DNA of 64,000 bases from Ancylobacter defluvii (GTDB lineage Bacteria; Pseudomonadota; Alphaproteobacteria; Rhizobiales; Xanthobacteraceae), in assembly GCF_018390605.1 (NCBI RefSeq), contig NZ_JAHBGD010000004.1:1-64000 (forward strand). The letters run 5' to 3'. The translations under genes and the position numbers were made by a program. Shown one piece after another: positions 1 to 64,000 of the stretch. The notes below the pieces were generated by a model. The model had not been told where the DNA came from. It worked only from the letters and a program-made list of their open reading frames with translations, and made no database searches. Each line of letters starts with the position of its first letter. Within the stretch, counting starts at the first letter, position 1.

Positions 1-1
1 C

Positions 2-169
2 GGCGGCGCGACCCTTTCGGGTCCCCGCTATATCTGGTGGAATTTCGTCGCGTCCTCAAAGCAGCGCATCGAAGCGGCCAAGGTCGAATGGCGCGCGCAG
101 AACTGGGGAAAGGGCCGCTTCGATCTCCCGGCCGATGACCGGGACGAGCATATTCCCCTTCCGGACTAA
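2..169 (+). CDS. Pirin family protein, C-terminal end (cut by window edge)
   Basis: Only the last 55 codons are in the window; the frame enters at base 2 and ends in TAA at 167-169. The visible peptide begins GGATLSGPRYIWWNFVAS and continues with a charged helix (KQRIEAAKVEWRAQNWGKG). The G-x-R-x-I-W-W-N-F-V-S/A-S block followed by a Trp-rich helix is characteristic of the C-terminal cupin of bacterial pirins. Pirins are bicupin metal proteins, some with quercetinase activity, some modulating central metabolism; which applies here cannot be told from the tail. It ends 165 bases before the next gene, and that gap shows no clear structure. Confidence 0.75.
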   Translation, partial: GGATLSGPRYIWWNFVASSKQRIEAAKVEWRAQNWGKGRFDLPADDRDEHIPLPD

Positions 170-334
170 CCGGTGCAGGCGACCCGATCGCCGGACACGG
201 CTTGGGCGGTCGAGGACACGGATCTTGCGGGATTAGGCTGAATCGGCGGGCGAATAACGTGGATTCCCGCCGGAGGTGGCCGTTAGCGCGTCAAAACAGG
301 GCTCTGCAGCCCTTGAAAAATAACGAGATTCGCC

Positions 335-1168
335 ATGACGGACACGGATTTCCGCACGCTTCGTATTTCTCGGGCCGGCGGCATCGCGACGATCACGATC
401 TACAATCCATCGGTCAATGTCCTCGACGTTCCGTTGATGAGCGAGATTCGCAGCATTTTCCTCTTCCTGCGCGACGACCCGAACGCCCGCGTCATCGTGT
501 TCTAGAGCGCAGATCCAGAGTTCTTCATCGCCCATGTCGACATGACATTGATCGACGAGCCGCACGCCTTCGACGACCTCGCGCGCGACGTGCCCGACGA
601 CCTCAATCCGTTCCAAGCGTTCGGGGAGCTTCTGCGCCAGCAGCCGCAGGTGACGATCGTCAAGCTCGCAGGGCTCGCCCGCGGCGGCGGCGCGGAGTTC
701 GTCGCGGCAGCCGACATGGCGTTTGCCGCCGAGGGACATGCAGGGCTTGCTCAGTGCGAGGCGTTGATGGGCATCACGCCCGGAGGAGGCGCCACCCCAT
801 ATCTGTCCCGTCGGATGACGCGCGGTCGTGCACTTGAAGTCATCCTCGGCAGCGAGCTGATCGACGCTACGACGGCAGAACGCTATGGCTGGATCAATCG
901 CGCGCTGCCTGCGGCGGAGTTCGACGGCTTTGTTGATCGGCTGGCGCGCAACATTGCCGCCTTGCCCGAAGGCGTTATTGCAGCGGCCAAGAAGGCCGTG
1001 CCACTCGCGGACCTTGGAGACGGGTATCGTCGCGAGCACGACGCATGGGCGAGCCTCTTTCAGCGTCCCGCGGCTGAAAAGCTGATTCGAGGCGGGCTCA
1101 AGGCTGGAGCGCAGACCAGGGATGGTGAGCGAAATCTGGAAGGCTTGCTCCGTGCATTGGAGATCTAA
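335..1168 (+). pseudogene. Enoyl-CoA hydratase/isomerase family protein, interrupted by an internal TAG
   Basis: Reading from ATG 335, the frame gives MTDTDFRTLRISRAGGIATI and reaches an amber codon at 503-505 (codon 57, context ...ARVIVF*SADPEFFIAH). It then runs on in the same frame to TAA at 1166-1168, for 277 residues if read through. Family members usually have Glu or another residue at the stop, as in VVFxSADPDFFIAHVD, so GAG to TAG is the simplest change. The crotonase oxyanion-hole region (FFIAHVDM, then LAGLARGGGAEFVAAADMAF and GITPGGGATPYLSRR) is intact downstream. The part after the stop shows no further lesion, so the inactivation is recent, or the codon is suppressed, or it is a sequencing error. 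Its 3' end abuts a LysR stub. Confidence 0.8.
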
Positions 1169-1170
1169 CG

Positions 1171-1226
1171 CGCTCCCCGCCGGCATCGGCCACGGCGACG
1201 AATGTCTGCAGATCCTCGATGTCCAA
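1171..1226 (-). pseudogene. LysR-type regulator, N-terminal stub
   Basis: On the minus strand, from a TTG at 1226, the sequence reads LDIEDLQTFVAVADAGGE. This is the conserved first helix of LysR regulators (D-L-x-T-F-V-A-V-A-D-A-G-G). The similarity stops after about 18 codons, within a few bases of the enoyl-CoA hydratase stop at 1168. The stub is divergent from the isochorismatase-like gene at 1380, the normal arrangement for a LysR and its target. I infer that a complete LysR gene once stood here and was cut by a deletion or insertion that brought the hydratase gene next to its start. No helix-turn-helix remains. Confidence 0.55.
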
Positions 1227-1379
1227 GTCGGCGTTCCTCGTTTCGCGACACAGTGTGCCGGAATATGGCACTACCTCGTCCCCTGACGGAACGGCAAGTT
1301 GCGCCCGGCAGCGTCGCCCGGCGGCGCATGTCTCCCGTGATCTCATCGCCGTCCGTGGCGGCAGAGAAAGGAAGCCTTG

Positions 1380-2033
1380 ATGACTTTTCGTAACGGCCTC
1401 GCTTCGCTTCTTCGTCCCGAAGACTCGGTGCTCGTTCTGATCGACCACCAGCCCTACCAGCTCGCGAACCTGAACAGCCACGAGCCGCAGATGGTGATCA
1501 ACAATACGGCGGCCCTTGCGAAGACCGCCAAGGCCTTCGGCGTCCCCACCATCCTGACCTCCGTGATCGCCGAGCGGGGCGGGCTTCTCTTCCCGCAGAT
1601 CACCGACGTGTTTCCGGGCCAGGAGGTGATCGATCGCACGCTCATCAACACCTGGCAGGACCCAAAGGTGGTGGATGTGGTCAAGGCGACCGGCCGCAAG
1701 CAATTGATCATCGCCGGCCTGTGGACCGAGGTGTGCGTGGCGATACCGGTGATCCAGGCTCTCGGCGAGGGCTGGGATGTAACAGTGGTCACCGATGCGT
1801 CCGGCGGCGTTTCGGTCGAGGCGCACGAGGTCGCCATAAAGCGCATGATCGCCGCCGGCGCGAATGTGATGACCTGGATGGCTGTGGCCGGCGAATGGCA
1901 GCGCGACTGGGCCCGGCTCGATACGGCCGCCAAGCTGACCGAGGTGCTCGTGCAGCACGGCGGAGGCAGCGGCATCGCCTATTTGTGGGAGCAGCAGCTG
2001 CTCAAGACGCCGGTGTCGAAAGCCGCCGGCTGA
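1380..2033 (+). CDS. Isochorismatase-like (YcaC-type) cysteine hydrolase
   Basis: 217 residues. The N-terminal VLVLIDHQPYQL carries the family's catalytic Asp (DHQ), and GLWTEVCVAIPVIQAL carries the nucleophilic Cys with its usual preceding T-E-V. The long C-terminal tail (AGEWQRDWARLDTAAKLTEV) is typical of the YcaC subgroup, whose members are octameric hydrolases of uncertain substrate. The ATG at 1380 follows GAAAGGAAG at good spacing; the TTG just before it is less likely. A truncated LysR stub lies upstream on the other strand, so the original regulator is probably lost. A nested hairpin follows the stop by about 26 bases. Confidence 0.85.
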   Translation: MTFRNGLASLLRPEDSVLVLIDHQPYQLANLNSHEPQMVINNTAALAKTAKAFGVPTILTSVIAERGGLLFPQITDVFPGQEVIDRTLINTWQDPKVVDVVKATGRKQLIIAGLWTEVCVAIPVIQALGEGWDVTVVTDASGGVSVEAHEVAIKRMIAAGANVMTWMAVAGEWQRDWARLDTAAKLTEVLVQHGGGSGIAYLWEQQLLKTPVSKAAG

Positions 2034-2058
2034 TCGAAGCGGCATCGGGATGACAAGC

Positions 2059-2102
2059 ATCCTGCGCAAGGCATTCCGCTGGAACGGAATGCTCGGCAGG
2101 AT
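2059..2102. repeat. Nested inverted repeat 3' of the isochorismatase-like gene
   Basis: Outer arms atcctgc (2059-2065) and gcaggat (2096-2102) enclose inner arms gcattccg (2071-2078) and cggaatgc (2085-2092) with a 6-base loop. The structure begins 26 bases after the stop codon but is not followed by a T-run, so it is not a textbook intrinsic terminator. It may protect the 3' end of the mRNA or be a small extragenic palindrome. The rest of the gap to 2283 shows nothing I recognise. Confidence 0.5.
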
Positions 2103-2283
2103 CCGTCATCCCATCCCGAGGCTCAGCCGGAGTGGGCACGCCCGGCATGAATCGCATCCATCCAGCGAGAGCGGCTGGCGATTGCCGGTGACGTCAAACG
2201 ACCGCTCCTGACATGCGGTCGCCCACTGCTCTCAACCTCGTCTTCCCTCTCCGCGCCCCTGGATGGCTCTGCAAGGATCACTC

Positions 2284-3351
2284 ATGGAAATCGGTATCGA
2301 CAGTTTCGCTGCCATCCTCCCCGACCCGGCAACGGGCAAGCTTCCTTCGGCAACCGATCGCATGGCTGATCTCCTCGAGGAGGTCGAGGTCGCCGACCGG
2401 TCCGGGCTCGATGTCTTCGGCATCGGCGAGCACCATCGCGCCGAGTTTCTCGATTCCGCGCCAGCAATCATCCTTGCCGCCACCGCGGCCCGCACCAGCC
2501 GGATCCGGCTGACGAGCGCCGTGACGGTGCTGAGCGCCGCCGACCCGGTCCGGATCTTCCAGGAGTTCGCGACCCTCGACCTGATCGCAAGGGGCCGAGC
2601 CGAGATCGTCGTCGGGCGAGGGTCGTTCGGCGAAGCCTATCCGCTGTTCGGTGCGGACCCGCGGGACTATGACGAGCTCTTCGCCGAGAAGCTCGCTCTA
2701 CTCCTGAAGCTGAACGAGACGACCTATCCGATCTGGAAGGGTCGTTTCCGCGCGGCGCTGGAGGGACAGGGCGTCTATCCGCGTCCCCATCAGCCGCGGC
2801 TGCCGCTCTGGGTCGGCGTCGGCGGCACGCCGCAATCCTTCGCCCGCGCCGGCACGCTCGGCCTGCCGCTGATGGTGGCGATCATCGGCGGTACCTTCGA
2901 GCGCTTCCGCCCGCTCGTCGATCTCTACCGGGAATCCGGCACGAGCGCCGGACATGGCCCTGACAAGCTCAAGGTCGGCGTCCACGCGATGGGCTTCGTC
3001 GGCGAGACGAACACGGCGGCCAGGGAGGCGTTCTTCCCCGGCTGGGCGCATCTGACGGGGAGGATCGGCCGCGAACGCGGCTGGCCGCCGCCGTCGCGCC
3101 AGCAGTTCGACGCCATGGCGGGGCCGGAAGGCGCGTTCCTGATCGGCGATCCGGCGACGGTCGCAGCCAAGATGCTTCAGGCAAGCGAGGTGCTGGGCGG
3201 TGTCTCGCGCATCACCTTCCAGATGAGCACCGCCTCGCTCGAAACGGCGGCGATGAAGCGTTCGATCGAACTTCTGGGCACGGACGTCGCGCCGATCGTC
3301 CGCGCGGCCCGACCAACCGCTTCAATGCACGAAACCGAGAAGGCGACCTGA
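2284..3351 (+). CDS. LLM-class flavin-dependent oxidoreductase (luciferase-like monooxygenase)
   Basis: 355 residues. The N-terminus MEIGIDSFAAILPDPATGK, the FGIGEHHRAEFLDSAP segment, LTSAVTVLSAADPVRIFQEF and the VVGRGSFGEAYPLFG segment match the F420/FMN-dependent TIM-barrel luciferase-like family. The E-H-H motif lies in the usual position after strand 2. Such enzymes use reduced flavin from a partner reductase; substrates vary widely and cannot be assigned. The ATG at 2284 has AAGGA eight bases upstream, while an in-frame ATG at 2263 has no good ribosome site. The stop overlaps the start of the following antiporter gene (TGATG), so the two are probably translated together. Confidence 0.85.
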   Translation: MEIGIDSFAAILPDPATGKLPSATDRMADLLEEVEVADRSGLDVFGIGEHHRAEFLDSAPAIILAATAARTSRIRLTSAVTVLSAADPVRIFQEFATLDLIARGRAEIVVGRGSFGEAYPLFGADPRDYDELFAEKLALLLKLNETTYPIWKGRFRAALEGQGVYPRPHQPRLPLWVGVGGTPQSFARAGTLGLPLMVAIIGGTFERFRPLVDLYRESGTSAGHGPDKLKVGVHAMGFVGETNTAAREAFFPGWAHLTGRIGRERGWPPPSRQQFDAMAGPEGAFLIGDPATVAAKMLQASEVLGGVSRITFQMSTASLETAAMKRSIELLGTDVAPIVRAARPTASMHETEKAT

Positions 3352-5126
3352 TGGCTGAAGCGAGCTTGGGGCAGACGATCGCTCCTGCGATTGTCCTGAT
3401 GGGAGCGGCCGTGGTAGCCGTGCCGCTGTTCCGACGGCTCGGCCTCGGTTCGGTCCTCGGTTACTTCGCCGCCGGCGTGCTGGTGGGCCCATCGGTGCTC
3501 GGCCTGTTCACCGATGCCCGGTCCATCCTGCATTTCTCGGAGCTCGGCGTGGTGATGTTCCTGTTCGTGATCGGACTGGAACTGCGCCCGCCCAAGCTCT
3601 GGGCCATGCGTGGCCAGATCTTCGGGCTGGGGCTTGCCCAGGTCGCCAGCGCGATCGCGGGCCTGGGGCTGACGGGCGCAGTGGTGTTCGGGCTGTCAGG
3701 TCCGGTCGCCTTCATCGCCGGGGCGGGCTTCGTCCTGTCCTCGACCGCCGTCATCATGTCGGTGCTGCAGGACCGTGGCGAGATTGCGAGTGCGGAAGGA
3801 CAGAAGTCGGTCGCGATCCTCCTGTTCGAGGACCTGATGATCGTGCCGCTCCTGGCGATCGTCGCCTTCCTGTCACCTCTTGCTCAAGGACAGGCGGGAT
3901 GGACCGGCGTTCTGATCGCGGCCGCCGCGCTGGTCGTGCTGCTGGCGGTGTCCCGCTGGGGGCTGAACCCGTTCTTCGCCCTGCTGGCGCGGGCGCGGAC
4001 ACGCGAAGTCCTGACGGCGGGCGCGCTGCTGGTGGTCCTCGGTGCAGCGCTGCTGATGGAGGTTGCTGGGCTGTCCATGGCGATGGGCGCGTTCCTCGCC
4101 GGGGTGATGCTGTCGAGTTCGAGCTACCGGCACCAGATCGAAAGCGACATCGAGCCGTTTCGCGGCCTGCTCATGGGGCTGTTCTTCCTGGCCGTAGGCA
4201 TGTCGCTCGACCTCACCGTCGTCGCGGCCGAATGGGGACTTCTGCTGGGTATGCTGGCCGCCTTCACGGTCGCGAAGGGCGTCGTGGTCTATGCGGTCGC
4301 CCGGCTGTTCGGCAGCTCCAATCACCAGGCTCTGCACCGAACCTCGATGTTCCTGCAGGGCGGCGAGTTCGCTTTCGTGCTCTATGCCGCGGCGACGTCG
4401 GGCGGCGTGATCGATCCGCGGGAGAACGCGCTGTTCTCCACCGTCGTGATCCTGTCCATGGCACTGACCCCGTTGCTGATGATCGCGGCCGACCGGCTGC
4501 TGCGGGTCGGCATATCCATGGACGGCGTCGATGCCGCCCGCGACCTGAAGGGACGGATTCTGCTGATCGGCTTCGGCCGTTTCGGCCAGATCGCCTCGCA
4601 GGCGCTGCTGTCGAGGGGCGTCGACCTCGCCGTGATCGACAAGGAGCCCGACCGAATCCGCGATGCGGAACGATATGGCTTCAAAGTCTATTTTGGCGAT
4701 GGCACGCGTCTCGACACCCTGCGGCACTCCGGCGCGGCCGAGGCCGATGCGATTATGATCTGCATCGACGACCCGAAGGCCGCGATGCAGGTCGTGGAAC
4801 TGGCGCGGCATGCGTTTCCGCAGGCCAGGCTTTTGGTGCGCAGCTACGATCGCGGGCATGCCGTCGACCTGATCCGGGCGGGCGTCGACTATCAGGTCCG
4901 CGAGACGGTCGAGTCCGCCTATCTGATGGGAGCGGAAGGCCTGCGGGCGCTGGGCTTCGCCGAGGTCGACATCGACGAGGCTGCCGAGGATATCCGTCGA
5001 CGCGATGCCGAGCGGCTGGCCGAGCAGGTCCAGGGTGACGCCATGTCGGGCCGCGACAGGTTGCTCCTCCAGCCCGTCCCGGAACCGCTGAGTGGAACGT
5101 CGGGTCAAAGTGGCCCTCACAACTGA
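3351..5126 (+). CDS. KefB/KefC-type cation:proton antiporter (CPA2) with TrkA-N domain, copy 1
   Basis: 591 residues. The first ~390 are a multi-span Na+/H+ exchanger domain: FRRLGLGSVLGYFAAGVLVGP, then FSELGVVMFLFVIGLELRP, FVLSSTAVIMSVL and FLQGGEFAFVLY. A soluble RCK/TrkA-N domain follows from about residue 400 (LLIGFGRFGQIASQALLSRG, a GxGxxG-type NAD site, and FGDGTRLDTL). The family exports K+ under glutathione-adduct control or acts as a more general cation/proton exchanger. It starts on the last base of the upstream monooxygenase stop. A close paralogue (9075-10880) lies on the opposite strand four kilobases away. A KefF-like ancillary oxidoreductase is not adjacent. Confidence 0.92.
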   Translation: MAEASLGQTIAPAIVLMGAAVVAVPLFRRLGLGSVLGYFAAGVLVGPSVLGLFTDARSILHFSELGVVMFLFVIGLELRPPKLWAMRGQIFGLGLAQVASAIAGLGLTGAVVFGLSGPVAFIAGAGFVLSSTAVIMSVLQDRGEIASAEGQKSVAILLFEDLMIVPLLAIVAFLSPLAQGQAGWTGVLIAAAALVVLLAVSRWGLNPFFALLARARTREVLTAGALLVVLGAALLMEVAGLSMAMGAFLAGVMLSSSSYRHQIESDIEPFRGLLMGLFFLAVGMSLDLTVVAAEWGLLLGMLAAFTVAKGVVVYAVARLFGSSNHQALHRTSMFLQGGEFAFVLYAAATSGGVIDPRENALFSTVVILSMALTPLLMIAADRLLRVGISMDGVDAARDLKGRILLIGFGRFGQIASQALLSRGVDLAVIDKEPDRIRDAERYGFKVYFGDGTRLDTLRHSGAAEADAIMICIDDPKAAMQVVELARHAFPQARLLVRSYDRGHAVDLIRAGVDYQVRETVESAYLMGAEGLRALGFAEVDIDEAAEDIRRRDAERLAEQVQGDAMSGRDRLLLQPVPEPLSGTSGQSGPHN

Positions 5127-5241
5127 CGAACTGCACGACATTCAGGATTCGACGGGGAGCGTATCGGCTCGCCTCGATCCGGCGGTGCAGCGGTTGCTGG
5201 CGCGCGAAATGGCCGCCGCACGTGAGAAGCGAGAGGCCTGA
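5092..5241 (+). CDS. Possible small protein (49 aa) overlapping the antiporter 3' end
   Basis: A GTG at 5092 opens a frame that overlaps the antiporter C-terminus by 35 bases and ends in TGA at 5239-5241. It reads VERRVKVALTTDELHDIQ, then ends with a basic helix (LLAREMAAAREKREA). It is strongly charged and helical with no recognised motif. No convincing ribosome site was seen, so it could be a chance frame. Confidence 0.2.
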   Translation: MERRVKVALTTDELHDIQDSTGSVSARLDPAVQRLLAREMAAAREKREA

Positions 5242-5303
5242 CGGTCGCAGGCTCACGGGGCTCTGGAAACACCGTGAGACAGGGGGGAGAGCGGAGAGCG
5301 ACG

Positions 5304-6467
5304 ATGACAAGGGGCCGGCGGCAATCCATGCGATACATGGCGGTCGCGCTGATCGCAATGCTGGCGCTCACGTTGGGCGCCTGCGCCTCGCGACCCGGCT
5401 CATCCGCCCTCACTCCGGTGGCCGGCATCGAGGGTGCGAAGCGTGTCACCATCTTCGTGGCGAGCACGCGAGCGGCCGAGCCGAGCGCATCAACCTTCTT
5501 GACCAATGGGATTGCGACGACAACCAACTACTTTCGCTATGTCGTCTCCATTCCGCCGATCCATCGGCCGACCGAGATCGAGTGGCCGACCGGTGTGCCG
5601 GACCCGGCCAGGCATTTCGCGGTCGTCTCGTCCGAGCGCCTCGATGAAAGGAGGTTCTTGGCGGAAGTCGGAGCCTCTGCCGCACGCGGGGAAGCGCTGG
5701 GTCGGGATGTAGCCATCTTCGTCCATGGTTTCAACAACAATTTCCAGGAGTCGCTGTTCCGTACGGCACAGCTCACCGTCGACGTAAATATCGCCCAGTC
5801 AGCGGTGCTGTTCTCATGGCCTTCAAAGGCCGCGGTTGCCGGCTATCTTGCAGACAAAGAAGCGGTGACCTTCTCGCGCGATGCGCTTGCCCGGTTGGTC
5901 GAGCGGGTCGCTGCCGACCGCCGTGTGAGGGGGGTGAAGCTTTACGCCCACAGTATGGGGGCGTGGCTGACGATGGAAAGTATTCGGCAAATACGCATCG
6001 CCAAGGACGGTCGCACCATCGCGAAGCTCCTCGACCTCACGCTCGCGGCGCCGGATATCGACGCCGAGGTGTTCCTTCAACAACTCCGGATCGTCGGCCG
6101 ACTGCGCTCTCCTGTCACCGTTCTGGTCTCGAAAGATGATCAGGCGCTGTCGCTATCCAGGCTCATCGCCGGAGGGCAATTCCGCGCTGGCGCAGCCGAC
6201 ATCGACGACTCCCGAGTTTTCGTGGAGGCGCGGAATGCGAACCTCCGCGTGATCGACATAACTAGTCTGGCCACGCAGGCGGGGTCTGGCCACGATGGTT
6301 TCACGGCCTTCGCCTCGATCTACGGACGCCTCCCACAGAGCCCAGACGGACGAGTTGCTCCCGAGGTCGGTCCAGGCGCCTACACGCTCGATGTGTCCAA
6401 CAGGCTCAAGACGCTCGACGCCCGGCTGGTCCAAAGGGTCGCCGGTCCAATGCCCACCGAACCTTAG
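5304..6467 (+). CDS. Alpha/beta hydrolase of the DUF900 type, probable lipoprotein
   Basis: 387 residues. A hydrophobic signal segment (RYMAVALIAMLALTLGAC) ends in a lipobox L-G-A-C, so lipid anchoring is likely. The body has the DUF900 hallmarks: a V-F-V-A-S-T-R-like strand near residue 50 (IFVASTRAAEPS), the oxyanion segment AIFVHGFNNNFQESLFR, SAVLFSWPSKAA, and a nucleophile elbow YAHSMGAW with Ser in A-H-S-M-G. The C-terminal GSGHDGF probably supplies the catalytic His. The family is serine esterase-like and of unknown substrate. ATG 5304 is preceded by GGAGAGCG; an upstream GTG at 5274 is possible. It may be cotranscribed with the antiporter about 180 bases upstream. Confidence 0.85.
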   Translation: MTRGRRQSMRYMAVALIAMLALTLGACASRPGSSALTPVAGIEGAKRVTIFVASTRAAEPSASTFLTNGIATTTNYFRYVVSIPPIHRPTEIEWPTGVPDPARHFAVVSSERLDERRFLAEVGASAARGEALGRDVAIFVHGFNNNFQESLFRTAQLTVDVNIAQSAVLFSWPSKAAVAGYLADKEAVTFSRDALARLVERVAADRRVRGVKLYAHSMGAWLTMESIRQIRIAKDGRTIAKLLDLTLAAPDIDAEVFLQQLRIVGRLRSPVTVLVSKDDQALSLSRLIAGGQFRAGAADIDDSRVFVEARNANLRVIDITSLATQAGSGHDGFTAFASIYGRLPQSPDGRVAPEVGPGAYTLDVSNRLKTLDARLVQRVAGPMPTEP

Positions 6468-7098
6468 CGCCCGGGTCAGCGAAGCGCGGGTCCCGCTCGG
6501 ACATCTCGATCAGCAATTCGGTCAGTACTCCCGCGCCTCCTGCTGGAGAGGAGAAGTGGCAAAGACGGTGAGCGCGCTTTGCCGTGCAAGCGGACCATCG
6601 CCTCAGCGAGCCCGCGCGCGCCGACCTGTCATTGGCACTCTCCCATTTCGCTGACGGATGAGCACTGACGGCGGCTCGCTCGTCACAGAGAGCGAACGCG
6701 ACCAATGAGAGAGGCGACGGCCAAAAACATGTCATATTTCGATATCTTATGGCCTATTTCCGGAGATCATTTTGGAGGGCTATAGCGTAAATGTAGCTAT
6801 CATCCTCACCCGGTGCGGCGCGCCAAATACCGTCGATTGCCCTCCACAATACGCTGTAGCCGCCGAACGTACTCCTATGCATAGAACGAAGGACAGTCGG
6901 CGCGCGAGAAGGCGTAGAAACGACGGCGTTCGGCGGTAAAAAAGTTCGAATCGTTTACGGTCGAACTACACATTTGGCCCATCGCTGACACCGGGAATCT
7001 ATGTGCATCGCCCCATCAGCACGCTGTCTGAGGTAGCTGAATGAGCGAACGGGTCGGATCCAGGCGCCGACCCCAATCCGTCGCTCGCGTAATCATCA
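6468..7098. other. Gene-poor stretch with one small relic frame
   Basis: Apart from the 42-codon frame at 6754-6882 (minus), no supported gene lies here. A minus-strand run between about 6490 and 6560 reads LTELLIEMSERDPRFADPG, which looks protein-like, but I cannot assign it and it has no clear ends. Base composition is lower in GC from about 6720 to 6990 than in neighbouring genes, consistent with transferred or decayed DNA. Confidence 0.4.
6754..6882 (-). CDS. Small protein of a repeated family (relic copy A, 42 aa)
   Basis: From ATG 6882 to TAG 6754-6756 the product begins MHRSTFGGYSVLWRAIDGIW and ends RAAPGEDDSYIYAIALQNDLRK-stop. The frame is open further upstream, so this may be the C-terminal end of a longer protein. 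The same core, I-W-R-A-A-P-G-[ED]-D-x-x-Y-[VI]-Y-A-I-A, occurs at 21835-21894 (minus) and, diverged, at 13096-13278 (plus). Conservation at the amino-acid level with third-base differences between copies A and C suggests it was once a real coding sequence. I do not recognise the family. No ribosome site is clear. Confidence 0.4.
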   Translation of the reverse strand: MHRSTFGGYSVLWRAIDGIWRAAPGEDDSYIYAIALQNDLRK

Positions 7099-7844
7099 CT
7101 ACTCGTCGAGCGCCTCCAGTACGAGTTCCGCCGTAAGCGCGCTGCTGTACTGCTGCTGGCCGGTGATGAGACGTCCGTCGCGAATGGCGAATGGTTCATT
7201 GGCACCGCGGCACAGGAAGCCGGTGCCCTTGATGCGAGCGGCCTCGCTCTGAATGGTGTATTCGTTCAGCGTCATGCCGAAGGCGGCGTTGACCTCCTCT
7301 TCCTCCTCGTCGGTGAAGCCGGTCCATTTCTTGCTGTCAGCCAGCAGCTTGCCGTCGGAGAGACGCGTCCACAGCAGAAGGCCGGAGCCGTGGCAGATCA
7401 GCGTGACGATTTTGACCTTCTCATAGAAGGACGCGATCAGGGCGTGCAGCGCGGTGTCATCCTTGAAGGTCAGCAGCGGCCCGCCACCCAGACCGCGTCA
7501 TAGTCGTCCACCGACACGGCGCCGATCGGCAGGGTGTTCTTCAGCATCGCACCGAATTTCGCATGATGCATAAAGCCCAGGCTGATGAGGTCGTCGGCAT
7601 AGGCGCCGCCCGGCGTGCGTGGATCGCTATGGGTGTCGAACGTCACCTCGCCGCCTTTCGGCGAGGCAAGATCCACCCGATGCCCGGCTTCCGTGAACAT
7701 CAGGAAAGCCCGCGTCATTTCCTCGGCGAAGAAGCCGACCGGAAAGCCCTTGAGCTCGGTCGTGTTGGAAACGATCTACAGGATGCGACGTGGCTTGCGC
7801 TTAACGCCGATGCAGGTTTCGATTTTCAGGTCTGATGCTGGCAT
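7099..7844 (-). pseudogene. DJ-1/PfpI (Hsp31-like) class I glutamine amidotransferase-fold protein, broken
   Basis: The minus strand from ATG 7844 reads MPASDLKIETCIGVKRKP, then hits TAG (RRIL*IVSNTTELKGFP, about 7777). It resumes FFAEEMTRAFLMFTEAGHRV in frame and loses frame after DYDAVWVAGR near 7490. The downstream part continues in another frame as PLLTFKDDTALHALIASFYE, KVKIVTLICHGSGLLLWTRL (nucleophile Cys in I-C-H-G-S) and LITGQQQYSSALTAELVLEA, ending LDE-TAG at 7099. The span is 746 bases, not a multiple of three, consistent with a net one-base loss in a GC run. An intact paralogue is at 17135-17842. This one cannot make the full-length protein. Confidence 0.85.
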
Positions 7845-7992
7845 TTGAAAGGGCCTTTTCTTGTTTCGTTTTGCAGGATGGCCGGAGAGCGCCGTGCCGT
7901 GGTCATGGTTGCGGCGCGCGGGAAGCGCCCCTGAGCGTCGCACGAGGCTGCGATGGCCTCGGCATGCCCCCGAAAGCTATTTGTCAGCGATG

Positions 7993-8484
7993 CTATTTCA
8001 GCGTGAATGTGTCGGCACTGCACGCGCCTAAGGCGTCCGGCTTGTATTTGCGCCAGTCGTCGATGCTGAGCATCCCGATGCGAACGGCCCCATCACCGAG
8101 CTGATTGCTCATGTCCATAACGGTAAGCCATCGCACAGGCTGGTCGCAAAAGCCGTTCTTGCCCTTGTTCTGCGAGAAGAACGCGTCGGCGTTGAGGACC
8201 TTATATACATTTCCGCCGTAATCCGTGTCGTTTCCGTTGTTCCAGACGTCGGCATACTGGAGCGTCAGTTCTCCTTTAAGCTTCGAGAAACTCGCCGAGG
8301 TGCGACTGAGCTTCATTGTTCCCAAGGTCGAGGACGTGCCGTTGGACAGGGCGGAATAGGAGCGCGCGCTGTCGGTGGGCATGGGGTCGACTTTTGATTT
8401 TGCGGCGGCGCCGAAGGCCAACAGCAAGCCAACGGGAGCTGCGACGAGTAGGCCGGTCAACGTTCTGCGTCTGGATTTTGTCAT
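7993..8484 (-). CDS. Hypothetical secreted protein (163 aa)
   Basis: It starts MTKSRRRTLTGLLVAAPVGL, a basic N-region plus hydrophobic core ending at about FGAAAKS, so a Sec signal peptide is likely. The mature part has two cysteines (FCDQPV near residue 114 and LGACSADTF near 154) that could form a disulfide, plus a Ser/Thr-rich stretch (YSALSNGTSSTLGTMKLSRT). No family is recognised. It follows the DUF924 gene by 18 bases on the same strand and probably ends an operon with the antiporter. Confidence 0.6.
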   Translation of the reverse strand: MTKSRRRTLTGLLVAAPVGLLLAFGAAAKSKVDPMPTDSARSYSALSNGTSSTLGTMKLSRTSASFSKLKGELTLQYADVWNNGNDTDYGGNVYKVLNADAFFSQNKGKNGFCDQPVRWLTVMDMSNQLGDGAVRIGMLSIDDWRKYKPDALGACSADTFTLK

Positions 8485-8502
8485 GGATTTCCCTCTCTAT
8501 CA

Positions 8503-9078
8503 CTATCCCTGAAAGCCGCTTGCTTCGAGAAACCCTGCTTCCTGCGCAGTTGTGGCGCGGCCCAGCATGAAATTGCGGTGCGGAAAGCGTTCGAAACGGC
8601 GGACGATGTCGCGGTGGCCTTTAGCGTGATCGAGCCATGGCTGCCCCAATCGGGCATTGAGTTTCACCGAGATGTCCTGGTCGGCGATATCCTCCGAATG
8701 CGCGAAGGGCAGGCAGAAGAACAGCCGTAAATCCGGCTCGACCCGCTCCATGTGCCCGGCATCGAGCGCCAGACGGGCGAAGTGCCGCGCCAGAGGATCG
8801 GTCGCATACATGTGGCCGGTGCCACGAAACGCGTTGCGCGGAAATTGGTCGGTGAGGATCAGCAAGGCGAGCGCGCCTTTCGCGTTTTCGATCCAGTCGT
8901 CATATCGTCGCGCCGCCACCGCCATGTGAAGATCGAGGTAGCGGTCACGGAAGATGCGATCGAATCCCTCATCCTTGTCGAACCAATGACCTTGGGCACC
9001 GGCGTCCTTCCAGAAGCCGACGACGTCCGAAATCAGCTCCTCGTCTCCTCGGGGTCGCATCCTGAGCGCGGCGATCAT
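8503..9078 (-). CDS. DUF924 family protein
   Basis: 191 residues: DVVGFWKDAGAQGHWFDKDE, then LALLILTDQFPRNAFRGTGH (family signature L-x-x-x-I-L-x-D-Q-F-P-R-N-x-F-R), FFCLPFAHSEDIADQ and GHRDIVRRFERFPHRN. These are the standard DUF924 landmarks; members are all-helical, TPR-like, of unknown function, and the length is normal. Its ATG (9078) overlaps the stop of the antiporter gene (ATGA), implying translational coupling. That pairing is unusual and gives the only functional hint. Confidence 0.88.
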   Translation of the reverse strand: MIAALRMRPRGDEELISDVVGFWKDAGAQGHWFDKDEGFDRIFRDRYLDLHMAVAARRYDDWIENAKGALALLILTDQFPRNAFRGTGHMYATDPLARHFARLALDAGHMERVEPDLRLFFCLPFAHSEDIADQDISVKLNARLGQPWLDHAKGHRDIVRRFERFPHRNFMLGRATTAQEAGFLEASGFQG

Positions 9079-10880
9079 GACGATGCCTCCGGCTCCATGG
9101 GCTGGCCCTTGCCTGGAGCATTGCCATGGATCAGTTCGCGGCCGGCACAGATGCCGTCGGCGGTCTCCAGAGCGAAGCGCTCGCTATCGCGTCGACGAAT
9201 GTCCACCATCACGCGCCCATGTTCGTCCTCATCCACATCCATCAGTTCAAGCGCCTTCCGGCTGAGAGCCAGCGCCGATTCGAAGGCATCGCGGATCTGG
9301 AATTCCACGCCTGCATGGATCAGTTCGATGGCATGCTCGCGGTCGAAGGAGCGCGCCAGCACCGGAACCAGCGGGAACTCCGCCTTGACCAACTCGGCGA
9401 CCTTCAGGCTCGCTTCGCGGTCGTAGACGGCGATGACGATGAGGCGGGCGTCGTGCGCGCCGGCAGCATGAAGGATGTCGAGGCGCGCGCCGTCGCCAAA
9501 ATAGACCTTGAACCCGAAATCCTGCGCATCGCGAATGGTGTCGGTGTCGGTGTCGATGATGGAGATCGAGCAACCATTCGCCAGCAGAGGCTGGCTGACA
9601 ATCTGGCCGAAGCGCCCGAATCCGATCAGCAGCACGCTGGCCGACAGGTTCTCCGCCGCCTCGACCCCCTCCATCGATGGCGCGGGCTTTGGCATCAGCC
9701 GGTCGTGCAGGATGATCATGAGCGGGGTGAGCGCCATCGAGACGATGATGGTCGCCGTCAGGATGGGGTTAGCTTCGCCGTCGATGATGCCGACCGATGC
9801 GGCCGCAGCGTAGAGGACGAAGGCGAATTCGCCGCCCTGCGCCATCAGCACGGCGCGTTCGATCGCTTCCCGGTTGCCAGCCCGGAATAGGCGGGCGACC
9901 GCATAGATGCCAATGGTCTTCAGCACCATGTACGCGATGACGGCGACGAGGATGAGGCGCCAGTTGGCGGCGATCACCGCAAGATCGAGCGACATGCCGA
10001 CGCCGAGGAAGAACAGGCCGAGCAGGATGCCGCGGAACGGCTCGACATCGGCCTCGAGCTGGTGGCGGAAGGAAGATTCCGACAGCAGTACGCCAGCGAG
10101 GAAGGCGCCCATCGCCATCGACAGGCCGCCCAGTTGCATGGCGAGCGCAGCGCCGAGCACGACGAACAGCGCCGCTGCCGTCATCACCTCGCGCGCCCTG
10201 GCCTTGCCGAGAATACGAAACAGCGGGTCGAGCAGATAGCGGCCGGCGACGATCAAGCCAAGGATCGACGCGAGGCCGATGGTGACGCCAGTCAGCCGAC
10301 TGGCGAGCGTGGCACTCTCGCCGCCGGGCGCCAGAAAGGCGACAAGCGCCAGCAGCGGCACGATGGCTAGGTCCTCGAGCAGCAGGATCGCAACGATCCG
10401 CCGGCCTTTCGGCAGCCCCATCGCACGGCGCTCCTCGAGCATCTGCATGACGATAGCAGTCGAGGTCAGCACGAAGCCCGTGCCCGCGACGAATCTCTGA
10501 GGCACCGAATAGCCGAGCGTCAGGCCGACACAGGTGAGCAGCCCGATGCACAACGCGACGTGGAGAAGGCCAAGACCGAAGATCTCGCCCCGCATCGACC
10601 ACAGCCGCGAGGGCTGCATCTCCAGCCCGATGATGAACAGGAACATGACGACGCCGAGCTCGGCGACGTGCAGGATTGATTGCGTATTGGGGAACAGGCC
10701 GACGCCGAACGGTCCGATCACTAATCCCGCGGCAAGATAACCGAGCACGGAACCGAGGCCGAGCCGCTTGAACAGCGGCGCAGCGACGACCGCCGCGCCG
10801 AGCAACACGGCGACCGGAATGAGATCGAAGCCGCCATGGGAGGCGGCCTCAGTGGCGTGAGTGGCGGTCTCGGCGGCCAT
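9075..10880 (-). CDS. KefB/KefC-type cation:proton antiporter with TrkA-N domain, copy 2
   Basis: 601 residues with a His-rich start (ETATHATEAASHGG). The transport domain carries FKRLGLGSVLGYLAAGLVIGP, VAELGVVMFLFIIGLEMQP, TSTAIVMQMLEERR and MAQGGEFAFVLYAAAAS. The RCK domain carries LLIGFGRFGQIVSQPL and the acidic FGDGARLDIL. It is clearly paralogous to 3351-5126 along its whole length. Its start lies three bases after the stop of a small membrane protein gene, and its stop overlaps the DUF924 gene, so it is the centre of a minus-strand operon that may begin with the SDR at 12007. Function: K+ or Na+ efflux coupled to H+ entry; the ion is not determinable. Confidence 0.92.
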   Translation of the reverse strand: MAAETATHATEAASHGGFDLIPVAVLLGAAVVAAPLFKRLGLGSVLGYLAAGLVIGPFGVGLFPNTQSILHVAELGVVMFLFIIGLEMQPSRLWSMRGEIFGLGLLHVALCIGLLTCVGLTLGYSVPQRFVAGTGFVLTSTAIVMQMLEERRAMGLPKGRRIVAILLLEDLAIVPLLALVAFLAPGGESATLASRLTGVTIGLASILGLIVAGRYLLDPLFRILGKARAREVMTAAALFVVLGAALAMQLGGLSMAMGAFLAGVLLSESSFRHQLEADVEPFRGILLGLFFLGVGMSLDLAVIAANWRLILVAVIAYMVLKTIGIYAVARLFRAGNREAIERAVLMAQGGEFAFVLYAAAASVGIIDGEANPILTATIIVSMALTPLMIILHDRLMPKPAPSMEGVEAAENLSASVLLIGFGRFGQIVSQPLLANGCSISIIDTDTDTIRDAQDFGFKVYFGDGARLDILHAAGAHDARLIVIAVYDREASLKVAELVKAEFPLVPVLARSFDREHAIELIHAGVEFQIRDAFESALALSRKALELMDVDEDEHGRVMVDIRRRDSERFALETADGICAGRELIHGNAPGKGQPMEPEASS

Positions 10881-10883
10881 CGG

Positions 10884-11153
10884 TTAGCCTCTCGCCAGTC
10901 GCCAGGCGAAGAGCGCGGCAATGACAGCCGGCAGGGCGAAGACGACGAGGAGGATCGGCAGTTCCTGCACCATGGTGTATCCGGCCTTCGTCACGCCGAT
11001 CCACATGTTGACGAGCGCCACGACCAGCCAGACAGGCACGAAGACCTTCGCCGCTGCGGCGACCCCGGCGACATCGCCGCCCCAGAGCTTCCCGAACAGG
11101 GCGAAAACGCCGAGCAAAAGGACGCCTCCGGTGATGACAAGCAGCATGTGCAT
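10884..11153 (-). CDS. Small integral membrane protein (89 aa) ahead of the antiporter
   Basis: It starts MHMLLVITGGVLLLGVFALF and has three predicted membrane segments: residues ~3-21, ~36-54 (FVPVWLVVALVNMWIG) and ~64-84 (ELPILLVVFALPAVIAALFA). ATG 11153 follows AAGGACC at good spacing. It ends three bases before the antiporter start. No family is recognised; the tight coupling suggests an accessory subunit or regulator of the antiporter, which is inference only. The same frame stays open upstream through the SDR gene, but that part is antisense-like noise. Confidence 0.7.
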   Translation of the reverse strand: MHMLLVITGGVLLLGVFALFGKLWGGDVAGVAAAAKVFVPVWLVVALVNMWIGVTKAGYTMVQELPILLVVFALPAVIAALFAWRLARG

Positions 11154-11233
11154 GTGTGGTCCTTGCCCTCGTGACGGCAAAAGGAGCGGCCTGGCTTTTG
11201 GACAGGCCGCCCCGAACTGACTTGTCCGAAATC

Positions 11234-12007
11234 CTATTTGGTCGTGTAACCGCCATTGACGAGAATGGTCTGGCCGGTCATCCACCAGCCCTCCGAGACC
11301 ATGAAGCGGATATAGGGCACGATGTCTTCGATATCGGTCAGCCCGGTCTTGGAGAAGTTGGAGAGCGCCGCGGCGGTCTTGTGATAGGCGACTGCATCCT
11401 CGCCCTCGGCCGGATAGAAGAAGGGCGTATCCATCGGGCCGGGGCCGATCGCCGTCACCGAGATGCCGCGCTCGCCGAACTCCTTGGACGCTGCCCGCGT
11501 GAAATGCTCGACTGGCGCCTTGGTGCCGGCATAGGCGGCGTAGAAGGGCGTAAAGGCGCCGAGCAGCGACGTGACCAGCGTGCAGACCTTGCCGTTGTCG
11601 TTGAGATGCTTGCCGGCTTCCTTGAGGAAGAAGAAGGCGGTCTTGGAGTTCACCGCGGTCATCTCGTCGTATTCGGCTTCCGAGACCTCGACCATCGGCT
11701 TCTTCAGCACCTTGCCGACGGTGTTGATGGCGATGTCCGGCTTGCCGATGGCGGCGACCGCATCGGCGAAGAGCTTCTCCATCGCCCCTGCCGTGGTGAG
11801 GTCGGCCTGGATGGCGACGGCCTCGGCTCCGGCGCCCTTGACGGCAGCGACTGTTGCGTCGGCATCGGCCTTGGTCGAGGCGCTGTTGTAGTGGATGGCG
11901 ATCGCCTTGGCGCCATGGGCGGCGAGATCGCGTGCGATCAGTCCGCCGAGATTCTTCGCGCCGCCGGCGATGATGACGGTTTTGCCCTTGATGCTGTAGT
12001 CGGTCAT
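11234..12007 (-). CDS. Short-chain dehydrogenase/reductase
   Basis: 257 residues. The Rossmann start is KTVIIAGGAKNLGGLIARDL, a variant of the usual TGxxxGIG with G-G-A-K-N-L-G-G. The classical NNAG position reads INTVGKV. The catalytic Tyr and Lys lie in FYAAYAGTKAPVEHF (Y-x-x-x-K) with Ser in LVTSLLG; the C-terminus GWWMTGQTILVNGGYTT is canonical. NADP preference is suggested by AIHYNSASTKAD after strand 2. Substrate unknown. A LysR gene is divergent 142 bases away, and a 7-base inverted repeat lies between them. The antiporter operon follows by 80 bases on the same strand. Confidence 0.9.
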   Translation of the reverse strand: MTDYSIKGKTVIIAGGAKNLGGLIARDLAAHGAKAIAIHYNSASTKADADATVAAVKGAGAEAVAIQADLTTAGAMEKLFADAVAAIGKPDIAINTVGKVLKKPMVEVSEAEYDEMTAVNSKTAFFFLKEAGKHLNDNGKVCTLVTSLLGAFTPFYAAYAGTKAPVEHFTRAASKEFGERGISVTAIGPGPMDTPFFYPAEGEDAVAYHKTAAALSNFSKTGLTDIEDIVPYIRFMVSEGWWMTGQTILVNGGYTTK

Positions 12008-12068
12008 GGGGTGGCCTCCTTTGCCAAAACGGCGACCACATCGGCCGTCGCTTTCGTTAGGGAAGCGT

Positions 12069-12103
12069 ATCGTCTAGAATTGACTGATAAAGACGATCAT
12101 TCT
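12069..12103. promoter_or_regulatory. Candidate LysR operator between SDR and its LysR
   Basis: Arms atcgtct (12069-12075) and agacgat (12091-12097) form a perfect 7-base inverted repeat with a 15-base spacer. A second 5-base pair (agaat 12076-12080, attct 12099-12103) overlaps it. The site sits in the 142-base divergent gap, the usual place for LysR binding. Not tested beyond the visible symmetry. Confidence 0.45.
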
Positions 12104-12149
12104 GACATCACCTGCCAGAATATCGGCACAATGAAGGGCCGCTCTCACA

Positions 12150-13052
12150 TTGGATCGTATCGACCTGTTCCGTGTCTTCACCCGCGTCGTCGAATGTTCG
12201 AGTTTCACCCGCGCCGCTGACACGCTTGGTATCCCGCGCTCCTCCGTGTCGGCGGCCGTGCAGGAACTTGAGGGTCGCGTCGGCGCGCGCCTGCTTCATC
12301 GCACCACCCGCAAGGTCTCACCGACGCAGGACGGCATAGCCTTCTACGATCACTGCCTGCGGGTCATCGCCGATGTCGAGGATACGGAGAACCTGTTTCG
12401 GCAGACGGCGGCCCAACCGTCGGGCAGGCTACGGATCGACGTCCCTGGCCGCATTGGACGGCTCATCATCGCGCCGGCGCTTCCCGACTTCCTCGATTTC
12501 TATCCGCAGATTGATATCGACCTTGGCGTCACCGATCGCGCGGTGAACCTGGTCGAGGACAGCGTCGATTGCGTGCTGCGCGTCGGACCGCTCGACGATT
12601 CCGGACTGATCGCAAGGTCGATCGGCAAGCTGGCGCTGATCAATGTCGCCAGCCCCGCCTATCTGAAGCGTCATGGCAACCCCGAAAGCCCTGACGATCT
12701 CGGCGACCATTGGGCTGTCAACTATGCTTCGCCTTCCAGCGGCCGGATCGAGGACTGGGAATGGGTAGAGCATGGCGCGCTGCGCACTATGCCGATGCGT
12801 GGCCGCGTCACCGTCAACAGCGCCGAGGCGTACATCGCCTGTTGCCTTGCGGGCCTCGGCTTGATCCAGATCCCGGCTTATGACGTTCGCATCCATCTGG
12901 ACGCAGGTGAACTGGTTGAAGTCATGCCGAGTCACCGGGCCGAGGCCATGCCCATGACATTACTCTATCCACACAGGCAGCATCTTTCGCGACGAGTGCA
13001 GGTCTTCGCCGATTGGCTTGAGGCGCTGCTCAAACGGCATCTCTTGAAATAG
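12150..13052 (+). CDS. LysR-type transcriptional regulator (CrgA/DmlR-like)
   Basis: 300 residues from a TTG at 12150; no ATG or GTG fits, and the next residues (DRIDLFRVFTRVVECSSFTR) align with the family N-terminus. The winged HTH is AADTLGIPRSSVSAAVQELE, followed by HRTTRKVSPTQDG, typical of the subgroup that represses neighbouring oxidoreductases. The effector domain has RLRIDVPGRIGRLIIAPALP. It is divergent from the SDR at 12007, its probable target. Confidence 0.88.
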   Translation: MDRIDLFRVFTRVVECSSFTRAADTLGIPRSSVSAAVQELEGRVGARLLHRTTRKVSPTQDGIAFYDHCLRVIADVEDTENLFRQTAAQPSGRLRIDVPGRIGRLIIAPALPDFLDFYPQIDIDLGVTDRAVNLVEDSVDCVLRVGPLDDSGLIARSIGKLALINVASPAYLKRHGNPESPDDLGDHWAVNYASPSSGRIEDWEWVEHGALRTMPMRGRVTVNSAEAYIACCLAGLGLIQIPAYDVRIHLDAGELVEVMPSHRAEAMPMTLLYPHRQHLSRRVQVFADWLEALLKRHLLK

Positions 13053-13095
13053 GCGGCCCGCTACGTGCAGTCCGATCACTGTCGACTACATTCGT

Positions 13096-13278
13096 GTGAC
13101 AATAGAGGATGTTGGCGGAAGGCATTTCTTGAAAATGGCGAAGTCAGCCAAAATACGGGCCATGCCCGACGAAGATGCGCACTATGTCTACGCTATAGCC
13201 CCTAACGCCGCACGCAGTGTGCTGAGGGACCTGTCGTCTCAGTTTGTCAGGACTGAGTGGCGGGCCAAGGACACGTAG
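13096..13278 (+). CDS. Small protein related to the repeated family (diverged copy B)
   Basis: From GTG 13096 the 60-codon frame reads VTIEDVGGRHFLKMAKSAKI, then RAMPDEDAHYVYAIAPNAAR and a C-terminal tail SVLRDLSSQFVRTEWRAKDT. The middle matches the core shared with 6754-6882 and 21835-21894 (P-[DG]-[ED]-D-x-x-Y-[VI]-Y-A-I-A). The tail is different, so this is either a distinct family member or a fused relic. There is no strong ribosome site. It lies in the gap between two convergent LysR genes. Confidence 0.35.
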   Translation: MTIEDVGGRHFLKMAKSAKIRAMPDEDAHYVYAIAPNAARSVLRDLSSQFVRTEWRAKDT

Positions 13279-13285
13279 GCTGACA

Positions 13286-14185
13286 TCAAGGGGTTGGATT
13301 TGACGATCGCGCTTCCTTGAGAAGCCAGTTAGCGAAAACCTGTATTGGCCCTTCACTCAGCCGGATCGGCTCCGGCAGGACGAGGCAGAAGGTCTTGGAG
13401 ATCGACTGACCGTCAGGCCAAGGCGCGATCAGTCGCCCTTCCGCCAACTCGGTTTCGATATAGAGGCGCGGTACCAGCGCAACGCCGAGACCGGCCAGCG
13501 CGGCTTCGATCAGCATGGAGTGAAGATCATAACGGGGGCCGATTGCAGGATTGGTCAGCACGATCCCGGTTTCCTGCGCATAGCGTTGCCAGGCGTCCGG
13601 GTTCTGACGTCGATGAAGGCGCGGCAGTTCATCCAGGAAGACCGCTCCTTCACCTCTATCGAGAAGCGTCGGATGGCAAACCGGCACCAGCATCTCATGC
13701 AACAGGCGGTGCGTTCTCATTCCCGTCCAGGCAGGATGCTCGAAATGGATCGCAGCATCGAAACCACTTCCGGCAAGCACAAACGGCTCCATCCGTTCGG
13801 AAAGATGCACGATGATGTTTGGGTGCCTTTCCCGAAACCGCGCCAGGCGGGGAATGAGCCAGCGGACGGCAAATGTCGGGATGGTGGCGATGTCGAGGCT
13901 CGCGCCGTCGCTGGGCTGCCCCATCAGATATTGGCTGTCGCGCTCCAGCCGGTCGAGTGCCTCGCGGACCTGAGCGGCATAACGCTCTCCATTCGGCAAA
14001 AGCCGGACACGATTGCCGACCCGCTCGAACAACGTGACGCCAAGGAAAGCTTCCAGCCGGCCGATCTGGCGGCTGATTGCGCCTTCGGTCAGGGCCAGTT
14101 CGTCGGCTGCGCGAGCGAAGCTGCCATGACGAGCGGACGCCTCGAACGCCATGAGTGCGGAATTGCTGGGAATCTTGCGGCGCAT
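13286..14185 (-). CDS. LysR-type regulator (GcvA-like)
   Basis: 299 residues. It starts MRRKIPSNSALMAFEASARH, the GcvA/AmpR-type N-terminus, with HTH AADELALTEGAISRQIGRLE and LFERVGNRVRLLPNGE. The effector domain includes LDIATIPTFAVRWLIPRLAR, typical of GcvA-like proteins. It is divergent from the three-gene cluster at 14355-16093 and probably controls it. The 169-base gap is AT-rich (around 14262-14300), with TATA repeats that could hold the promoter and operator. Confidence 0.88.
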   Translation of the reverse strand: MRRKIPSNSALMAFEASARHGSFARAADELALTEGAISRQIGRLEAFLGVTLFERVGNRVRLLPNGERYAAQVREALDRLERDSQYLMGQPSDGASLDIATIPTFAVRWLIPRLARFRERHPNIIVHLSERMEPFVLAGSGFDAAIHFEHPAWTGMRTHRLLHEMLVPVCHPTLLDRGEGAVFLDELPRLHRRQNPDAWQRYAQETGIVLTNPAIGPRYDLHSMLIEAALAGLGVALVPRLYIETELAEGRLIAPWPDGQSISKTFCLVLPEPIRLSEGPIQVFANWLLKEARSSNPTP

Positions 14186-14354
14186 TGACGGTTCCCGACA
14201 GGATGGTTCGGCCTCCGATCCGTCGCACCTTGATATTAGATCACTGAAGCATGACCCGATGTCAATATATAGCCGAATATAGGCAGTCTATCATGAGAAA
14301 ATATCAACAAAAGACAAGGCCGGAAGCTTCATGCTTCCGGTCGAAGGTGGCGCA

Positions 14355-14900
14355 ATGATCTATACGGTGGAATGCAGCTTTGCCGATCCCGGCAGTGAGG
14401 CGGAATGGAACGACTTCTACAGCCTGGATAAGCTGCCAGCCCTGATTTCGGTGAGCGGTTTCCATACCTCACAGCGTTTCAAGGCGTTGAGCCGCGGCTG
14501 CCCCGTCTATCTGGCCCTTCATTCGATTGATGGTCTCGATATTCTGACGGGCGAGGAGTACCAGCAGAAGGGCGGCGGCAATTTTGCACGCTGGCAGCAG
14601 CACATCACCGACTGGCACCGGAACCTCTATGGCGGCGTCGAGCGCGCTCCGGCCATTGGTGAGGGCGAATATCTGGCGTTGAGCGCCACAGGCCCCGAAC
14701 CTCTGATCCGGTTGGGCCTCACCCCATATGCGATGCAGGCGGTCGCCATGGAGAAGTTCCCGGAACACCGCTGGCTCGCCAAGGTGGAGCGCGGCAATGT
14801 GCCTGACATCGGGCACTTACCGGAAGGCGTCCATGTCTATGCGCCGATGACGGCGCAGTTGACGCGTGACGGTGACGCCGCCTTCGGGAAGGCACGGTAG
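14355..14900 (+). CDS. Uncharacterised protein, possibly ferredoxin-like/dabb-type fold (181 aa)
   Basis: It starts MIYTVECSFADPGSEAEWND, followed by FYSLDKLPALISVSGFHTSQ and RFKAL. A strand followed by W-N-x-F-Y-x-x-D-K-L-P-x-L-x-x-V-x-G-F is the pattern of short alpha-beta barrel proteins that bind small aromatics or act on carbonyls. I do not assign a named family. ATG 14355 has AAGGTGG before it; an in-frame ATG at 14331 is possible. It is the first gene of a run with the tautomerase-like and metallo-beta-lactamase-fold genes (gaps of 6 and 17 bases). Confidence 0.6.
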   Translation: MIYTVECSFADPGSEAEWNDFYSLDKLPALISVSGFHTSQRFKALSRGCPVYLALHSIDGLDILTGEEYQQKGGGNFARWQQHITDWHRNLYGGVERAPAIGEGEYLALSATGPEPLIRLGLTPYAMQAVAMEKFPEHRWLAKVERGNVPDIGHLPEGVHVYAPMTAQLTRDGDAAFGKAR

Positions 14901-14906
14901 GCCCCA

Positions 14907-15233
14907 ATGCCGAATGTCACGATCTACATCCCGGCAGACAGGATGCCGCCGGACGAAGCCCTCGCAGAGCTCACGGACCAATGCACCGAACTCTGCACCG
15001 GCATTCTCCGGGCTGCACTGGTGAATGTGCATGTCATCTATGTCGCTGTCCGGTACGGCCGGGGACACCCGGCCTTCGCGGAAATCCAATATCGCCTTGA
15101 GTCCTTTCGGACGCCGCCGGTCATGGAGCGGTTCATGGAAGGGCTGGACGACGCCATAAAGCGCACTATCGGCCTCACCGCGCGCATCCGTTGCTTTGGC
15201 TATGCAGCGTCGAGCATTCACGCGCGAAATTGA
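14907..15233 (+). CDS. Tautomerase-like small protein (108 aa)
   Basis: After removal of Met the protein would start with Pro (PNVTIYIPADRMP), as in 4-oxalocrotonate tautomerase enzymes, where Pro1 is the catalytic base. The length of about 108 with an internal beta-alpha-beta repeat fits the CHMI/MIF branch. Other conserved-looking parts are VNVHVIYVAVRYGRGHPAF and LTARIRCFGYAA. The substrate is not evident; the neighbours suggest turnover of an unsaturated keto acid or lactone. Six bases separate it from the previous stop. Confidence 0.6.
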   Translation: MPNVTIYIPADRMPPDEALAELTDQCTELCTGILRAALVNVHVIYVAVRYGRGHPAFAEIQYRLESFRTPPVMERFMEGLDDAIKRTIGLTARIRCFGYAASSIHARN

Positions 15234-15250
15234 GCTAATTCTTAGAGAAA

Positions 15251-16093
15251 ATGATGTCTAATACTGCATTTCCCAACCAACACATCGGTGACTTAACAAT
15301 CACCGCTATCAACGATGGCTATCTCCACGCGAGTTTCGATTTCCTTGCGAATATCGACGCAGCCGATGCTTCCCGAATGCAGGAGAATGCGGGGATAGCG
15401 GATCATACCTCGATCCATATCAACTGCTACCTTGTGCGCGGCAGCGGTCGCACAATCCTGATCGACGCAGGAGCGGGTGGATTCAAACAGTGGGGCGGTC
15501 AATTAACTGCCAGCCTGCTACTCGCTGGCATCGAGCCTTCGGATATCGACGCGATCCTGTTGACGCATGCCCATCCCGATCATGTCGGGGGGCTGATGGA
15601 CGCTTCAGGAGCAGCAGTCTTCCCGAACGCCGAACTTATTGCCCACCATCGGGAAGTCGCGTTCTGGCAGGATGACGGCAATCTGAGCCGCGCACCCGAG
15701 CGTGCCCGTGGCAACTTCCTCGTGGCGCGTCAGGCGTTCGACGGCTACCGCAACCGGCTGCGCACCTTCGATGCCGGTGAGGTGCTTCCCGGCATCACAG
15801 CAATGCCGCTGCCGGGGCATACCGCCGGACACACCGGCTATCGGCTCGATTCAGGGGACAAGAGCCTGCTGGTCTGGGGCGACATCGTTCATTTCCCGCA
15901 GATTCAGGTGCCGCGCCCGGAGGTGTCGATCGCGTTCGATCAGGATGCGCATCTCGCCGCCGATACGCGGTCGAGGCTCCTGGACTCGGTCGCTTCGGAT
16001 CGGCTGCTGATCGCCGGTATGCACCTCGGCGAACCCGGCTTCGCGCGGATCGAGCGGAAAAAGCTGGCTTACAGCGTCGCATATGAGGAATGA
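15251..16093 (+). CDS. Metallo-beta-lactamase fold hydrolase
   Basis: 280 residues. The zinc motif is ILLTHAHPDHVGGLMDASG (H-x-H-x-D-H), with LIDAGAGG before it, the third His in PLPGHTAGHTGYRLDSGD, an Asp in LLVWGDIVHFPQI and a final His in IAGMHLGEPGF. This is the AHL-lactonase/glyoxalase-II-like branch with a full metal ligand set. AHL lactonase activity is possible but cannot be claimed from sequence. Two adjacent ATGs (15251, 15254) could start it. It ends the run that begins at 14355. Confidence 0.88.
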   Translation: MMSNTAFPNQHIGDLTITAINDGYLHASFDFLANIDAADASRMQENAGIADHTSIHINCYLVRGSGRTILIDAGAGGFKQWGGQLTASLLLAGIEPSDIDAILLTHAHPDHVGGLMDASGAAVFPNAELIAHHREVAFWQDDGNLSRAPERARGNFLVARQAFDGYRNRLRTFDAGEVLPGITAMPLPGHTAGHTGYRLDSGDKSLLVWGDIVHFPQIQVPRPEVSIAFDQDAHLAADTRSRLLDSVASDRLLIAGMHLGEPGFARIERKKLAYSVAYEE

Positions 16094-16145
16094 GCGCGCG
16101 CCGCCGTCGGCGCGACCTGCGTTCGAAGCCACAGAGCTTCCACGC

Positions 16146-17033
16146 TTACGCGCTCAAAACCGCCCGCAGCAGAAAATCTCTGACATGCACAACACGAGGA
16201 TGGCGCAGCGCCGTCTTGTTCCAGACGAGATAGAGCGTGTTGTCCGGCCCTGGCCGCGTCGTCGGCAGTTCAACGAGTTGCCCGCTCGCCAGAGCTTCGG
16301 CGCACAGATAGTCCGGCAGCACCGTCCATCCCGTTCCGGCCAGCGCCATGCCGATCAGGATGCGCAGGTCCGGCGCCGTCACCACGGCCTGCATGTGGGT
16401 GGCCTTGCCAAAGACGTGTTCGAAGAACGGCCGAAGCAACGGAAGGGTCTCATCATAAGCGATGCAGGGCAGCCCGCACAGGAACTCGGCCGTGACGGTG
16501 CGCGCCCTGGTCCGCTCTGCAAGAGCCGGTGCGGCGACCAGCACCAGGCGCTCCCGGCCCAGTTCGGCAAAGCCGTGGCTTCCGTCCGGCGGCGACGCGG
16601 TAACGGCAAGATCGGCATGGCCCTCATCCAGCGCCGCATAGATGCGCTCGCGGTTGCCGGTCTGGATGCGTAGCCGCAGGCCTTCCCCCACGAGCGGCGC
16701 CAAAGCGGGGCAGATGCGGGCGGAGAGATATTCCGCCGGGCCGACCAGATGGACGGTGCCGCTCAAATGGCTGGAGCGCGCCTGCGCCGCACCCATGGTC
16801 GCCTCGATCCCGTCGAGCTGGGAGGCGATCGAACGGGCGAGATCGTCGGCAGCGGCGGTCGGGGCAACCCCGCGCGCCTGTCGGATGAAGAGCGGCTTGC
16901 CCAGCATCTCCTCCAGAGCAGCGATATGGGCTGACGCTGCCGGCTGGGTGATACAGAGACGCACGGCCGCGCGGGTCAGCGAGCCGGCGCGGTAGGTGTC
17001 GAGGAAGGTGCGCAGATAGATGAGGTAGTTCAT
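16146..17033 (-). CDS. LysR-type regulator divergent from the DJ-1/MFS pair
   Basis: 295 residues from ATG 17033 (MNYLIYLRTFLDTYRAGSLT). The HTH is AAVRLCITQPAASAHIAALE, then LFIRQARGVAPTAAADD. A periplasmic-binding-like effector domain follows (TVHLVGPAEYLSARICPALA). An 8-base perfect inverted repeat sits 9 bases upstream of the start, suggesting autorepression and control of the divergent 17135-19038 operon. Confidence 0.88.
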   Translation of the reverse strand: MNYLIYLRTFLDTYRAGSLTRAAVRLCITQPAASAHIAALEEMLGKPLFIRQARGVAPTAAADDLARSIASQLDGIEATMGAAQARSSHLSGTVHLVGPAEYLSARICPALAPLVGEGLRLRIQTGNRERIYAALDEGHADLAVTASPPDGSHGFAELGRERLVLVAAPALAERTRARTVTAEFLCGLPCIAYDETLPLLRPFFEHVFGKATHMQAVVTAPDLRILIGMALAGTGWTVLPDYLCAEALASGQLVELPTTRPGPDNTLYLVWNKTALRHPRVVHVRDFLLRAVLSA

Positions 17034-17041
17034 GAGCGTCA

Positions 17042-17063
17042 AGCCATAGCCATTTCTATGGCT
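17042..17063. promoter_or_regulatory. Perfect 8-bp inverted repeat, candidate LysR operator
   Basis: agccatag (17042-17049) and ctatggct (17056-17063) are perfect arms around ccattt. Position and symmetry fit a LysR binding site placed between divergent LysR and target genes. Confidence 0.6.
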
Positions 17064-17134
17064 GATGTCACATGGAATGATTTTTGTCGCGATCTCTCGT
17101 GAGGCATGTTCCGGGCAACAACCGGAGTGCCCCG

Positions 17135-17842
17135 ATGAACGCCCATCTCAAGATTCTTATGATCCTCACCTCCAGCGCCACCATGGGCGAGGCCGGTGAG
17201 CCGACCGGCCTGTGGTTCGAGGAATTGGCCACGCCCTATTACGCCTTCGTCGACGCCGACGCGTTGGTCGCGCTGGCGTCGATCAGGGGCGGCCCGGCAC
17301 CGATCGATTCCCGGTCTGTAAAAGCCAGGGGCGAGAACGAGGCCAATGTTGACCGCTTCCTTGTCGACGAGGCCGCGTCGAAGGCGCTGAACGAAACACT
17401 CCCCGTGCGCGCCATCGACATTTCGGAATATGACGCGGTGTTCCTGCCGGGCGGCCACGGTACCATGTGGGACCTGCCGGAGAGCGCCGAACTGGCCTTG
17501 CTGCTCGGCAAGGCATGGGCGGACGGAAAGGTTATTGCTGCTGTCTGCCACGGCCCGGCCGGACTGGTGAACGTCAAGGACGAAGACGGTATTCCGCTGG
17601 TGAGCGACCGCCGCGTCACTTGTTTCTCCGACAGCGAGGAACGCGCCGCTGGACTGGATGAGGCCGTACCTTTCCTGCTGGAAACCCGCCTGCGGGCGCT
17701 GGGTGGTCGTTACGAAAGCATCGCCGATTTCCAGTCCTTCGCCATTGCCGATGGCCGGCTCGTTACCGGCCAGAACCCGGCGTCCTCGGCTCTGACCGCC
17801 AGATTGACGCTGGAGGCGCTGAACAGCGGGGACGCACGATGA
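17135..17842 (+). CDS. DJ-1/PfpI family protein (Hsp31-like), intact
   Basis: 235 residues. LKILMILTSSATMGEAGEPT opens the fold; GLWFEELATPYYAFVDA has the Glu of the catalytic site; AVFLPGGHGTMWDLPESAEL and VIAAVCHGPAGLVNVKDEDG carry the nucleophile elbow with Cys in V-C-H-G-P. The C-terminus LVTGQNPASSALTARLTLEAL is typical of Hsp31-type glyoxalase III/deglycase proteins. Start at 17135 rather than the upstream 17084 by homology. Its stop overlaps the ATG of the MFS gene (ATGA), so export and aldehyde detoxification may be linked. A broken relative is at 7099-7844. Confidence 0.9.
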   Translation: MNAHLKILMILTSSATMGEAGEPTGLWFEELATPYYAFVDADALVALASIRGGPAPIDSRSVKARGENEANVDRFLVDEAASKALNETLPVRAIDISEYDAVFLPGGHGTMWDLPESAELALLLGKAWADGKVIAAVCHGPAGLVNVKDEDGIPLVSDRRVTCFSDSEERAAGLDEAVPFLLETRLRALGGRYESIADFQSFAIADGRLVTGQNPASSALTARLTLEALNSGDAR

Positions 17843-19038
17843 GCGCCCAGGAAAGGAACGACCTCGGATCGCAGGCTGCCCACATCCCGCTGGTCATCTA
17901 TGTCTTCGCGCTCTCGGCCTTTGCTCTGGGATTCACTGAGTTCGTCACCATCGGTTTGGTCTCGGACATCGCCGCCGACCTGAAGGTGGATGTCGGTCAA
18001 GTGGGCGCCGCCGTCGCCGCCTATGCTATCGGCGCGACCATCGGCGCACCGATCCTGACGGCGCTGGCCGCGAGTTGGAGCCGAAAGCATCTTCTGCTGG
18101 TGGCGATGATCGTGTTCACCATCGGCAACTTCCTTGTCGGCCTGTCCGGAGATCTTCCTTCGTTGCTGGCGGCCCGGTTCGGATCGGGGCTGGGCCATGG
18201 TGTTTTCCTCGCCGTTGCTTCCAGCGCGGCAACGCGGTTGGTAGCCCCGGAACGGGCGGGAAGGGCGGTTGCCGTGGTCTTCGGCGGGCTGACGCTGGCG
18301 CTGGCCTTTGGCGTGCCGATCGGCACTTTCCTGGGTGGCATCTGGAGTTGGCAGACTATTTTCACGGGCGTGGCGATCTGCGGTGCGGTTGGCGTGGCCG
18401 GTTTGCTCCTTTTGATGCCAAACGCGCGGGATGGCGGCGAGGCTAGGGACGCACTCCACAATCTGCTGGCACTGATCGACCGCCGCCTGCTCGGCGCGGC
18501 GTTCATCACCGTGCTGGCCTATACCGGCTCCTTCTGCCTGTTCTCCTACATCTCGCCGCTGCTGATCGAAGTGACCGGGATGGATGCCGCCTGGGTCAGC
18601 TCGATGATGCTGGTCTATGGCGTCGCGGCGGCCATCGGCAATGTTGTCGGCGGTCGCATGACCGACAGGCTCGGCCCCGACAGGGCGGTGATGATTGTTC
18701 TGGTAGGCCTTGCCGTAGTGCTGGCCGCGATGTGGCCGGCGGTGCATTCCATCCCCGCCATGGCCGTGCTGATCGCGGCGCTCGGCGCGCTGACCTATGC
18801 GGCGGTACCCGCCTTGCAGGCCCGCGTCATCGGCATCGCCGAGCGTCAGGCCCCCAAGGCGCTTGCCGCCGCCGCCGGCCTCAATATCGCCGGGTTCAAC
18901 TCCGGCATCGCGCTCGGCTCTCTGATCGGCGGCAGTGTGATCGGCGCGTTCGGATTGACCGCGACCGCCATCGTCGGTGCGGGAGCGGCAATCGCTGGAC
19001 TCGTCGTGTTGACGCTTCAGAAAGGGAAAGGCGATTGA
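17839..19038 (+). CDS. MFS exporter (DHA1 type), paralogue 1
   Basis: 399 residues, 12 predicted membrane segments. LSAFALGFTEFVTIGLVSDI and LGHGVFLAVASSAATRLVAP match the arabinose-efflux/PbuE-like DHA1 branch. The motif between helices 2 and 3 is ALAASWSRKHLLL, a weak motif A. It is translationally coupled to the DJ-1 gene. A close paralogue at 20120-21328 shares the same landmarks almost residue for residue in helix 1. Substrate is not predictable. Confidence 0.9.
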   Translation: MSAQERNDLGSQAAHIPLVIYVFALSAFALGFTEFVTIGLVSDIAADLKVDVGQVGAAVAAYAIGATIGAPILTALAASWSRKHLLLVAMIVFTIGNFLVGLSGDLPSLLAARFGSGLGHGVFLAVASSAATRLVAPERAGRAVAVVFGGLTLALAFGVPIGTFLGGIWSWQTIFTGVAICGAVGVAGLLLLMPNARDGGEARDALHNLLALIDRRLLGAAFITVLAYTGSFCLFSYISPLLIEVTGMDAAWVSSMMLVYGVAAAIGNVVGGRMTDRLGPDRAVMIVLVGLAVVLAAMWPAVHSIPAMAVLIAALGALTYAAVPALQARVIGIAERQAPKALAAAAGLNIAGFNSGIALGSLIGGSVIGAFGLTATAIVGAGAAIAGLVVLTLQKGKGD

Positions 19039-19073
19039 TCGCATTCCCCGCACCAATCCCTGCACCTCACTGC

Positions 19074-19976
19074 TCATGTCTCCCAGGGAGCATTGCGCCA
19101 GAGCTGAGCCAGGAAATCACCGAAGACGCTGATCCGCTTCGGCACAGGTTCGCGCTTTGGACGAACAAAGCTGATCGGGCTGGCCTCTTCCTTCCAGGAT
19201 GGCAGGATTTGCACCAGTCTACCCGCCTTCAATTCGTCGGTTACGTCCCAAAGCTCGCGCAACGAAATGCCAAGTCCCGCGACACACCATGTCTTCAACG
19301 TGATACCGTTGTCTGTCGCCAAGTCGCTCGAAACGGCCATTTCGACCGCTGTTTCGTCGTCGTGCAACGTCCAAATGTTTCGCAGGCCTGGATATGCGAC
19401 GAGCAGGCAGGTGTGCCCGGCGAGGTCTTGTGGGTGTTCCGGCGTACCTCGCTCGGCAAGATAATCGGGCGTAGCGACCAGGATGCGGTGGTTGTCGGCA
19501 AGCCGACGTGCGATCAGGCGGGAATCGGCCAGCTTCGCCACGCGGATCGCCACGTCTATGTCGCCGGCATAAAGGTCCACGATGCGGTCGGTCAGGTGCA
19601 GTTCGAAGCCGACCTTCGGATGCTGCTTGCGAAAAGCGGCTGTCGCTGCCGCCACATAGCGGCTGCCGAACGGCACCGGGGCTTTCACGCGGATCGTGCC
19701 CGTCAATTCGCCTGATCCGGCGCGGGCGATCTCGGCGGCCTCATCGAGCAAGGCAAGAGCGACCCGTGCCCGCTCGGCCACAGCCCTGCCTTCCTCGGTG
19801 ATCTTCAATTGGCGCGTGTTGCGCTCGAACAGGGTCGCGCCGAGCTGTCGTTCCAGCCGGGCGATCTGCTTGCTGACCGTGGTGGGCGCGAGGTCCATCG
19901 CGCGGGCAGCAGCCGAGAAGCTGCCGCATTCGGCCACGCGAACGAACACCGCCAGATCATCAAGGTTACGAACCAT
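19074..19976 (-). CDS. LysR-type regulator between the two MFS genes
   Basis: 300 residues. It starts MVRNLDDLAVFVRVAECGSF; HTH is AARAMDLAPTTVSKQIARLE, then LFERNTRQLKITEEGRAVAE. The effector part is of the CrgA/DmlR type (IRVKAPVPFGSRYVAAATAA). It is convergent with MFS 1 and divergent from MFS 2 (gap 143 bases), so MFS 2 is its likely target. In the gap TGC and GCA flank 11 bases near 20000, a possible T-N11-A box. Confidence 0.88.
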   Translation of the reverse strand: MVRNLDDLAVFVRVAECGSFSAAARAMDLAPTTVSKQIARLERQLGATLFERNTRQLKITEEGRAVAERARVALALLDEAAEIARAGSGELTGTIRVKAPVPFGSRYVAAATAAFRKQHPKVGFELHLTDRIVDLYAGDIDVAIRVAKLADSRLIARRLADNHRILVATPDYLAERGTPEHPQDLAGHTCLLVAYPGLRNIWTLHDDETAVEMAVSSDLATDNGITLKTWCVAGLGISLRELWDVTDELKAGRLVQILPSWKEEASPISFVRPKREPVPKRISVFGDFLAQLWRNAPWET

Positions 19977-20119
19977 TTCTTCCAGCGCGCCATAAGTGCT
20001 CTCCCATTATGCAACTTTCTTACCATCAAGGCAAAGGACAAGGTGCCGCCGAAGCAATTGCGCCTGCCGGTTTCCGAGGTCCCGCAAGGAGCGGGCGGGC
20101 TTGTCTGGAAAGGTCGGCC

Positions 20120-21328
20120 ATGCCTCCCGTCATCTATATTTTCTCGCTCTGCACTTTCGCCGTCGGTTTCACCGAGTTCATCACCATCGGCCTCGTCTCG
20201 GCGATGGCCGATGATCTTCAGGTCGATGTCACGCGCATCGAGCTGACCGTCACGACCTATGCGGCCGGCGTCGTGATCGGCGCGCCGGTTCTTACCGCGC
20301 TCGCCGCCCGCTGGTCGCGTAAGCGTCTGATCTTCGCCGCCATGCTGGTGTTCACCGCCGGCAACGTGATCGCGGGCCTCTCCGGCAGCCTGACGCCGCT
20401 GCTCTTCGCCCGGCTGCTCTCGGGCCTCGCTCACGGCGTCTTCTTCGCCGTCGCCTCCAGCGTGGCGACGCGGCTGGTCGCACCTGAACGCGCAGGTGCG
20501 GCTCTCGCCCTGGTCTTCGGCGGCGTGACGGTCGCAATGTCGCTCGGCGTCCCGGTGGGCACCTGGCTCGGCACCATCCTGCACTGGCAGGTCATCTTCC
20601 TCGTCATCGCCGCTTGTGACCTGATCGGCAGTCTCGGTATCGAAGTACTGATGCCGGCTGGATCGGGTGAAGCTGCGACGAAGGGCGCGGGTCTGCGTGA
20701 TCTCGGCGTGTTCTTCGATCGCCGGCTGCTTGCCGGGGCGAGCAGCCCGATGCTTTCCTATACCGGCTCCTTCGCGCTCTATACCTTCGTCTCGCCGTTT
20801 CTGTTGCAGGTGACCAATGTCAGCGTCGGGACCGCGAGCTTGACGTTGCTCGCCTACGGCCTTGGCGCGGCAGTCGGAAATGTGATGGGCGGCCGCCTGA
20901 CCGACAGGCAGGGCATGGACCGCGCCTCAATCATCCTGCTGACCGGCATCCTCCTGTCCTTCGTGTTGATCGCCTTTGCGCTCAATCAGCCTGCCGCGAT
21001 GATCGGGCTGGTGGCGCTGCTGGGTCTGACGATCTATGGCGCGATCCCGCCGCTCCAGTCGCGTATTCTTATGCTGGCCGAACGCCACCAGCCACAGGCT
21101 ATGGACGTGGCTTCAGGCATGAACATCGCCGCCTTCAATGCCGGCGTGGTGGTCGGCTCGGGGATCGGCGGCGCAGCCATCAGCGCCTGGGGCCTGCCGT
21201 CGCTCGCGCCGGTGGGGCCCGCCATCGCGGTGGTCGCATTTATCGCGCTTCTCTGGCAGATCGTCTTGCCTTCGATGAACGCGTCCCGGCGCGATGCTAC
21301 GCCGGCCACGGCACACGAAGGGCATTGA
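20120..21328 (+). CDS. MFS exporter (DHA1 type), paralogue 2
   Basis: 402 residues. MPPVIYIFSLCTFAVGFTEF starts helix 1; LAHGVFFAVASSVATRLVAP and FGGVTVAMSLGVPVGTWLG match paralogue 1 at 17839. The ATG at 20120 has GGAAAGG upstream; the frame is open further 5' but that part is not MFS-like. Three bases after the stop an esterase remnant region begins, suggesting that this MFS gene once led into another gene. Confidence 0.9.
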   Translation: MPPVIYIFSLCTFAVGFTEFITIGLVSAMADDLQVDVTRIELTVTTYAAGVVIGAPVLTALAARWSRKRLIFAAMLVFTAGNVIAGLSGSLTPLLFARLLSGLAHGVFFAVASSVATRLVAPERAGAALALVFGGVTVAMSLGVPVGTWLGTILHWQVIFLVIAACDLIGSLGIEVLMPAGSGEAATKGAGLRDLGVFFDRRLLAGASSPMLSYTGSFALYTFVSPFLLQVTNVSVGTASLTLLAYGLGAAVGNVMGGRLTDRQGMDRASIILLTGILLSFVLIAFALNQPAAMIGLVALLGLTIYGAIPPLQSRILMLAERHQPQAMDVASGMNIAAFNAGVVVGSGIGGAAISAWGLPSLAPVGPAIAVVAFIALLWQIVLPSMNASRRDATPATAHEGH

Positions 21329-21339
21329 CATGACCCCTC

Positions 21340-21565
21340 CATCCGCAGACTGCCGCATTCCTGGCCGATTGGCGTTCGGATCTATACGCCACGGGGTGAC
21401 CGGCCGTTTTCTCCGACGCCATCCACCCACGGCGGCGGCTTTTGCATCGGCTACGTCGATACGACGGACGGGCCGTGCTGCAATGGCTCGTGGAGCATCG
21501 CTGCGAGATCGGCGGCGACCCGTCCCGCACCGCCGTCGCCAGAAACAGCTCGGGCGACGGACAAG
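21340..21565 (+). pseudogene. Remnant of an HSL-family alpha/beta hydrolase (esterase)
   Basis: Three short runs in different frames keep family order. First ADCRIPG (about 21345-21362); then PIGVRIYTPRGDRPFSP (from 21365) leading into STHGGGFCIGYVDTTDG, which contains the oxyanion motif H-G-G-G-F near 21427. Then, after an internal deletion, AVLQWLVEHRCEIGGDPS, RTAVARNSSGDG (21471-21560), the decayed nucleophile elbow corresponding to G-D-S-A-G-G. The N-terminus, the middle third and the C-terminal half are gone. Intact relatives are about 310 residues, so this is a heavily deleted copy without function. Confidence 0.65.
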
Positions 21566-21712
21566 TCACGGGCGGCTACTTCGCCGATGCTGGAAGACGT
21601 CCCCGGCCTTCACCCGCGACCACCTTGAAGGAGGAAGCGAACGTCATTCGCGACATGGCGCACGCTCGAGCAAGTTCCTTCAGATGTATTCAGAGGGCAA
21701 TCGGCGGCGTTC

Positions 21713-21737
21713 GGCGGAACAGGAGGGATTCGAATTT
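21713..21737 (-). other. tRNA-Ser-like 3' end (possible att fragment)
   Basis: On the minus strand the 25 bases include ttcgaatccctc followed by ctgttccgcc. This looks like the T-loop, the 3' half of the T-stem, the 3' acceptor strand and discriminator plus CC of a class II tRNA. The 5' half of the T-stem does not pair, so no tRNA is encoded. Fragments like this are left at the far end of elements integrated in tRNA 3' ends. Weak evidence because the matching partner is not in the window. Confidence 0.3.
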
Positions 21738-21834
21738 AGGTGTTCGCCTGCCCATCGATGGGAGCAACCAACAAGATAGGTCGGTGAGATAGCCCCAAGG
21801 AAGCGAACCTTCGCCATCCTGCAAAAGGAGGGCC

Positions 21835-21894
21835 TTAGAGGGCGATAGCGTAGACATAGTTCTCATCATCACCCGGTGCGGCGCGCCAAATTTT
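21835..21894 (-). pseudogene. Relic copy C of the repeated small protein family
   Basis: Minus-strand codons read KIWRAAPGDDENYVYAIAL then TAA (21835-21837). A stop lies just upstream of K, so only the C-terminal 19 codons remain, next to the truncated end of the IS3 remnant. It matches copy A (6754-6882) at 13 of the 17 positions from I-W to I-A-L. Confidence 0.5.
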
Positions 21895-21939
21895 TCAAAG
21901 ACTTAGCGAGAATCGGTTTTGGTTCGGAGGCGAATAGCG

Positions 21940-22700
21940 GATATCGCGGCCTGCACCGACGCTACTGACGGAGGGCTCGATGCCTGCCTCAGCGAGACGT
22001 TCGGTGTAGCGGATGCTCATATATTGTGAGCCGCGGTCGCTATGATGCACCAGGCCGCCCCTCGTGAAAGGCCTGCTCCAGGGCATCCAGCACGAAGCTG
22101 GCATGAGCGGTCCGGCTCACCCGCCAGCCGACGATACGGCGGGCGTAGGCGTCGATCACGTCAGCGTAAATGCAGAGCATTTGTCGCGTCGCGACGTAGA
22201 CGAAGCCAGACCAGGTCGAGACATATGTGAAGTCCGACAGCCACAGCCTGTTCGGCGCCGGGGCATGGAAGACCCGGTTCACACGGTCGAGCGGGCTGGT
22301 GCCGCCTTGTCCGGGATGGTCGTGCGAACCGGCTTGCCGCGGATCACACCGGCAAGGGGCCCATGCTCCGCATCAGCCGTTCGAGGGTGCAGCGAGCCAC
22401 GTCGCCCCCTCGCGCATCATCTGTCGCCAGACCTTGCGCACGCCATAGACCTCGAAGTTCTCGGCAAAGACCCGTGCAATCTGGGACCGCAAGGTCGCGT
22501 CCCGTAGCGCCCGTGCCGAGCACTTCAACGGATCGAGCCGCCGGGCGACATGCGCATGATAGGTCGATGGGGCGATCGGCAGCAGCTTGCAGATCGGCTC
22601 GACCCCATATGCATCGCGATGATCGTCGATGAATGCGATCAGCGGGTTCCAGGCTTGTAGCCTGGGCGGTCCGGCCGGGAGCGCGAACCATCCGGCGGTG
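21940..22700 (-). pseudogene. IS3-family transposase (OrfB) remnant, frameshifted and truncated
   Basis: Read on the minus strand from about 22700 the pieces are: LIAFIDDHRDAYGVEPICKL, RVFAENFEVYGVRKVWRQMM (frame 1); DVARCTLERLMRSMG (frame 2); GVIRGKPVRTTIPDKAAP (frame 3); NRLWLSDFTYVSTWSGFVYV with the first catalytic Asp, and ARRIVGWRVSRTAHASFVLD. A last frame has LVHHSDRGSQYMSIRYTERL with the second Asp. The sequence stops after SVSSVG, before the catalytic Glu. At least four frameshifts are needed. About ten extra codons (TRQMLCIYAD) interrupt the YVAF-VIDAY segment expected in intact copies. The element is dead. Confidence 0.85.
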
Positions 22701-22987
22701 ACGGCACACCGGACGTCTGGCGACGCGCTCTATCCGGCGAGGAATCGGCGTTGCCCCGGACGTGGCGGGGTGCCGGGAGATCGGTCGGGGAAGTCGATGA
22801 CGTAGCGTCATCGAATAGTACGATCAGCCTATCCGTCCGGTTGCCAGCGCTATGTCGATGCCGATTCGAGCCGGCTCGATATGAGCTCCCCCCAAGTGAC
22901 TGGTGGCATTCTCGTCGCGCGAGCAGGCGAAGTCGCGGCTATCGTTTTGACACCGTCAATTCAACGGACAAATCAAAGAGATAAGCC

Positions 22988-23482
22988 ATGTCGCTCAGAT
23001 CTTCACTGTGCGCGGTCGCGCTCATTCTGGCTACCGCCTCCACAGCCTACGCCGAGAATAACAGAGGTTCGGTGTCGCAATCCGGCAGTCGCAATTCCGG
23101 CAGCATCGGCCAGGTCGGACGGGGCAACAGCGCCGACATGGCGCAACTCGGCCGTGGCCATAGCGCGCTGTCGTTGCAGGTCGGGGCGGACAACGTCGTC
23201 AACATCGCGCAACGCAACAAGAAGAATACCGCCGGCGTTGTGCAGTCCGGATGGGGCAACTGGGCCAAGGTCCAGCAGTTCGGATTGAAAAACAATGTCA
23301 GCGTCTCGCAGACCGGGCGCGCCAATCGGACGCGGATCGTCCAGATGGGCGAAGCCAACGTCGCGGTGATCGACCAGTCCGGCTGGGTCAACCTGGCGCA
23401 GGTGTTCCAGCTCGGCACCGGAAGTCAGGTGGTCAACAACCAGACCGGCCACCACAACGTCCTCGTCGCCGTGCAGCGCTGA
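22988..23482 (+). CDS. Curlin-like repeat protein (CsgA/CsgB type), secreted
   Basis: 164 residues. A signal peptide of about 22 residues ends in TAYA. From residue 28 the whole protein is twelve consecutive 11-residue units of pattern x-[VI]-x-Q-x-G-x-x-N-x-x (for example SVSQSGSRNSG, SIGQVGRGNSA, RIVQMGEANVA), then VAVQR. Gln and Asn at fixed positions and Gly between them are the curlin signature that stacks into a beta-solenoid amyloid. Curli subunits usually have about five 22-residue repeats, equivalent to ten of these units, so length is normal. No csgG, csgE or csgF homologue is in the window, so export must depend on genes elsewhere. IS remnants on both sides suggest transfer. Confidence 0.85.
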   Translation: MSLRSSLCAVALILATASTAYAENNRGSVSQSGSRNSGSIGQVGRGNSADMAQLGRGHSALSLQVGADNVVNIAQRNKKNTAGVVQSGWGNWAKVQQFGLKNNVSVSQTGRANRTRIVQMGEANVAVIDQSGWVNLAQVFQLGTGSQVVNNQTGHHNVLVAVQR

Positions 23483-23841
23483 ACGGATGGCCGCCTATCC
23501 TATGGTTGGCCGGCGTGAAGCGCGCCGGCGCCAAGGCCCGGATATGCGGCGGCGGCGACCAGTAGTGCGGCGCGCCCGCGGACGCTTTCCCTGCCCGTCG
23601 GCCCGGTGGGGCCGATGGCGGAGGCGACCTCATGCGAATGAGATTGGCGCCGGTCGGCCGGCTTGGCTGACGGTGCCCCGTACGTGGAATGGAAAAGCTC
23701 CCGCCGGCTTGTGGCGGGAGCTTTGTCATGGAAGGATCGGCGGACGCGACAGTGAACGCTGGGGCGGCCACTTCGTCCCGGCCGGGATTCGCGAGCGTTC
23801 CTGCTTCGGCCAAACTGCGCCCGGCCCAAACCGCGCCGAGC
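23483..23841. other. Intergenic stretch between curlin-like gene and IS481-type element
   Basis: No coding sequence is supported. The only clear feature is the hairpin at 23694-23724. Confidence 0.5.
23694..23724 (+). terminator. Strong hairpin, probable intrinsic terminator
   Basis: aaagctcccgcc (23694-23705) pairs perfectly with ggcgggagcttt (23713-23724) around a 7-base loop. The 3' arm ends in TTT. The A-rich 5' and T-rich 3' flanks make it able to work in both directions. It lies 212 bases after the curlin-like stop and 130 bases from the transposase. Confidence 0.65.
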
Positions 23842-24835
23842 TGTGAGTTCTGATCAGGTTGGTCCGGCGAGAGCCTGGGCGGGTGTCCTTGGGGCGAGGC
23901 TAGCATGAGGGCTCTGGTGATTGCGCCAGGCCAGCCATCGGGGCAGGTCAGTGGCTCTGCGATCGGAAGACTGGAGCGGGATGGCGTAGGCCCATTCGCG
24001 CAGCAGGGTCTGGATGAACCGCTCGGCCTTGCCGTTGGTTTTCAGCGTGTAGGGCCGGGTGCGGATATGCCGGATACCCAGCATCCTCAGCACTTTGCGG
24101 AACAGCCTGGCGATGTAGCTGGACCCATTGTCGGCCATTACCCGCTCGCCCCCGACGCCGCGCGCCCGGAACCAGCGCAGGGGGCGAATGAGGAAGCCCG
24201 TCGTCGATCCGCGCCGCTCGTCGGGCAGCATTCCACATAGGTAAGGCGGGTGGCGTCATCGATGGCCACATGCAGGAAGTCGTAGCCCGTGCCTTCACTG
24301 GCACCGCGCCGGTTGCCGGTGATGCGGTGGCCGACACCCGCGAAGCGGGCGAGCTTCTTGATGTCGAGATGGAGCAACTCGCCCGGCTGTTCGCGCTGAT
24401 AGAGTCGCACCGGCTCCTTCGGCACCAGCGCGGTGAGGCTTCCGAGCCGCATCCGCGTCAGCCATGCGGCCGCCGTGGAACGGGCGAAGCCCAGCCGGAC
24501 CGCAATCTCCTCGCCACTCAGCCGATAGTCCCGGCGCAGGCGGGCCGCCAACTCCCGTAGAACCGGCCAGCCTCATCGTCTGCGGCATGCGGCCGGGAGG
24601 AGCGGTTCTCAAGGCCTGCCGCCCCCTCTGCCCGCCAGCGGCGAGCCATTTGCGGGCTGTCCTTTCGCTGATCGCGAAGCCGGCCGCCACCTCGGAAACG
24701 GGCCGACCCTCCTCGACGATCCGCCAAACCGTCTCGGCCCGACCAAGCGGCGTCGTTCGCGCATTCGGGTGCGGATTGTTCATCCTCGTGTCCTGCGGTC
24801 GGTCGTGTCGCAACAACCACCTTCAGGCTCTCACG
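23842..24835 (-). mobile_element. IS481-type insertion sequence, decayed
   Basis: Imperfect terminal inverted repeats are visible: gtgag-x2-ctga-x3-ggttgg from 23843 and, on the other strand from 24835, gtgag-x3-ctga-x4-ggttg. The element is about 1 kb, normal for the family, and is filled by one broken transposase. No target duplication was confirmed by eye. Confidence 0.6.
23854..24783 (-). pseudogene. IS481-family transposase, frameshifted
   Basis: From ATG 24783: MNNPHPNARTTPLGRAETVW and EVAAGFAISERTARKWLA (HTH), then a shift to RWRAEGAAGLENRSSRPHAA. Another shift gives LRRDYRLSGEEIAVRLGFAR and ELLHLDIKKLARFAGVGHRI with the first Asp. A last shift gives RVMADNGSSYIARLFRKVLR with the second Asp and TLKTNGKAERFIQTLLREWA with the Glu, ending at TGA 23854. 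All three DDE residues persist but at least three frameshifts separate them, so no functional enzyme is made. Confidence 0.88.
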
Positions 24836-24880
24836 GGCGCTGAACAACCTCTCCAGAAGCCACAGCTAGCCGGAAGGCGT

Positions 24881-26212
24881 TCAGTCGCCGGAGGTGGCCA
24901 TCTCGATGCGCTTATTGAAGCGCAGCGCCAAGAGAGTGCAGATCGCGCCGGAGAGCAGATAGGCGCCGGCGGCGAGCAGGCCGAAATTGCTGGCGAGCAG
25001 CAGCGCCGCCAGCGGCGCGAAGCCGGCGCCGAACAGCCAGGCGAAGTCGTTGGTCAGCGCCGAGGCGGTGTAGCGGAAGCGCGGCGCGAAATTCGAGGCG
25101 ACGACGCCCGAGGACTGGCCGAAGGAGATGCCGAGCAGGATGAAGGCGAGGATCATGAACACCGACTCGCCGACGAAACCGCCGCTCAGCAATTGCGGCG
25201 CGAAGCCTGAAAACACCGCAATGGCCAACGCCGAGCCGCCGAGCAGGTTACGCCGTCCGATGCGGTCGGCGATCACGCCCGAGACGAACACCGCTATCAG
25301 GCCGCATATGGCGGCAACCGCCTCGATGATCAGGAAGTGGGTCGGCCCCTCGGTGGTGAACAGGAACACCCAGGACAGCGGGAACACCGTGACCATGTGG
25401 AATAGCGCGAAGGTGGCGAGCGGCGCGAAGGCGCCGACAAGGATGCCCTTGCCTTCGGCGCGCAGGGTGTCGGTGACGCGGGCGGGCTGCAGGTCGCCGC
25501 GCTTGAACAGCTCGACATAGTCCGGCGTCACCGCCATGCGCAGGCGGGCGAACAGCGCCACCACGTTGATGGCGAAGGCGACGAAGAACGGATAGCGCCA
25601 GCCCCAGCTGAAGAAGTCCTCGGCGGAGAGGTTGCCGAGGAAGTAGGCGAACAGTGCGCTGGCCACGATGAGGCCGATGGGCGCGCCGAGCTGCGGCAGC
25701 GCGGCATAGAAGCCGCGGCGCTGCTCCGGCGCATTGATGGCGAGCAGCGGCGCCAGGCCGTCCCAGGTGCCGCCCCAGGCAAGGCCCTGGCCGATGCGGA
25801 AGGCGGCGAGCAGCCAGATCACCAACGTGCCGAGGGTGTCGTAGCCCGGCAGGAAGGCGATGGCGACCGTCGAGGTGCCGAGCAGGAACAGCGCGACGGT
25901 CAGCTTGGCGCTGCGGCCGTAGCGGCGGTCGACCGCCATGAACAGCGCGGTGCCGAACGGGCGGGCGATGAAGGCGAGGGCGAAGATGGCGAAGGAGTAG
26001 AGCGTGCCGGTCAGCGGATCGACGAAGGGAAAGATCAGCTTCGGGAACACCACCACGGAGGCGATGGCGTAGACGAAGAAGTCGAAGAATTCCGAGGCGC
26101 GGCCGATGACCACGCCGACGGCGATCTCGCCGGGATCGACCTCGCCGTCCCGGTGGCCATCGGCATGGATTTGCCGCGCGTCGCGTTCAAGGGTCGACGT
26201 GGGAAGCGCCAT
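24881..26212 (-). CDS. MFS transporter, metabolite:H+ symporter type
   Basis: 443 residues, 12 predicted membrane segments. GVVIGRASEFFDFFVYAIAS, FARPFGTALF-like IARPFGTALFMAVDRRYGRS (motif A region) and RIGQGLAWGGTWDGLAPLLA resemble the shikimate/proline/alpha-ketoglutarate symporter branch, which has E-F-F-D-F-F-x-Y in helix 1. Start chosen at ATG 26212; a GTG at 26221 is in frame. The gene is divergent from cyoA across 188 bases, and an imperfect palindrome (ctat-N6-atag near 26245) lies upstream of it. Substrate unknown, probably an organic acid. Confidence 0.88.
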   Translation of the reverse strand: MALPTSTLERDARQIHADGHRDGEVDPGEIAVGVVIGRASEFFDFFVYAIASVVVFPKLIFPFVDPLTGTLYSFAIFALAFIARPFGTALFMAVDRRYGRSAKLTVALFLLGTSTVAIAFLPGYDTLGTLVIWLLAAFRIGQGLAWGGTWDGLAPLLAINAPEQRRGFYAALPQLGAPIGLIVASALFAYFLGNLSAEDFFSWGWRYPFFVAFAINVVALFARLRMAVTPDYVELFKRGDLQPARVTDTLRAEGKGILVGAFAPLATFALFHMVTVFPLSWVFLFTTEGPTHFLIIEAVAAICGLIAVFVSGVIADRIGRRNLLGGSALAIAVFSGFAPQLLSGGFVGESVFMILAFILLGISFGQSSGVVASNFAPRFRYTASALTNDFAWLFGAGFAPLAALLLASNFGLLAAGAYLLSGAICTLLALRFNKRIEMATSGD

Positions 26213-26333
26213 CGTTCTCACTCAGATTCAGAACTGGACAAGGACTATAGTATCATAGGCCGGTGGTGAGGGGGCCGCGAGGCTTGCCGGACCACACGGC
26301 GCCGTTATTGCGTGCGATGCAGCAAGCCGGCAT

Positions 26334-26350
26334 TGGACAAATTGTCCAAT
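26334..26350. promoter_or_regulatory. 17-bp palindrome upstream of cyoA
   Basis: ttggacaa-a-ttgtccaa is a perfect palindrome around a single A, 51 bases before the cyoA start. Its symmetry and place suggest an operator for a dimeric regulator of the oxidase operon. It does not match an FNR box. Confidence 0.5.
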
Positions 26351-26400
26351 AGCCGCTTTGCTGCACCGCAGCTACCCGTTCGCCGTTTGGCAACGCCATT

Positions 26401-27645
26401 TTGGCAAGAACCATAGCAGGTTTCCCATTGCGCCGCCTCCGACTCCTCGCCCTGCTCCCGCTGATGGCCGCACTTGGCGGCTGCAAGTTCGAGGTGCTGG
26501 CCCCCACCGGTGATATCGCAGCGCAACAGCGCGATCTCCTGGTGATTTCGGTCCTCCTGATGCTGATCATCATCATTCCGGTGATGGCGCTGACCATCTT
26601 CTTCGCCTGGAAGTATCGGCAGTCGAATGCCGAGGCGCGCTACGAGCCGGAGTGGCACCATTCCACCCAGCTGGAGCTGGTGATCTGGGCGGCGCCGCTG
26701 CTCATCATCATCTGCCTCGGCGCCATGACCTGGATGGGCACGCATCTGCTCGATCCCTACCGGCCGCTCGACCGCATCGGCTCCCGAACGGTGCTGGCGG
26801 CCGAGGACAGGCCGCTCGAGGTGAATGTCGTCGCGCTCGATTGGAAATGGCTGTTCATCTATCCCGAGCAGGGGATCGCTACCGTCAACGAGCTGGCGGT
26901 GCCGGTCGATCGGCCGCTGCATTTCCGCATCACCTCCTCCTCGGTGATGAACGCGTTCTACGTGCCGACCATGGCGGGCATGATCTACGCCATGCCGGCC
27001 ATGCAGACCCAGCTGCACGCGGTGGCCAACCAGCGGGTCGAATCGCGCGGCTTCTCGGCCAATTACAGCGGCGCCGGCTTCTCCAAGATGTTCTTCGCCT
27101 TCAAGGCGATGTCGGATTCCGAATTCACCTCCTGGGTCCGCGAGGCCAAGGGCGCGCCGGATCCGCTCACCCGCCAGGCCTATCTCGAGCTTGAGAAGCC
27201 GAGCGAGGCGGTGCCGGCGACATTCTTCAATGCCGTCGACCCGACGCTGTTCGATGCCATCCTCAATCTGTGCGTCGAGCCCGGCAAGATGTGCATGAAA
27301 GAGATGATGGCCATCGACGCCAAGGGCGGCGCCGGCCTCGAAAGCGCCGTCGCCAGCCTGCTGCCGCTCCTGCATGACAAGCATGCGCGGCGCGGCACCG
27401 TGTTCGGCGGTGCGCCGTCCTATGTGGTCGGCATCTGCACGCCGGAAGAGCTCGCCACCGCGCTGACCCTGTCCGCGGCCGGTTCCTCCGAGGCGGCGTC
27501 CCGCCGCGTCGACAGCGGCCCGGTCACCGGCGCCGGCCTGCCGATGCCCGGCGGCTTCTCCCCGGCGCTGCTGCCCGCCTTCACGTCGCCCCTTCTGCCG
27601 ACGAGCGAGGCCGATATCGGTCCGCGCCGGCCTTCCAACAGCTGA
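26401..27645 (+). CDS. cyoA: Cytochrome o ubiquinol oxidase subunit II
   Basis: 414 residues. A lipoprotein signal ends in L-G-G-C at residue ~28 ([20 protein letters not shown]), followed by two membrane helices ([20 protein letters not shown] and [19 protein letters not shown]) and a periplasmic cupredoxin domain ([20 protein letters not shown]). No CuA ligand set (C-x3-C) is present at [19 protein letters not shown], as expected for a quinol rather than cytochrome c oxidase. The start is uncertain: TTG 26401 or TTG 26428; no ATG fits. The C-terminal tail is longer than in E. coli and rich in Pro and Ser. Confidence 0.93.
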
Positions 27646-27653
27646 CGGCAGCC

Positions 27654-29663
27654 ATGACAGAATCCCCTATCGTCGAATCGACTTTCCTGCTGGGCCGCTT
27701 CAACCTTCAGGCGATCCCCTATCACGAGCCGATCCTGGTCTTCACCTTCATCGGCGTCGCCATCGGCGGCGCCGCGGTGCTGGGCGCGCTCACCTATTTC
27801 CGCCTGTGGGGTTATCTGTGGCGCGAGTGGTTCACCTCGGTGGACCACAAGAAGATCGGCATCATGTACATGGTGCTCGGCCTCATCATGTTCCTGCGCG
27901 GCTTCGCCGACGCCATCATGATGCGCCTGCAGCAGGCCCTGGCCTTTGGCGGCTCCGAGGGCTACCTGCCCGCCCATCACTACGATCAGGTCTTCTCCGC
28001 CCACGGCGTGATCATGATCTTCTTCGCGGCCATGCCGTTCGTGACCGGGTTGATGAATTTTGTCGTGCCGCTGCAGATCGGCGCGCGCGACGTGTCCTTC
28101 CCCTTCCTGAACAATTTCTCGTTCTGGATGACGGTGTCGGGCGCGACGCTGGTGATGACCTCGCTGTTCGTCGGCGAGTTCGCGCAGACCGGCTGGCTCG
28201 CCTATCCGCCGCTCTCGGGCATCGCCTACAGCCCCTATGTCGGCGTCGACTATTACATATGGGCGCTGCAGATCGCCGGCGTGGGAACCACGCTGTCGGG
28301 CATCAACCTCATATGTACCATCGTGAAGATGCGTGCCCCCGGCATGGACATGATGAAGATGCCGGTCTTCACCTGGACCTCGCTCTGCACCAACGTGCTG
28401 ATCGTCGCCTCCTTCCCGATCCTGACCGCCACCCTGGCGCTGCTGACCGCCGACCGCTATCTCGGCACCAACTTCTTCACGAACGATCTCGGCGGCAACC
28501 CGATGATGTACGTGAACCTTATCTGGATCTGGGGCCACCCGGAGGTCTACATCCTCATCCTGCCGGCCTTCGGCATCTTCTCCGAGGTCACCTCGACCTT
28601 CTCCGGCAAGAAGCTGTTCGGCTACACCTCGATGGTCTACGCCACGGTGGTCATCACCATCCTGTCGTACCTCGTCTGGCTGCACCACTTCTTCACCATG
28701 GGCTCCGGCGCCAGCGTGAACTCGTTCTTCGGGATCACGACCATGATCATCTCGATCCCGACGGGAGCGAAGATGTTCAACTGGCTGTTCACCATGTATC
28801 GCGGCCGCATCCGGTTCGAGCTGCCGATGATGTACACGGTCGCCTTCATGCTGATCTTCGTGATCGGCGGGATGACCGGCGTGATGCTCGCGGTGCCGCC
28901 CGCCGACTTCGTGCTGCACAACTCGCTGTTCCTGATCGCCCACTTCCACAACGTGATCATCGGCGGCGTGGTGTTCGGCGTGTTCGCCGGCATCGCCTTC
29001 TGGTGGCCCAAGGCGTTCGGCTTCCGGCTCGATCCGTTCTGGGGCAAGATGTCGTTCTGGTTCTGGGTGGTCGGCTTCTTCTTCGCCTTCATGCCGCTCT
29101 ACGTGCTCGGCCTGATGGGCGTCACCCGCCGCCTGCGTGTCTTCGACGACCCCTCGCTGCACATCTGGTTCATCATCGCGGCCTTCGGCGCGGCGCTCAT
29201 CGCCTGCGGCATCGCCTCGTTCATCATCCAGATCGGCGTGAGCATCCTGAAGCGCGACAAGCTGCGCGACACCACCGGCGATCCTTGGAATGCCCGCACG
29301 CTGGAGTGGGCGACCTCCTCGCCGCCGCCGGCCTACAACTTCGCCTTCACCCCGGTGGTCCACGACAGCGATGCGTGGTGGGACATGAAGCAGCGCGGCT
29401 ACGTCCGTCCGCTGTCGGGCTTCAAGCCGATCCACATGCCGAAGAGCTCCGGCACCGGCCCGATTCTCGCGGCGATCAGCTTCGTGCTCGGTTTCGCGCT
29501 GATCTGGTACATCTGGTGGCTGGCGGCGGTGAGCTTCGTCGCCCTCCTCGCGGTCGCGATCCATCACACCTTCAACTACAACCGCGACTTCGACATTCCT
29601 GCCGAGGAAGTCGTCCGCACCGAGGAAGCGCGCACGCGTGTCCTCGCCCAGGCGAACGCATGA
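27654..29663 (+). CDS. cyoB: Cytochrome o ubiquinol oxidase subunit I
   Basis: 669 residues, the catalytic haem-copper subunit. It has [40 protein letters not shown] (low-spin haem His), [20 protein letters not shown] (CuB His and cross-linked Tyr, H-P-E-V-Y), [12 protein letters not shown] (two CuB His) and [20 protein letters not shown] (high- and low-spin haem His). It spans about 15 helices and reduces O2 to water with proton pumping using ubiquinol. The gene lies 8 bases after cyoA. Confidence 0.97.
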
Positions 29664-29673
29664 GCACCGAAGC

Positions 29674-30300
29674 ATGAGCACGACCGTGACCGCCCCGAGC
29701 GAGGCGCCCGTCTTCTACGTGGTCGACGAGCACCCGCATCCCGAAGGCCACAGCACCGCGCTGGGCTTCTGGATCTACCTGATGAGCGACTGCCTCATCT
29801 TCGCGATCCTGTTCGCCACGTTCGGCGTGCTCGGCGGCAACTACGCCGCCGGGCCCGGCCCGCGCGACCTGTTCGACCTGAACCTGGTGGCGCTCAACAC
29901 CACCATGCTGCTGCTGTCCTCCATCACCTATGGCTTCGCCATGCTGGCAATGGACAAGGACCGGGTGAAGGCGACGCAGTTCTGGCTGGTGATCACCGGC
30001 CTGTTCGGTCTCGCCTTCCTGTCGATCGAACTCTACGAGTTCCACCACATGATCGCCGAGGGCGCGACGCCGCAGCGCAGCGCCTTCCTCTCCGCCTTCT
30101 TCACCCTGGTCGGGACCCACGGCCTGCACGTCACCTTCGGCATCATCTGGCTGGTGACGCTGATGGTGCAGGTGCATCAGCGCGGGCTGGTGGTCGCCAA
30201 TAAGCGCCGGCTGATGTGCCTGTCGATGTTCTGGCACTTTCTCGACGTGGTGTGGATCGGCGTCTTCACCTTCGTCTATCTGCTGGGGATGCTGCGATGA
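29674..30300 (+). CDS. cyoC: Cytochrome o ubiquinol oxidase subunit III
   Basis: 208 residues with five helices: GFWIYLMSDCLIFAILFATF, LNTTMLLLSSITYGFAMLAM, FLSAFFTLVGTHGLHVTFGI and WHFLDVVWIGVFTFVYL. The T-H-G-x-H and W-H-F-x-D-x-V-W-I motifs are family constants. The ATG at 29674 follows the cyoB stop by 10 bases; its stop overlaps cyoD. Confidence 0.95.
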   Translation: MSTTVTAPSEAPVFYVVDEHPHPEGHSTALGFWIYLMSDCLIFAILFATFGVLGGNYAAGPGPRDLFDLNLVALNTTMLLLSSITYGFAMLAMDKDRVKATQFWLVITGLFGLAFLSIELYEFHHMIAEGATPQRSAFLSAFFTLVGTHGLHVTFGIIWLVTLMVQVHQRGLVVANKRRLMCLSMFWHFLDVVWIGVFTFVYLLGMLR

Positions 30301-30680
30301 GCGCCAACGCCCATAACGATGCGCACGGGCACGATGTGCACGCCGAACTCGGCGTCGCCCACGGCTCGATGCGCAGCTACATGACCGGCTTCGTGCTGTC
30401 GGTCATCCTCACCGCCGTGCCGTTCTGGCTGGTGATGAGCGGCAAGATCGGCAACCCGACCTGGACCGCGGCGATCGTCCTGGTCTTCGCGGTGGTGCAG
30501 ATCGTGGTGCACATGATCTACTTCCTGCACATGAACTTTAAGTCGGAAGGCGGCTGGAGCATGCTGGCGCTGGTGTTCACCCTCATCGTGGTGGGCATCG
30601 CCATGGCCGGCTCGCTGTGGGTCATGTACCACCTCAACACCAACATGATGCCCAGCCACGACATGAGGCAGATGCTATGA
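30297..30680 (+). CDS. cyoD: Cytochrome o ubiquinol oxidase subunit IV
   Basis: 127 residues. A His-rich N-terminus (ANAHNDAHGHDVHAELG) precedes three helices (MTGFVLSVILTAVPFWLVMS, AAIVLVFAVVQIVVHMIYFL, ALVFTLIVVGIAMAGSLWVM). The subunit stabilises the CuB site. Four-base overlaps (ATGA) on both sides couple it to cyoC and the SURF1 gene. Confidence 0.93.
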   Translation: MSANAHNDAHGHDVHAELGVAHGSMRSYMTGFVLSVILTAVPFWLVMSGKIGNPTWTAAIVLVFAVVQIVVHMIYFLHMNFKSEGGWSMLALVFTLIVVGIAMAGSLWVMYHLNTNMMPSHDMRQML

Positions 30681-31438
30681 GCCGACCGCCCCACCGGGCG
30701 GACGACCATCCAAGGCCACAGGCGGGAAAGAGGGTCGCCCTCCTTCTCGCCTGTTGCATTATGGCCGCCCTGTTCGCCGCTCTCGGCGTCTGGCAGGTGC
30801 AGCGGCTCTCCTGGAAGCTCGACCTCATCGCCCGGGTGGAAGCGCGCCTGCAGGCCGCGCCGGTGGCGGCGCCGGCCGCCGTCTCCGCCGCCGACGAGTA
30901 CCGGCGGGTGCGGCTCGAGGGCCGCTTCCTCAACGATCGCGAGACGCTGGTGCAGGCGGTCACCGAGCTCGGCGGCGGCTTCTGGGTGCTGACGCCGCTG
31001 GCGACCGACAGCGGCACTACCGTGCTGGTCAATCGCGGCTTCGTGCCGCCCGAGCGGCGTGATCCGGCCAGCCGCGCCGCCGGCCTGATCGAGGGGCCGG
31101 TCGCGATTACCGGGCTTCTCCGCCTCACCGAGCCGGGCGGCGGCTTCCTGCGCGCCAACGATCCTGCCGGCAATCGCTGGTTCTCGCGCGATGTCGCCGC
31201 CATCGCCGCCGCGCGCGGCCTCGGCGGGGCCGGGGCGCCGGTAGCGTCCTATTTCGTCGATGCCGACGCGACGCCGGTGCCCGGCGGCTTCCCGGTCGGC
31301 GGGCTCACCGTGGTACGCTTCGCCAACAACCATCTCGTCTACGCGCTGACCTGGTTCGCGCTCGCCGGCATGTGCCTGGCAGCGGCGGTGTTCGTGTGGC
31401 GTCGGCCGGCGGGGATGCGCGGGATACCGGCATCGTGA
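30677..31438 (+). CDS. SURF1 family oxidase assembly protein
   Basis: 253 residues. Two membrane helices flank a periplasmic domain: LLLACCIMAALFAALGVWQV with the LGxWQxxRxxWK signature (GVWQVQRLSWKLDLI), and ANNHLVYALTWFALAGMCLA with the family's N-N-H-x-x-Y-A-x-T-W-F. Between them are VLVNRGFVPPERRDP and RLTEPGGGFLRANDPAGNRW. SURF1 proteins assist haem insertion into subunit I. The start overlaps cyoD and the stop overlaps the regB-like gene, so assembly factor and sensor are in the oxidase operon. Confidence 0.92.
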   Translation: MSRPPHRADDHPRPQAGKRVALLLACCIMAALFAALGVWQVQRLSWKLDLIARVEARLQAAPVAAPAAVSAADEYRRVRLEGRFLNDRETLVQAVTELGGGFWVLTPLATDSGTTVLVNRGFVPPERRDPASRAAGLIEGPVAITGLLRLTEPGGGFLRANDPAGNRWFSRDVAAIAAARGLGGAGAPVASYFVDADATPVPGGFPVGGLTVVRFANNHLVYALTWFALAGMCLAAAVFVWRRPAGMRGIPAS

Positions 31439-32706
31439 GCACGGCCGAGCGCGATACCGCCAACCGCGAGAACCTGTTCCTGCTGACGCAGCTGCGCTGG
31501 CTGGCGGTCGCCGGACAGGTCGTCACCATCCTCATCGTCCGCTTCGGCCTCGGCATCGAGCTGCCGCTCCAGGAAATGGGGATGGTGCTCGCCTGCCTGG
31601 TTGCGCTCAATCTCGCGACGCTGGTCTATCACGAACGGCGGACCGCGATCTCCGACACCGAGTTGCTGCTGGAACTGCTGCTGGACGCCGCGGCGCTTAC
31701 CATGCAGCTCTATCTGGCCGGCGGCGCCTCCAATCCCTTTGTCTCGCTCTATCTGCTGCAGGTGGCGCTCGGTGCCGTGCTGCTGCCGAGCTGGTCGGCC
31801 TGGGTGTTGGCGGGCGTGGTGTTGAGCGGCTTCGTGCTGCTGATGCGGAAGTTCCGGCCGCTGCCGCTGTCGGAGGAACTGCATGGTGACCTGTTCACCC
31901 TGCATATCGGCGGCACGTTCATCTGCTTCGTGCTCGCCACGCTTCTGCTGGTGGCCTTCATCACCCGTATCGGCCGAAACCTGCGCGACAGCGACGCCCG
32001 CCTCGCCAGCTTGAACCGCCAGCAGGCGGAGGAGGGCCACATCGTGCGGATGGGTCTGCTGGCCTCCGGCGCCGCGCACGAGCTCGGCACGCCGCTCGCC
32101 ACCGTCTCGGTGATCCTCAGCGACTGGCGGCGCATGCAGCTGCTTCGTGACCGGCCGGACCTCGCCGAGGACATCGCCGAGATGCAGCGTCAGCTCGACC
32201 GCTGCAAGGCCATCGTCTCCGGTATCCTGATGTCGTCGGGCGAGGCGCGCGGCGAAGGGACATTGCGCACCACGGCGGCGGCCTTCTTCGACGGCATGAT
32301 GAGCGAGTGGCAGGCGCGGCGTTCGCCGCACGCGCTCGACTACCGGCGCGAGCTTGTCGACGACGAGGAGATCATCTCCGACATCGCCCTCAAGCAGATC
32401 GTCTTCAACCTGCTCGACAATGCGGTGGAGGCCTCGCCGGATTGGGTCGGCGTGTCGGTGCGGCGACACGACGATGTGATCGTGCTGGAGGTGCGCGACC
32501 GCGGCCCCGGCTTTACCAAGGACATGCTCGCCGCCTTTGGTACGCCATACAATTCCACCAAGGGCAGGCCGGGCGGCGGTCTCGGCCTGTTCCTGGTGGT
32601 CAATGTCGTGCGCAAGCTGGGTGGACATGTGGAGGCGGTGAACGAGGCACAGGGCGCCTGCGTCACGCTGACCCTGCCGCTCGAAGCCCTCTCGGCGGAG
32701 GCCTGA
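31435..32706 (+). CDS. regB: Redox sensor histidine kinase RegB/PrrB/ActS
   Basis: 423 residues from GTG 31435, overlapping the SURF1 stop. Six N-terminal helices include the quinone-site heptapeptide G-G-A-S-N-P-F (LAGGASNPFVSLYLL). The H-box is GLLASGAAHELGTPLATVSV, exact for RegB. A Cys just after it (QLDRCKAIVSGILMSSGEAR) corresponds to the redox-active cysteine. The ATPase domain has IVFNLLDNAVEASP (N-box), VRDRGPGFT (G1) and GRPGGGLGLFLVVNVV (G2). The sensor responds to the quinone pool and phosphorylates RegA. Position directly behind cyo is noteworthy. Confidence 0.93.
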   Translation: MSTAERDTANRENLFLLTQLRWLAVAGQVVTILIVRFGLGIELPLQEMGMVLACLVALNLATLVYHERRTAISDTELLLELLLDAAALTMQLYLAGGASNPFVSLYLLQVALGAVLLPSWSAWVLAGVVLSGFVLLMRKFRPLPLSEELHGDLFTLHIGGTFICFVLATLLLVAFITRIGRNLRDSDARLASLNRQQAEEGHIVRMGLLASGAAHELGTPLATVSVILSDWRRMQLLRDRPDLAEDIAEMQRQLDRCKAIVSGILMSSGEARGEGTLRTTAAAFFDGMMSEWQARRSPHALDYRRELVDDEEIISDIALKQIVFNLLDNAVEASPDWVGVSVRRHDDVIVLEVRDRGPGFTKDMLAAFGTPYNSTKGRPGGGLGLFLVVNVVRKLGGHVEAVNEAQGACVTLTLPLEALSAEA

Positions 32707-32709
32707 TAC

Positions 32710-33288
32710 ATGAACGACATCCCCCCGCAGGCGGACATGTTCGGCGCCGATGCGCCCGATCCTGGCAAGCTCCTGCTCATCGTCGAGGACGACGCCGCCT
32801 TCGCCCGGGCGCTCACCCGTTCCTTCGAGCGCCGCGGCTACGAGGTGCGCACCAGCCAGAGCGTCGATGGCGTCGAGACGGCGCTCGACGGCGCCTTGCC
32901 CGGCTATGCGGTGGTGGACCTGAAGCTCGCCGGCGGCTCCGGCCTCGAATGTGTGAAGATGCTGCACGCCCGCGATGCGGCGATGAAGATCGTGGTGCTG
33001 ACGGGTTTCGCCAGCATCGCCACCGCGGTGGAGGCGATCAAGCTCGGTGCCTGCCACTATCTCGCCAAGCCGGCCAACACCGACGACATCGAGGCCGCCT
33101 TCGCCCGTGCCGACGGCGATTCCTCGATCGCGGTGGCGGCGCGGCCGACCTCGCTGAAGACCCTCGAATGGGAGACCATTCACGAGACGCTGGTCGACAC
33201 CGACTTCAACATCTCCGAGACCGCAAGGCGGCTCGGCCTGCACCGGCGCACACTGGCCCGCAAGCTGGAAAAGAAGCCGCTGCCCTGA
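32710..33288 (+). CDS. regA: Response regulator RegA/PrrA/ActR
   Basis: 192 residues. Receiver: LLLIVEDDAAFARALTRSFE, phospho-acceptor Asp in YAVVDLKLAGGSGLECVKML, Thr in IVVLTGFASIATAVEAIKLG, Lys in HYLAKPANTDDIEAAF. A Fis-type HTH ends the protein (FNISETARRLGLHRRTLARK), the near-invariant RegA sequence H-R-R-T-L-x-R-K-L. It globally controls respiration, carbon and nitrogen fixation genes in alphaproteobacteria. Four bases separate it from regB. Confidence 0.94.
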   Translation: MNDIPPQADMFGADAPDPGKLLLIVEDDAAFARALTRSFERRGYEVRTSQSVDGVETALDGALPGYAVVDLKLAGGSGLECVKMLHARDAAMKIVVLTGFASIATAVEAIKLGACHYLAKPANTDDIEAAFARADGDSSIAVAARPTSLKTLEWETIHETLVDTDFNISETARRLGLHRRTLARKLEKKPLP

Positions 33289-33407
33289 GCCGCCGCCGCG
33301 CCGCCGCGCCGGGCGGCTTCAACCCTGTGGAAACCAATCGTCGCTAGAATGCCCCGTGCCCGATGGTCGCGCCGCGCGCCGCCTGCGGCTTGTGGGGGAT
33401 CCGGACG

Positions 33408-35021
33408 ATGAAGAACCTGACCATCCGCCAGCGGATTCTCGCGAGCTTCCTCGCCATCCTGCTGGTGCTCTCGGCCATGGCCGGATCCTGCTATTACTGG
33501 TTCCTGTCCGCGGAAAACGAGGCGCTGAAGGTCGAGACCAGCACCGTGCCGGCGCTCTCCACCAGCCTCCGGCTGATGACCGCCTGGACCCGCGCGCAGA
33601 GCCTGCTGCGGGCGCTGGCGCTGGAGGATACCCCCGAAGGCCGCAAGCAGGTGCTGGAGCGCATCAAGTCGAACCGCGACATCGCGAACGCGCTGCTGGC
33701 CAGCTACGAGCGGACGCTCGACAGCGATCAGGACCGCCGCAATTTCGCGACGTTCCGCGACGCGATCCTCCACTACGACCGGGTGCAGGAGACGGCGCTC
33801 GGCCAGTCTGACGACGAGCTGCGCGCCACCATCGCCCGCGACCTGGTGCCGTTGCTCACCCAGGTCCAGCAGGCGCTCGAAGATACGGTGGCGTTCAACC
33901 AGCAGGAGGCCAACGAATCGACCGCGACCATCGTCGCCATCGTGCGCAATGCCGAGTTCGGGCTCGCCATCGGCTTTGCGATCGCGGCGCTGCTGTCGGT
34001 GCTGTCCGGCTACCTGCTGTACCGCGCCATTGCCGGGCCGCTCGGCAAATTGCTGGCGATGGTCGGGGTGATGCGCGCCGGCGACTTCTCCGAACGGCTC
34101 GCACTCGAGCGCCGCGACGAATTCGCCACCCTGTCGGACGGCTTCAATGCCATGGCCGAGGAACTCACCGCCCTGATCGGGCAGGTGCAGAAATCGAGCA
34201 TCCAGGTCAACACCTCGATCACCGAGATCGCCGCCACTTCCAAGGAGCAGCAGGCGACCGCCGGCGAGATCGCCGCCACCACCACCGAGATCGGCGCCAC
34301 CGCCAAGGAAATCTCCGCCACCTCCAACGAACTGGTGCGCACCATGGGCGAGGTGTCGAGCGTCGCCGAGCAGACCGCCACCCTCGCCGGCGGCGGCCAG
34401 GCCGGCCTCGCCCGCATGGAGGCGACCATGCGCCATGTGATGGAGGCGGCCGGCGCCATCAACGCCAAGCTGGCGGTGCTCTCCGAGAAGGCCGGCAACA
34501 TCAACCAGATGGTCACCACCATCACCAAGGTGGCCGACCAGACCAACCTGTTGTCGCTCAACGCCGCCATCGAGGCGGAGAAGGCGGGACAATATGGCCG
34601 TGGCTTCGCGGTGGTCGCCACCGAGATCCGCCGCCTCGCCGACCAGACCGCCACCTCCACCTACGACATCGAGCAGATGGTCAAGGACATCCAGTCGGCG
34701 GTCGCCGCCGGGGTGATGGGCATGGACAAGTTTTCCGAGGAAGTGCGGCGCGGCATGACGGAAGTGCAGGAGGTCGGCGGCCAGCTGTCGCAGATCATCG
34801 CCCAGGTGCAGGGCCTGGTGCCGCGCTTCGAGGACGTCAACGAGGGCATGCAGGCGCAGGCCACCGGCGCCGAGCAGATCAGCGAGGCCCTGTCGCAGCT
34901 CAGCGAGGCGGCGCAGCAGACGGTGGAATCGCTGCACCAGTCGACGCTGGCCATCGACGAGCTCAATCAGGTGTCCTCGGGATTGCGCAGCTCGATCTCG
35001 CGGTTCAAGCTCCGGGCATGA
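33408..35021 (+). CDS. wspA: Methyl-accepting chemotaxis-type receptor, WspA
   Basis: 537 residues. TM1 (QRILASFLAILLVLSAMAG), a periplasmic helical bundle, TM2 at ~195-215 (FGLAIGFAIAALLSVLSGYL), HAMP (IAGPLGKLLAMVGVMRAGDF), then a long coiled coil. The hairpin tip region reads VADQTNLLSLNAAIEAEKAG and FAVVATEIRRLADQTA, followed by TYDIEQMV, as in WspA. In Pseudomonas WspA responds to surface contact and envelope stress; here that is inferred from synteny. ATG 33408 has no strong Shine-Dalgarno. First gene of a seven-gene operon. Confidence 0.92.
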   Translation: MKNLTIRQRILASFLAILLVLSAMAGSCYYWFLSAENEALKVETSTVPALSTSLRLMTAWTRAQSLLRALALEDTPEGRKQVLERIKSNRDIANALLASYERTLDSDQDRRNFATFRDAILHYDRVQETALGQSDDELRATIARDLVPLLTQVQQALEDTVAFNQQEANESTATIVAIVRNAEFGLAIGFAIAALLSVLSGYLLYRAIAGPLGKLLAMVGVMRAGDFSERLALERRDEFATLSDGFNAMAEELTALIGQVQKSSIQVNTSITEIAATSKEQQATAGEIAATTTEIGATAKEISATSNELVRTMGEVSSVAEQTATLAGGGQAGLARMEATMRHVMEAAGAINAKLAVLSEKAGNINQMVTTITKVADQTNLLSLNAAIEAEKAGQYGRGFAVVATEIRRLADQTATSTYDIEQMVKDIQSAVAAGVMGMDKFSEEVRRGMTEVQEVGGQLSQIIAQVQGLVPRFEDVNEGMQAQATGAEQISEALSQLSEAAQQTVESLHQSTLAIDELNQVSSGLRSSISRFKLRA

Positions 35022-35037
35022 CGGCGAGGCAGGCACG

Positions 35038-35502
35038 ATGCTGTTCCTGATGTTCCGCATCGGCAAGGATCGCTACGTCCTCGACGTCGAGCAGATCGAG
35101 CAGGTGCTGCCGCTGATGCAGGCCAAGGCGCTGCCCGGCGCTCCGCCCGGCGTGGTCGGGGTGATCAACTATCGCGGCGAGCCGGTGCCGCTGATCGATC
35201 TCGCCGCGCTGGCGACCGGCCATCCGGTGGCGCCGGTGATGAGCACCCGCATCATCCTGGTTCGCTACCCGGCGCCGGGGGAGGGCGCGCATCGGCTGGC
35301 CCTCTGCGCCGAGCGGGTGATCGACACCATCCAGCGCGACCCCGGCGACTTCATCGCCACCGGCGTCGAGGCCGGCACGCCGGCCTGGCTCGGCCCGGTC
35401 GCCGCCGACGCCGACGGCTTCGTCCAGTGGGTGCGCGCCCCGGCACTGCTGAGCGACGACATCCGCGCCGTCCTGTTCCGCCCGGCCGGAGCGGATGCAT
35501 GA
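35038..35502 (+). CDS. wspB: CheW-like coupling protein WspB
   Basis: 154 residues, a single CheW domain: MLFLMFRIGKDRYVLDVEQI, then EQVLPLMQAKALPGAPPGVV and GVINYRGEPVPLIDLAALAT (the N-Y-R-G-x-x-x-P-x-x-D-L signature). It links the WspA receptor to the WspE kinase. It begins 17 bases after wspA and overlaps wspC by four bases. Confidence 0.92.
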   Translation: MLFLMFRIGKDRYVLDVEQIEQVLPLMQAKALPGAPPGVVGVINYRGEPVPLIDLAALATGHPVAPVMSTRIILVRYPAPGEGAHRLALCAERVIDTIQRDPGDFIATGVEAGTPAWLGPVAADADGFVQWVRAPALLSDDIRAVLFRPAGADA

Positions 35503-36800
35503 TCCTCGACGAGGTCGAGCAGCTGCTGCACGAGCGCATCGGCCTCGACGCCGGCACGGTCGGCGTCTCCGGGCTCAACTATGCGCTGAAGCAGCGCATG
35601 GCCGCCTGTGCCATCACCGATCCGTCGCTGTATTGGCGGCGGCTGGCCGTGACGCCGCAGGAGCAGCAGGAGCTGATCAACGCGGTCATCGTGCCGGAAA
35701 CCTGGTTCTTCCGCGACCCCAAGGCCTTCGTCGCCATGACGCGCCAGGCGCTGGCGATGCGCGCCAAGGGCGAGGTGGCGGAGGGGCGCGCGCTGCGGCT
35801 GATCAGCCTTCCGTGCTCGACCGGCGAGGAGCCCTATTCCATGGCGATGGCGCTGTTCGACGTCGGCCTTGCCGCGTCGGATTTCGTCATCGACGCCATC
35901 GACATCTCCACCCGCAATCTCGCCGCCGCCGCACAGGCGGTCTATGGCCGCAATTCGTTTCGCGGTGCCGATCTCGAATTTCGCGCCCGGCATTTCAATG
36001 CCGTGGAGGGCGGCTACCGGCCGCATGCGGAAATCCGCCGCCAGGTGCGGTTCCGGCACGGCAATCTGCTCGATCCTTTGAGAATCGATGCCGAGCCCTA
36101 CGATGTCGTGTTCTGCCGCAACCTGCTGATCTATTTCGACCGCGACACCCAGGAGCGGGCGCTCGACCGCCTGCACCGGATGCTGGCGCCGCACGGCGTG
36201 CTGCTGGTGGGTTCGGGCGAGGCCGGCTTGCCGCTGACGTGCGGATTTTCCTCGCTGCGCATCCCGATGGCGTTCGCCTTCGCCAAGCGGGGCGCCGCTG
36301 AGCGGCAACCCCAGCCGGTTCCGCCGCCCCTCGCCGCCGCACCGGCCGTGCGGAAGCCGCCGGCGCGGCCGGCACCGGCGGTACCGCTGCGCACCCGCAC
36401 GCCGCCGTCGCGGACGGCACCGCCGCCGCATCTCACGCCATCCGCGCCGCCCGCCCCGGCGCCCGCCCCACTGCGCGATGCGGCGGACGAGAGCCTTGAG
36501 ACCGTCGAGCGTGCGGCGAATGAGGGTCGGCTCGGCGAGGCTCGCCAGGCGGCACGCCGGCACATCGATGCCTTCGGCCCGTCGGCGGCCGCCTTATACC
36601 TGCTCGGCCTGGCCTGCGACGCCGACGGCGCGGCGGACGAGGCCGTCGAGGCCTATCGCAAAGTGCTCTATCTGGCGCCGGACCACCGCGAGGCGCTGGC
36701 GCATCTGGCGCTGCTGCTGCGTCAGCGTGGCGATCTTGCCGGGGCGAAGGCGTTCAGCGACCGTCTCGGCCGGCTAGAGAAGAGGAGTGAGCGGCGATGA
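35499..36800 (+). CDS. wspC: CheR methyltransferase with C-terminal TPR, WspC
   Basis: 433 residues. N-terminal CheR helical domain (VEQLLHERIGLDAGTVG), VIVPETWFFRDPKAFVAM, SAM site LRLISLPCSTGEEPYSMAMA, ISTRNLAAAAQAVYGRNSFR and DVVFCRNLLIYFDRDTQERA. A Pro/Ala-rich linker (residues ~270-325) leads to a TPR-like end (AALYLLGLACDADGAADEAV). This CheR-linker-TPR build matches WspC, which methylates WspA. Overlaps both neighbours by four bases. Confidence 0.93.
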   Translation: MILDEVEQLLHERIGLDAGTVGVSGLNYALKQRMAACAITDPSLYWRRLAVTPQEQQELINAVIVPETWFFRDPKAFVAMTRQALAMRAKGEVAEGRALRLISLPCSTGEEPYSMAMALFDVGLAASDFVIDAIDISTRNLAAAAQAVYGRNSFRGADLEFRARHFNAVEGGYRPHAEIRRQVRFRHGNLLDPLRIDAEPYDVVFCRNLLIYFDRDTQERALDRLHRMLAPHGVLLVGSGEAGLPLTCGFSSLRIPMAFAFAKRGAAERQPQPVPPPLAAAPAVRKPPARPAPAVPLRTRTPPSRTAPPPHLTPSAPPAPAPAPLRDAADESLETVERAANEGRLGEARQAARRHIDAFGPSAAALYLLGLACDADGAADEAVEAYRKVLYLAPDHREALAHLALLLRQRGDLAGAKAFSDRLGRLEKRSERR

Positions 36801-37486
36801 GCGCCGGAGCCGATGACAGGCCGTCCGGCCACCCCGCCAATGCCGCGGCACCGCCCAAGGCAGCCGCGCGTCAGGATACCTCGAGCCACGAGACTTCGCG
36901 TCATCAGGCGGCCAGCCGTCTGCTCGATCGTCCCCTGCCGCCGGGATACCGGGAGGAATGGGCGCGCTATTTCGCGGAGGTCGCCGACGCCGATCGGGAG
37001 GAGACCTCCGCCAGCGAGGGCGGCGAGGCGCGCCGCATCCTGGTGTTCCGGCTTGCCGATGAGTGGCTGGCGCTTCCCGCCGACCTGGTGCAGGAGATCA
37101 CCGAGCCACGCCCGCGCCACACGCTGCCGCACCGGCGCGACACACTGGTGCTCGGCGTGGTCAATATTCGCGGCGAATTGCTGGTCGAGGTCTCTCTCGC
37201 CTCGCTGATCGGCATCGGCGCGCCGCAGGGCGACGCGCGCGAGAGCGGCACCGCCGCCTTTGCCCGCCTGGTGGTGATCGGCCGCGAGGGCCGACGGGTG
37301 GCGTTCCGCGCCGATGAGGTGCACGGCCTGCTGCAATATGCGGCGCGCGATCTCGTCGAGCTGCCGGCGACGATCGGCAAGTCGGCATCCAGCTTCGCGA
37401 CCTCGATGGTGGGCTGGCAGGGCCGCCTGCTCGGCCGTCTCGACGGCGGCCTGGTGCTCGACGCCATCGACCGGGGCATCGCATGA
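36797..37486 (+). CDS. wspD: CheW-domain protein WspD
   Basis: 229 residues. A ~70-residue N-terminal extension ends in LLDRPLPPGYREEWARYFAE, a segment typical of WspD, before the CheW domain (RILVFRLADEWLALPADLVQ, VLGVVNIRGELLVEVSLASL). It is the second coupling protein of the array. Overlaps wspC and wspE by four bases each. Confidence 0.9.
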   Translation: MSAGADDRPSGHPANAAAPPKAAARQDTSSHETSRHQAASRLLDRPLPPGYREEWARYFAEVADADREETSASEGGEARRILVFRLADEWLALPADLVQEITEPRPRHTLPHRRDTLVLGVVNIRGELLVEVSLASLIGIGAPQGDARESGTAAFARLVVIGREGRRVAFRADEVHGLLQYAARDLVELPATIGKSASSFATSMVGWQGRLLGRLDGGLVLDAIDRGIA

Positions 37487-39747
37487 GCACCCCGGATTAC
37501 GGCAGCTTCTCCATGCTCGACCTGTTCCGGGCCGAGCTCGACATGCAGTCGCAGGCGCTCACCAACAGTCTGCTGGCGCTGGAGCGCGATCCGGTTGCCG
37601 CGGCCGAGCTGGAGGCGGCGATGCGGGCGGCGCATTCGCTCAAGGGCGCGGCGCGGATCGTCGAACTGATGCCGGCGGTGCAGGTCGCCCACGCGATGGA
37701 GGAATGCCTCGTCGCCGCGCAGAACGGGCAGTTGCGGCTGCGGCAGGGCCATATCGACGCCTTGCTCAAGGGGGTCGATCTGCTGGCGCTGGTCGCCACG
37801 GACGAGGCCGCCGGCGCGGCCGCCGGACCGCGGATCACCGCCTTCCTGCACACGCTGGAGGCGGCGTCGACGGCGGGGGGAGGGGACGGCGTCGACGAGC
37901 CTACCCCACCGGAGCCGGAGCCCGCCCTCGCCACCCTTGTCGCCGACGCCGCGCCACCCACCGCCCCGCTCCCGCCTCCCGACGCCTCGTCGATTGGTGC
38001 GGACCGCATGATCCGCATCACCTCGCAGAGCATGACGCGGCTGCTCGGCCTCGCCGGGGAATCGCTGATCGAGGCCCGGCGCCTGCGGCCGTTCGCCGAC
38101 AGCCTGCAGCGCCTGCGGCGCCAGCAAGCCGAGCTCGCCCGCGCGCTCGATACCGTGCGCGCCGGCCTGCCGCCGGACGCGGAAGAAGGCCCGGCCGCCC
38201 AGGCGCTCGCCCTCGCCCGCGCCACGCTCGGCGAGAGCCGGGACTATCTCGCCACGCGGCTCGCCGAACTCGATTCCATCGATCGGCGCGGCACCGATCT
38301 CGCCAATCGCCTCTATGCCGAGACGCTGGAGAGCCGCATGCGTCCGTTCGAGGACGGCGTGCGCAGCTATTCCCGCACCGTGCGCGACCTCAGCCGGGCG
38401 CTCGGCAAGCAGGCGCGGCTGGCGATCCTCGGCGGCGCAACCGGCATCGACCGCGACATTCTCGACCAGCTCGACGCGCCGCTCGGCCATTTGCTGCGCA
38501 ACGCCATCGACCATGGGCTGGAGACGCCGGAGGAGCGCCGCGCCGCCGGCAAGCCGGCCGAGGGCCTCATCCGCCTCGAGGCCCGGCATACGGCGGGCCT
38601 GTTGCAGATCATCATCGCCGATGACGGGCGCGGCATCGATCTCGACGGGCTACGCCGCGCGGTGGTGGAGCGCCATCTGATCGCCGCGGACGCCGCCGCC
38701 CGGCTCAGCGAGGCGGAGCTGCTGGAATTCCTGTTCCTGCCCGGCTTCTCGATGAAGCCGACGGTGAGCGACGTTTCCGGTCGCGGCGTCGGCCTCGATG
38801 CGGTGCAGACCACGGTGAAGGAGGTGCGCGGCCGCGTCAGCGTCACCACGCGCGCCGGCGAGGGCACGCGCTTCCTGTTGGAACTGCCGCTCACCCTCTC
38901 GGTCATCCGTACCCTGCTGGTCGAGGTCGACGGCGAGCCCTATGCGCTGCCGCTGGCCGGCATCACCCGCACGCTCAAGCTGGCGCGGGACGCCATCGAG
39001 ACGCTGGAGGGGCGCCCGCATTTCCGCTTCGGTGCCCGGCCGGTCGGGCTGATCACCGCCCATGAGCTGCTGGAGCGCGGCGCGGCGCGGTCGGATTCGG
39101 CCGAGCTCGCCGTGGTGGTGATCGGCGAGGACGACGGCGCCTATGGGCTGATCGTCGACCGCTTCCTCGGCGAGCGCGAGCTGGTGGTGCGCCTGCTCGA
39201 TCCGCGGCTGGGCAAGATCAAGGACATCAGCGCCGCGGCGCTGATGGAGGACGGCGCGCCGGTGCTGATCGTCGACATGGACGATCTGCTGCAATCGGCC
39301 GACAAGCTCGCCATGGCCGGGGCGTTCCGCACCCTGCGGCAGAGCCTGGCCGCCACGGCGCAGACCCGGCGCAAGCGGGTGCTGGTGGTCGACGATTCGC
39401 TCACCGTGCGCGAGCTGGAGCGCAAGCTGCTCGACCAGCACGGCTATGCCGTCGAGATCGCCGTCGACGGCATGGATGGCTGGAATGCGGTGCGCTCGGG
39501 GGCTTTCGACCTGGTGGTCACCGATGTCGACATGCCGCGCATGGACGGCATCGAGCTGGTGACGCTGATCAAGCACGATCCACGGCTCAACCGGCTGCCG
39601 GTGATGATCGTGTCCTATAAGGACCGTGAGGAGGACCGGCGCCGTGGCCTCGACGCCGGAGCGGACTATTATCTCACCAAGGGCAGCTTCCACGACGAAA
39701 CCCTGATCCACGCGGTCGAGGATCTGATCGGCGCGGCGGTGGAGTGA
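37483..39747 (+). CDS. wspE: Hybrid CheA-type histidine kinase with receiver, WspE
   Basis: 754 residues. Hpt domain with phospho-His in MRAAHSLKGAARIVEL (~residue 50); a Pro-rich linker; dimerisation; HATPase with LLRNAIDHGLETPEERRAAG (N-box), ADDGRGIDLDGLRRAVV and GRGVGLDAVQTTVKEVRGRV; CheW-like regulatory domain; C-terminal receiver with RVLVVDDSLTVRELERKLL and acceptor Asp in LVVTDVDMPRMDGIELVTLI. WspE phosphorylates WspR and WspF. The whole architecture is as in Pseudomonas. Confidence 0.95.
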   Translation: MSTPDYGSFSMLDLFRAELDMQSQALTNSLLALERDPVAAAELEAAMRAAHSLKGAARIVELMPAVQVAHAMEECLVAAQNGQLRLRQGHIDALLKGVDLLALVATDEAAGAAAGPRITAFLHTLEAASTAGGGDGVDEPTPPEPEPALATLVADAAPPTAPLPPPDASSIGADRMIRITSQSMTRLLGLAGESLIEARRLRPFADSLQRLRRQQAELARALDTVRAGLPPDAEEGPAAQALALARATLGESRDYLATRLAELDSIDRRGTDLANRLYAETLESRMRPFEDGVRSYSRTVRDLSRALGKQARLAILGGATGIDRDILDQLDAPLGHLLRNAIDHGLETPEERRAAGKPAEGLIRLEARHTAGLLQIIIADDGRGIDLDGLRRAVVERHLIAADAAARLSEAELLEFLFLPGFSMKPTVSDVSGRGVGLDAVQTTVKEVRGRVSVTTRAGEGTRFLLELPLTLSVIRTLLVEVDGEPYALPLAGITRTLKLARDAIETLEGRPHFRFGARPVGLITAHELLERGAARSDSAELAVVVIGEDDGAYGLIVDRFLGERELVVRLLDPRLGKIKDISAAALMEDGAPVLIVDMDDLLQSADKLAMAGAFRTLRQSLAATAQTRRKRVLVVDDSLTVRELERKLLDQHGYAVEIAVDGMDGWNAVRSGAFDLVVTDVDMPRMDGIELVTLIKHDPRLNRLPVMIVSYKDREEDRRRGLDAGADYYLTKGSFHDETLIHAVEDLIGAAVE

Positions 39748-39780
39748 GGCGGAGCGGCGCAACACGATGTGGGACGCGAC

Positions 39781-40797
39781 ATGAGGATCGGCATCGTCAA
39801 CGATCTGCCATTGGCGGCGGAGGTGCTGCGGCGGGCGGTGGTCTCGGCGCCGGAATATGAGGTGGCCTGGATCGCGGCCAACGGGCGCGCCGCGGTCGAG
39901 GCCTGCCGGCGCGACCTGCCCGATCTGGTGCTGATGGATCTGGTCATGCCGGAAATGGACGGGGTGGAGGCGACGCGGCAGATCATGAGCCAGACGCCCT
40001 GCGCCATCCTGCTGGTCATCGCCAGCGTCGACGGCAACATTCCCGGCGTCTACGAGGCGATGGGCCATGGCGCGCTCGATGCCGTCGACATTCCCTCGGT
40101 CAGCCGCGCCGACGACATGTCGATCCAGGCGAATGTGCTGCTGGCCAAGATCGCCACCATCGGCAAGCTGGTCGGCGACGGCCGCTCGCCGCGCCCGGGG
40201 CCGTCCTTTCCGGCGCCGTCCGGCCTGACGCCGCCGCTGGTGGCGATCGGCGCCTCGGCCGGCGGCCCGGCGGCGGTGGCGAGCCTGCTCGGCGGCCTGC
40301 CGGCCGACTTCCCGGCGGCGCTGGTTCTCGTCCAGCACGTGGACGAGAAATTCGTTCCGGGCCTCGCCGCCTGGCTCGGCCAGCACACCGCGCTGAAGGT
40401 GCGCCCGGCGCTGGAGGGCGACCGGCCGGAGGTCGGCACGGTGCTGATCGCCGCCTCGGCCGACCACCTCATCCTCACCGCCTCGGGCGCGCTCGCCTAC
40501 ACGCCGGAGCCGATCGCCTATCCCTACCGGCCTTCGGTCGACGTGTTCTTCAAGAGCGTTGCCCGGCTGTGGCGGGGCGAGACGATCGGGGTGCTGCTCA
40601 CCGGCATGGGGCGCGACGGGGCGGTCGGCCTCAAGATGCTCCGTGACGCGCATCACCACACGATTGCACAGGACAAGCAGAGCAGCGCGGTTTACGGAAT
40701 GCCGAAGGCCGCCGCCGCGCTCGGTGCGGCCGTCGAAATTCTTCCCCTCGACCTGATCCCCGGCCGGCTGACAGCGGCTTTCGGGCGATCGCAATGA
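39781..40797 (+). CDS. wspF: CheB-type methylesterase WspF
   Basis: 338 residues. Receiver: MRIGIVNDLPLAAEVLRRAV and LVLMDLVMPEMDGVEATRQI. The catalytic domain has Ser in AIGASAGGPAAVASLLGGL, His in LVLVQHVDEKFVPGLAAWLG and Asp in LLTGMGRDGAVGLKMLRDA. It demethylates the receptor and resets the pathway; in Pseudomonas its loss locks WspR on. ATG 39781 chosen over 39769 because MRIGIVND is the family start. Confidence 0.94.
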   Translation: MRIGIVNDLPLAAEVLRRAVVSAPEYEVAWIAANGRAAVEACRRDLPDLVLMDLVMPEMDGVEATRQIMSQTPCAILLVIASVDGNIPGVYEAMGHGALDAVDIPSVSRADDMSIQANVLLAKIATIGKLVGDGRSPRPGPSFPAPSGLTPPLVAIGASAGGPAAVASLLGGLPADFPAALVLVQHVDEKFVPGLAAWLGQHTALKVRPALEGDRPEVGTVLIAASADHLILTASGALAYTPEPIAYPYRPSVDVFFKSVARLWRGETIGVLLTGMGRDGAVGLKMLRDAHHHTIAQDKQSSAVYGMPKAAAALGAAVEILPLDLIPGRLTAAFGRSQ

Positions 40798-40810
40798 CGG
40801 GCATAGTGCT

Positions 40811-41824
40811 ATGAGCAATACCGGCGCCTTCCCGGGCAGCGTGCCGCATCTGGCGGAAACCTATCTCTCGCTGGTGCTGCTGGTCGATGACCAGGTGCTG
40901 ATCTGCGAAGCGGTCCGGCGCTCGCTGCTGGGCGAGGGCGACATCGATCTGCATTACTGCACCAACGCCCATGATGCGATCCGGGTCGCCGGCGAGCTGA
41001 AGCCGACGGTCATCCTGCAGGATCTGGTCATGCCGGGCATCGATGGCCTGGCTCTGGTGCGTCAATACCGGGAAAATCCGGCGACCCAGTCGGTGCCGGT
41101 CATCGTGCTGTCCGCGAAGGACGAGGCGGCGACCAAGAGCGCGGCGTTCCAGGCCGGCGCCAACGATTATCTCGTCAAGCTGCCCGACCGCATCGAGCTG
41201 ATCGCCCGCATCCGTTACCATACCCGCGCCTATCTCGATCATCTCCAGCGCGACGCCGCCTATGCGGCGCTGCGCGAAAGCCAGCGCCAGCTGATGCAGG
41301 CCAATCTGGAGCTGGAGCGCCTCACCCGCATCGACGGGCTGACCAGCCTCGGCAACCGGCGCTATTTCGATGAATACATGCTGGCCGAATGGCGGCGCGC
41401 GCTGCGCAGCGACCTGCCGCTGTCGCTGCTGATGATCGATGTCGATCAGTTCAAGGACTACAACGACACCTATGGCCATCTCGCGGGAGACGAGGTGCTG
41501 CGGCGGGTGGGCAACGCCATTCGCCTGAGCGCCGGCCGGGCCGGCGACCTTGCGGCGCGTTTCGGCGGCGAGGAGTTCATCGTCGTGCTGCTGAACACCG
41601 AGATCGACGGGGCGCGGGTGGCTGCCGAGCGGTTGGTGCAGAATGTGCGCGACCTCGACATCCCGCATGGCAACGGACGGGTCACGGTCAGCGTCGGGGT
41701 CGCCTCGATGCGGCCGGAGGGCGATTCGCCGGAGGTGATCATGACCGCCGCCGACCTGGCGCTGTTCCGCGCCAAGGCGGCGGGCAAGGACCGCTACGAG
41801 CTGAGCGTCCCGACGGATCGCTAG
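40811..41824 (+). CDS. wspR: Response regulator diguanylate cyclase WspR
   Basis: 337 residues. Receiver with VLLVDDQVLICEAVRRSLLG and acceptor Asp in VILQDLVMPGIDGLALVRQY. A coiled-coil stalk (QRQLMQANLELERLTRIDGL) leads to the GGDEF domain with active site G-G-E-E-F (LAARFGGEEFIVVLL) and an intact inhibitory I-site R-x-x-D five residues before it (GRAGDLAARF). It makes c-di-GMP when phosphorylated by WspE. Last gene of the operon. Confidence 0.95.
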   Translation: MSNTGAFPGSVPHLAETYLSLVLLVDDQVLICEAVRRSLLGEGDIDLHYCTNAHDAIRVAGELKPTVILQDLVMPGIDGLALVRQYRENPATQSVPVIVLSAKDEAATKSAAFQAGANDYLVKLPDRIELIARIRYHTRAYLDHLQRDAAYAALRESQRQLMQANLELERLTRIDGLTSLGNRRYFDEYMLAEWRRALRSDLPLSLLMIDVDQFKDYNDTYGHLAGDEVLRRVGNAIRLSAGRAGDLAARFGGEEFIVVLLNTEIDGARVAAERLVQNVRDLDIPHGNGRVTVSVGVASMRPEGDSPEVIMTAADLALFRAKAAGKDRYELSVPTDR

Positions 41825-41842
41825 GCGCGGGCGCCGCCAGCC

Positions 41843-41896
41843 ATGCCCCCGCCCACGGCCATGCCCCCGCCCACGGCCATGCCCCCGCCCACGGCC
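41843..41896. repeat. Three perfect 18-bp tandem repeats
   Basis: atgcccccgcccacggcc occurs at 41843-41860, 41861-41878 and 41879-41896, with a partial fourth unit. It lies in the 86-base gap between the convergent wspR and YbaK-type genes. The length is a multiple of three but no gene covers it. It could vary in copy number. Confidence 0.85.
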
Positions 41897-41910
41897 ATGC
41901 CTCGACGCCC

Positions 41911-42369
41911 TTACTTGCAGACGTCGACCCAGACCGCGCCGGTGAGCGCGGCCATGCGGTCGGGCGCGATCCGCAGCGCCGCATGCGGCGAGCCGGCGGC
42001 CGGCACCACCTCGTCGAAAGCCTTCAGCGACAGGTCGCAATAGACCGGCAGCGGCGTCGCGAGGCCGAACGGGCAGACGCCGCCGATCGGGTGGCCGGTC
42101 AGCGCCGTCGCCTCCTCGGCCCCGAGCAGGCTGGTCTTGCCGCCGAAGGCCGCCTTGGCCTTGGCGTTGTCGAGCCGCGCCTCGCCGCCGGCCACCAGCA
42201 GGAAGGCGCGCTCGCCCACCCGCAGCGACAGCGTCTTGGCGATCTGCGCCGGCGCCACCCCATGCCCGGCCGCCGCCTCGGCGACCGTCGCGGTGCGTAC
42301 TGCCAGCTCGATGACGGCGATGTCGGGCGCCGTCGCGGACAGAAAATCCCGCACCGATTGCACGCTCAT
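41911..42369 (-). CDS. YbaK/EbsC-type aminoacyl-tRNA deacylase
   Basis: 152 residues from ATG 42369 (MSVQSVRDFLSATAPDIAVI). Family landmarks: AQIAKTLSLRVGERAFLLVA with the conserved Lys, LDNAKAKAAFGGKTSLLGAE, ALTGHPIGGVCPFGL (G-x-x-x-G-G-V-C-P-F-G) and VYCDLSLKAFDEVVPAAGSP. Such proteins hydrolyse mischarged tRNAs such as Cys-tRNA-Pro. An upstream in-frame ATG (42424) is possible, but homologues start near MSVQ. Divergent from the ABC operon. Confidence 0.88.
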   Translation of the reverse strand: MSVQSVRDFLSATAPDIAVIELAVRTATVAEAAAGHGVAPAQIAKTLSLRVGERAFLLVAGGEARLDNAKAKAAFGGKTSLLGAEEATALTGHPIGGVCPFGLATPLPVYCDLSLKAFDEVVPAAGSPHAALRIAPDRMAALTGAVWVDVCK

Positions 42370-42429
42370 GTCCCGCTTTGCTCCCAGCTTGCCGACGGCC
42401 GCGAACATGCCCGATTCGTCCATTGCGGC

Positions 42430-42565
42430 GCAGCATCGAATTACCCTTGCGTTGTTGAGCAAATTGAACATAACTAAACACAAAGCTAAACGCGGCCGGA
42501 CGCCACCGGCACGCAAATGCCAACCGAGGGGGCAAAAGACCCGCCTCGTTCTCTGGGAGGAGAGC
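42430..42565 (+). promoter_or_regulatory. AT-rich promoter region of the ABC-Dha operon
   Basis: A markedly AT-rich patch (about 42446-42490, with ttgttgagcaaattgaac and nearby aaac/aaag repeats) interrupts GC-rich DNA between the divergent YbaK and binding-protein genes. A strong ribosome site (GGGAGGAGAG) precedes 42566. No precise -35/-10 or operator is claimed. Confidence 0.4.
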
Positions 42566-43900
42566 ATGCTGAAGACGTGGAGGCCCCTTCTCGGGGCGGC
42601 GGTAGTCTGCGGGTCGCTCGGTGGAGCGCTCGCCGTGCCGCAGGCGGCGCAGGCCGAGCAGCTGACCCTGTGCTGGGCGGCATGGGATCCGGCCAATGCC
42701 TTGGTCGAGCTGTCGAAGGATTTCACCGCCAAGACCAAGATCGACATGAAGTTCGAGTTCGTCCCGTGGACGAGCTATGCCGACCGCTTCCTCAACGAGC
42801 TCAACTCGCAAGGCAAGCTGTGCGATCTGATCATCGGCGACAGCCAGTGGGTCGGCGGCTCGGCGGAGAACGGCCATTACGTCAAGCTGAACGACTTCTT
42901 CGCCAAGGAAGGCATCAAGATGGATGACTTCGTGCCGGCGACCGTCGTGGGCTATTCCGAATGGCCGAAGAACACGCCGAACTATTGGGCGCTGCCGGCG
43001 ATGGGCGACGTGGTCGGCTGGACCTACCGCAAGGACTGGTTCGAGAAGCCGGAGCTGCAGAAGGAATTCAAGGCCAAGTATGGCTGGGATCTCGCCGCGC
43101 CCAAGACCTATGACCAGCTCAAGCAGATCGCCGAATTCTTCCAGAAGCGGCAGATCGACGGCAAGACCGTCTATGGCGCCTCGATCTATACCGAGCGCGG
43201 CTCGGAAGGCATCACCATGGGCGTCACCAACGTCCTCTATGACTGGGGCTTCATGTATGAGAACCCCAAGAAGCCCTATGAGATGCAGGGCTATGTCAAT
43301 TCGCCGGACGCGGTGAAGGGGCTGGAATTCTACAAGTCGCTCTATGATTGCTGCACCCCGCCGGGCGCTTCCAACGTCTACATGGTGGAATCCGCCGATG
43401 CCTTCAAATCCGGCCAGGTGGCGATGCAGATGAACTTCGCCTTCACCTGGCCCGGCCTCTACAAGGACGAGAAGGTCGGCGGCAACCGCATCGGCTTCTT
43501 CCCCAATCCGGCGGAGAAGTACCATTTCGCCCAGCTTGGCGGGCAGGGCATCTCGGTGGTGTCCTATTCCGACAAGAAGGGCGCGGCGCTGCAATACATC
43601 AAGTGGTTCGCCCAGCCCGACGTGCAGGCCAAGTGGTGGCAGCTCGGCGGCTTTTCCTGCCTGAAGGCGGTGGTCGACGCCCCCGGCTTCAAGACCAGCC
43701 AGCCCTACGCGCCGGCCTTCCTGGAATCCATGGCGATCGTCAAGGATTTCTGGGCCGAGCCGAGCTATGCCGAACTGCTCCAGGCCATGCAGAAGCGGGT
43801 GCATGACTATGTCATCGCCGGCAAGGGCACGGCGAAGGAAGCCCTCGACGGCCTGGTGAAGGACTGGACCGAGGTGTTCAAGGACGACGGCAAGATCTGA
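42566..43900 (+). CDS. ABC transporter substrate-binding protein (carbohydrate/polyol, family 1)
   Basis: 444 residues. A signal peptide ends near QAAQAEQLTL. The mature protein begins LTLCWAAWDPANALVELSKD and has the family 1 binding-protein signature VPWTSYADRFLNELNSQGKL, followed by CDLIIGDSQWVGGSAENGHY. The Trp-rich body (YWALPAMGDVVGWTYRKDW) suggests a sugar or polyol ligand. Two permeases and two ATPases follow, then dihydroxyacetone kinases, so a triose or small polyol is the best guess. It is separated from permease 1 by 264 bases containing two hairpins, which may set its higher expression. Confidence 0.88.
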   Translation: MLKTWRPLLGAAVVCGSLGGALAVPQAAQAEQLTLCWAAWDPANALVELSKDFTAKTKIDMKFEFVPWTSYADRFLNELNSQGKLCDLIIGDSQWVGGSAENGHYVKLNDFFAKEGIKMDDFVPATVVGYSEWPKNTPNYWALPAMGDVVGWTYRKDWFEKPELQKEFKAKYGWDLAAPKTYDQLKQIAEFFQKRQIDGKTVYGASIYTERGSEGITMGVTNVLYDWGFMYENPKKPYEMQGYVNSPDAVKGLEFYKSLYDCCTPPGASNVYMVESADAFKSGQVAMQMNFAFTWPGLYKDEKVGGNRIGFFPNPAEKYHFAQLGGQGISVVSYSDKKGAALQYIKWFAQPDVQAKWWQLGGFSCLKAVVDAPGFKTSQPYAPAFLESMAIVKDFWAEPSYAELLQAMQKRVHDYVIAGKGTAKEALDGLVKDWTEVFKDDGKI

Positions 43901-43990
43901 CGGCGGATGGCGGGGAGGGGGCGTGCTCTCCCCTTCCCCGCCGGAGAGAGATCTTCGACCAATCCGTCCCGAACGCCTCCTTGTTCTTCC

Positions 43991-44099
43991 CTCCCCACGT
44001 TGGGGAGAGGTGGCCCGCGCAGCGGGTAGGTGAGGGGGTACGCGATGGCGAAGCCTGAGAAGACCCCTCACCCCAGCCCTCTCCCCCACGGGGAGAGGG
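43991..44099. repeat. Extragenic palindromes between binding protein and permease genes
   Basis: Hairpin 1: ctcccca (43991-43997), cgt, tggggag (44001-44007). Hairpin 2: ccctctcccc (44077-44086), cac, ggggagaggg (44090-44099), ten perfect pairs. Between them gtgagggggta and acccctcac can pair over distance. Elements of this CCCTCTCCCC type are widespread between genes in Hyphomicrobiales. Here they probably stabilise the binding-protein mRNA. Confidence 0.75.
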
Positions 44100-44164
44100 A
44101 GCTGCCGGGCCGCATTCGGTCCTCCGCTCCGGCCCAACCCGCTCATCCATTCAGGTGAGAGACC

Positions 44165-45133
44165 GTGACCGCTTCACACGACACCTTCTCCGAAAAGATG
44201 GCTGATGCCGCCATCCGGGCCACGCCCGAGCCGCTCGCCGTGCGGGTGCGCGGCCTGTCGGACCGCGCCATCGCCTGGCTGTTCATCGCCCCGACCATCG
44301 TGCTGCTGCTGGCGATCAACATCTTCCCGCTGTTCTGGGCGATCTACCTGTCCTTCACCAATTTCCGCGCCAACCGGCCGAACGCGGTGGTGCAGAATGT
44401 CGGGCTCGGCAATTACTCGCGCATCCTCAACGATCCCGACATCTGGGCGTCGATGCAGACCACGGCGCATTTCGTGTTCTGGACCATCGTGCTGCAGACG
44501 CTGATCGGCTTCGCGCTCGCCTATCTCATCGACCGCAAGTTCCGCGGCCACGCCTTCTGGACCACACTCATCCTCATTCCGATGATGCTGTCGCCGGCGG
44601 TGGTGGGCAATTTCTGGCGCTTCCTCTACGAGCCGCAGATCGGGCTGTTCGCCTATGCCGTCTCCTTCGTGTCGGGCATCCCGACCTCCGACATCCAGAT
44701 GCTCGGCAACGTCCATCTCGCGCCCTGGGCGATCATCATCGTCGATACCTGGATGTGGACGCCCTATGTGATGCTGATCTGCCTCGCCGGGCTGCGCTCG
44801 ATTCCCGACTACATCTATGAGGCGGCCGAGGTCGACCGCGCCTCGCCCTGGCGGCAGTTCTGGTCGATCACCGTGCCGATGGCGCTGCCCTTCATCATGC
44901 TGGCGGTGCTGTTCCGCGGCATCGAGAACTTCAAGATGTTCGACATGGTGAACCTGCTCACCGGCGGCGGGCCCGGCTCGACCACCGAGGTCGCGTCCAT
45001 CGCGCTGAAGCGCGACGCCTTCGAAGCCTGGGCCACCGGGCGCTCCTCGGCCTTCGCCATCGTGCTGTTCGTCGCGGTGTTCGGCCTCGCCAACATCTAT
45101 GTGAAGGCGCTCAACAAGGTGAAGCAGAGATGA
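44165..45133 (+). CDS. ABC transporter permease 1 (MalF/UgpA-like)
   Basis: 322 residues from GTG 44165. Six membrane segments; the first is LFIAPTIVLLLAINIFPLFW. The EAA loop near the end reads YIYEAAEVDRASPWRQFWSI, TVPMALPFIMLA, the E-A-A-x-x-D-x-A-x-x-x-x-x-F motif that contacts the ATPases. The C-terminal region NLLTGGGPGSTTEVASIAL is a family constant. Overlaps permease 2 by four bases. Confidence 0.92.
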   Translation: MTASHDTFSEKMADAAIRATPEPLAVRVRGLSDRAIAWLFIAPTIVLLLAINIFPLFWAIYLSFTNFRANRPNAVVQNVGLGNYSRILNDPDIWASMQTTAHFVFWTIVLQTLIGFALAYLIDRKFRGHAFWTTLILIPMMLSPAVVGNFWRFLYEPQIGLFAYAVSFVSGIPTSDIQMLGNVHLAPWAIIIVDTWMWTPYVMLICLAGLRSIPDYIYEAAEVDRASPWRQFWSITVPMALPFIMLAVLFRGIENFKMFDMVNLLTGGGPGSTTEVASIALKRDAFEAWATGRSSAFAIVLFVAVFGLANIYVKALNKVKQR

Positions 45134-46107
45134 GCTCCGCCAAATCCGCTGCCACGGCAACCGCCAGCTCCGCCCATTCCGTCGTCGAGCCCAGCCCGAC
45201 CTCGAAGCGCGTCGCCGGCGCCATCGTCATCCTCTATGCGCTGATCACCCTGGTGCCGCTGGTGTGGATCTTCCTCACCAGCATCAAGTCGCCGCCGGAT
45301 TCGATCTCCTACCCGCCGAAGATCCTGTTCACGCCGTCGCTGGAAGGCTACTGCAACCTGTTCACCACCCGCACGCGGCAGACGCCGGACTACATCGCCG
45401 CGCTGCCGCCGCCGTCCGGCGTGTGCGACGCGGTGACCCGCGAGCGCAACATGGTGATCGCCGGCGCGTCCAACTTCCTGCCGCGCTTCGCCAATTCGCT
45501 GATCATCGCCTTCGGCTCGACCTTCCTCGCCGTGTCGCTCGGCACGCTGGCGGCCTATGGCTTCTCGCGCTTCAAGGTGCCGCTGGCCGACGACCTTTTG
45601 TTCTTCATCCTGTCGACGCGGATGATGCCGCCGATCGCCGTCGCCATCCCGATCTACCTGATGTACCGGCAGCTCGGCCTGTCCGACACCGCGCTGGGCA
45701 TGATGCTGCTCTACACGGCGGTCAACGTCTCGCTCGCGGTCTGGCTGCTCAAGGGCTTCATCGACGAGATCCCGCGCGAATATGAGGAGGCGGCGATGAT
45801 CGACGGCTACACCCGGTTGCAGGCCTTCTTCAAGGTGGTGCTGCCGCAGGCCACCACCGGCATCGCCGCCACCGCCATCTTCTGCCTGATCTTCGCCTGG
45901 AACGAATACGCCTTCGCCTCGCTGCTCACCTCGGGCAGCGCCCAGACCGCGCCGCCCTTCATCCCCACCATCATCGGCGAGGGTGGGCAGGACTGGCCGG
46001 CAGTGGCGGCGGGCACCACCATCTTCCTGGTGCCGATCCTGGTCTTCACCATCCTGCTGCGCAAGCAGCTCTTGCGCGGCATCACCTTCGGGGCGGTGCG
46101 CAAATGA
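45130..46107 (+). CDS. ABC transporter permease 2 (MalG/UgpE-like)
   Basis: 325 residues. TM1 is AIVILYALITLVPLVWIFLT; a periplasmic insertion of about 60 residues (PDYIAALPPPSGVCDAVTRE) is longer than usual. FANSLIIAFGSTFLAVSLGT, FFILSTRMMPPIAVAIPIYL and the EAA loop IPREYEEAAMIDGYTRLQAF are typical. The stop overlaps the small membrane protein gene. Confidence 0.92.
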   Translation: MSSAKSAATATASSAHSVVEPSPTSKRVAGAIVILYALITLVPLVWIFLTSIKSPPDSISYPPKILFTPSLEGYCNLFTTRTRQTPDYIAALPPPSGVCDAVTRERNMVIAGASNFLPRFANSLIIAFGSTFLAVSLGTLAAYGFSRFKVPLADDLLFFILSTRMMPPIAVAIPIYLMYRQLGLSDTALGMMLLYTAVNVSLAVWLLKGFIDEIPREYEEAAMIDGYTRLQAFFKVVLPQATTGIAATAIFCLIFAWNEYAFASLLTSGSAQTAPPFIPTIIGEGGQDWPAVAAGTTIFLVPILVFTILLRKQLLRGITFGAVRK

Positions 46108-46310
46108 CCGACCACACGCTCACCCACAAGAAACCCCGCCGCCCGGTCTTCCTGCGCCGCGGCCCGATGGAGGCGTTGGCGGTTGCCATCATCGCGCTCG
46201 GCTTCCTGATGCTGTTCCAGCCCTTCGTGCTGGTGCTCTACACCTATTCCTTCATCACGCTTCTCGCCGGCACGGTGATGTTCACCATCGTGTCGAAGTT
46301 CCCGGAGTAG
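46104..46310 (+). CDS. Small membrane protein in the ABC operon (68 aa)
   Basis: A basic N-terminus (THKKPRRPVFLRRGPMEAL) precedes two hydrophobic segments, AVAIIALGFLMLFQPFVLVL and SFITLLAGTVMFTIVS. Four-base overlap with permease 2 and a 4-base gap to the first ATPase fix it in the operon. Glycerol ABC operons of rhizobia also carry a small membrane protein of unknown role near the permeases; this one is shorter than those I recall. Function unknown. Confidence 0.75.
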   Translation: MTDHTLTHKKPRRPVFLRRGPMEALAVAIIALGFLMLFQPFVLVLYTYSFITLLAGTVMFTIVSKFPE

Positions 46311-46314
46311 GCTC

Positions 46315-47457
46315 ATGGCCGAGATCAGGGTCGATCACCTCCGCAAGGCCTTCGGCGATTTCGTCGCGGTGCAGGATTCCTCCTTCACCGTCGAGGATGG
46401 CGAGTTCCTCGCCCTGCTCGGTCCGTCGGGCTGCGGCAAGACCACCACGTTGCGGATGATCGCCGGGCTGGAGCTGCCCACCGGCGGCGGCATCCATCTC
46501 GGCGGCGACGACGTCACCTACAAGCGCGCCAGCGAGCGCGACATCGCCTTCGTGTTCCAGCTGTTCGCGCTCTACCCGCATATGAACGTGCGCAAGAACA
46601 TCGGCTTCCCCTTGCTCTCGCAAGGTGTGCCGAAGGCGGAGATCAAGCGGCGCGTCGAAGAGACGGCGAAACTGCTCCAGATCGACCACATCCTCGACAA
46701 GTCGGTCTCCGGCCTCGCCGGCGGCGACCGCCAGCGGGTGGCGCTGGGCCGCGCCATCGTGCGGCGGCCGAAATGCTTCCTGATGGACGAGCCGCTCGGC
46801 ACGCTTGACGCCGAATTCCGCGACGTGATGGTCCGCGAGCTGCGCGAACTGCACAACCGCATCCACGCCACCACCGTCTACGTCACCCACGACCAGATCG
46901 AGGCGATGGCGATGGCCGACAAGATCGCGGTGATGAACCACGGCATCATCGAGCAGTTCGCCACCCCGCGCGAGATCTACAACCGCCCGGCCTCGATGTA
47001 TGTCGCCGACTTCATCGGCTCGCCGCCGATGAACTTCCTGCGCTTTTCCGCCGGCCTGCCGAAGGGCGCCCGCATCGCCCGCATCGACGGGGCCGATGTG
47101 CAGATGCCGGAGCTGCGCGCCGATGTCGCCCCCGGCGAGCTGGCGCTCGGCGTGCGCCCCGAGCACATCCGCTTCTCGGATGCCTCGCCTTTGCGCGGGG
47201 CGATCTATGGCGCCGAATATCTCGGCACCAACCAGATCGTCACGGTGGAGACGGCGGGCGGCCTCGTCCGCGCCCGGCTTCCCGCCGAGCGCAGCTACCG
47301 CATCGGCGACCGGGTCGGCCTCAGCTTCGTCGCCGACCGGCTGTCGCTGTTCGATTGCCGCAGCGGCCGCGCCATCCCGTCGACGCTGCACGAGGGCACG
47401 CTCGCCCGCGATACCCGCCACCGCGAGGTGCGAGATCTGGAGGTCGGCCATGGCTGA
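46315..47457 (+). CDS. ABC transporter ATP-binding protein 1
   Basis: 380 residues. Walker A: LALLGPSGCGKTTTLRMIAG; Q-loop FVFQLFALYPHMNV; a variant signature SVSGLAGGDRQRVALGRAI (L-A-G-G-D instead of L-S-G-G-Q/E); Walker B CFLMDEPLGTLDAEFRDVMV, with E of D-E-P; H-loop TTVYVTHDQIEAMAMADKIA. A TOBE/OB domain follows from ~residue 240. With ATPase 2 it probably forms a heterodimer, as in the GlpS/GlpT glycerol transporters. The last 8 bases overlap the next gene. Confidence 0.93.
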   Translation: MAEIRVDHLRKAFGDFVAVQDSSFTVEDGEFLALLGPSGCGKTTTLRMIAGLELPTGGGIHLGGDDVTYKRASERDIAFVFQLFALYPHMNVRKNIGFPLLSQGVPKAEIKRRVEETAKLLQIDHILDKSVSGLAGGDRQRVALGRAIVRRPKCFLMDEPLGTLDAEFRDVMVRELRELHNRIHATTVYVTHDQIEAMAMADKIAVMNHGIIEQFATPREIYNRPASMYVADFIGSPPMNFLRFSAGLPKGARIARIDGADVQMPELRADVAPGELALGVRPEHIRFSDASPLRGAIYGAEYLGTNQIVTVETAGGLVRARLPAERSYRIGDRVGLSFVADRLSLFDCRSGRAIPSTLHEGTLARDTRHREVRDLEVGHG

Positions 47458-48481
47458 TGTCGCGCTGAAAGGCGTCACCCGGAGCTTCGGCGACAAGCGT
47501 GCGGTCGACGGCCTCGACCTCCACATCGCCGATGGCGAATTCGTCGTGCTGCTCGGCCCCACCGGCGCCGGCAAGACCACGACGCTGCGGCTGATCGCCG
47601 GGCTGGAGAAGCCGGATGCCGGCACGGTGGAGATCGGCGGCCGGCCGATGAACGGCGAATCCGCCGCCGGGCGCGACGTCGCCTTCGTGTTCCAGCAATA
47701 TTCGCTCTACCCGCATCTCACCGTCTACGAGAACCTCGCCTTCCCGCTGCGCTCGCCGGCGCGGCGGATGGACAAGGCCAGCCTCGACGCCCGCGTGCGG
47801 CAGGTGGCGAAGATGGTGCGCATCGACCACAAGCTGGAGAACCGCTCCACCCGGCTCTCCGGCGGCGAGATGCAGCGCGTCGCCATCGGCCGGGCGCTGG
47901 TCCGCCGGCCGTCCATCTATCTGATGGACGAGCCGCTCTCCTCGCTCGACGCCAAGCTGCGCGGCGAGCTCAGGCTTGAGCTCAAGCGCATCCAGAAGGA
48001 GCTCGGGGCGACGCTGCTCTACGTCACCCACGACCAGATCGAGGCGATGACCATGGCTGACCGCATCGGCATCCTCGCCGAGGGCAGGCTGGTGCAGATC
48101 GGCACGCCGCGGGAGATCTATGCCAACCCCGCCAACCTCCACGTCGCCGCCCGGCTCGGCCAGCCGCACATCAACCTGATGCCGGCCGACCTGCTGCCCG
48201 GCGTCGCGGCGCCGGCCGGCACCCGCACCATCGGCGCGCGCACCGAGCATCTGGAGATCAGTCGCGCCCGCCAGGGCAGCGCTGGCCTCGGTCCCGACGG
48301 CAATGCCGAGGTCGATTGGATCGAGCATCTCGGCGACCAGAACCACCTGCACATCAAGGTCGGCGGCCACAAGCTGGTGACGCTCGCCGATCCCGACCTG
48401 CCGGTCGAGGCCGGCGACCGGATCAGCGTGCGATTGAAGCAGCCGCTCTATTTCGGTGGCGACGGGCAGCGGCTCGCGTGA
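47450..48481 (+). CDS. ABC transporter ATP-binding protein 2
   Basis: 343 residues from ATG 47450. Walker A: VVLLGPTGAGKTTTLRLIAG; signature TRLSGGEMQRVAIGRALVRR, which is canonical; Walker B IYLMDEPLSSLDAKLRGELR; H-loop LLYVTHDQIEAMTMADRIGI. The C-terminal TOBE domain is present. The D-loop differs from ATPase 1 (SSLDAKL versus GTLDAEF), supporting an asymmetric pair. Confidence 0.93.
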   Translation: MADVALKGVTRSFGDKRAVDGLDLHIADGEFVVLLGPTGAGKTTTLRLIAGLEKPDAGTVEIGGRPMNGESAAGRDVAFVFQQYSLYPHLTVYENLAFPLRSPARRMDKASLDARVRQVAKMVRIDHKLENRSTRLSGGEMQRVAIGRALVRRPSIYLMDEPLSSLDAKLRGELRLELKRIQKELGATLLYVTHDQIEAMTMADRIGILAEGRLVQIGTPREIYANPANLHVAARLGQPHINLMPADLLPGVAAPAGTRTIGARTEHLEISRARQGSAGLGPDGNAEVDWIEHLGDQNHLHIKVGGHKLVTLADPDLPVEAGDRISVRLKQPLYFGGDGQRLA

Positions 48482-48637
48482 CATGAAGGGGGAGGCGCCG
48501 CGCGTCGCCGCGTCGCCTCCAAGCGTCGGCCAGGGCCTTTCTCCGATCGGGTGGACTCACTTGATCGGAAAGAAAATGCTCTGGATTCAAGAGTTTGAGC
48601 TAGATCTGGACGGATCGGGCTCGGGGATCGGAAGGCA
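48482..48637. other. Gap with hairpin between ABC and Dha genes
   Basis: ggaggcg (48491-48497) and cgcctcc (48514-48520) can pair; no T-run follows. The segment around 48560-48610 resembles a short extragenic repeat common in this group. It could attenuate readthrough from the transporter into the kinase genes. Confidence 0.3.
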
Positions 48638-50287
48638 ATGACGAAACATTTCTTCAACCGCCGCGAGGCCATCGTCACCGAGGCGCTGGACGGGCTGCTG
48701 CGCACCACTCCGCCCGGCCGGCTGGCGCGGCTGGACAGCTATCCCGACATCAAGGTCGTCATCCGTGCCGATTGGGACAGGCGACGTGTGGCGGTGGTCT
48801 CGGGCGGCGGTGCCGGCCATGAGCCCTCGCATGCCGGTTTCGTCGGCCGCGGCATGCTGACCGCCGCGGTGTCGGGCGAGATCTTCGCCTCGCCGAGCGT
48901 CGAGGCGGTGCTCACCGCCATCCGCGCCGTTACCGGCGAGCCGGGCTGCCTGCTCATCGTGAAGAACTACACCGGCGACCGGCTGAATTTCGGCCTCGCC
49001 GCCGAGCGCGCCCGCGCCGAGGGCTTCAAGGTGGAGATGGTGATCGTCGCCGATGACATCGCCCTGCCGGATCTTCCGCAGCCGCGCGGCATCGCCGGCA
49101 CGCTGTTCGTTCACAAGATCGCCGGCCATCACGCCGAGGCAGGCGAGGACCTCGCCGGCGTGGCGGCGGCGGCGAAGGCGGCGGCGCACGACATCGCCTC
49201 GCTCGGCGTGTCGCTGTCCTCCTGCTCGATTCCCGGCCAACCTTTCACCGAGCGGCTCGGCGAGAATGAGGGCGAACTTGGCCTCGGCATTCATGGCGAG
49301 CCGGGCGTGGAGCGCATCGCGGTGCAGCCGGCCGATGCCCTCGTCGCGCTGATGGAGCAGCACCTGGCGCCGAAGTTGGCGCCGAAGCTGGCGGCGGATG
49401 CCGCCTATGCGCTGATCATCAACAATCTCGGCGCGGTGCCACCGCTGGAGATGAGCCTGATCGCCGACAGCGTGCTCCGCTCCCCGCTGGGCGCCAATGT
49501 GAAGCTGGTCATCGGTCCGGCGGCGCTGATGACGGCGTTGAACATGAACGGCTTCTCGCTGTCCTTCCTCAAGCTCGACGCCTCGCGCGAAGCCGCCCTC
49601 ACATCGGCCGTCGAGCCGCTGGCCTGGCGCCCGGCGATTGCCGCCAGCCCGGTCGCCGTGGTGCCGGCTCCCGCCGCGCCGCATGCGGCGGCGCCGCCGT
49701 CCAGCGCCGACCCGACTGCCGAGGCGGTGATCCGCACCGCCTGCACCACCCTTATCGGGCTGGAGCCCGAGCTGAACCGTCTCGACGCCAAGGCGGGCGA
49801 CGGCGACACCGGCTCCACCGTCGCCACCGGCGCCCGCGCCGTCGAAGGCAAGCTCGCGAGCCTGCCGCTGGCCGACACCGCCGCGACGCTCGCAGCCATC
49901 GGCGAGACGCTGGCCACCGCCATGGGCGGGTCGAGCGGCGTGCTGCTCTCCATCTTCTTCACCGCGACCGCCAAGGCGACCGCCGAAGGCAGGGACCTGC
50001 CCGCGGCGCTGCTCGCCGGCCTCGACCGCATGACCTTCTATGGCGGCGCCACCCCCGGCGCGCGCACCATGGTCGATGCGCTCGATCCCGGCCTGAAGGC
50101 GCTGGCGGCGAGCGGCATTGCCGATGCGGCGGCGGCGGCCGGCGCCGGCGCCGAGGCCACCAAGGCGATGATCCATGCCCGCGCCGGTCGCGCCGCCTAT
50201 GTCGCGGCGCGCGATCTCGAAGGGTCGCCAGATCCCGGCGCGGTGGCGGTCGCTGCGGTATTCGCGGCACTGGCGACGCGGGGATAG
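48638..50287 (+). CDS. Dihydroxyacetone kinase, DhaK-DhaL fusion (ATP-type)
   Basis: 549 residues. DhaK domain (1-~330): VVSGGGAGHEPSHAGFVGRG with the His of the substrate site, IVKNYTGDRLNFGLAAERAR with the catalytic Asp, and GELGLGIHGEPGVERI with the His that binds the ketone covalently. After an Ala/Pro linker comes a DhaL domain with LDAKAGDGDTGSTVATGARA (the Asp cluster that holds Mg-nucleotide) and ETLATAMGGSSGVLLSIFFT. A fused K-L protein is the ATP-dependent form, unlike the split PTS form encoded just downstream. Product: dihydroxyacetone phosphate or a related sugar phosphate. Confidence 0.92.
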   Translation: MTKHFFNRREAIVTEALDGLLRTTPPGRLARLDSYPDIKVVIRADWDRRRVAVVSGGGAGHEPSHAGFVGRGMLTAAVSGEIFASPSVEAVLTAIRAVTGEPGCLLIVKNYTGDRLNFGLAAERARAEGFKVEMVIVADDIALPDLPQPRGIAGTLFVHKIAGHHAEAGEDLAGVAAAAKAAAHDIASLGVSLSSCSIPGQPFTERLGENEGELGLGIHGEPGVERIAVQPADALVALMEQHLAPKLAPKLAADAAYALIINNLGAVPPLEMSLIADSVLRSPLGANVKLVIGPAALMTALNMNGFSLSFLKLDASREAALTSAVEPLAWRPAIAASPVAVVPAPAAPHAAAPPSSADPTAEAVIRTACTTLIGLEPELNRLDAKAGDGDTGSTVATGARAVEGKLASLPLADTAATLAAIGETLATAMGGSSGVLLSIFFTATAKATAEGRDLPAALLAGLDRMTFYGGATPGARTMVDALDPGLKALAASGIADAAAAAGAGAEATKAMIHARAGRAAYVAARDLEGSPDPGAVAVAAVFAALATRG

Positions 50288-50316
50288 CCGGGTCGAACCG
50301 GGCAAGGGAGGAGCCG

Positions 50317-50931
50317 ATGCATCTCGACGCCACCGACCTTGCCGCGCTGATCGGGCTGTGCCGGGCGGAGATCGACCGGCATGGCGAGCATCTGAGCGCG
50401 CTCGACAGCGCCATCGGCGACGGCGATCACGGCGCCAATATGCGGCGCGGCCTGGAAGCGGTGTTCGCCGAGCGCGACGCCATCGCCGCGCTGCCGCTGC
50501 CGGCGGCGCTGGAGCGGATCGGCCTGGTGCTGGTGATGAACATTGGCGGCGCCGCCGGGCCGCTTTACGGCACGCTGCTGATGGAGCTGGGGCGCGGCCT
50601 CGGCATCGCCGACACGCCGGAGGCGTTCGCCGCGACGCTGGAACATGCCATCGCCGCGGTGGCGCGGCGCGGCCGCTCCGGGCCCGGCGACAAGACGCTG
50701 CTCGACGTACTTTACCCCGTGCAGGCCGAGGTGGTAAGGCGCTCGGCGCCCGGGCGCATCGCCGCCTGCGCCCGCTCGGCGGCCCATTCCACCGAGGCGA
50801 TGCAGGCGCGGCGCGGCCGGGCGTCGTTTCTCGGGCCGCGCTCCATCGGCCACGAGGATCCCGGCGCCTCCAGCTGCGCCCTGCTCACCGCCGCCATCTG
50901 CGGCTATTTCGAGGAGCACCGCCCGTCATGA
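50317..50931 (+). CDS. dhaL: Dihydroxyacetone kinase subunit DhaL
   Basis: 204 residues. LDSAIGDGDHGANMRRGLEA carries the D-x-x-x-G-D-x-D-x-G metal-ADP site; LVMNIGGAAGPLYGTLLMEL and RGRSGPGDKTLLDVLYPVQA follow the family. This is the ADP-binding subunit rephosphorylated by DhaM in PTS-type kinases. Overlaps dhaM by four bases. Confidence 0.93.
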   Translation: MHLDATDLAALIGLCRAEIDRHGEHLSALDSAIGDGDHGANMRRGLEAVFAERDAIAALPLPAALERIGLVLVMNIGGAAGPLYGTLLMELGRGLGIADTPEAFAATLEHAIAAVARRGRSGPGDKTLLDVLYPVQAEVVRRSAPGRIAACARSAAHSTEAMQARRGRASFLGPRSIGHEDPGASSCALLTAAICGYFEEHRPS

Positions 50932-51350
50932 ACGCGCGTGCCGCCCAGCCCGCCTCTCCCTCCTCGGCGAATGTCGGCATCGTCATCGTGTCGCACTCGC
51001 CGCTGGTGGCGAAAGGCGCTGCCGACATGGTGCGCCAGATGGTCGGCGACTGCGTGCCGCTGGCCTGGACCGGCGGCAACGCCGAGGGCGGGCTCGGCAC
51101 CCATGTCGCCGGTATCGCCGCGGCGATCGAGGCGGCGTGGTCGGAGGCGGGGGTGGCGGTGTTCGTCGATCTCGGCGGCGCCGAGACCAATAGCGAGATG
51201 GCGGTCGAGCGGCTGGATCCGGCGCGGGCGGCCCGCGTCGCCATCTGCAATGCACCGCTGGTCGAGGGGGCGGTGGTGGCCGCCGCCGAGGCATCGGGCG
51301 GCTCCAGCCTCGCCAAGGTGGTGGCCACCGCCGAGGAGCTCGCCCCCTGA
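50928..51350 (+). CDS. dhaM: DhaM, PTS-dependent phosphotransferase subunit (EIIA-like domain only)
   Basis: 140 residues. VGIVIVSHSPLVAKGAADMV has the phospho-His of the EIIA-mannose-like fold (I-V-S-H-S). VAVFVDLGGAETNSEMAVER and CNAPLVEGAVVAAAEASGG complete it. In E. coli DhaM is one long chain with HPr and EI-like parts; here HPr and EI are separate downstream genes, each overlapping or nearly so. Confidence 0.92.
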   Translation: MNARAAQPASPSSANVGIVIVSHSPLVAKGAADMVRQMVGDCVPLAWTGGNAEGGLGTHVAGIAAAIEAAWSEAGVAVFVDLGGAETNSEMAVERLDPARAARVAICNAPLVEGAVVAAAEASGGSSLAKVVATAEELAP

Positions 51351-51700
51351 TGAGCGAGTTCAGTCCCGCCTTCCCGCGCGAGCGCAGCGGCACTCGCTGG
51401 CAGACCGAGGTGGAGGTCACCCACGGCATCGGCCTGCATGCGCGGCCCTCGGTCGCCTTCACCCGCCTCGCCAAGAGCTTTCCCTGCGCCATCGAGGTGG
51501 CGGTGGACGGCTCGGCCGACTGGCTGAACGGCAAGAGCATCGTCAAGATCATGGGAGCCCGCATCCGCCGCGGCACCCGCCTGCGCATCCGCGCCGAGGG
51601 GGCCCGCGCCGAGGAGGCGATCGTCGCGCTCGGCGAGCTGGTGCGGCGCAATTTCGATGAGGACCGCAAACATGGCCGCCCCGATGGCCGGCCCGCGTGA
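51350..51700 (+). CDS. HPr-type phosphocarrier protein
   Basis: 116 residues, longer than normal HPr (85-90) by an N-terminal extension and a basic tail. Phospho-His in VTHGIGLHARPSVAFTRLAK; regulatory-site region NGKSIVKIMGARIRRGTRLR lacks the Ser46 context of Gram-positive HPr but keeps K-S. Starts on the last base of the dhaM stop and its end overlaps the EI gene by 29 bases. It most likely serves DhaM. Confidence 0.9.
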   Translation: MSEFSPAFPRERSGTRWQTEVEVTHGIGLHARPSVAFTRLAKSFPCAIEVAVDGSADWLNGKSIVKIMGARIRRGTRLRIRAEGARAEEAIVALGELVRRNFDEDRKHGRPDGRPA

Positions 51701-53435
51701 GCTGCGCGGCAAGCCGGCGTCGCCCGGCCGGGCGCTCGGGCCGGCGTTCCGCGCCCCGGCCGCAGCGGCGCCGTCGCTTCCCGCCGGCGGGGATGCCCGC
51801 GCGGCGCTCGCCGCCGCCGTGACGCTGGCGATCGAGGAATTGCGGGTGCTCGCCGCCGGGGCGGATGCGCAGAGCGCCGGCGTGCTCGATTTCCAGATCG
51901 AGATGCTGCTCGATGAGGACATGCTGGAGCCGGCGCTGCGGCGCATCGCCAGGGGGGAGGGCGCGGCGCTGGCCTGGGCCGGCGCCATGGACGCTCATAT
52001 CGCGACATTGGTCGCGGATTCCGAGGCCCACGACAAAGACGCCTTTGCCGAAAGTGTTGAGGAGTGCAGCGCCGGCGAAGACGCCTTCGCCGAAAATGTT
52101 GAGGAGCGCGCCGCCGGCGAAGACGCCTTCGCCGAAAATGTTGAGGAGCGCGCCGCCGGCGAAGACGCCTTCGCCGAAAATGTTGAGGAGCGCGGCTCCG
52201 GCGAAGACGCCTTCGCCGCGCGGGCCTCCGATCTCGCGGACCTCAAGCAGCGCGTGCTCGACGCGCTCGCCGGCCGGGCGCGAGCGGATTTTCCGGAAGC
52301 CGCCATCTATGTCGGCCAGGACATGCCGCCGAGCCTGTTCCTCGCCCATGACTGGTCGAAGGGCGGCGGCATCGCGCTGGCGGCCGGCAGCACGGTCAGC
52401 CATGTCGCCATGCTCGCTCGCGCCCGCGGGGTGCCGATGGTGATCGGCCTCGGGCCGCTGGCCATACCAAGCGGCCAGCCGCTGCTGGTCGATGGCAGCG
52501 AGGGGCTGGTGCGCCTCGATCCCGGCGAGCCGGTCGCGGAGGTTCTCATCCCGCCCGCCATCCCCGCCGCTGCGTCTGTCCCGCCCCGCGCGGAACCGGC
52601 AGTTGATGCTTTCCGGCTCAGCGTCAATCTCAACAGCCTCACCGATCTCGATGCCGTCGATCCCGCCGCGGTGGACGGCGTCGGGCTGGTGCGCAGCGAG
52701 TTCCTGTTCCTCTCGCCGGCGGAAGCGCTGAGCGAGGAGCGGCATGTCGCCTGCTATCGCCGCATCGTCACGCGCTTCGCCGGTCGCCCGGTCACTCTGC
52801 GCCTGCTCGATCTCGGCGGCGACAAGGCGTTGCCCGGCCTGATCGAGGGCGGCCCGGCCTCGCTGCTCGGCGAGCGCGGCATCCGCTTCCTGCTGGCGCA
52901 TCCCGAGCTTGCCCGCATCCAGGCGCGGGCGATCCTGCGCGTCGCCGCGCTCGGCCCGGTCAGCGTGCTGCTGCCGATGGTGACGCTGCCGGCGGAGGTG
53001 ACGGCGATGGCGAAGCTGTTCGACGAGGAGGCGGCGCGCCTTGCCCGGCTCGGCGTGCCGGTCCGCCGCCCGCCGCTCGGCATCATGGTGGAGGTGCCGG
53101 CGGCCGCCCTGACGCTCGACCTGTTCGCCGAGGCGGCGTTCTTTTCGGTGGGGACCAACGACCTGATGCAGTATCTGTCGGCGGCGGCGCGCGACAATCC
53201 CGCCGTCGCCCCGCTCAACACCGGCTCGGAGACCGCCTTGTTCCGCCTGTTGGCCCAGATCAGCACCGCCGCCCATGCGCTCGGCAAGCCGGTGTCGGTC
53301 TGCGGCGATCTTGCCGGCGATCCCGAAGCGGTGGCGCGGCTCATGGCGCTCGGCTTTCGCGATTTCTCGGTGGCGCCCTCGCGGCTGCCCGCTTTGCGCG
53401 CGTTGCTGCGCCGGCCCGCCATGGCGGAGGGCTGA
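51672..53435 (+). CDS. PTS enzyme I (phosphoenolpyruvate-protein phosphotransferase) with internal tandem repeat
   Basis: 587 residues from ATG 51672. The swivel domain has phospho-His in LAAGSTVSHVAMLARARGVP. The PEP barrel has DGVGLVRSEFLFLS, VTLRLLDLGGDKALPGLIEG, GERGIRFLLAHPELARIQAR, LGIMVEVPAAALTLDLFAEA, FFSVGTNDLMQYLSAAARDN and the active Cys in VSVCGDLAGDPEAV. Between the N-terminal helical part and the swivel domain lies a block of [EK]DAFAE[NS]VEE[RC]xxG repeats (residues ~122-182). It is in the HPr-binding region, so partner contact may be altered. An upstream ATG (51657) is also in frame. It feeds HPr and DhaM from PEP. Confidence 0.93.
   Translation: MAAPMAGPRELRGKPASPGRALGPAFRAPAAAAPSLPAGGDARAALAAAVTLAIEELRVLAAGADAQSAGVLDFQIEMLLDEDMLEPALRRIARGEGAALAWAGAMDAHIATLVADSEAHDKDAFAESVEECSAGEDAFAENVEERAAGEDAFAENVEERAAGEDAFAENVEERGSGEDAFAARASDLADLKQRVLDALAGRARADFPEAAIYVGQDMPPSLFLAHDWSKGGGIALAAGSTVSHVAMLARARGVPMVIGLGPLAIPSGQPLLVDGSEGLVRLDPGEPVAEVLIPPAIPAAASVPPRAEPAVDAFRLSVNLNSLTDLDAVDPAAVDGVGLVRSEFLFLSPAEALSEERHVACYRRIVTRFAGRPVTLRLLDLGGDKALPGLIEGGPASLLGERGIRFLLAHPELARIQARAILRVAALGPVSVLLPMVTLPAEVTAMAKLFDEEAARLARLGVPVRRPPLGIMVEVPAAALTLDLFAEAAFFSVGTNDLMQYLSAAARDNPAVAPLNTGSETALFRLLAQISTAAHALGKPVSVCGDLAGDPEAVARLMALGFRDFSVAPSRLPALRALLRRPAMAEG
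52035..52217 (+). repeat. 42-bp tandem repeats inside the enzyme I gene
   Basis: Units at 52035-52076, 52077-52118, 52119-52160 and 52161-52202, plus a 15-base partial. Units 2 and 3 are identical, unit 4 differs at the end, unit 1 is the most diverged. Each unit encodes 14 residues. Each junction carries ggcgaag-acgc-cttcgcc, a self-complementary stretch that may promote slippage. Confidence 0.9.
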
Positions 53436-53438
53436 GCG

Positions 53439-53846
53439 TTGGCGCGGGAGACCGACGAGGCGGTGATCGCCTACAAGACCATTCTCGCCGGTCTGCTCGA
53501 CAACCGGCCCTCCGGCACCCGCCAGCGGCTGGCGAGCGCGCTCGGCAAGCACCGCAGCTTCGTCACCCAGGTGACCAGCCCGACCTATGACACGCCGCTG
53601 CCGGCGCGGCATCTGCCGACGATCTTCCGCGTCTGCCATTTCAGCCCGGCCGAGCAGGAACGCTTCCTTTCCGCCTATGAGGCGGCGCATCCCGGCAAGC
53701 TGCCGGATGTCGGCGGCGGCGACAAGCTGCGCGCCTTGACGCTGATGGCGCCGGATTTCGCCGACGAGAAGAAGAACCGCCAGTTCGACGACGCCGTCGC
53801 CGAGTTCGTGCAGAAGATGGCGGCGCTGGTGAATGGCGGTGAGTGA
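53439..53846 (+). CDS. Small putative HTH regulator in the Dha operon
   Basis: 135 residues from TTG 53439, 3 bases after the EI stop. SGTRQRLASALGKHRSFVTQ looks like a two-helix HTH (R-Q-R-L-A-x-A-L-G-K-H-R-S-F-V-T-Q). It is followed by PLPARHLPTIFRVCHFSPAE and RFLSAYEAAHPGKLPDVGGG. I infer a small DNA-binding protein for the module; I do not know its family name. The start codon is weak, but no other fits. Confidence 0.6.
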   Translation: MARETDEAVIAYKTILAGLLDNRPSGTRQRLASALGKHRSFVTQVTSPTYDTPLPARHLPTIFRVCHFSPAEQERFLSAYEAAHPGKLPDVGGGDKLRALTLMAPDFADEKKNRQFDDAVAEFVQKMAALVNGGE

Positions 53847-53900
53847 GCGCCCCTGCCATAGCGGCGGCCGCCGCCGGATTCCGCACCGGAGCGCCGGGCG

Positions 53901-54902
53901 ATGAAGAAGATCATGAACGCCCCGGAGCGTTTCGTCGCCGAGAGCCTTGAGGGGCTGGTGCGCGCGCATGAGGATCTCGTCGTCTTCGGCGGCGAGCGCA
54001 AATTCATCCGCCGGCGCCATCTCGCGCCCGGCAAGGTGGCGGTGATCTCCGGTGGCGGCGCCGGCCACGAGCCGCTGCATTCCGGCTTTGTCGGGCACGG
54101 CATGCTGGATGCCGCCTGCACCGGCCATGTCTTCACCTCGCCGACCCCGGACCAGATCGTCGCGGCGATGGACGAGACCGATACCGGCGCCGGCTGCCTG
54201 CTCATCGTCAAGAATTACGACGGCGACGTGATGAATTTCGAGATGGCGGCGGAGATGGCCGCCTCCCGCCACGCCATCGAGACGGTGATCGTGGAGGACG
54301 ACGCCGCCACCGGCCCGGCGGTGCGCAGCCGGGGCCGGCGCGGCGTCGCCGGCACCATCGTGGTGGAAAAGCTGCTGGGCGCCGCCGCCGAGCGCGGTGC
54401 CGAGCTCGGCGCGCTGAAAGAGCTCGGCGAGGGCCTCAATGCCCGCATCCGCTCGATGGGCGTCGCGCTGCGCGGCGTGGCGATGCCGAACAATCCGCGC
54501 GAGACCTTTGACCTCGGGCCGGAGGAAATGGAGATCGGCGTCGGCATCCATGGCGAGCCCGGCCTCACCCGCACCGGCTTTGCCGATGCCGATGCGATCA
54601 TCCGCCGGCTCGGCGAGGCGATCCTCGCCGAACTTCCCCCCGAGTTGCTTGGCGACCCGGACCTGCGGCCGCTGCTGCTCGTCAACGGCTTCGGCGGCAC
54701 CCCGCCGATCGAGCTCTATCTCGCCTATGGCCTTGCCCGCCGCTTCTTCGAGGCGCACGGCATCGTGCCGGTCCGCTCGCTTACCGGCACCTTTGTCACC
54801 TCGCTCGACATGGCCGGCCTGTCGCTGACGCTCGCGCTGCTTACCCCGGATCAGCTGGCGCTCTGGGGGGCGCCGGTGGCGACGCCGGCGCTGAGCTGGT
54901 GA
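53901..54902 (+). CDS. dhaK: Dihydroxyacetone kinase subunit DhaK
   Basis: 333 residues. VISGGGAGHEPLHSGFVGHG (substrate-site His), LIVKNYDGDVMNFEMAAEMA (catalytic Asp in N-Y-x-G-D), and EMEIGVGIHGEPGLTRTGFA (covalent His). Unlike the fusion at 48638, it lacks a DhaL domain, so it pairs with DhaL at 50317 and DhaM. Its C-terminal 52 bases overlap, tail to tail, the quinone reductase gene on the other strand. Confidence 0.94.
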   Translation: MKKIMNAPERFVAESLEGLVRAHEDLVVFGGERKFIRRRHLAPGKVAVISGGGAGHEPLHSGFVGHGMLDAACTGHVFTSPTPDQIVAAMDETDTGAGCLLIVKNYDGDVMNFEMAAEMAASRHAIETVIVEDDAATGPAVRSRGRRGVAGTIVVEKLLGAAAERGAELGALKELGEGLNARIRSMGVALRGVAMPNNPRETFDLGPEEMEIGVGIHGEPGLTRTGFADADAIIRRLGEAILAELPPELLGDPDLRPLLLVNGFGGTPPIELYLAYGLARRFFEAHGIVPVRSLTGTFVTSLDMAGLSLTLALLTPDQLALWGAPVATPALSW

Positions 54903-55483
54903 GAATGCGCCGCCGGCGGCGTCGCGGCGATCCAGTCCGCGAGCCGCGCGGCATAGGCCTCGGCGGCGGCGTCCAGCTCCTCCACCGGCACCTTGTCGGC
55001 GCCGTAGACGACGAACGGCGCGGCCAGTTCGAAGCGGCAGCGATGCGCGGTGGCGCGCAGCGGCGCCAGCAGTGCGTCCAGCGCGAAGGGATTGTCGGCA
55101 CCGGGCCGGTAGGCCTCGGCGGGGCCGCCGGCGGTGAGGGCGAGCAGCAGCGGCAAGCCCTCGATCCGCCGTCCCTCGCTCTCATAGGCGAGATAGAACA
55201 TGCGGGTCAGCACCGCGTCCTGCCACGCCTTGAGCAGCGGCGGCGTCGCATACCACTGCACCGGGAATTGCAGCACCAGGCGATCGGCGGTGATGAGGCG
55301 CGCCGCTTCGCGGGCGCCGTCGGCCTCCATGTCCATGCCGTGCGGATAGTGGGCGGTCATGTCGACCACCTCGACATCCGGCAGCCGCGCCGCCGCCCTG
55401 GCCAGCCGGGCATTGGCGCGCGAGCGGCCGGGATCGGGGTGGAACAGCAGGATCAGCGTGTTGCCGGCGGGGGTGTCGCGCAT
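54851..55483 (-). CDS. Flavodoxin-like NAD(P)H:quinone oxidoreductase (KefF/MdaB family)
   Basis: 210 residues from ATG 55483. LILLFHPDPGRSRANARLAR is the FMN phosphate loop; DRLVLQFPVQWYATPPLLKA is the family signature (Q-F-P-V-x-W-Y-x-x-P-x-x-L-K); LTAGGPAEAYRPGADNPFAL follows. KefF relatives activate Kef antiporters, but neither kef-like gene is near; quinone detoxification is the safer role. A LysR gene is divergent 90 bases away. The 3' end overlaps dhaK. Confidence 0.88.
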   Translation of the reverse strand: MRDTPAGNTLILLFHPDPGRSRANARLARAAARLPDVEVVDMTAHYPHGMDMEADGAREAARLITADRLVLQFPVQWYATPPLLKAWQDAVLTRMFYLAYESEGRRIEGLPLLLALTAGGPAEAYRPGADNPFALDALLAPLRATAHRCRFELAAPFVVYGADKVPVEELDAAAEAYAARLADWIAATPPAAHSHQLSAGVATGAPQSAS

Positions 55484-55545
55484 GGTCGTCTCCGTGATGC
55501 GGTGTCGACGGCACGATGCGCGCGGCCAGAAAATCATTCCAATCG

Positions 55546-55563
55546 ATTATAGATATAGCTAAT
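55546..55563. promoter_or_regulatory. Candidate LysR box between quinone reductase and LysR
   Basis: atta (55546-55549) and taat (55560-55563) frame a 10-base AT-rich centre in the 90-base divergent gap, ten bases before the LysR start. Small but well placed. Confidence 0.35.
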
Positions 55564-55573
55564 TATTCGTCTG

Positions 55574-56479
55574 ATGAATTTACGTTCGCTCGATCTCAAC
55601 CTGCTGGTGGTACTGGACGCGCTGCTCGACGAGGCCCATGTCGGGCGGGCCGCCGAGCGGGTCGGCCTGTCGCAGCCTGCCGCCTCGGCGGCGCTCCAGC
55701 GCTGCCGCCATGTGTTCCGCGATGCCCTGCTGGAGCGCGGGCGCGGCGTCATGCGCCTCACGCCGCGGGCGCAGGCGCTGCGCGCGCCGCTGAAATCGCT
55801 GCTTGCCGAGGTGGCGACGCTGGTCGATACCGCGCCGGTGCCGCTGCACGAGCTGCGGCAGACGCTGCGCATCGTCATGACCGATTATCCGGCATTGTTC
55901 GTGCTCGCCCCGCTCGCCGCCCGGCTGCGCGACACCGCCCCCGGCCTCGATCTGGTGGTGCAGCCCTGGCTCAGCGCGGATGCGGCGCGGCGGGCGCTGG
56001 CCGAGGGCAGCGCCGATCTCGCCGTCTCGGTCTTCGCGCCCGGCGAGGATGGGCTCGGCTACGAGCATCTGCTCGACGAGCATTATGTGGTGGCGATGCG
56101 GCCCGACCATCCCGCCGCCGCCGGCTTCGATCGCCAGCTCTGGCTCGCCAGCCCGCACATCGTCGTCTCCGGCCGTGGCGAGCGCACGACGCCGGTGGAC
56201 GAGGAACTGGCGCGGCGCGGCCTCGCCCGGCGCGTCGGCCTGGTGGTGCCGGGATTCCAGATGGTGCCCATCCTGCTGCGGCAGACCGACATGATGGCGC
56301 TGCTGCCGTCGCGGGTCGCCGCGGCGGAGGCCGGGCTCGTCACCTTTCCGCCGCCGGTGCCGGTGCCGGGCTTCCCGCTGCACCTCGCCTGGCACCGGCG
56401 CCGCGCCGGCGATGTCGGGCTGCGCCATGTCGCCGGCCTGCTTGCCGAGCTTCTGCGCGCCACGCGGCCGATGGACTGA
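55574..56479 (+). CDS. LysR-type regulator (NodD/LinR-like)
   Basis: 301 residues. MNLRSLDLNLLVVLDALLDE and HTH AAERVGLSQPAASAALQRCR belong to the NodD-like branch, which starts with L-x-x-L-D-L-N-L-L. RLTPRAQALRAPLKSLLAEV and IVMTDYPALFVLAPLAARLR continue the fold. It is divergent from the quinone reductase and presumably activates it in response to a quinone or electrophile. Confidence 0.9.
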   Translation: MNLRSLDLNLLVVLDALLDEAHVGRAAERVGLSQPAASAALQRCRHVFRDALLERGRGVMRLTPRAQALRAPLKSLLAEVATLVDTAPVPLHELRQTLRIVMTDYPALFVLAPLAARLRDTAPGLDLVVQPWLSADAARRALAEGSADLAVSVFAPGEDGLGYEHLLDEHYVVAMRPDHPAAAGFDRQLWLASPHIVVSGRGERTTPVDEELARRGLARRVGLVVPGFQMVPILLRQTDMMALLPSRVAAAEAGLVTFPPPVPVPGFPLHLAWHRRRAGDVGLRHVAGLLAELLRATRPMD

Positions 56480-56486
56480 CCGCGGC

Positions 56487-57431
56487 TCAGGCGGCGGCGC
56501 GAGGTTCGACCTCCACCGTCACATGCGACAGGTCGTGGATGTGGGCGAGCTTGGCGCGGTAATAGGCCGGCGGCTGCGGATCGGCGCTGCGCAGCGCCAC
56601 GATGGCGCCGTGATGGCCGGGGCCGAGCTGCCAGACATGCAGGTCGGTGATCTCGTCGCCATCGGCCTCCACCGCCTCGCGGATCTCGTCCGGCAGGTCC
56701 TCGCCGGGCTCGACATAGTCGATCAGCACCGCGCCAGCATTCCGGATCAGGCCGAAGGACCAGCGGGCGATGACGAGGCCGCCGACGATGCCCATCGCCG
56801 GATCGAGCCACAGCCAGCCATAGAGGCTGCCGAGCGTCAGCGCCGCGATGGCGAGCACCGAGGTCAGCGCGTCGGTCAGCACGTGCAGATAGGCGGCGCG
56901 CAGATTGAGGTCGTGCGCCGGGGCGTCGCCGTGATCATGGCCATGATGATGTCCATGCCCGTGATGATGCCCGTGGTCGTCGCGCAGCAGGAAGGCGCTG
57001 GCGAGGTTCACCGCCAGGCCGAGCACCGCCACCGCGATGGCCTGCGGAAAGTCGATGGCGGTCGGGCTGTAGAGCCGCACCAGGCTTTCCCAGCCGATCA
57101 GCAGCGCGATCAGCGCCAGCACCACCGCGCTGGCGAAGGCGGCGAGGTCGCCCAGCTTGCCGGTGCCGAAGCTGAAGCGCGGATTATGCGCATTGCGCCG
57201 GGCATAGAAATAGGCGAGGGCGGTGATCAGCATCGCCGCCGCATGGGTCGCCATGTGCCAGCCATCGGCGACCAGCGCCATCGAGCCGAAGACGCTGCCG
57301 GCGACGATCTCGCCGACCATCATCGTCGCGGTGAGGGCGATCACCAGCCAGGTGCGACGCGCGTTGCGGTCATGGTTCTCGCCGAGGAACACATGGGTGT
57401 GCGGCGAGGCAAGGCGGGCGGCATCGCTCAT
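56487..57431 (-). CDS. dmeF: CDF family divalent metal exporter, DmeF type
   Basis: 314 residues. Six helices with SMALVADGWHMATHAAAMLI (H-x-x-x-D metal site in helix 2) and YLHVLTDALTSVLAIAALTL (H-x-x-x-D in helix 5). A cytoplasmic His loop (DDHGHHHGHGHHHGHDHGD) separates them. The N-terminal SPHTHVFLGENHDRNARRTW is the DmeF signature. Exports Co2+ and Ni2+ in relatives. Its ATG overlaps the dmeR stop. Confidence 0.93.
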   Translation of the reverse strand: MSDAARLASPHTHVFLGENHDRNARRTWLVIALTATMMVGEIVAGSVFGSMALVADGWHMATHAAAMLITALAYFYARRNAHNPRFSFGTGKLGDLAAFASAVVLALIALLIGWESLVRLYSPTAIDFPQAIAVAVLGLAVNLASAFLLRDDHGHHHGHGHHHGHDHGDAPAHDLNLRAAYLHVLTDALTSVLAIAALTLGSLYGWLWLDPAMGIVGGLVIARWSFGLIRNAGAVLIDYVEPGEDLPDEIREAVEADGDEITDLHVWQLGPGHHGAIVALRSADPQPPAYYRAKLAHIHDLSHVTVEVEPRAAA

Positions 57432-57700
57432 TTCATATAGGTCCGGATGACGTCGATCAGCTGCCGGGCGCCCGCCTCGCGGGCCGCCGGGTCCTCGACG
57501 CCGAGCACATGCTCGTGGATGTGGTCTTCGATCAGCTCGGCGGTCAGGCCGTTGATGGCGCCGCGCACCGAGGCGACCTGGTTCAGCACCTCAGTACAGG
57601 GCGCCTCCGCCTCCAGCGCGCGCTCGATCGCCTCCATCTGGCCCTTGAGCCGGCGGATGCGGGCGATCAGCTTGTCCTTGTTCTTCGTCGTATGGCTCAT
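57428..57700 (-). CDS. dmeR: RcnR/FrmR-family metal-responsive repressor, DmeR type
   Basis: 90 residues, all helical. IARIRRLKGQMEAIERALEA and EAPCTEVLNQVASVRGAING hold the conserved Cys of the metal site (Cys35 type). LIEDHIHEHVLGVEDPAARE supplies the His ligands. It represses its own operon with dmeF until Ni or Co binds. A near-perfect operator is visible just upstream. Confidence 0.93.
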   Translation of the reverse strand: MSHTTKNKDKLIARIRRLKGQMEAIERALEAEAPCTEVLNQVASVRGAINGLTAELIEDHIHEHVLGVEDPAAREAGARQLIDVIRTYMK

Positions 57701-57705
57701 AGGTG

Positions 57706-57722
57706 ATAGGGGTATCCCCTAT
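57706..57722. promoter_or_regulatory. DmeR operator
   Basis: atagggg-tat-cccctat is a 7-base perfect inverted repeat six bases upstream of the dmeR start codon. G/C tracts flanked by AT-rich ends are the known binding pattern of RcnR/DmeR-type repressors. Confidence 0.75.
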
Positions 57723-57800
57723 ATGGAGCGCACGCAAGCCCCGTCCGTCCGTCGGTGGATGGCCAGGGCGTGGGAATGTTCCGAACCTGCCTCGGCGGCT

Positions 57801-59126
57801 TCAGCGCGTGGTGGCGGGCCGGGCCTCGCCGCGGCGGCCAGCGAGGGAGAGCAGCGCGCCGACGAGCGCCAGCCCGCCGGTGAGGGCGACGATCGAGGTC
57901 CAGCCGCCATGCTCCCAGAACCAGCCGCCCATCGAGCCGGTGAGGCTGGAGCCGATATAGTAGAACAGCAGGTACAGCGAGGCGGCGTGGCCCTTGGACA
58001 TTCCGGCCAGCGGGCCGACCGAGCTCGAGGCCACCGAATGGCCGATGAAGAAGCCGGTCGCCACCAGCGCCACCCCGCCGGCGATCGCCACCAGCGAGGC
58101 CGACAGCGTCAGCAGCACCCCCGCCAGCATGATCAGGAAGCCGGCGACCAGCAGCGGCCGGCGCCCGAAGCGGTCGGCGAGGCTGCCGGCCAGCGAGGAG
58201 GAGACGATGCCGAAGCCGAAGGCGAGGAACAGCATGCTCACCGCCGACGGGCTCAGCCCGTAAGGCACGCCGGACAGCCGGAAGGTGGCGTAGTTGAACA
58301 GTGTCACGAAGATGCTGGTGAGCACGAAGCCGATGGCATAGACGCGGATCAGCGCGCGGTTGCGCAGGTGTCCGCCCCAGGCGGCAAGGTGGAAGCCTAG
58401 GCCGAGGCCGCGCTGCGGCTGGAAGTTGCGCGAGGGCGGCAGCAGCAGCACGAAGCCGATCGCCGAGGCGACGCACAGTGCCCCGAGCACCCCGAGCGCC
58501 ACCCGCCAGGAGGCGAATTCGGTGGTCAGCCCCATGCCGACGCGGCCCATCATCGCCCCGAAGGCGGTGCCGCCAATATAGAGCCCCATTGCCTTGCCGA
58601 GATGCCTGGGGGCGATCTCCTCCGCCAGATAGGCCATGGCCACCGCCGGCACGCCGCCGAGCACGAAGCCCTCCAGCGCGCGGGCGAGCAGCAGCGTCGG
58701 CCAGCTCGGCGCGAAGGCGGCGGCGAGGTTGAACGCCGCCGCCAGCGCCATGGAGCCGAAGATCAGCCCGCGCCGGCCCAGCACCTGCGAGAACGCACCG
58801 GCCAGCACGATGGAGACCGCGAGCAGCCCGGTGGTGAGCGACAGGGCCAGCGAGCTCTGCGCCGGGCTCAGCGCGAAGCTGCGCGCGAAATCCGGCAGCA
58901 AAGGCTGCACGCAATAGATCAGCGCGAAGCTGGCGAAGCCGGCGAGGAACAAGGCGAGGCCGGCGCGGCGATAATCCGCCGTGCCCCGCTCGATCCAGGC
59001 CGGCGCCGGCGCCACATCGAGCCCGATTCCGTCGGGCACCACCATGTCCGGTGCGGCGCGCAGGGCCGTGGCGGAGGCGGCACGGTCGAGGAAGGCGGGC
59101 GAGGCGGCAGCGGCAGGCGAGGACAT
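57801..59126 (-). CDS. MFS exporter (YnfM-like)
   Basis: 441 residues. A 50-residue N-terminal extension precedes 12 helices. FASFALIYCVQPLLPDFARS, LEGFVLGGVPAVAMAYLAEE and FYYIGSSLTGSMGGWFWEHG are typical of the YnfM/Bmr branch. Start ATG 59126 chosen; 59174 also in frame. A LysR gene is divergent 106 bases away. Confidence 0.9.
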   Translation of the reverse strand: MSSPAAAASPAFLDRAASATALRAAPDMVVPDGIGLDVAPAPAWIERGTADYRRAGLALFLAGFASFALIYCVQPLLPDFARSFALSPAQSSLALSLTTGLLAVSIVLAGAFSQVLGRRGLIFGSMALAAAFNLAAAFAPSWPTLLLARALEGFVLGGVPAVAMAYLAEEIAPRHLGKAMGLYIGGTAFGAMMGRVGMGLTTEFASWRVALGVLGALCVASAIGFVLLLPPSRNFQPQRGLGLGFHLAAWGGHLRNRALIRVYAIGFVLTSIFVTLFNYATFRLSGVPYGLSPSAVSMLFLAFGFGIVSSSLAGSLADRFGRRPLLVAGFLIMLAGVLLTLSASLVAIAGGVALVATGFFIGHSVASSSVGPLAGMSKGHAASLYLLFYYIGSSLTGSMGGWFWEHGGWTSIVALTGGLALVGALLSLAGRRGEARPATTR

Positions 59127-59232
59127 TGGGGCGATCCGTAGGGGCAATCCCGGTTTCGCCACGGAGATAACCATGCCCGGATCATCTGTCTAATATATGG
59201 AAATGTTATTCTTCATATGTAATACGTATGGG

Positions 59233-60150
59233 ATGGAACTGCGCCACATCCGCTATTTCATCGCCGTCGCCGAGGAGCGGAACTTCACCCGCGCCGCCGC
59301 CCGCCTCGGCATCGGCCAACCGCCGCTGAGCTCGCAGATCAAGGATCTGGAAGCCGAGATCGGCACCCAGCTGTTCCACCGGGTTGCCCATGGAGCCGAG
59401 CTGACGCCGGCCGGCACGGCGTTCCTCGCGACGGTGCGTTCGATGCCGGACACCGCCGCCGCCGCCGTCCACGCCGCCCGGCGCGCCGCGCGCGGCGAGA
59501 CCGGCGAGCTGAGCGTCGGGCTGACCGGCACCGCGGCGCTCAACCCGCTGTTTCCCGCCGCCATCCGCTCGTTCCGCCGCACCTATCCCGATGTCGAATT
59601 GAGGATCGTCGAGGCGAATTCGGTGGTGCTGCTGTCGAGCCTCGTCGAGGGGCGGCTCGACGTCGCCATACTGCGCCCGGCCGAATCCGATCCCGAGGAA
59701 CTGCGCGAGGAGCGGCTGATCGACGAGCCGCTGGTGGCGGCGCTGCCGGCCGGCCATCCTGCCGCACAGGGCGACAAGGCGGCCGCTTCCCGCCCGCTCG
59801 ATCTGCTCGTGTTGAAGGAGGAGCCATTCATCCTCACCCCGCGCTCGGTCGGCACCAGCCTGCACGATGCCGCGCTCGCCGCCTGCCGCGCGGTCGGTTT
59901 CGAACCCCGGCTCGGCCAGCCGGCGCCGCAGATCGCCTCGATCCTGTCGCTGGTGGCCGCCGAGTTCGGCGTCTCGCTGGTGCCGGCCTCGCTGGGCGAT
60001 CTCAACGTGCCGGGCGTAGCGTTCCGCCGCCTGCGCGCGCTGGAGCCGCATGTCGGGCTGGTGGTGGCCTATCGCAGGCACCGCCCGCCGCAACTGGTGC
60101 TCAACTTCGCCAAGGTGGCGCGGGAGGCGCGGTCACTCACGCTGCCATGA
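59233..60150 (+). CDS. LysR-type regulator (BenM/CatM-like N-terminus)
   Basis: 305 residues. MELRHIRYFIAVAEERNFTR and HTH AAARLGIGQPPLSSQIKDLE are the M-E-L-R-x-x-R-Y-F-x-x-V-A-E branch. LSVGLTGTAALNPLFPAAIR starts the effector domain. ATG 59233 fits the family; the frame is open to 59197. Divergent from the MFS exporter, its likely target. Confidence 0.9.
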   Translation: MELRHIRYFIAVAEERNFTRAAARLGIGQPPLSSQIKDLEAEIGTQLFHRVAHGAELTPAGTAFLATVRSMPDTAAAAVHAARRAARGETGELSVGLTGTAALNPLFPAAIRSFRRTYPDVELRIVEANSVVLLSSLVEGRLDVAILRPAESDPEELREERLIDEPLVAALPAGHPAAQGDKAAASRPLDLLVLKEEPFILTPRSVGTSLHDAALAACRAVGFEPRLGQPAPQIASILSLVAAEFGVSLVPASLGDLNVPGVAFRRLRALEPHVGLVVAYRRHRPPQLVLNFAKVAREARSLTLP

Positions 60151-60185
60151 TGGGGGCTCCCATGGGCCTTCTCGCGCTCTGAGGC

Positions 60186-60380
60186 ATGGCGCGCCCAGCG
60201 AGATGTCCGGCAGGGCATCGAGCCATGGGTCGGCTGCGTCGCCGTCGAAGGAGAATCGTCCGCCGAGGAAGACGTAGCGCCGGCGTGCGCCATTGCTGAG
60301 CGGATATTCGACGCCGGTGGGCACATCTAGCGGCTGAACAACAATGCCGGCATCATGGCCTGTCCGGAGGCACGGGTCGG
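60186..60380 (-). pseudogene. AraC-type N-terminal cupin fragment
   Basis: The minus strand has an open stretch reading GHDAGIVVQPLDVPTGVEYP, then RRRYVFLGGRFSFDGDAADP and WLDALPD. The pattern R-x-x-x-x-G-R-F-x-F-D-G-x-A-A-x-P-x-L-x-A-L-P is that of the cupin domain at the start of many AraC regulators. The DNA-binding half is absent and both ends fade out. I read it as a deletion relic between the LysR and sulfatase genes. Confidence 0.4.
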
Positions 60381-60722
60381 GCTGGGCGGCGACAGTTCGG
60401 CACCCGTCATCGTCCTTTGCGCTGACAACCCGCCTTGGCTGGCCCTTTCCGGTGGGGAGGGGTTCGCCTCTGCATTCTCCGCCGTTCTTCGTTAGTCGGC
60501 GGGGCTTTGGGACGATGCGCGGTTTCGGTGCGCCTCACTCGACCGGCTGGGGCAAGCTGCTGGCAACAGGGCGCTCCCGCTGCACCCCGGCAAGTTCCCC
60601 GCCGGCGCGGGACAAGGCCGGTGCGGTTTGCCGCAGCGAGCGGCGGCAATTTCTCCTATGCTGCCGGCGGTGGCGCGCCCGCGTCGCCGTCCAGCCTTCG
60701 CCAGCCCGTGACGGCCCTCCCC

Positions 60723-62285
60723 ATGATCCAAGCTGCTTCCGCAGGCGCGCCGGCGCCCGACCGTCGTCCCAACATCCTGCTGATCACCGCCGACCAGTGG
60801 CGCGGCGACCTGATGGCGGCCGGCCGCCCCTTCGGCGGCCTGACGCCCAATCTCGACGCGCTGGCCGCCGCCGGCACCAGCTTCGCCGGCCATTTTTGCC
60901 AAGTCTATCCCTGCGGCCCCTCGCGCGCCTCGCTCTATACCGGGCTCTATGCCCACAAGCACCGCTCGGTGGCCAACGGCATGCCGCTCGATGCTCGCCA
61001 TCCGACGCTGTTCACCGAGCTGCGCCGCGCCGGCTATCTGCCGACGCTGTTCGGCTATACCGACACCACGCTCGATCCTCGCGGCCGGGCGCCACGCGAC
61101 CCCGATCGCGGCACCTACGAGAATCTGTGCCCCGGCATCGCCGCCGGGCTGGTGCTCACCGAGCGGGCGACGCCATGGCTGGCGCATCTCAAGGCGAACG
61201 GCTACCGCGTTGAGGATCCCGATGCCGGCCGCGAGGCGATCTTCGCCCAGCGTCGCTTCGGCGAGCCGGCGGTGTTCGCCGCCGAACATTCCGAGACCGC
61301 CTTCCTCACCGACCGCTTCCTCGACTGGCTTGGCGTTGCCGGCAAGGCGCCGTTCTGCGCCCACCTGTCCTTCATCGCCCCGCATCCGCCCTTCGGGGCG
61401 GCGGATCCCTATCATCGTCTCGTCGACCCCGCCGACATGCCGGCGCCGGTGCGCGGCGCTGACCCTTCGGTCGAGGCCGGCCAGAGCCCGCTGATCGCTG
61501 CACTGATCGGTCGGATCGGCCTCACTGCACACCTCATCGGCCTCACCGGGCGCGCCGCCGACATGGATGACGACCTCATCCGACGCATGCGCGCCATCTA
61601 TGCCGGCCTCGCCCATGAGGTGGACCACCATCTCGGCCGCATCTTCCGGGCGTTGAAAGAAAATGGCTTATGGGACAATACCTTGATCGTCTTCACCGCC
61701 GATCATGGCGAGCAACTCGGCGACCATTGGCTGCTCGGCAAGACCGGCTATTACGACCAGTCCGCCCATATCCCGCTGATCATCCGCGACCCACGCCCCG
61801 CTGCCGATAGCGGGCGAGGCAAGTCACTGGATTCGCTCACGGAATCGATTGACCTGCTGCCGACTGTGCTGGAGGCGGCGGGCGTGCCGGTGCCACGTAA
61901 TTGTGATGGCCGCAGCCTTCTCTCCCTCTGCGCCGGTGAGGCGCCTCCCGCGGATTGGCGCGATGCCGTGCAATGGAGTTTCCATTTCGGCGATATCGCC
62001 GAGCGACGGATGGAGCATGCCCTCGGCTTGCCCACCCGCCTTTGCCATTTGCAGGTCATTCGAAGCAAATCTTTGAAATATATCGCTTTTGCTGGGCTTC
62101 CGCCGGTGCTGTTCGACCTCGCCGCCGATCCCGCGGAGCTGACGGATCGCGCCGCCGATTCCTCGGCGGCATCGCTGCGGCTGGAAGGAGCCGAGCGTCT
62201 GCTCCGCTTCCGCCAGCATCACGAGGAGGAAACCCTCACCGGTTATCTGGCGAAGGATGGGCAGTTTCATGAGGAGGTATCATGA
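60723..62285 (+). CDS. Sulfatase-superfamily hydrolase, phosphonate monoesterase-like
   Basis: 520 residues. NILLITADQWRGDLMAAGRP supplies metal-binding Asp; QVYPCGPSRASLYTGLYAHK has the C-x-P-S-R core in which Cys becomes formylglycine; IAPHPPFGAADPYHRLVDP and VFTADHGEQLGDHWLLGKTG supply further ligands; HIPLIIRDPRP follows. The C-G-P-S-R form and helical insert near residue 270 resemble phosphonate monoester hydrolases and choline sulfatase-like enzymes. ATG 60723 is chosen because the open frame upstream is not sulfatase-like. No AslB-type maturase is in the window. Confidence 0.88.
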   Translation: MIQAASAGAPAPDRRPNILLITADQWRGDLMAAGRPFGGLTPNLDALAAAGTSFAGHFCQVYPCGPSRASLYTGLYAHKHRSVANGMPLDARHPTLFTELRRAGYLPTLFGYTDTTLDPRGRAPRDPDRGTYENLCPGIAAGLVLTERATPWLAHLKANGYRVEDPDAGREAIFAQRRFGEPAVFAAEHSETAFLTDRFLDWLGVAGKAPFCAHLSFIAPHPPFGAADPYHRLVDPADMPAPVRGADPSVEAGQSPLIAALIGRIGLTAHLIGLTGRAADMDDDLIRRMRAIYAGLAHEVDHHLGRIFRALKENGLWDNTLIVFTADHGEQLGDHWLLGKTGYYDQSAHIPLIIRDPRPAADSGRGKSLDSLTESIDLLPTVLEAAGVPVPRNCDGRSLLSLCAGEAPPADWRDAVQWSFHFGDIAERRMEHALGLPTRLCHLQVIRSKSLKYIAFAGLPPVLFDLAADPAELTDRAADSSAASLRLEGAERLLRFRQHHEEETLTGYLAKDGQFHEEVS

Positions 62286-62525
62286 GGGCGTCCAACGGCG
62301 GCAGCGCAGGTCGGGCGGCGAGTTGACGTTGCGCGTATCGGGTTTTGCCGGTGATCGGAGCTATAGAATTAAATTAGAATTATTAAAATATTTGATCATG
62401 GCGCGTGTTGTGATCTTCATAGCTAGAATCGTTTAAAAGTAAGTATTAATAATTGTTTAGTTGACATGGATGGCTTGGCGGGCGGATAGGCAGCTCAGTT
62501 CTTGCTCTGTCGGTGACGCCGATCC
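62286..62525. promoter_or_regulatory. AT-rich gap ahead of the iron-uptake genes
   Basis: From about 62360 to 62465 the sequence is strongly AT-rich with several near-repeats of aattaaattagaatta and taagtattaataattg, ending in ttagttgacatgg with a -35-like ttgaca at 62460. An iron-responsive regulator could bind here given the genes downstream, but no exact box is visible. Confidence 0.4.
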
Positions 62526-63662
62526 ATGTCCGCCTCCGGTCTCTCGCCTGTCTTGCCCCGCCGCCGCGATGTACTCGGCCTCATGGCACTGACTGTGGTC
62601 GGATGCCATGCCTTCGTCCGCCCGGCGGCAGCGGCGATCGCGCTGAAGGACGTCACCGGACGTGAAGTGACGCTCGCCAAGCCGGCCTCCCGGATCGTCA
62701 TTGGCGACGGACGCTTTCTGCTGGCGCTGGCGCTGATCCATCCCGATCCGGTCTCGCTCATTGCCGGCTGGCCACGCGACATCAATCGTATCGGCCGCGC
62801 CGCCTATGCGGCCTGGCAGAAAAAATTCCCGACTATCAACGACATACTCCAGACGTCGGCCGCCAATGCGGCGATTTCGGTGGAGCGGATCATCGCGGCG
62901 CAGCCGGACCTTGCGGTGTTCTCGCTCGGCGCCCAGCCCTCCGACGAGGAGCGCGTGCGGCTGGAGGCGGCGGGCGTCCCGGTGGCGGTGGTCGATTTCT
63001 TCGTCAAGCCGCTCGACAATATGGAAGCGAGCCTGCGTCTCATCGGCGGGGCGATCGGGCGCGAGGCGCAGGCGGAGGCGTTCATCGCCTTCCGCCGGGC
63101 GCATTTCGATGTTGTGCGCACCCGAGTCGCCCAGCTGCCACCCGAGAAGAAGCCGCGCCTGTTCTTCGAGGCGCATGCGGCAATGACCGCCGATTGCTGC
63201 AACTCCCCTGGTCGCGGTAATATCGGCGAGGTGATCGAGGCGGTCGGTGCGACCAATATTGGTGCCACGGTGATTTCCGGCGCCTTCGGCAAGCTGAACC
63301 TGGAATATGTCATCGCGCAGGACCCGCAGGTCTATGTCGCGACCGGCGGCAGCCACATGGAAGGCACTGCCGGCCTGTTGATCGGCCCGGAATATAGTGT
63401 GGAGCGAGCGCGGGAGACGTTGGCCGGCCTGATCCGCCGTCCGGGCTTCGAAGGCATGAGCGCGGTCCGCAACCACCGCGTCTACGGCCTCGCTCACCAG
63501 ATGCTCAACTCGCCGCTCGACGTGCTCACCCTCGAGGTGCTGGCGCGCTGGGCGCATCCCGAGCTGTTCGCCGATCTCGATCCCGACGCCACCCTCGCCG
63601 AGATCAACACGCGTTTCCTCGCCGTGCCTGTCACCGGGCCGAACTGGATCGCTCTCGACTGA
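62526..63662 (+). CDS. ABC transporter substrate-binding protein, iron-siderophore/haem type
   Basis: 378 residues. A Tat-like signal (LPRRRDVLGLMALTVVGC) with R-R-R-D-V-L; the mature part begins ALKDVTGREVTLAKPASRIV, the FecB/BtuF-type opening. VERIIAAQPDLAVFSLGAQ, VPVAVVDFFVKPLDNMEASL and FFEAHAAMTADCCNSPGRGN follow. The last resembles binding proteins from TonB-linked uptake loci. Permease and ATPase genes are not in the window and may lie beyond 64000. Confidence 0.85.
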   Translation: MSASGLSPVLPRRRDVLGLMALTVVGCHAFVRPAAAAIALKDVTGREVTLAKPASRIVIGDGRFLLALALIHPDPVSLIAGWPRDINRIGRAAYAAWQKKFPTINDILQTSAANAAISVERIIAAQPDLAVFSLGAQPSDEERVRLEAAGVPVAVVDFFVKPLDNMEASLRLIGGAIGREAQAEAFIAFRRAHFDVVRTRVAQLPPEKKPRLFFEAHAAMTADCCNSPGRGNIGEVIEAVGATNIGATVISGAFGKLNLEYVIAQDPQVYVATGGSHMEGTAGLLIGPEYSVERARETLAGLIRRPGFEGMSAVRNHRVYGLAHQMLNSPLDVLTLEVLARWAHPELFADLDPDATLAEINTRFLAVPVTGPNWIALD

Positions 63663-63696
63663 CCGCTTCTTCGCCATCACGAAACGGAGACTTCCT

Positions 63697-64000
63697 ATGC
63701 GCCTCGCCGCCCGGACCAGCCGATTCCTCGCCGCTCCCTCGCTCCGGGTGCTTCTGATGGGCACGGCGCTGCTCATCGGCGTCGGTGCGGCGCAGGCGGA
63801 GCCGGAATTCGTGCGCTCGGTGAAGCCGGGGCCGGGTGTCTACGAACTCGTCTATAGCGCGCCGATGAACCGGGTCTATGTCGCTTCCGCCGGCACCCGC
63901 GGCTCGACCGAGGCCAAGGTGCTGGCGCTCGATCCGGTGACGCTGGAAACCAAGGAAACCATCGACTTCGGCTCGGAAGCCGCCTTCGGCCTCGGCATCA
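63697..64000 (+). CDS. YncE-like beta-propeller protein, N-terminal part
   Basis: 101 codons before the window ends. Signal peptide (LLMGTALLIGVGAAQAEPEF). The next part, VKPGPGVYELVYSAPMNRVY and VASAGTRGSTEAKVLALDPV, followed by TLETKETIDFGSEA, is the YncE-type blade pattern. YncE in E. coli is a secreted, Fur-controlled protein, consistent with the iron-type gene 34 bases upstream. ACGGAGA precedes the ATG. Confidence 0.8.
   Translation, partial: MRLAARTSRFLAAPSLRVLLMGTALLIGVGAAQAEPEFVRSVKPGPGVYELVYSAPMNRVYVASAGTRGSTEAKVLALDPVTLETKETIDFGSEAAFGLGI

Follow-up and report, generated by a model that had tools for sequence, protein, structure and literature searches.

The window analysed here is a stretch of 64,000 nucleotides from Ancylobacter defluvii, in which 13 genes on the + strand (42566 to 54902) encode the components of an ABC importer, then an ATP-type fused dihydroxyacetone (DHA) kinase, and then a PTS-type kinase set. 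All of the parts named for this interval in the preliminary description were located where it had placed them, and a 68-aa open reading frame and a 135-aa protein were added. The importer genes encode a solute-binding protein (42566..43900; SBP_bac_1/SBP_bac_8, assigned from Pfam and its orthologues), permease A (44165..45133; profile match to BPD_transp_1, CUT1 type), permease B (45130..46107; profile match to BPD_transp_1), and two ATPases, each with ABC_tran and TOBE domains in Pfam but with different signature motifs (ATPase 1, 46315..47457, LAGGD; ATPase 2, 47453..48481, LSGGE). Between permease B and ATPase 1 lies the 68-aa open reading frame (46104..46310), which has hydrophobic stretches and no Pfam match and is conserved alongside the importer; its membrane nature was judged by eye. 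The run of 13 genes is likely transcribed as a single unit in this genome. Scans of the locus gave no enrichment of promoter-like sequences (0, versus a shuffle mean of 0.8) or of terminator-like sequences (5, versus a shuffle mean of 4.5), and since an inverted repeat was sought in 42380-42570 and not found, no operator is proposed. Active-site motifs are intact in the fused kinase, the PTS kinase, and the phosphoryl relay.

The fused DhaK-DhaL kinase (48638..50287), recognized by profiles, motifs, and a PDB match, is a single chain of 549 aa, as sought for the fused type (~550 aa), with Dak1 at residues 36-325 and Dak2 at residues 386-546 (Pfam). Its nearest PDB match is the ATP-dependent DHA kinase of Citrobacter freundii (1UN8/1UN9; E ~1e-150 across residues 1-546), and although its score against the NCBIfam equivalog TIGR02361 (535.8 bits) falls below the cut-off of 574.95, this is still the top-scoring family. 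The motifs GIHGE[PAS]G and GDGDTG are kept in 102 of 102 fused copies longer than 500 aa (at least four genomes being counted twice); HGEPG is presumably the substrate histidine motif and GDGDTG the aspartate motif of the L domain. By type, the enzyme is predicted to be ATP-dependent. Candidate fusions elsewhere in the PTS-only genomes G429 and G439 (two in G439) were rejected, as each spanning match contains an internal stop codon; these matches are probably adjacent DhaK and DhaL genes instead of fusions, and the one for which reading frames were compared is a DhaK-length match only.

The PTS-type set consists of DhaL (50317..50931; motif GDGDHG), DhaM with an EIIA-man domain only (50928..51350), HPr (51350..51700; Pfam and motif), enzyme I (EI) without a GAF domain, whose 5' end overlaps HPr (51657..53435; profiles and motif), the 135-aa protein (53439..53846), and DhaK (53901..54902; profiles, motifs, and PDB match). 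DhaL and DhaM exceed their NCBIfam cut-offs (TIGR02365, 180.6 versus 138.3 bits; TIGR02364, 128.4 versus 98.25 bits), while DhaK scores 383.3 bits against TIGR02363, under the cut-off of 406.25 but still its top family. The nearest PDB entries to DhaK and DhaL are the PTS-dependent Escherichia coli subunits. Relay motifs are present in DhaM (VSHS), HPr (GLHARP), and EI (TVSHVA), and the histidine in each is taken to be the phosphorylatable residue. Elsewhere the genome encodes one more EI, which carries a GAF domain (contig C4), and one more HPr-family protein (contig C17), so that those of the operon constitute a second set; because the only other EI and HPr look like a regulatory PTSNtr, the PEP-driven chain of the operon would be self-contained. 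The combination originally singled out, an ABC importer accompanied by both types of kinase and by an EI and HPr of their own, is present with intact motifs. Loss of the regulatory serine in the operon HPr was entertained and dropped, since alignment with the other HPr-family protein shows the serine there. The 135-aa protein, putatively HTH-like, has no Pfam match and accompanies the PTS set; its structural model (mean pLDDT 79.4) gave the lambda repressor 3KZ3 as the top Foldseek match (E 0.27), with none at E <= 0.001, and as a candidate regulator it probably acts on the PTS part.

The solute-binding protein, two permeases, and MalK-type ATPase with a TOBE domain together make up a CUT1 ABC sugar importer. 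The degenerate signature of ATPase 1 was weighed as the mark of a dead site and this was rejected, the remaining nucleotide motifs being intact and the D variant widespread; what is noted between the ATPases is an apparent asymmetry of signature only, and the two may well work as a pair. The best solved relative of the binding protein, Lin1841, has no named ligand, and the ligands that are named for other solved relatives are maltose, trehalose, or sulfoquinovosyl glycerol, all larger than DHA. The structure prediction for the binding protein, built on 23 rows of which 20 were partial, was rejected at a mean pLDDT of 42.6. A literature search for a DHA transporter, covering few subscription papers and judged mainly by titles, found no report of an ABC importer.

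In Ancylobacter and Rhizobiaceae the double kinase set is widespread, and 68 of 80 named loci there are complete under a strict filter. Failure of the two halves of the module to occur together in relatives had been set beforehand as an observation that would count against it; in these loci they do occur together. Gene order is likewise conserved across the named loci not truncated by contig ends, which rules out a chance arrangement (three loci in this comparison are contig-cut, and two Phyllobacterium operons lack EI, so that a dedicated EI is dispensable in those two). Among 387 genomes sampled evenly across the class Alphaproteobacteria, 30 contain an orthologous binding protein, and a DHA kinase lies beside the importer at all 30 loci (4 with both kinases, 10 with the fusion only, 12 with the PTS set only, and 4 with a split DhaK+DhaL pair). 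A phylum sample added 24 orthologous loci (10 with both kinases, 9 with the fusion alone, 3 with the PTS set alone, 1 with a split pair, and 1 cut 3' of the fusion), and in the pooled samples a DHA kinase adjoins 54 of 54 orthologous importers; locus L147, whose contig ends 857 bases past the binding protein, is excluded from every kinase count. By comparison, a kinase was found beside none of the 10 informative loci of paralogous importers (40-45% identity in the binding protein), drawn from 11 in the phylum sample (2 cut just after the binding protein and 1 visible for 5.9 kb) plus L112. Other importers near DhaK/DhaL occur at L113 (binding protein 31% identical) and on contig C19 of this genome. 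Of 29 genomes, the 15 that carry the PTS set, and no others, yielded DhaM, in a single copy each and always at the importer locus. The split loci encode a PTS-like DhaL, but DhaM is absent from the four genomes searched, so the DhaL motif is not a full indicator of the phosphoryl donor.

The constancy of a DHA kinase at orthologous loci and its absence from paralogous ones argue for one shared substrate, most simply dihydroxyacetone. On the importer tree the presence of the fusion requires three changes, and grouping every fusion-bearing locus into one clade is rejected (AU p 5e-49 on a quick tree, leaving out the contig-cut L170 as well as L111, L112, and L113); the fused-kinase tree, with a partial and very long outgroup row, is of no use for rooting. 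The operon is accordingly best read as probably serving DHA scavenging, with an importer and either of two kinases that draw on ATP or PEP. In this scheme, the CUT1-type importer with its two different ATPases would take up DHA, its likely cargo, and either kinase could phosphorylate it, both presumably acting on the same substrate: the ATP-dependent DhaK-DhaL fusion, or a PEP-driven chain running from EI through HPr, DhaM, and DhaL(ADP) to DhaK, under possible regulation by the 135-aa protein. The resulting DHA phosphate would join central metabolism with no additional dedicated enzyme. Members of this kinase family with other substrates (e.g., tetruloses) exist. One account states that DHA kinases use only DHA and D-glyceraldehyde (PMC3863723), which favors this scheme, as do the low dN/dS of both kinases, the block induction of a PTS-only operon in B. 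diazoefficiens, and the phenotype of the HPr deletion in R. leguminosarum (all given below). Weighing against it are the larger ligands named for relatives of the binding protein, the scores of the fusion and DhaK under their cut-offs, the Phyllobacterium operons without EI, the split loci without DhaM, and the other importers near DhaK/DhaL. A choice of PEP or ATP as donor is a plausible reason for the persistence of both kinases.

The doubling could instead be a stage in the swapping of one kinase for the other, without a function of its own, which is compatible with DHA as the cargo. On the importer tree locus L138, which encodes both kinases, adjoins the fusion-only clade, as expected for passage through doubling. 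However, the main both-kinase group retains both enzymes in uncut named loci, and the dN/dS of 0.16-0.23 for the fusion and DhaK (two pairs) indicates that this doubling is not decay, making replacement a rather unlikely explanation. The same retention and low dN/dS in Ancylobacter and Rhizobiaceae run contrary to the expectation from full redundancy, and so favor two substrates, in which a broad importer would supply the fused and PTS kinases each with small ketoses or aldoses of its own (among DHA, D-glyceraldehyde, and erythrulose). Against this, and against the second substrate such as a tetritol proposed in the preliminary description, the fusion stands alone at 10 and the PTS set alone at 12 of the 30 orthologous importers; a dehydrogenase, isomerase, or aldolase was sought in the operon (42566-54902) and none was found, so it lacks the enzymes for longer sugars that would mark a tetritol/tetrulose locus; and a further DhaK/DhaL locus, on contig C19, stands among sugar-type genes, one of them of the inositol-monophosphatase family. 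Two substrates are thus improbable, and the sequence comparisons point to a shared one. A different cargo (e.g., glycerol, or a glycerol or DHA conjugate) made into DHA by enzymes encoded elsewhere is quite improbable: the larger ligands of the solved relatives and a glycerol importer of Rhizobium leguminosarum that reportedly has two ATPases speak for it, but a glycerol kinase scoring above its family cut-off lies elsewhere in the genome (contig C21), and at fusion-only loci the kinase is the sole query match besides the importer.

DHA scavenging can be extended, tentatively and with considerable doubt, to a dedicated high-affinity importer served by PEP/ATP-interchangeable kinases, in which the donor switch here would follow the PEP/ATP state together with the 135-aa protein, and the DhaM-less split pairs would use a non-PTS donor, perhaps ATP. 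If DHA scavenging is correct, a cargo can be named for an uncharacterised importer found in 30 of 387 sampled class genomes, free dihydroxyacetone must be worth scavenging at low concentration, and loci with the ATP kinase only, the PEP kinase only, both, or a split pair form a natural series for asking why PEP or ATP pays for the same step. The interchangeable kinases of relatives make both the likely cargo and the cause of the doubling testable.

Among known systems, the DhaM of E. coli is one polypeptide that combines EIIA, HPr, and an EI-like part, and NCBIfam PRK11377 matches the DhaM, HPr, and EI of the window, each to a separate part. The C. freundii DHA kinase is not known to be associated with an ABC importer or PTS set. 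That enzyme (PDB 1UN8, 1UN9) is a DhaK-DhaL fusion matched over its full length by the window fusion, and E. coli DhaKLM (PDB 1UOE, 2BTD) contains DhaK, DhaL, and an EIIA-type DhaM, as in the window. The available text on Haloferax volcanii describes a PEP-dependent kinase too (dhaKLM, whose deletion reduces growth on DHA), but its second DHA-phosphorylating enzyme is a glycerol kinase, unlike the window fusion (PMC3863723). A rhizobial DHA PTS has been described (PMC3665714, which cites Barabote and Saier 2005). Like the window, Mesorhizobium loti and Bradyrhizobium japonicum contain DHA kinase clusters with their own HPr and EI (PMC2405797), and R. leguminosarum 3841 has a dedicated HPr, RL2903, belonging to a DHA PTS (PMC3665714); the portions of these accounts available do not mention an importer or fused kinase. 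RL2903 is likely the HPr of locus L034, and its deletion leaves wild-type colony form and AIB uptake, while deletion of npr differs (PMC3665714). In B. diazoefficiens, blr3566-blr3577 share the order of the window (binding protein, two permeases, small open reading frame, two ATPases, DhaL, EIIA, HPr, EI, hypothetical protein, DhaK), a likeness by annotation alone; the part of the report available lists no fused ATP-type kinase, unlike the window, and these 12 genes of the PTS-only form rise 4.2- to 24.3-fold as a block (PMC5017801). Given the rhizobial DHA PTS (PMC3665714; PMC2405797) and the B. diazoefficiens operon minus the fusion (PMC5017801), the "undescribed pathway" suggested for the locus was too strong a term, as far as the available texts go. 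The PTS-only operon form and the rhizobial dihydroxyacetone PTS are already in print; what is new, within the literature covered, is that in the two samples a DHA kinase is constant beside orthologous importers and absent beside the informative paralogous ones, its type varying among the ATP fusion, the PTS set, both, and a split pair.

The interval 42566-54902 assigned to the operon in the preliminary description is exact and holds 13 genes, all on the plus strand. They encode, in order, a CUT1-type solute-binding protein (SBP), two permeases, a 68-aa open reading frame (ORF), two MalK-like ATPases, a 549-aa DhaK-DhaL fusion, DhaL, DhaM (an EIIA-man domain alone), HPr, enzyme I (EI), a 135-aa protein with no Pfam match, and DhaK. 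Several neighbours overlap or almost touch, and the widest gaps are 264 bases 3' of the SBP gene and 156 bases ahead of the fusion. The flanking ORFs lie on the minus strand: upstream, one with an aminoacyl-tRNA-editing domain, whose longest frame runs into the SBP start, and downstream, one with a flavodoxin fold, whose end overlaps that of DhaK. An 18-bp tandem repeat (41840-41901; 3.4 copies, 100% match) is found just past a GGDEF response regulator ORF. The 68-aa ORF (46104-46310), likewise without a Pfam match, sits between the second permease and the first ATPase, a position retained in all uncut orthologous importer loci read, and is possibly an accessory subunit. The two ATPases (46315-48481) are not alike in their signature motif, which ends in D in 118 of 128 copies of the first (the pattern is unmatched in the other 10) and in E or Q in 125 of 125 copies of the second, counts in which some genomes are entered twice and two paralogous loci are included; the first ATPase of the window also has a G in its D-loop.

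The motifs GDGDTG and GDGDHG tell ATP-type from PTS-type dihydroxyacetone (DHA) kinases. The fusion carries GDGDTG and aligns over its full length with the ATP-dependent Citrobacter freundii enzyme (1UN8/1UN9; E about 1e-150), whereas the separate DhaL carries GDGDHG and, like the separate DhaK, has its best match among the PTS-dependent Escherichia coli subunits, so the motif-based division fits the PDB matches. HGEPG is found in both DhaK parts, and DhaM, HPr, and EI each carry their histidine motif. In two pairs (the window versus Ancylobacter Lp-2, and Rhizobium leguminosarum 3841 versus Rhizobium CCGE 510), the dN/dS of the fusion is 0.16-0.21 and that of DhaK 0.17-0.23; in the Ancylobacter pair it is higher for EI (0.33) and the 135-aa gene (0.34).

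Which kinase adjoins the importer varies among relatives. Across an evenly drawn sample of the class, an orthologous SBP occurs in 30 of 387 genomes (E <= 1e-120), and all 30 loci were read, neighbouring genes being scored with 13 query proteins: 4 have both kinases (in L129 the fusion is placed after DhaK), 10 the fusion only, 12 the PTS set only, and 4 a split DhaK and DhaL pair that is not accompanied by DhaM, HPr, EI, or the 135-aa protein. A genome-wide search (E <= 1e-6) of 29 of these 30 genomes recovered DhaM in 15, the same 15 that have the PTS set, and at the importer locus; it covers the genomes of three loci that end soon past the kinase (L128, L133, and L142). In a sample of the phylum, 32 of 397 genomes have an SBP match (E <= 1e-100), in one case no better than a 44% paralogue; of the 31 orthologous loci, 7 had already been read, and the 24 new ones comprise 10 with both kinases, 9 fusion-only, 3 PTS-only, 1 split (L187, from another class), and 1 whose contig ends after the fusion (L170). 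A DHA kinase thus adjoins the importer in 54 of 54 orthologous loci from the two samples, as it does in 11 of 11 uncut orthologous loci from a first same-order set outside the genus (2 shared with the samples; a twelfth, L147, is cut by its contig and not counted). As a control, 11 paralogous importers (SBP identity 40-45%) have no kinase in view, although two of these loci are cut right past the SBP and one is visible for 5.9 kb. The importer at L112 also lacks an adjacent DHA kinase, and with it the informative control loci bearing one number 0 of 10. More distant importers can adjoin DhaK and DhaL, as in L113 (31% SBP identity) and on contig C19 of the window's own genome. In the C19 locus (224000-243900), DhaK and DhaL are accompanied by a gene that Pfam assigns to the inositol-monophosphatase family, and visual inspection of the translations points to a ribose-type ABC importer, a CUT1 importer, and further sugar genes.

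In five loci (L143, L144, L145, L133, and L187) the split pair beside the orthologous importer has a PTS-like DhaL (GDGDH). DhaM is absent from the four split-type genomes searched (those of L143, L144, L145, and L133), and three split-type genomes are 1.4 Mb. Since these loci combine a PTS-like DhaL with the lack of DhaM, the motif is not a full test of donor type. The split pairs may be ATP-dependent, as the ATP-dependent family is described as DhaK plus DhaL (PMC3863723).

Among 30 same-genus genomes, including the window's, the SBP is present at 92-100% identity in 20 and at 72-73% in 3, and no orthologous SBP was found in 7. All 7 loci read from the high-identity genomes (the window, L097, L148-L151, and L193) have both kinases, and the three with the 72-73% SBP (L098, L099, and L107) are PTS-only. 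The 12 genes from permease A on (the SBP was excluded because the flank often cuts it) are complete in 68 of 80 named loci, the best 80 of 225 relatives by likeness to the 135-aa protein, a selection uninformative on loci without that protein. Of the other 12, 7 miss only HPr, owing to the overlap filter of the scoring, 3 are broken by contig ends, and 2 are Phyllobacterium loci without EI. Named and sampled loci partly repeat each other (L004/L150, L007/L148, and L010/L151; probably also L069/L106, L013/L193, L065/L171, and L074/L172).

A quick tree, built from five importer proteins of 77 loci and with some long branches that meet, requires 3 changes for both-kinase, 1 for fusion-only, 5 for PTS-only, and 3 for split loci; scored by presence, the fusion requires 3 changes and the PTS set 4. 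A single group of all fusion-bearing loci is rejected on this tree (AU p 5e-49), and L138, with both kinases, neighbours the fusion-only clade. Within one genus of the order (L173-L178), the importer and fusion are 68-87% and the small ORF 64-75% identical to the window's, and the PTS-side genes just 38-73%; this PTS set nevertheless groups as sister to the window group's.

Outside the operon, the window's genome encodes a single EI, on C4, whose GAF domain is missing from the operon EI, and a single HPr-family protein, on C17. These two look like the regulatory PTSNtr; the operon EI and HPr are a second, separate relay set. R. leguminosarum 3841 has the same operon (L034). In that strain, removing the second HPr candidate, which the authors assign to a dihydroxyacetone PTS, changed neither colony form nor AIB uptake relative to the wild type, unlike an npr deletion (PMC3665714). 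That gene is labelled RL2903 in the results and RL2904 in the strain table of the paper, and we infer that it encodes the HPr of L034. In Phyllobacterium endophyticum and P. trifolii (L037 and L077), EI is missing between HPr and the 135-aa gene while HPr, DhaM, DhaL, and DhaK are kept, and each genome encodes two further EI-like proteins (reading frames of 658-660 and 772-778 aa); P. zundukense retains EI. Within the window's EI gene, a 42-bp coding tandem repeat (52036-52218; 4.4 copies, 95% match) lengthens the protein in frame between the N-terminal and histidine domains, and among 16 loci examined, like units are repeated in only two other Ancylobacter genomes, in differing numbers. The 135-aa protein, whose top named matches come from Ancylobacter, is a putative regulator, given its lambda-repressor-like model (with weak Foldseek E-values) and its travelling with the PTS set.

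Most simply, the kinase would act on the compound that the importer brings in, because in fusion-only loci one kinase is the only enzyme seen by the queries; its product would then pass straight into central metabolism. According to PMC3863723, DHA and D-glyceraldehyde are the only substrates that DHA kinases phosphorylate. The preliminary description had suggested a switch of phosphoryl donor or two substrates for the window's two kinases. Their interchange beside one importer argues that both serve one putative shared substrate, and the keeping of both argues that the doubling has some use, for which the ability to choose between PEP and ATP would be the most obvious candidate. Co-regulation is supported by Bradyrhizobium, where the PTS-only form, matched to the window operon by gene order and annotation only, rose as a block in a blr7984 mutant (12 genes, 4.2- to 24.3-fold) and had lower levels in bacteroids (PMC5017801), a result that names no inducer.

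Earlier work already covered the two types of kinase as well as the rhizobial DHA PTS with its dedicated HPr and EI, and an importer had been annotated next to the PTS set in Bradyrhizobium (PMC5017801). The double kinase set, its spread, and the interchange of kinases beside one importer, none of which was found in the literature searched (most subscription journals being outside its scope), are new relative to that literature.
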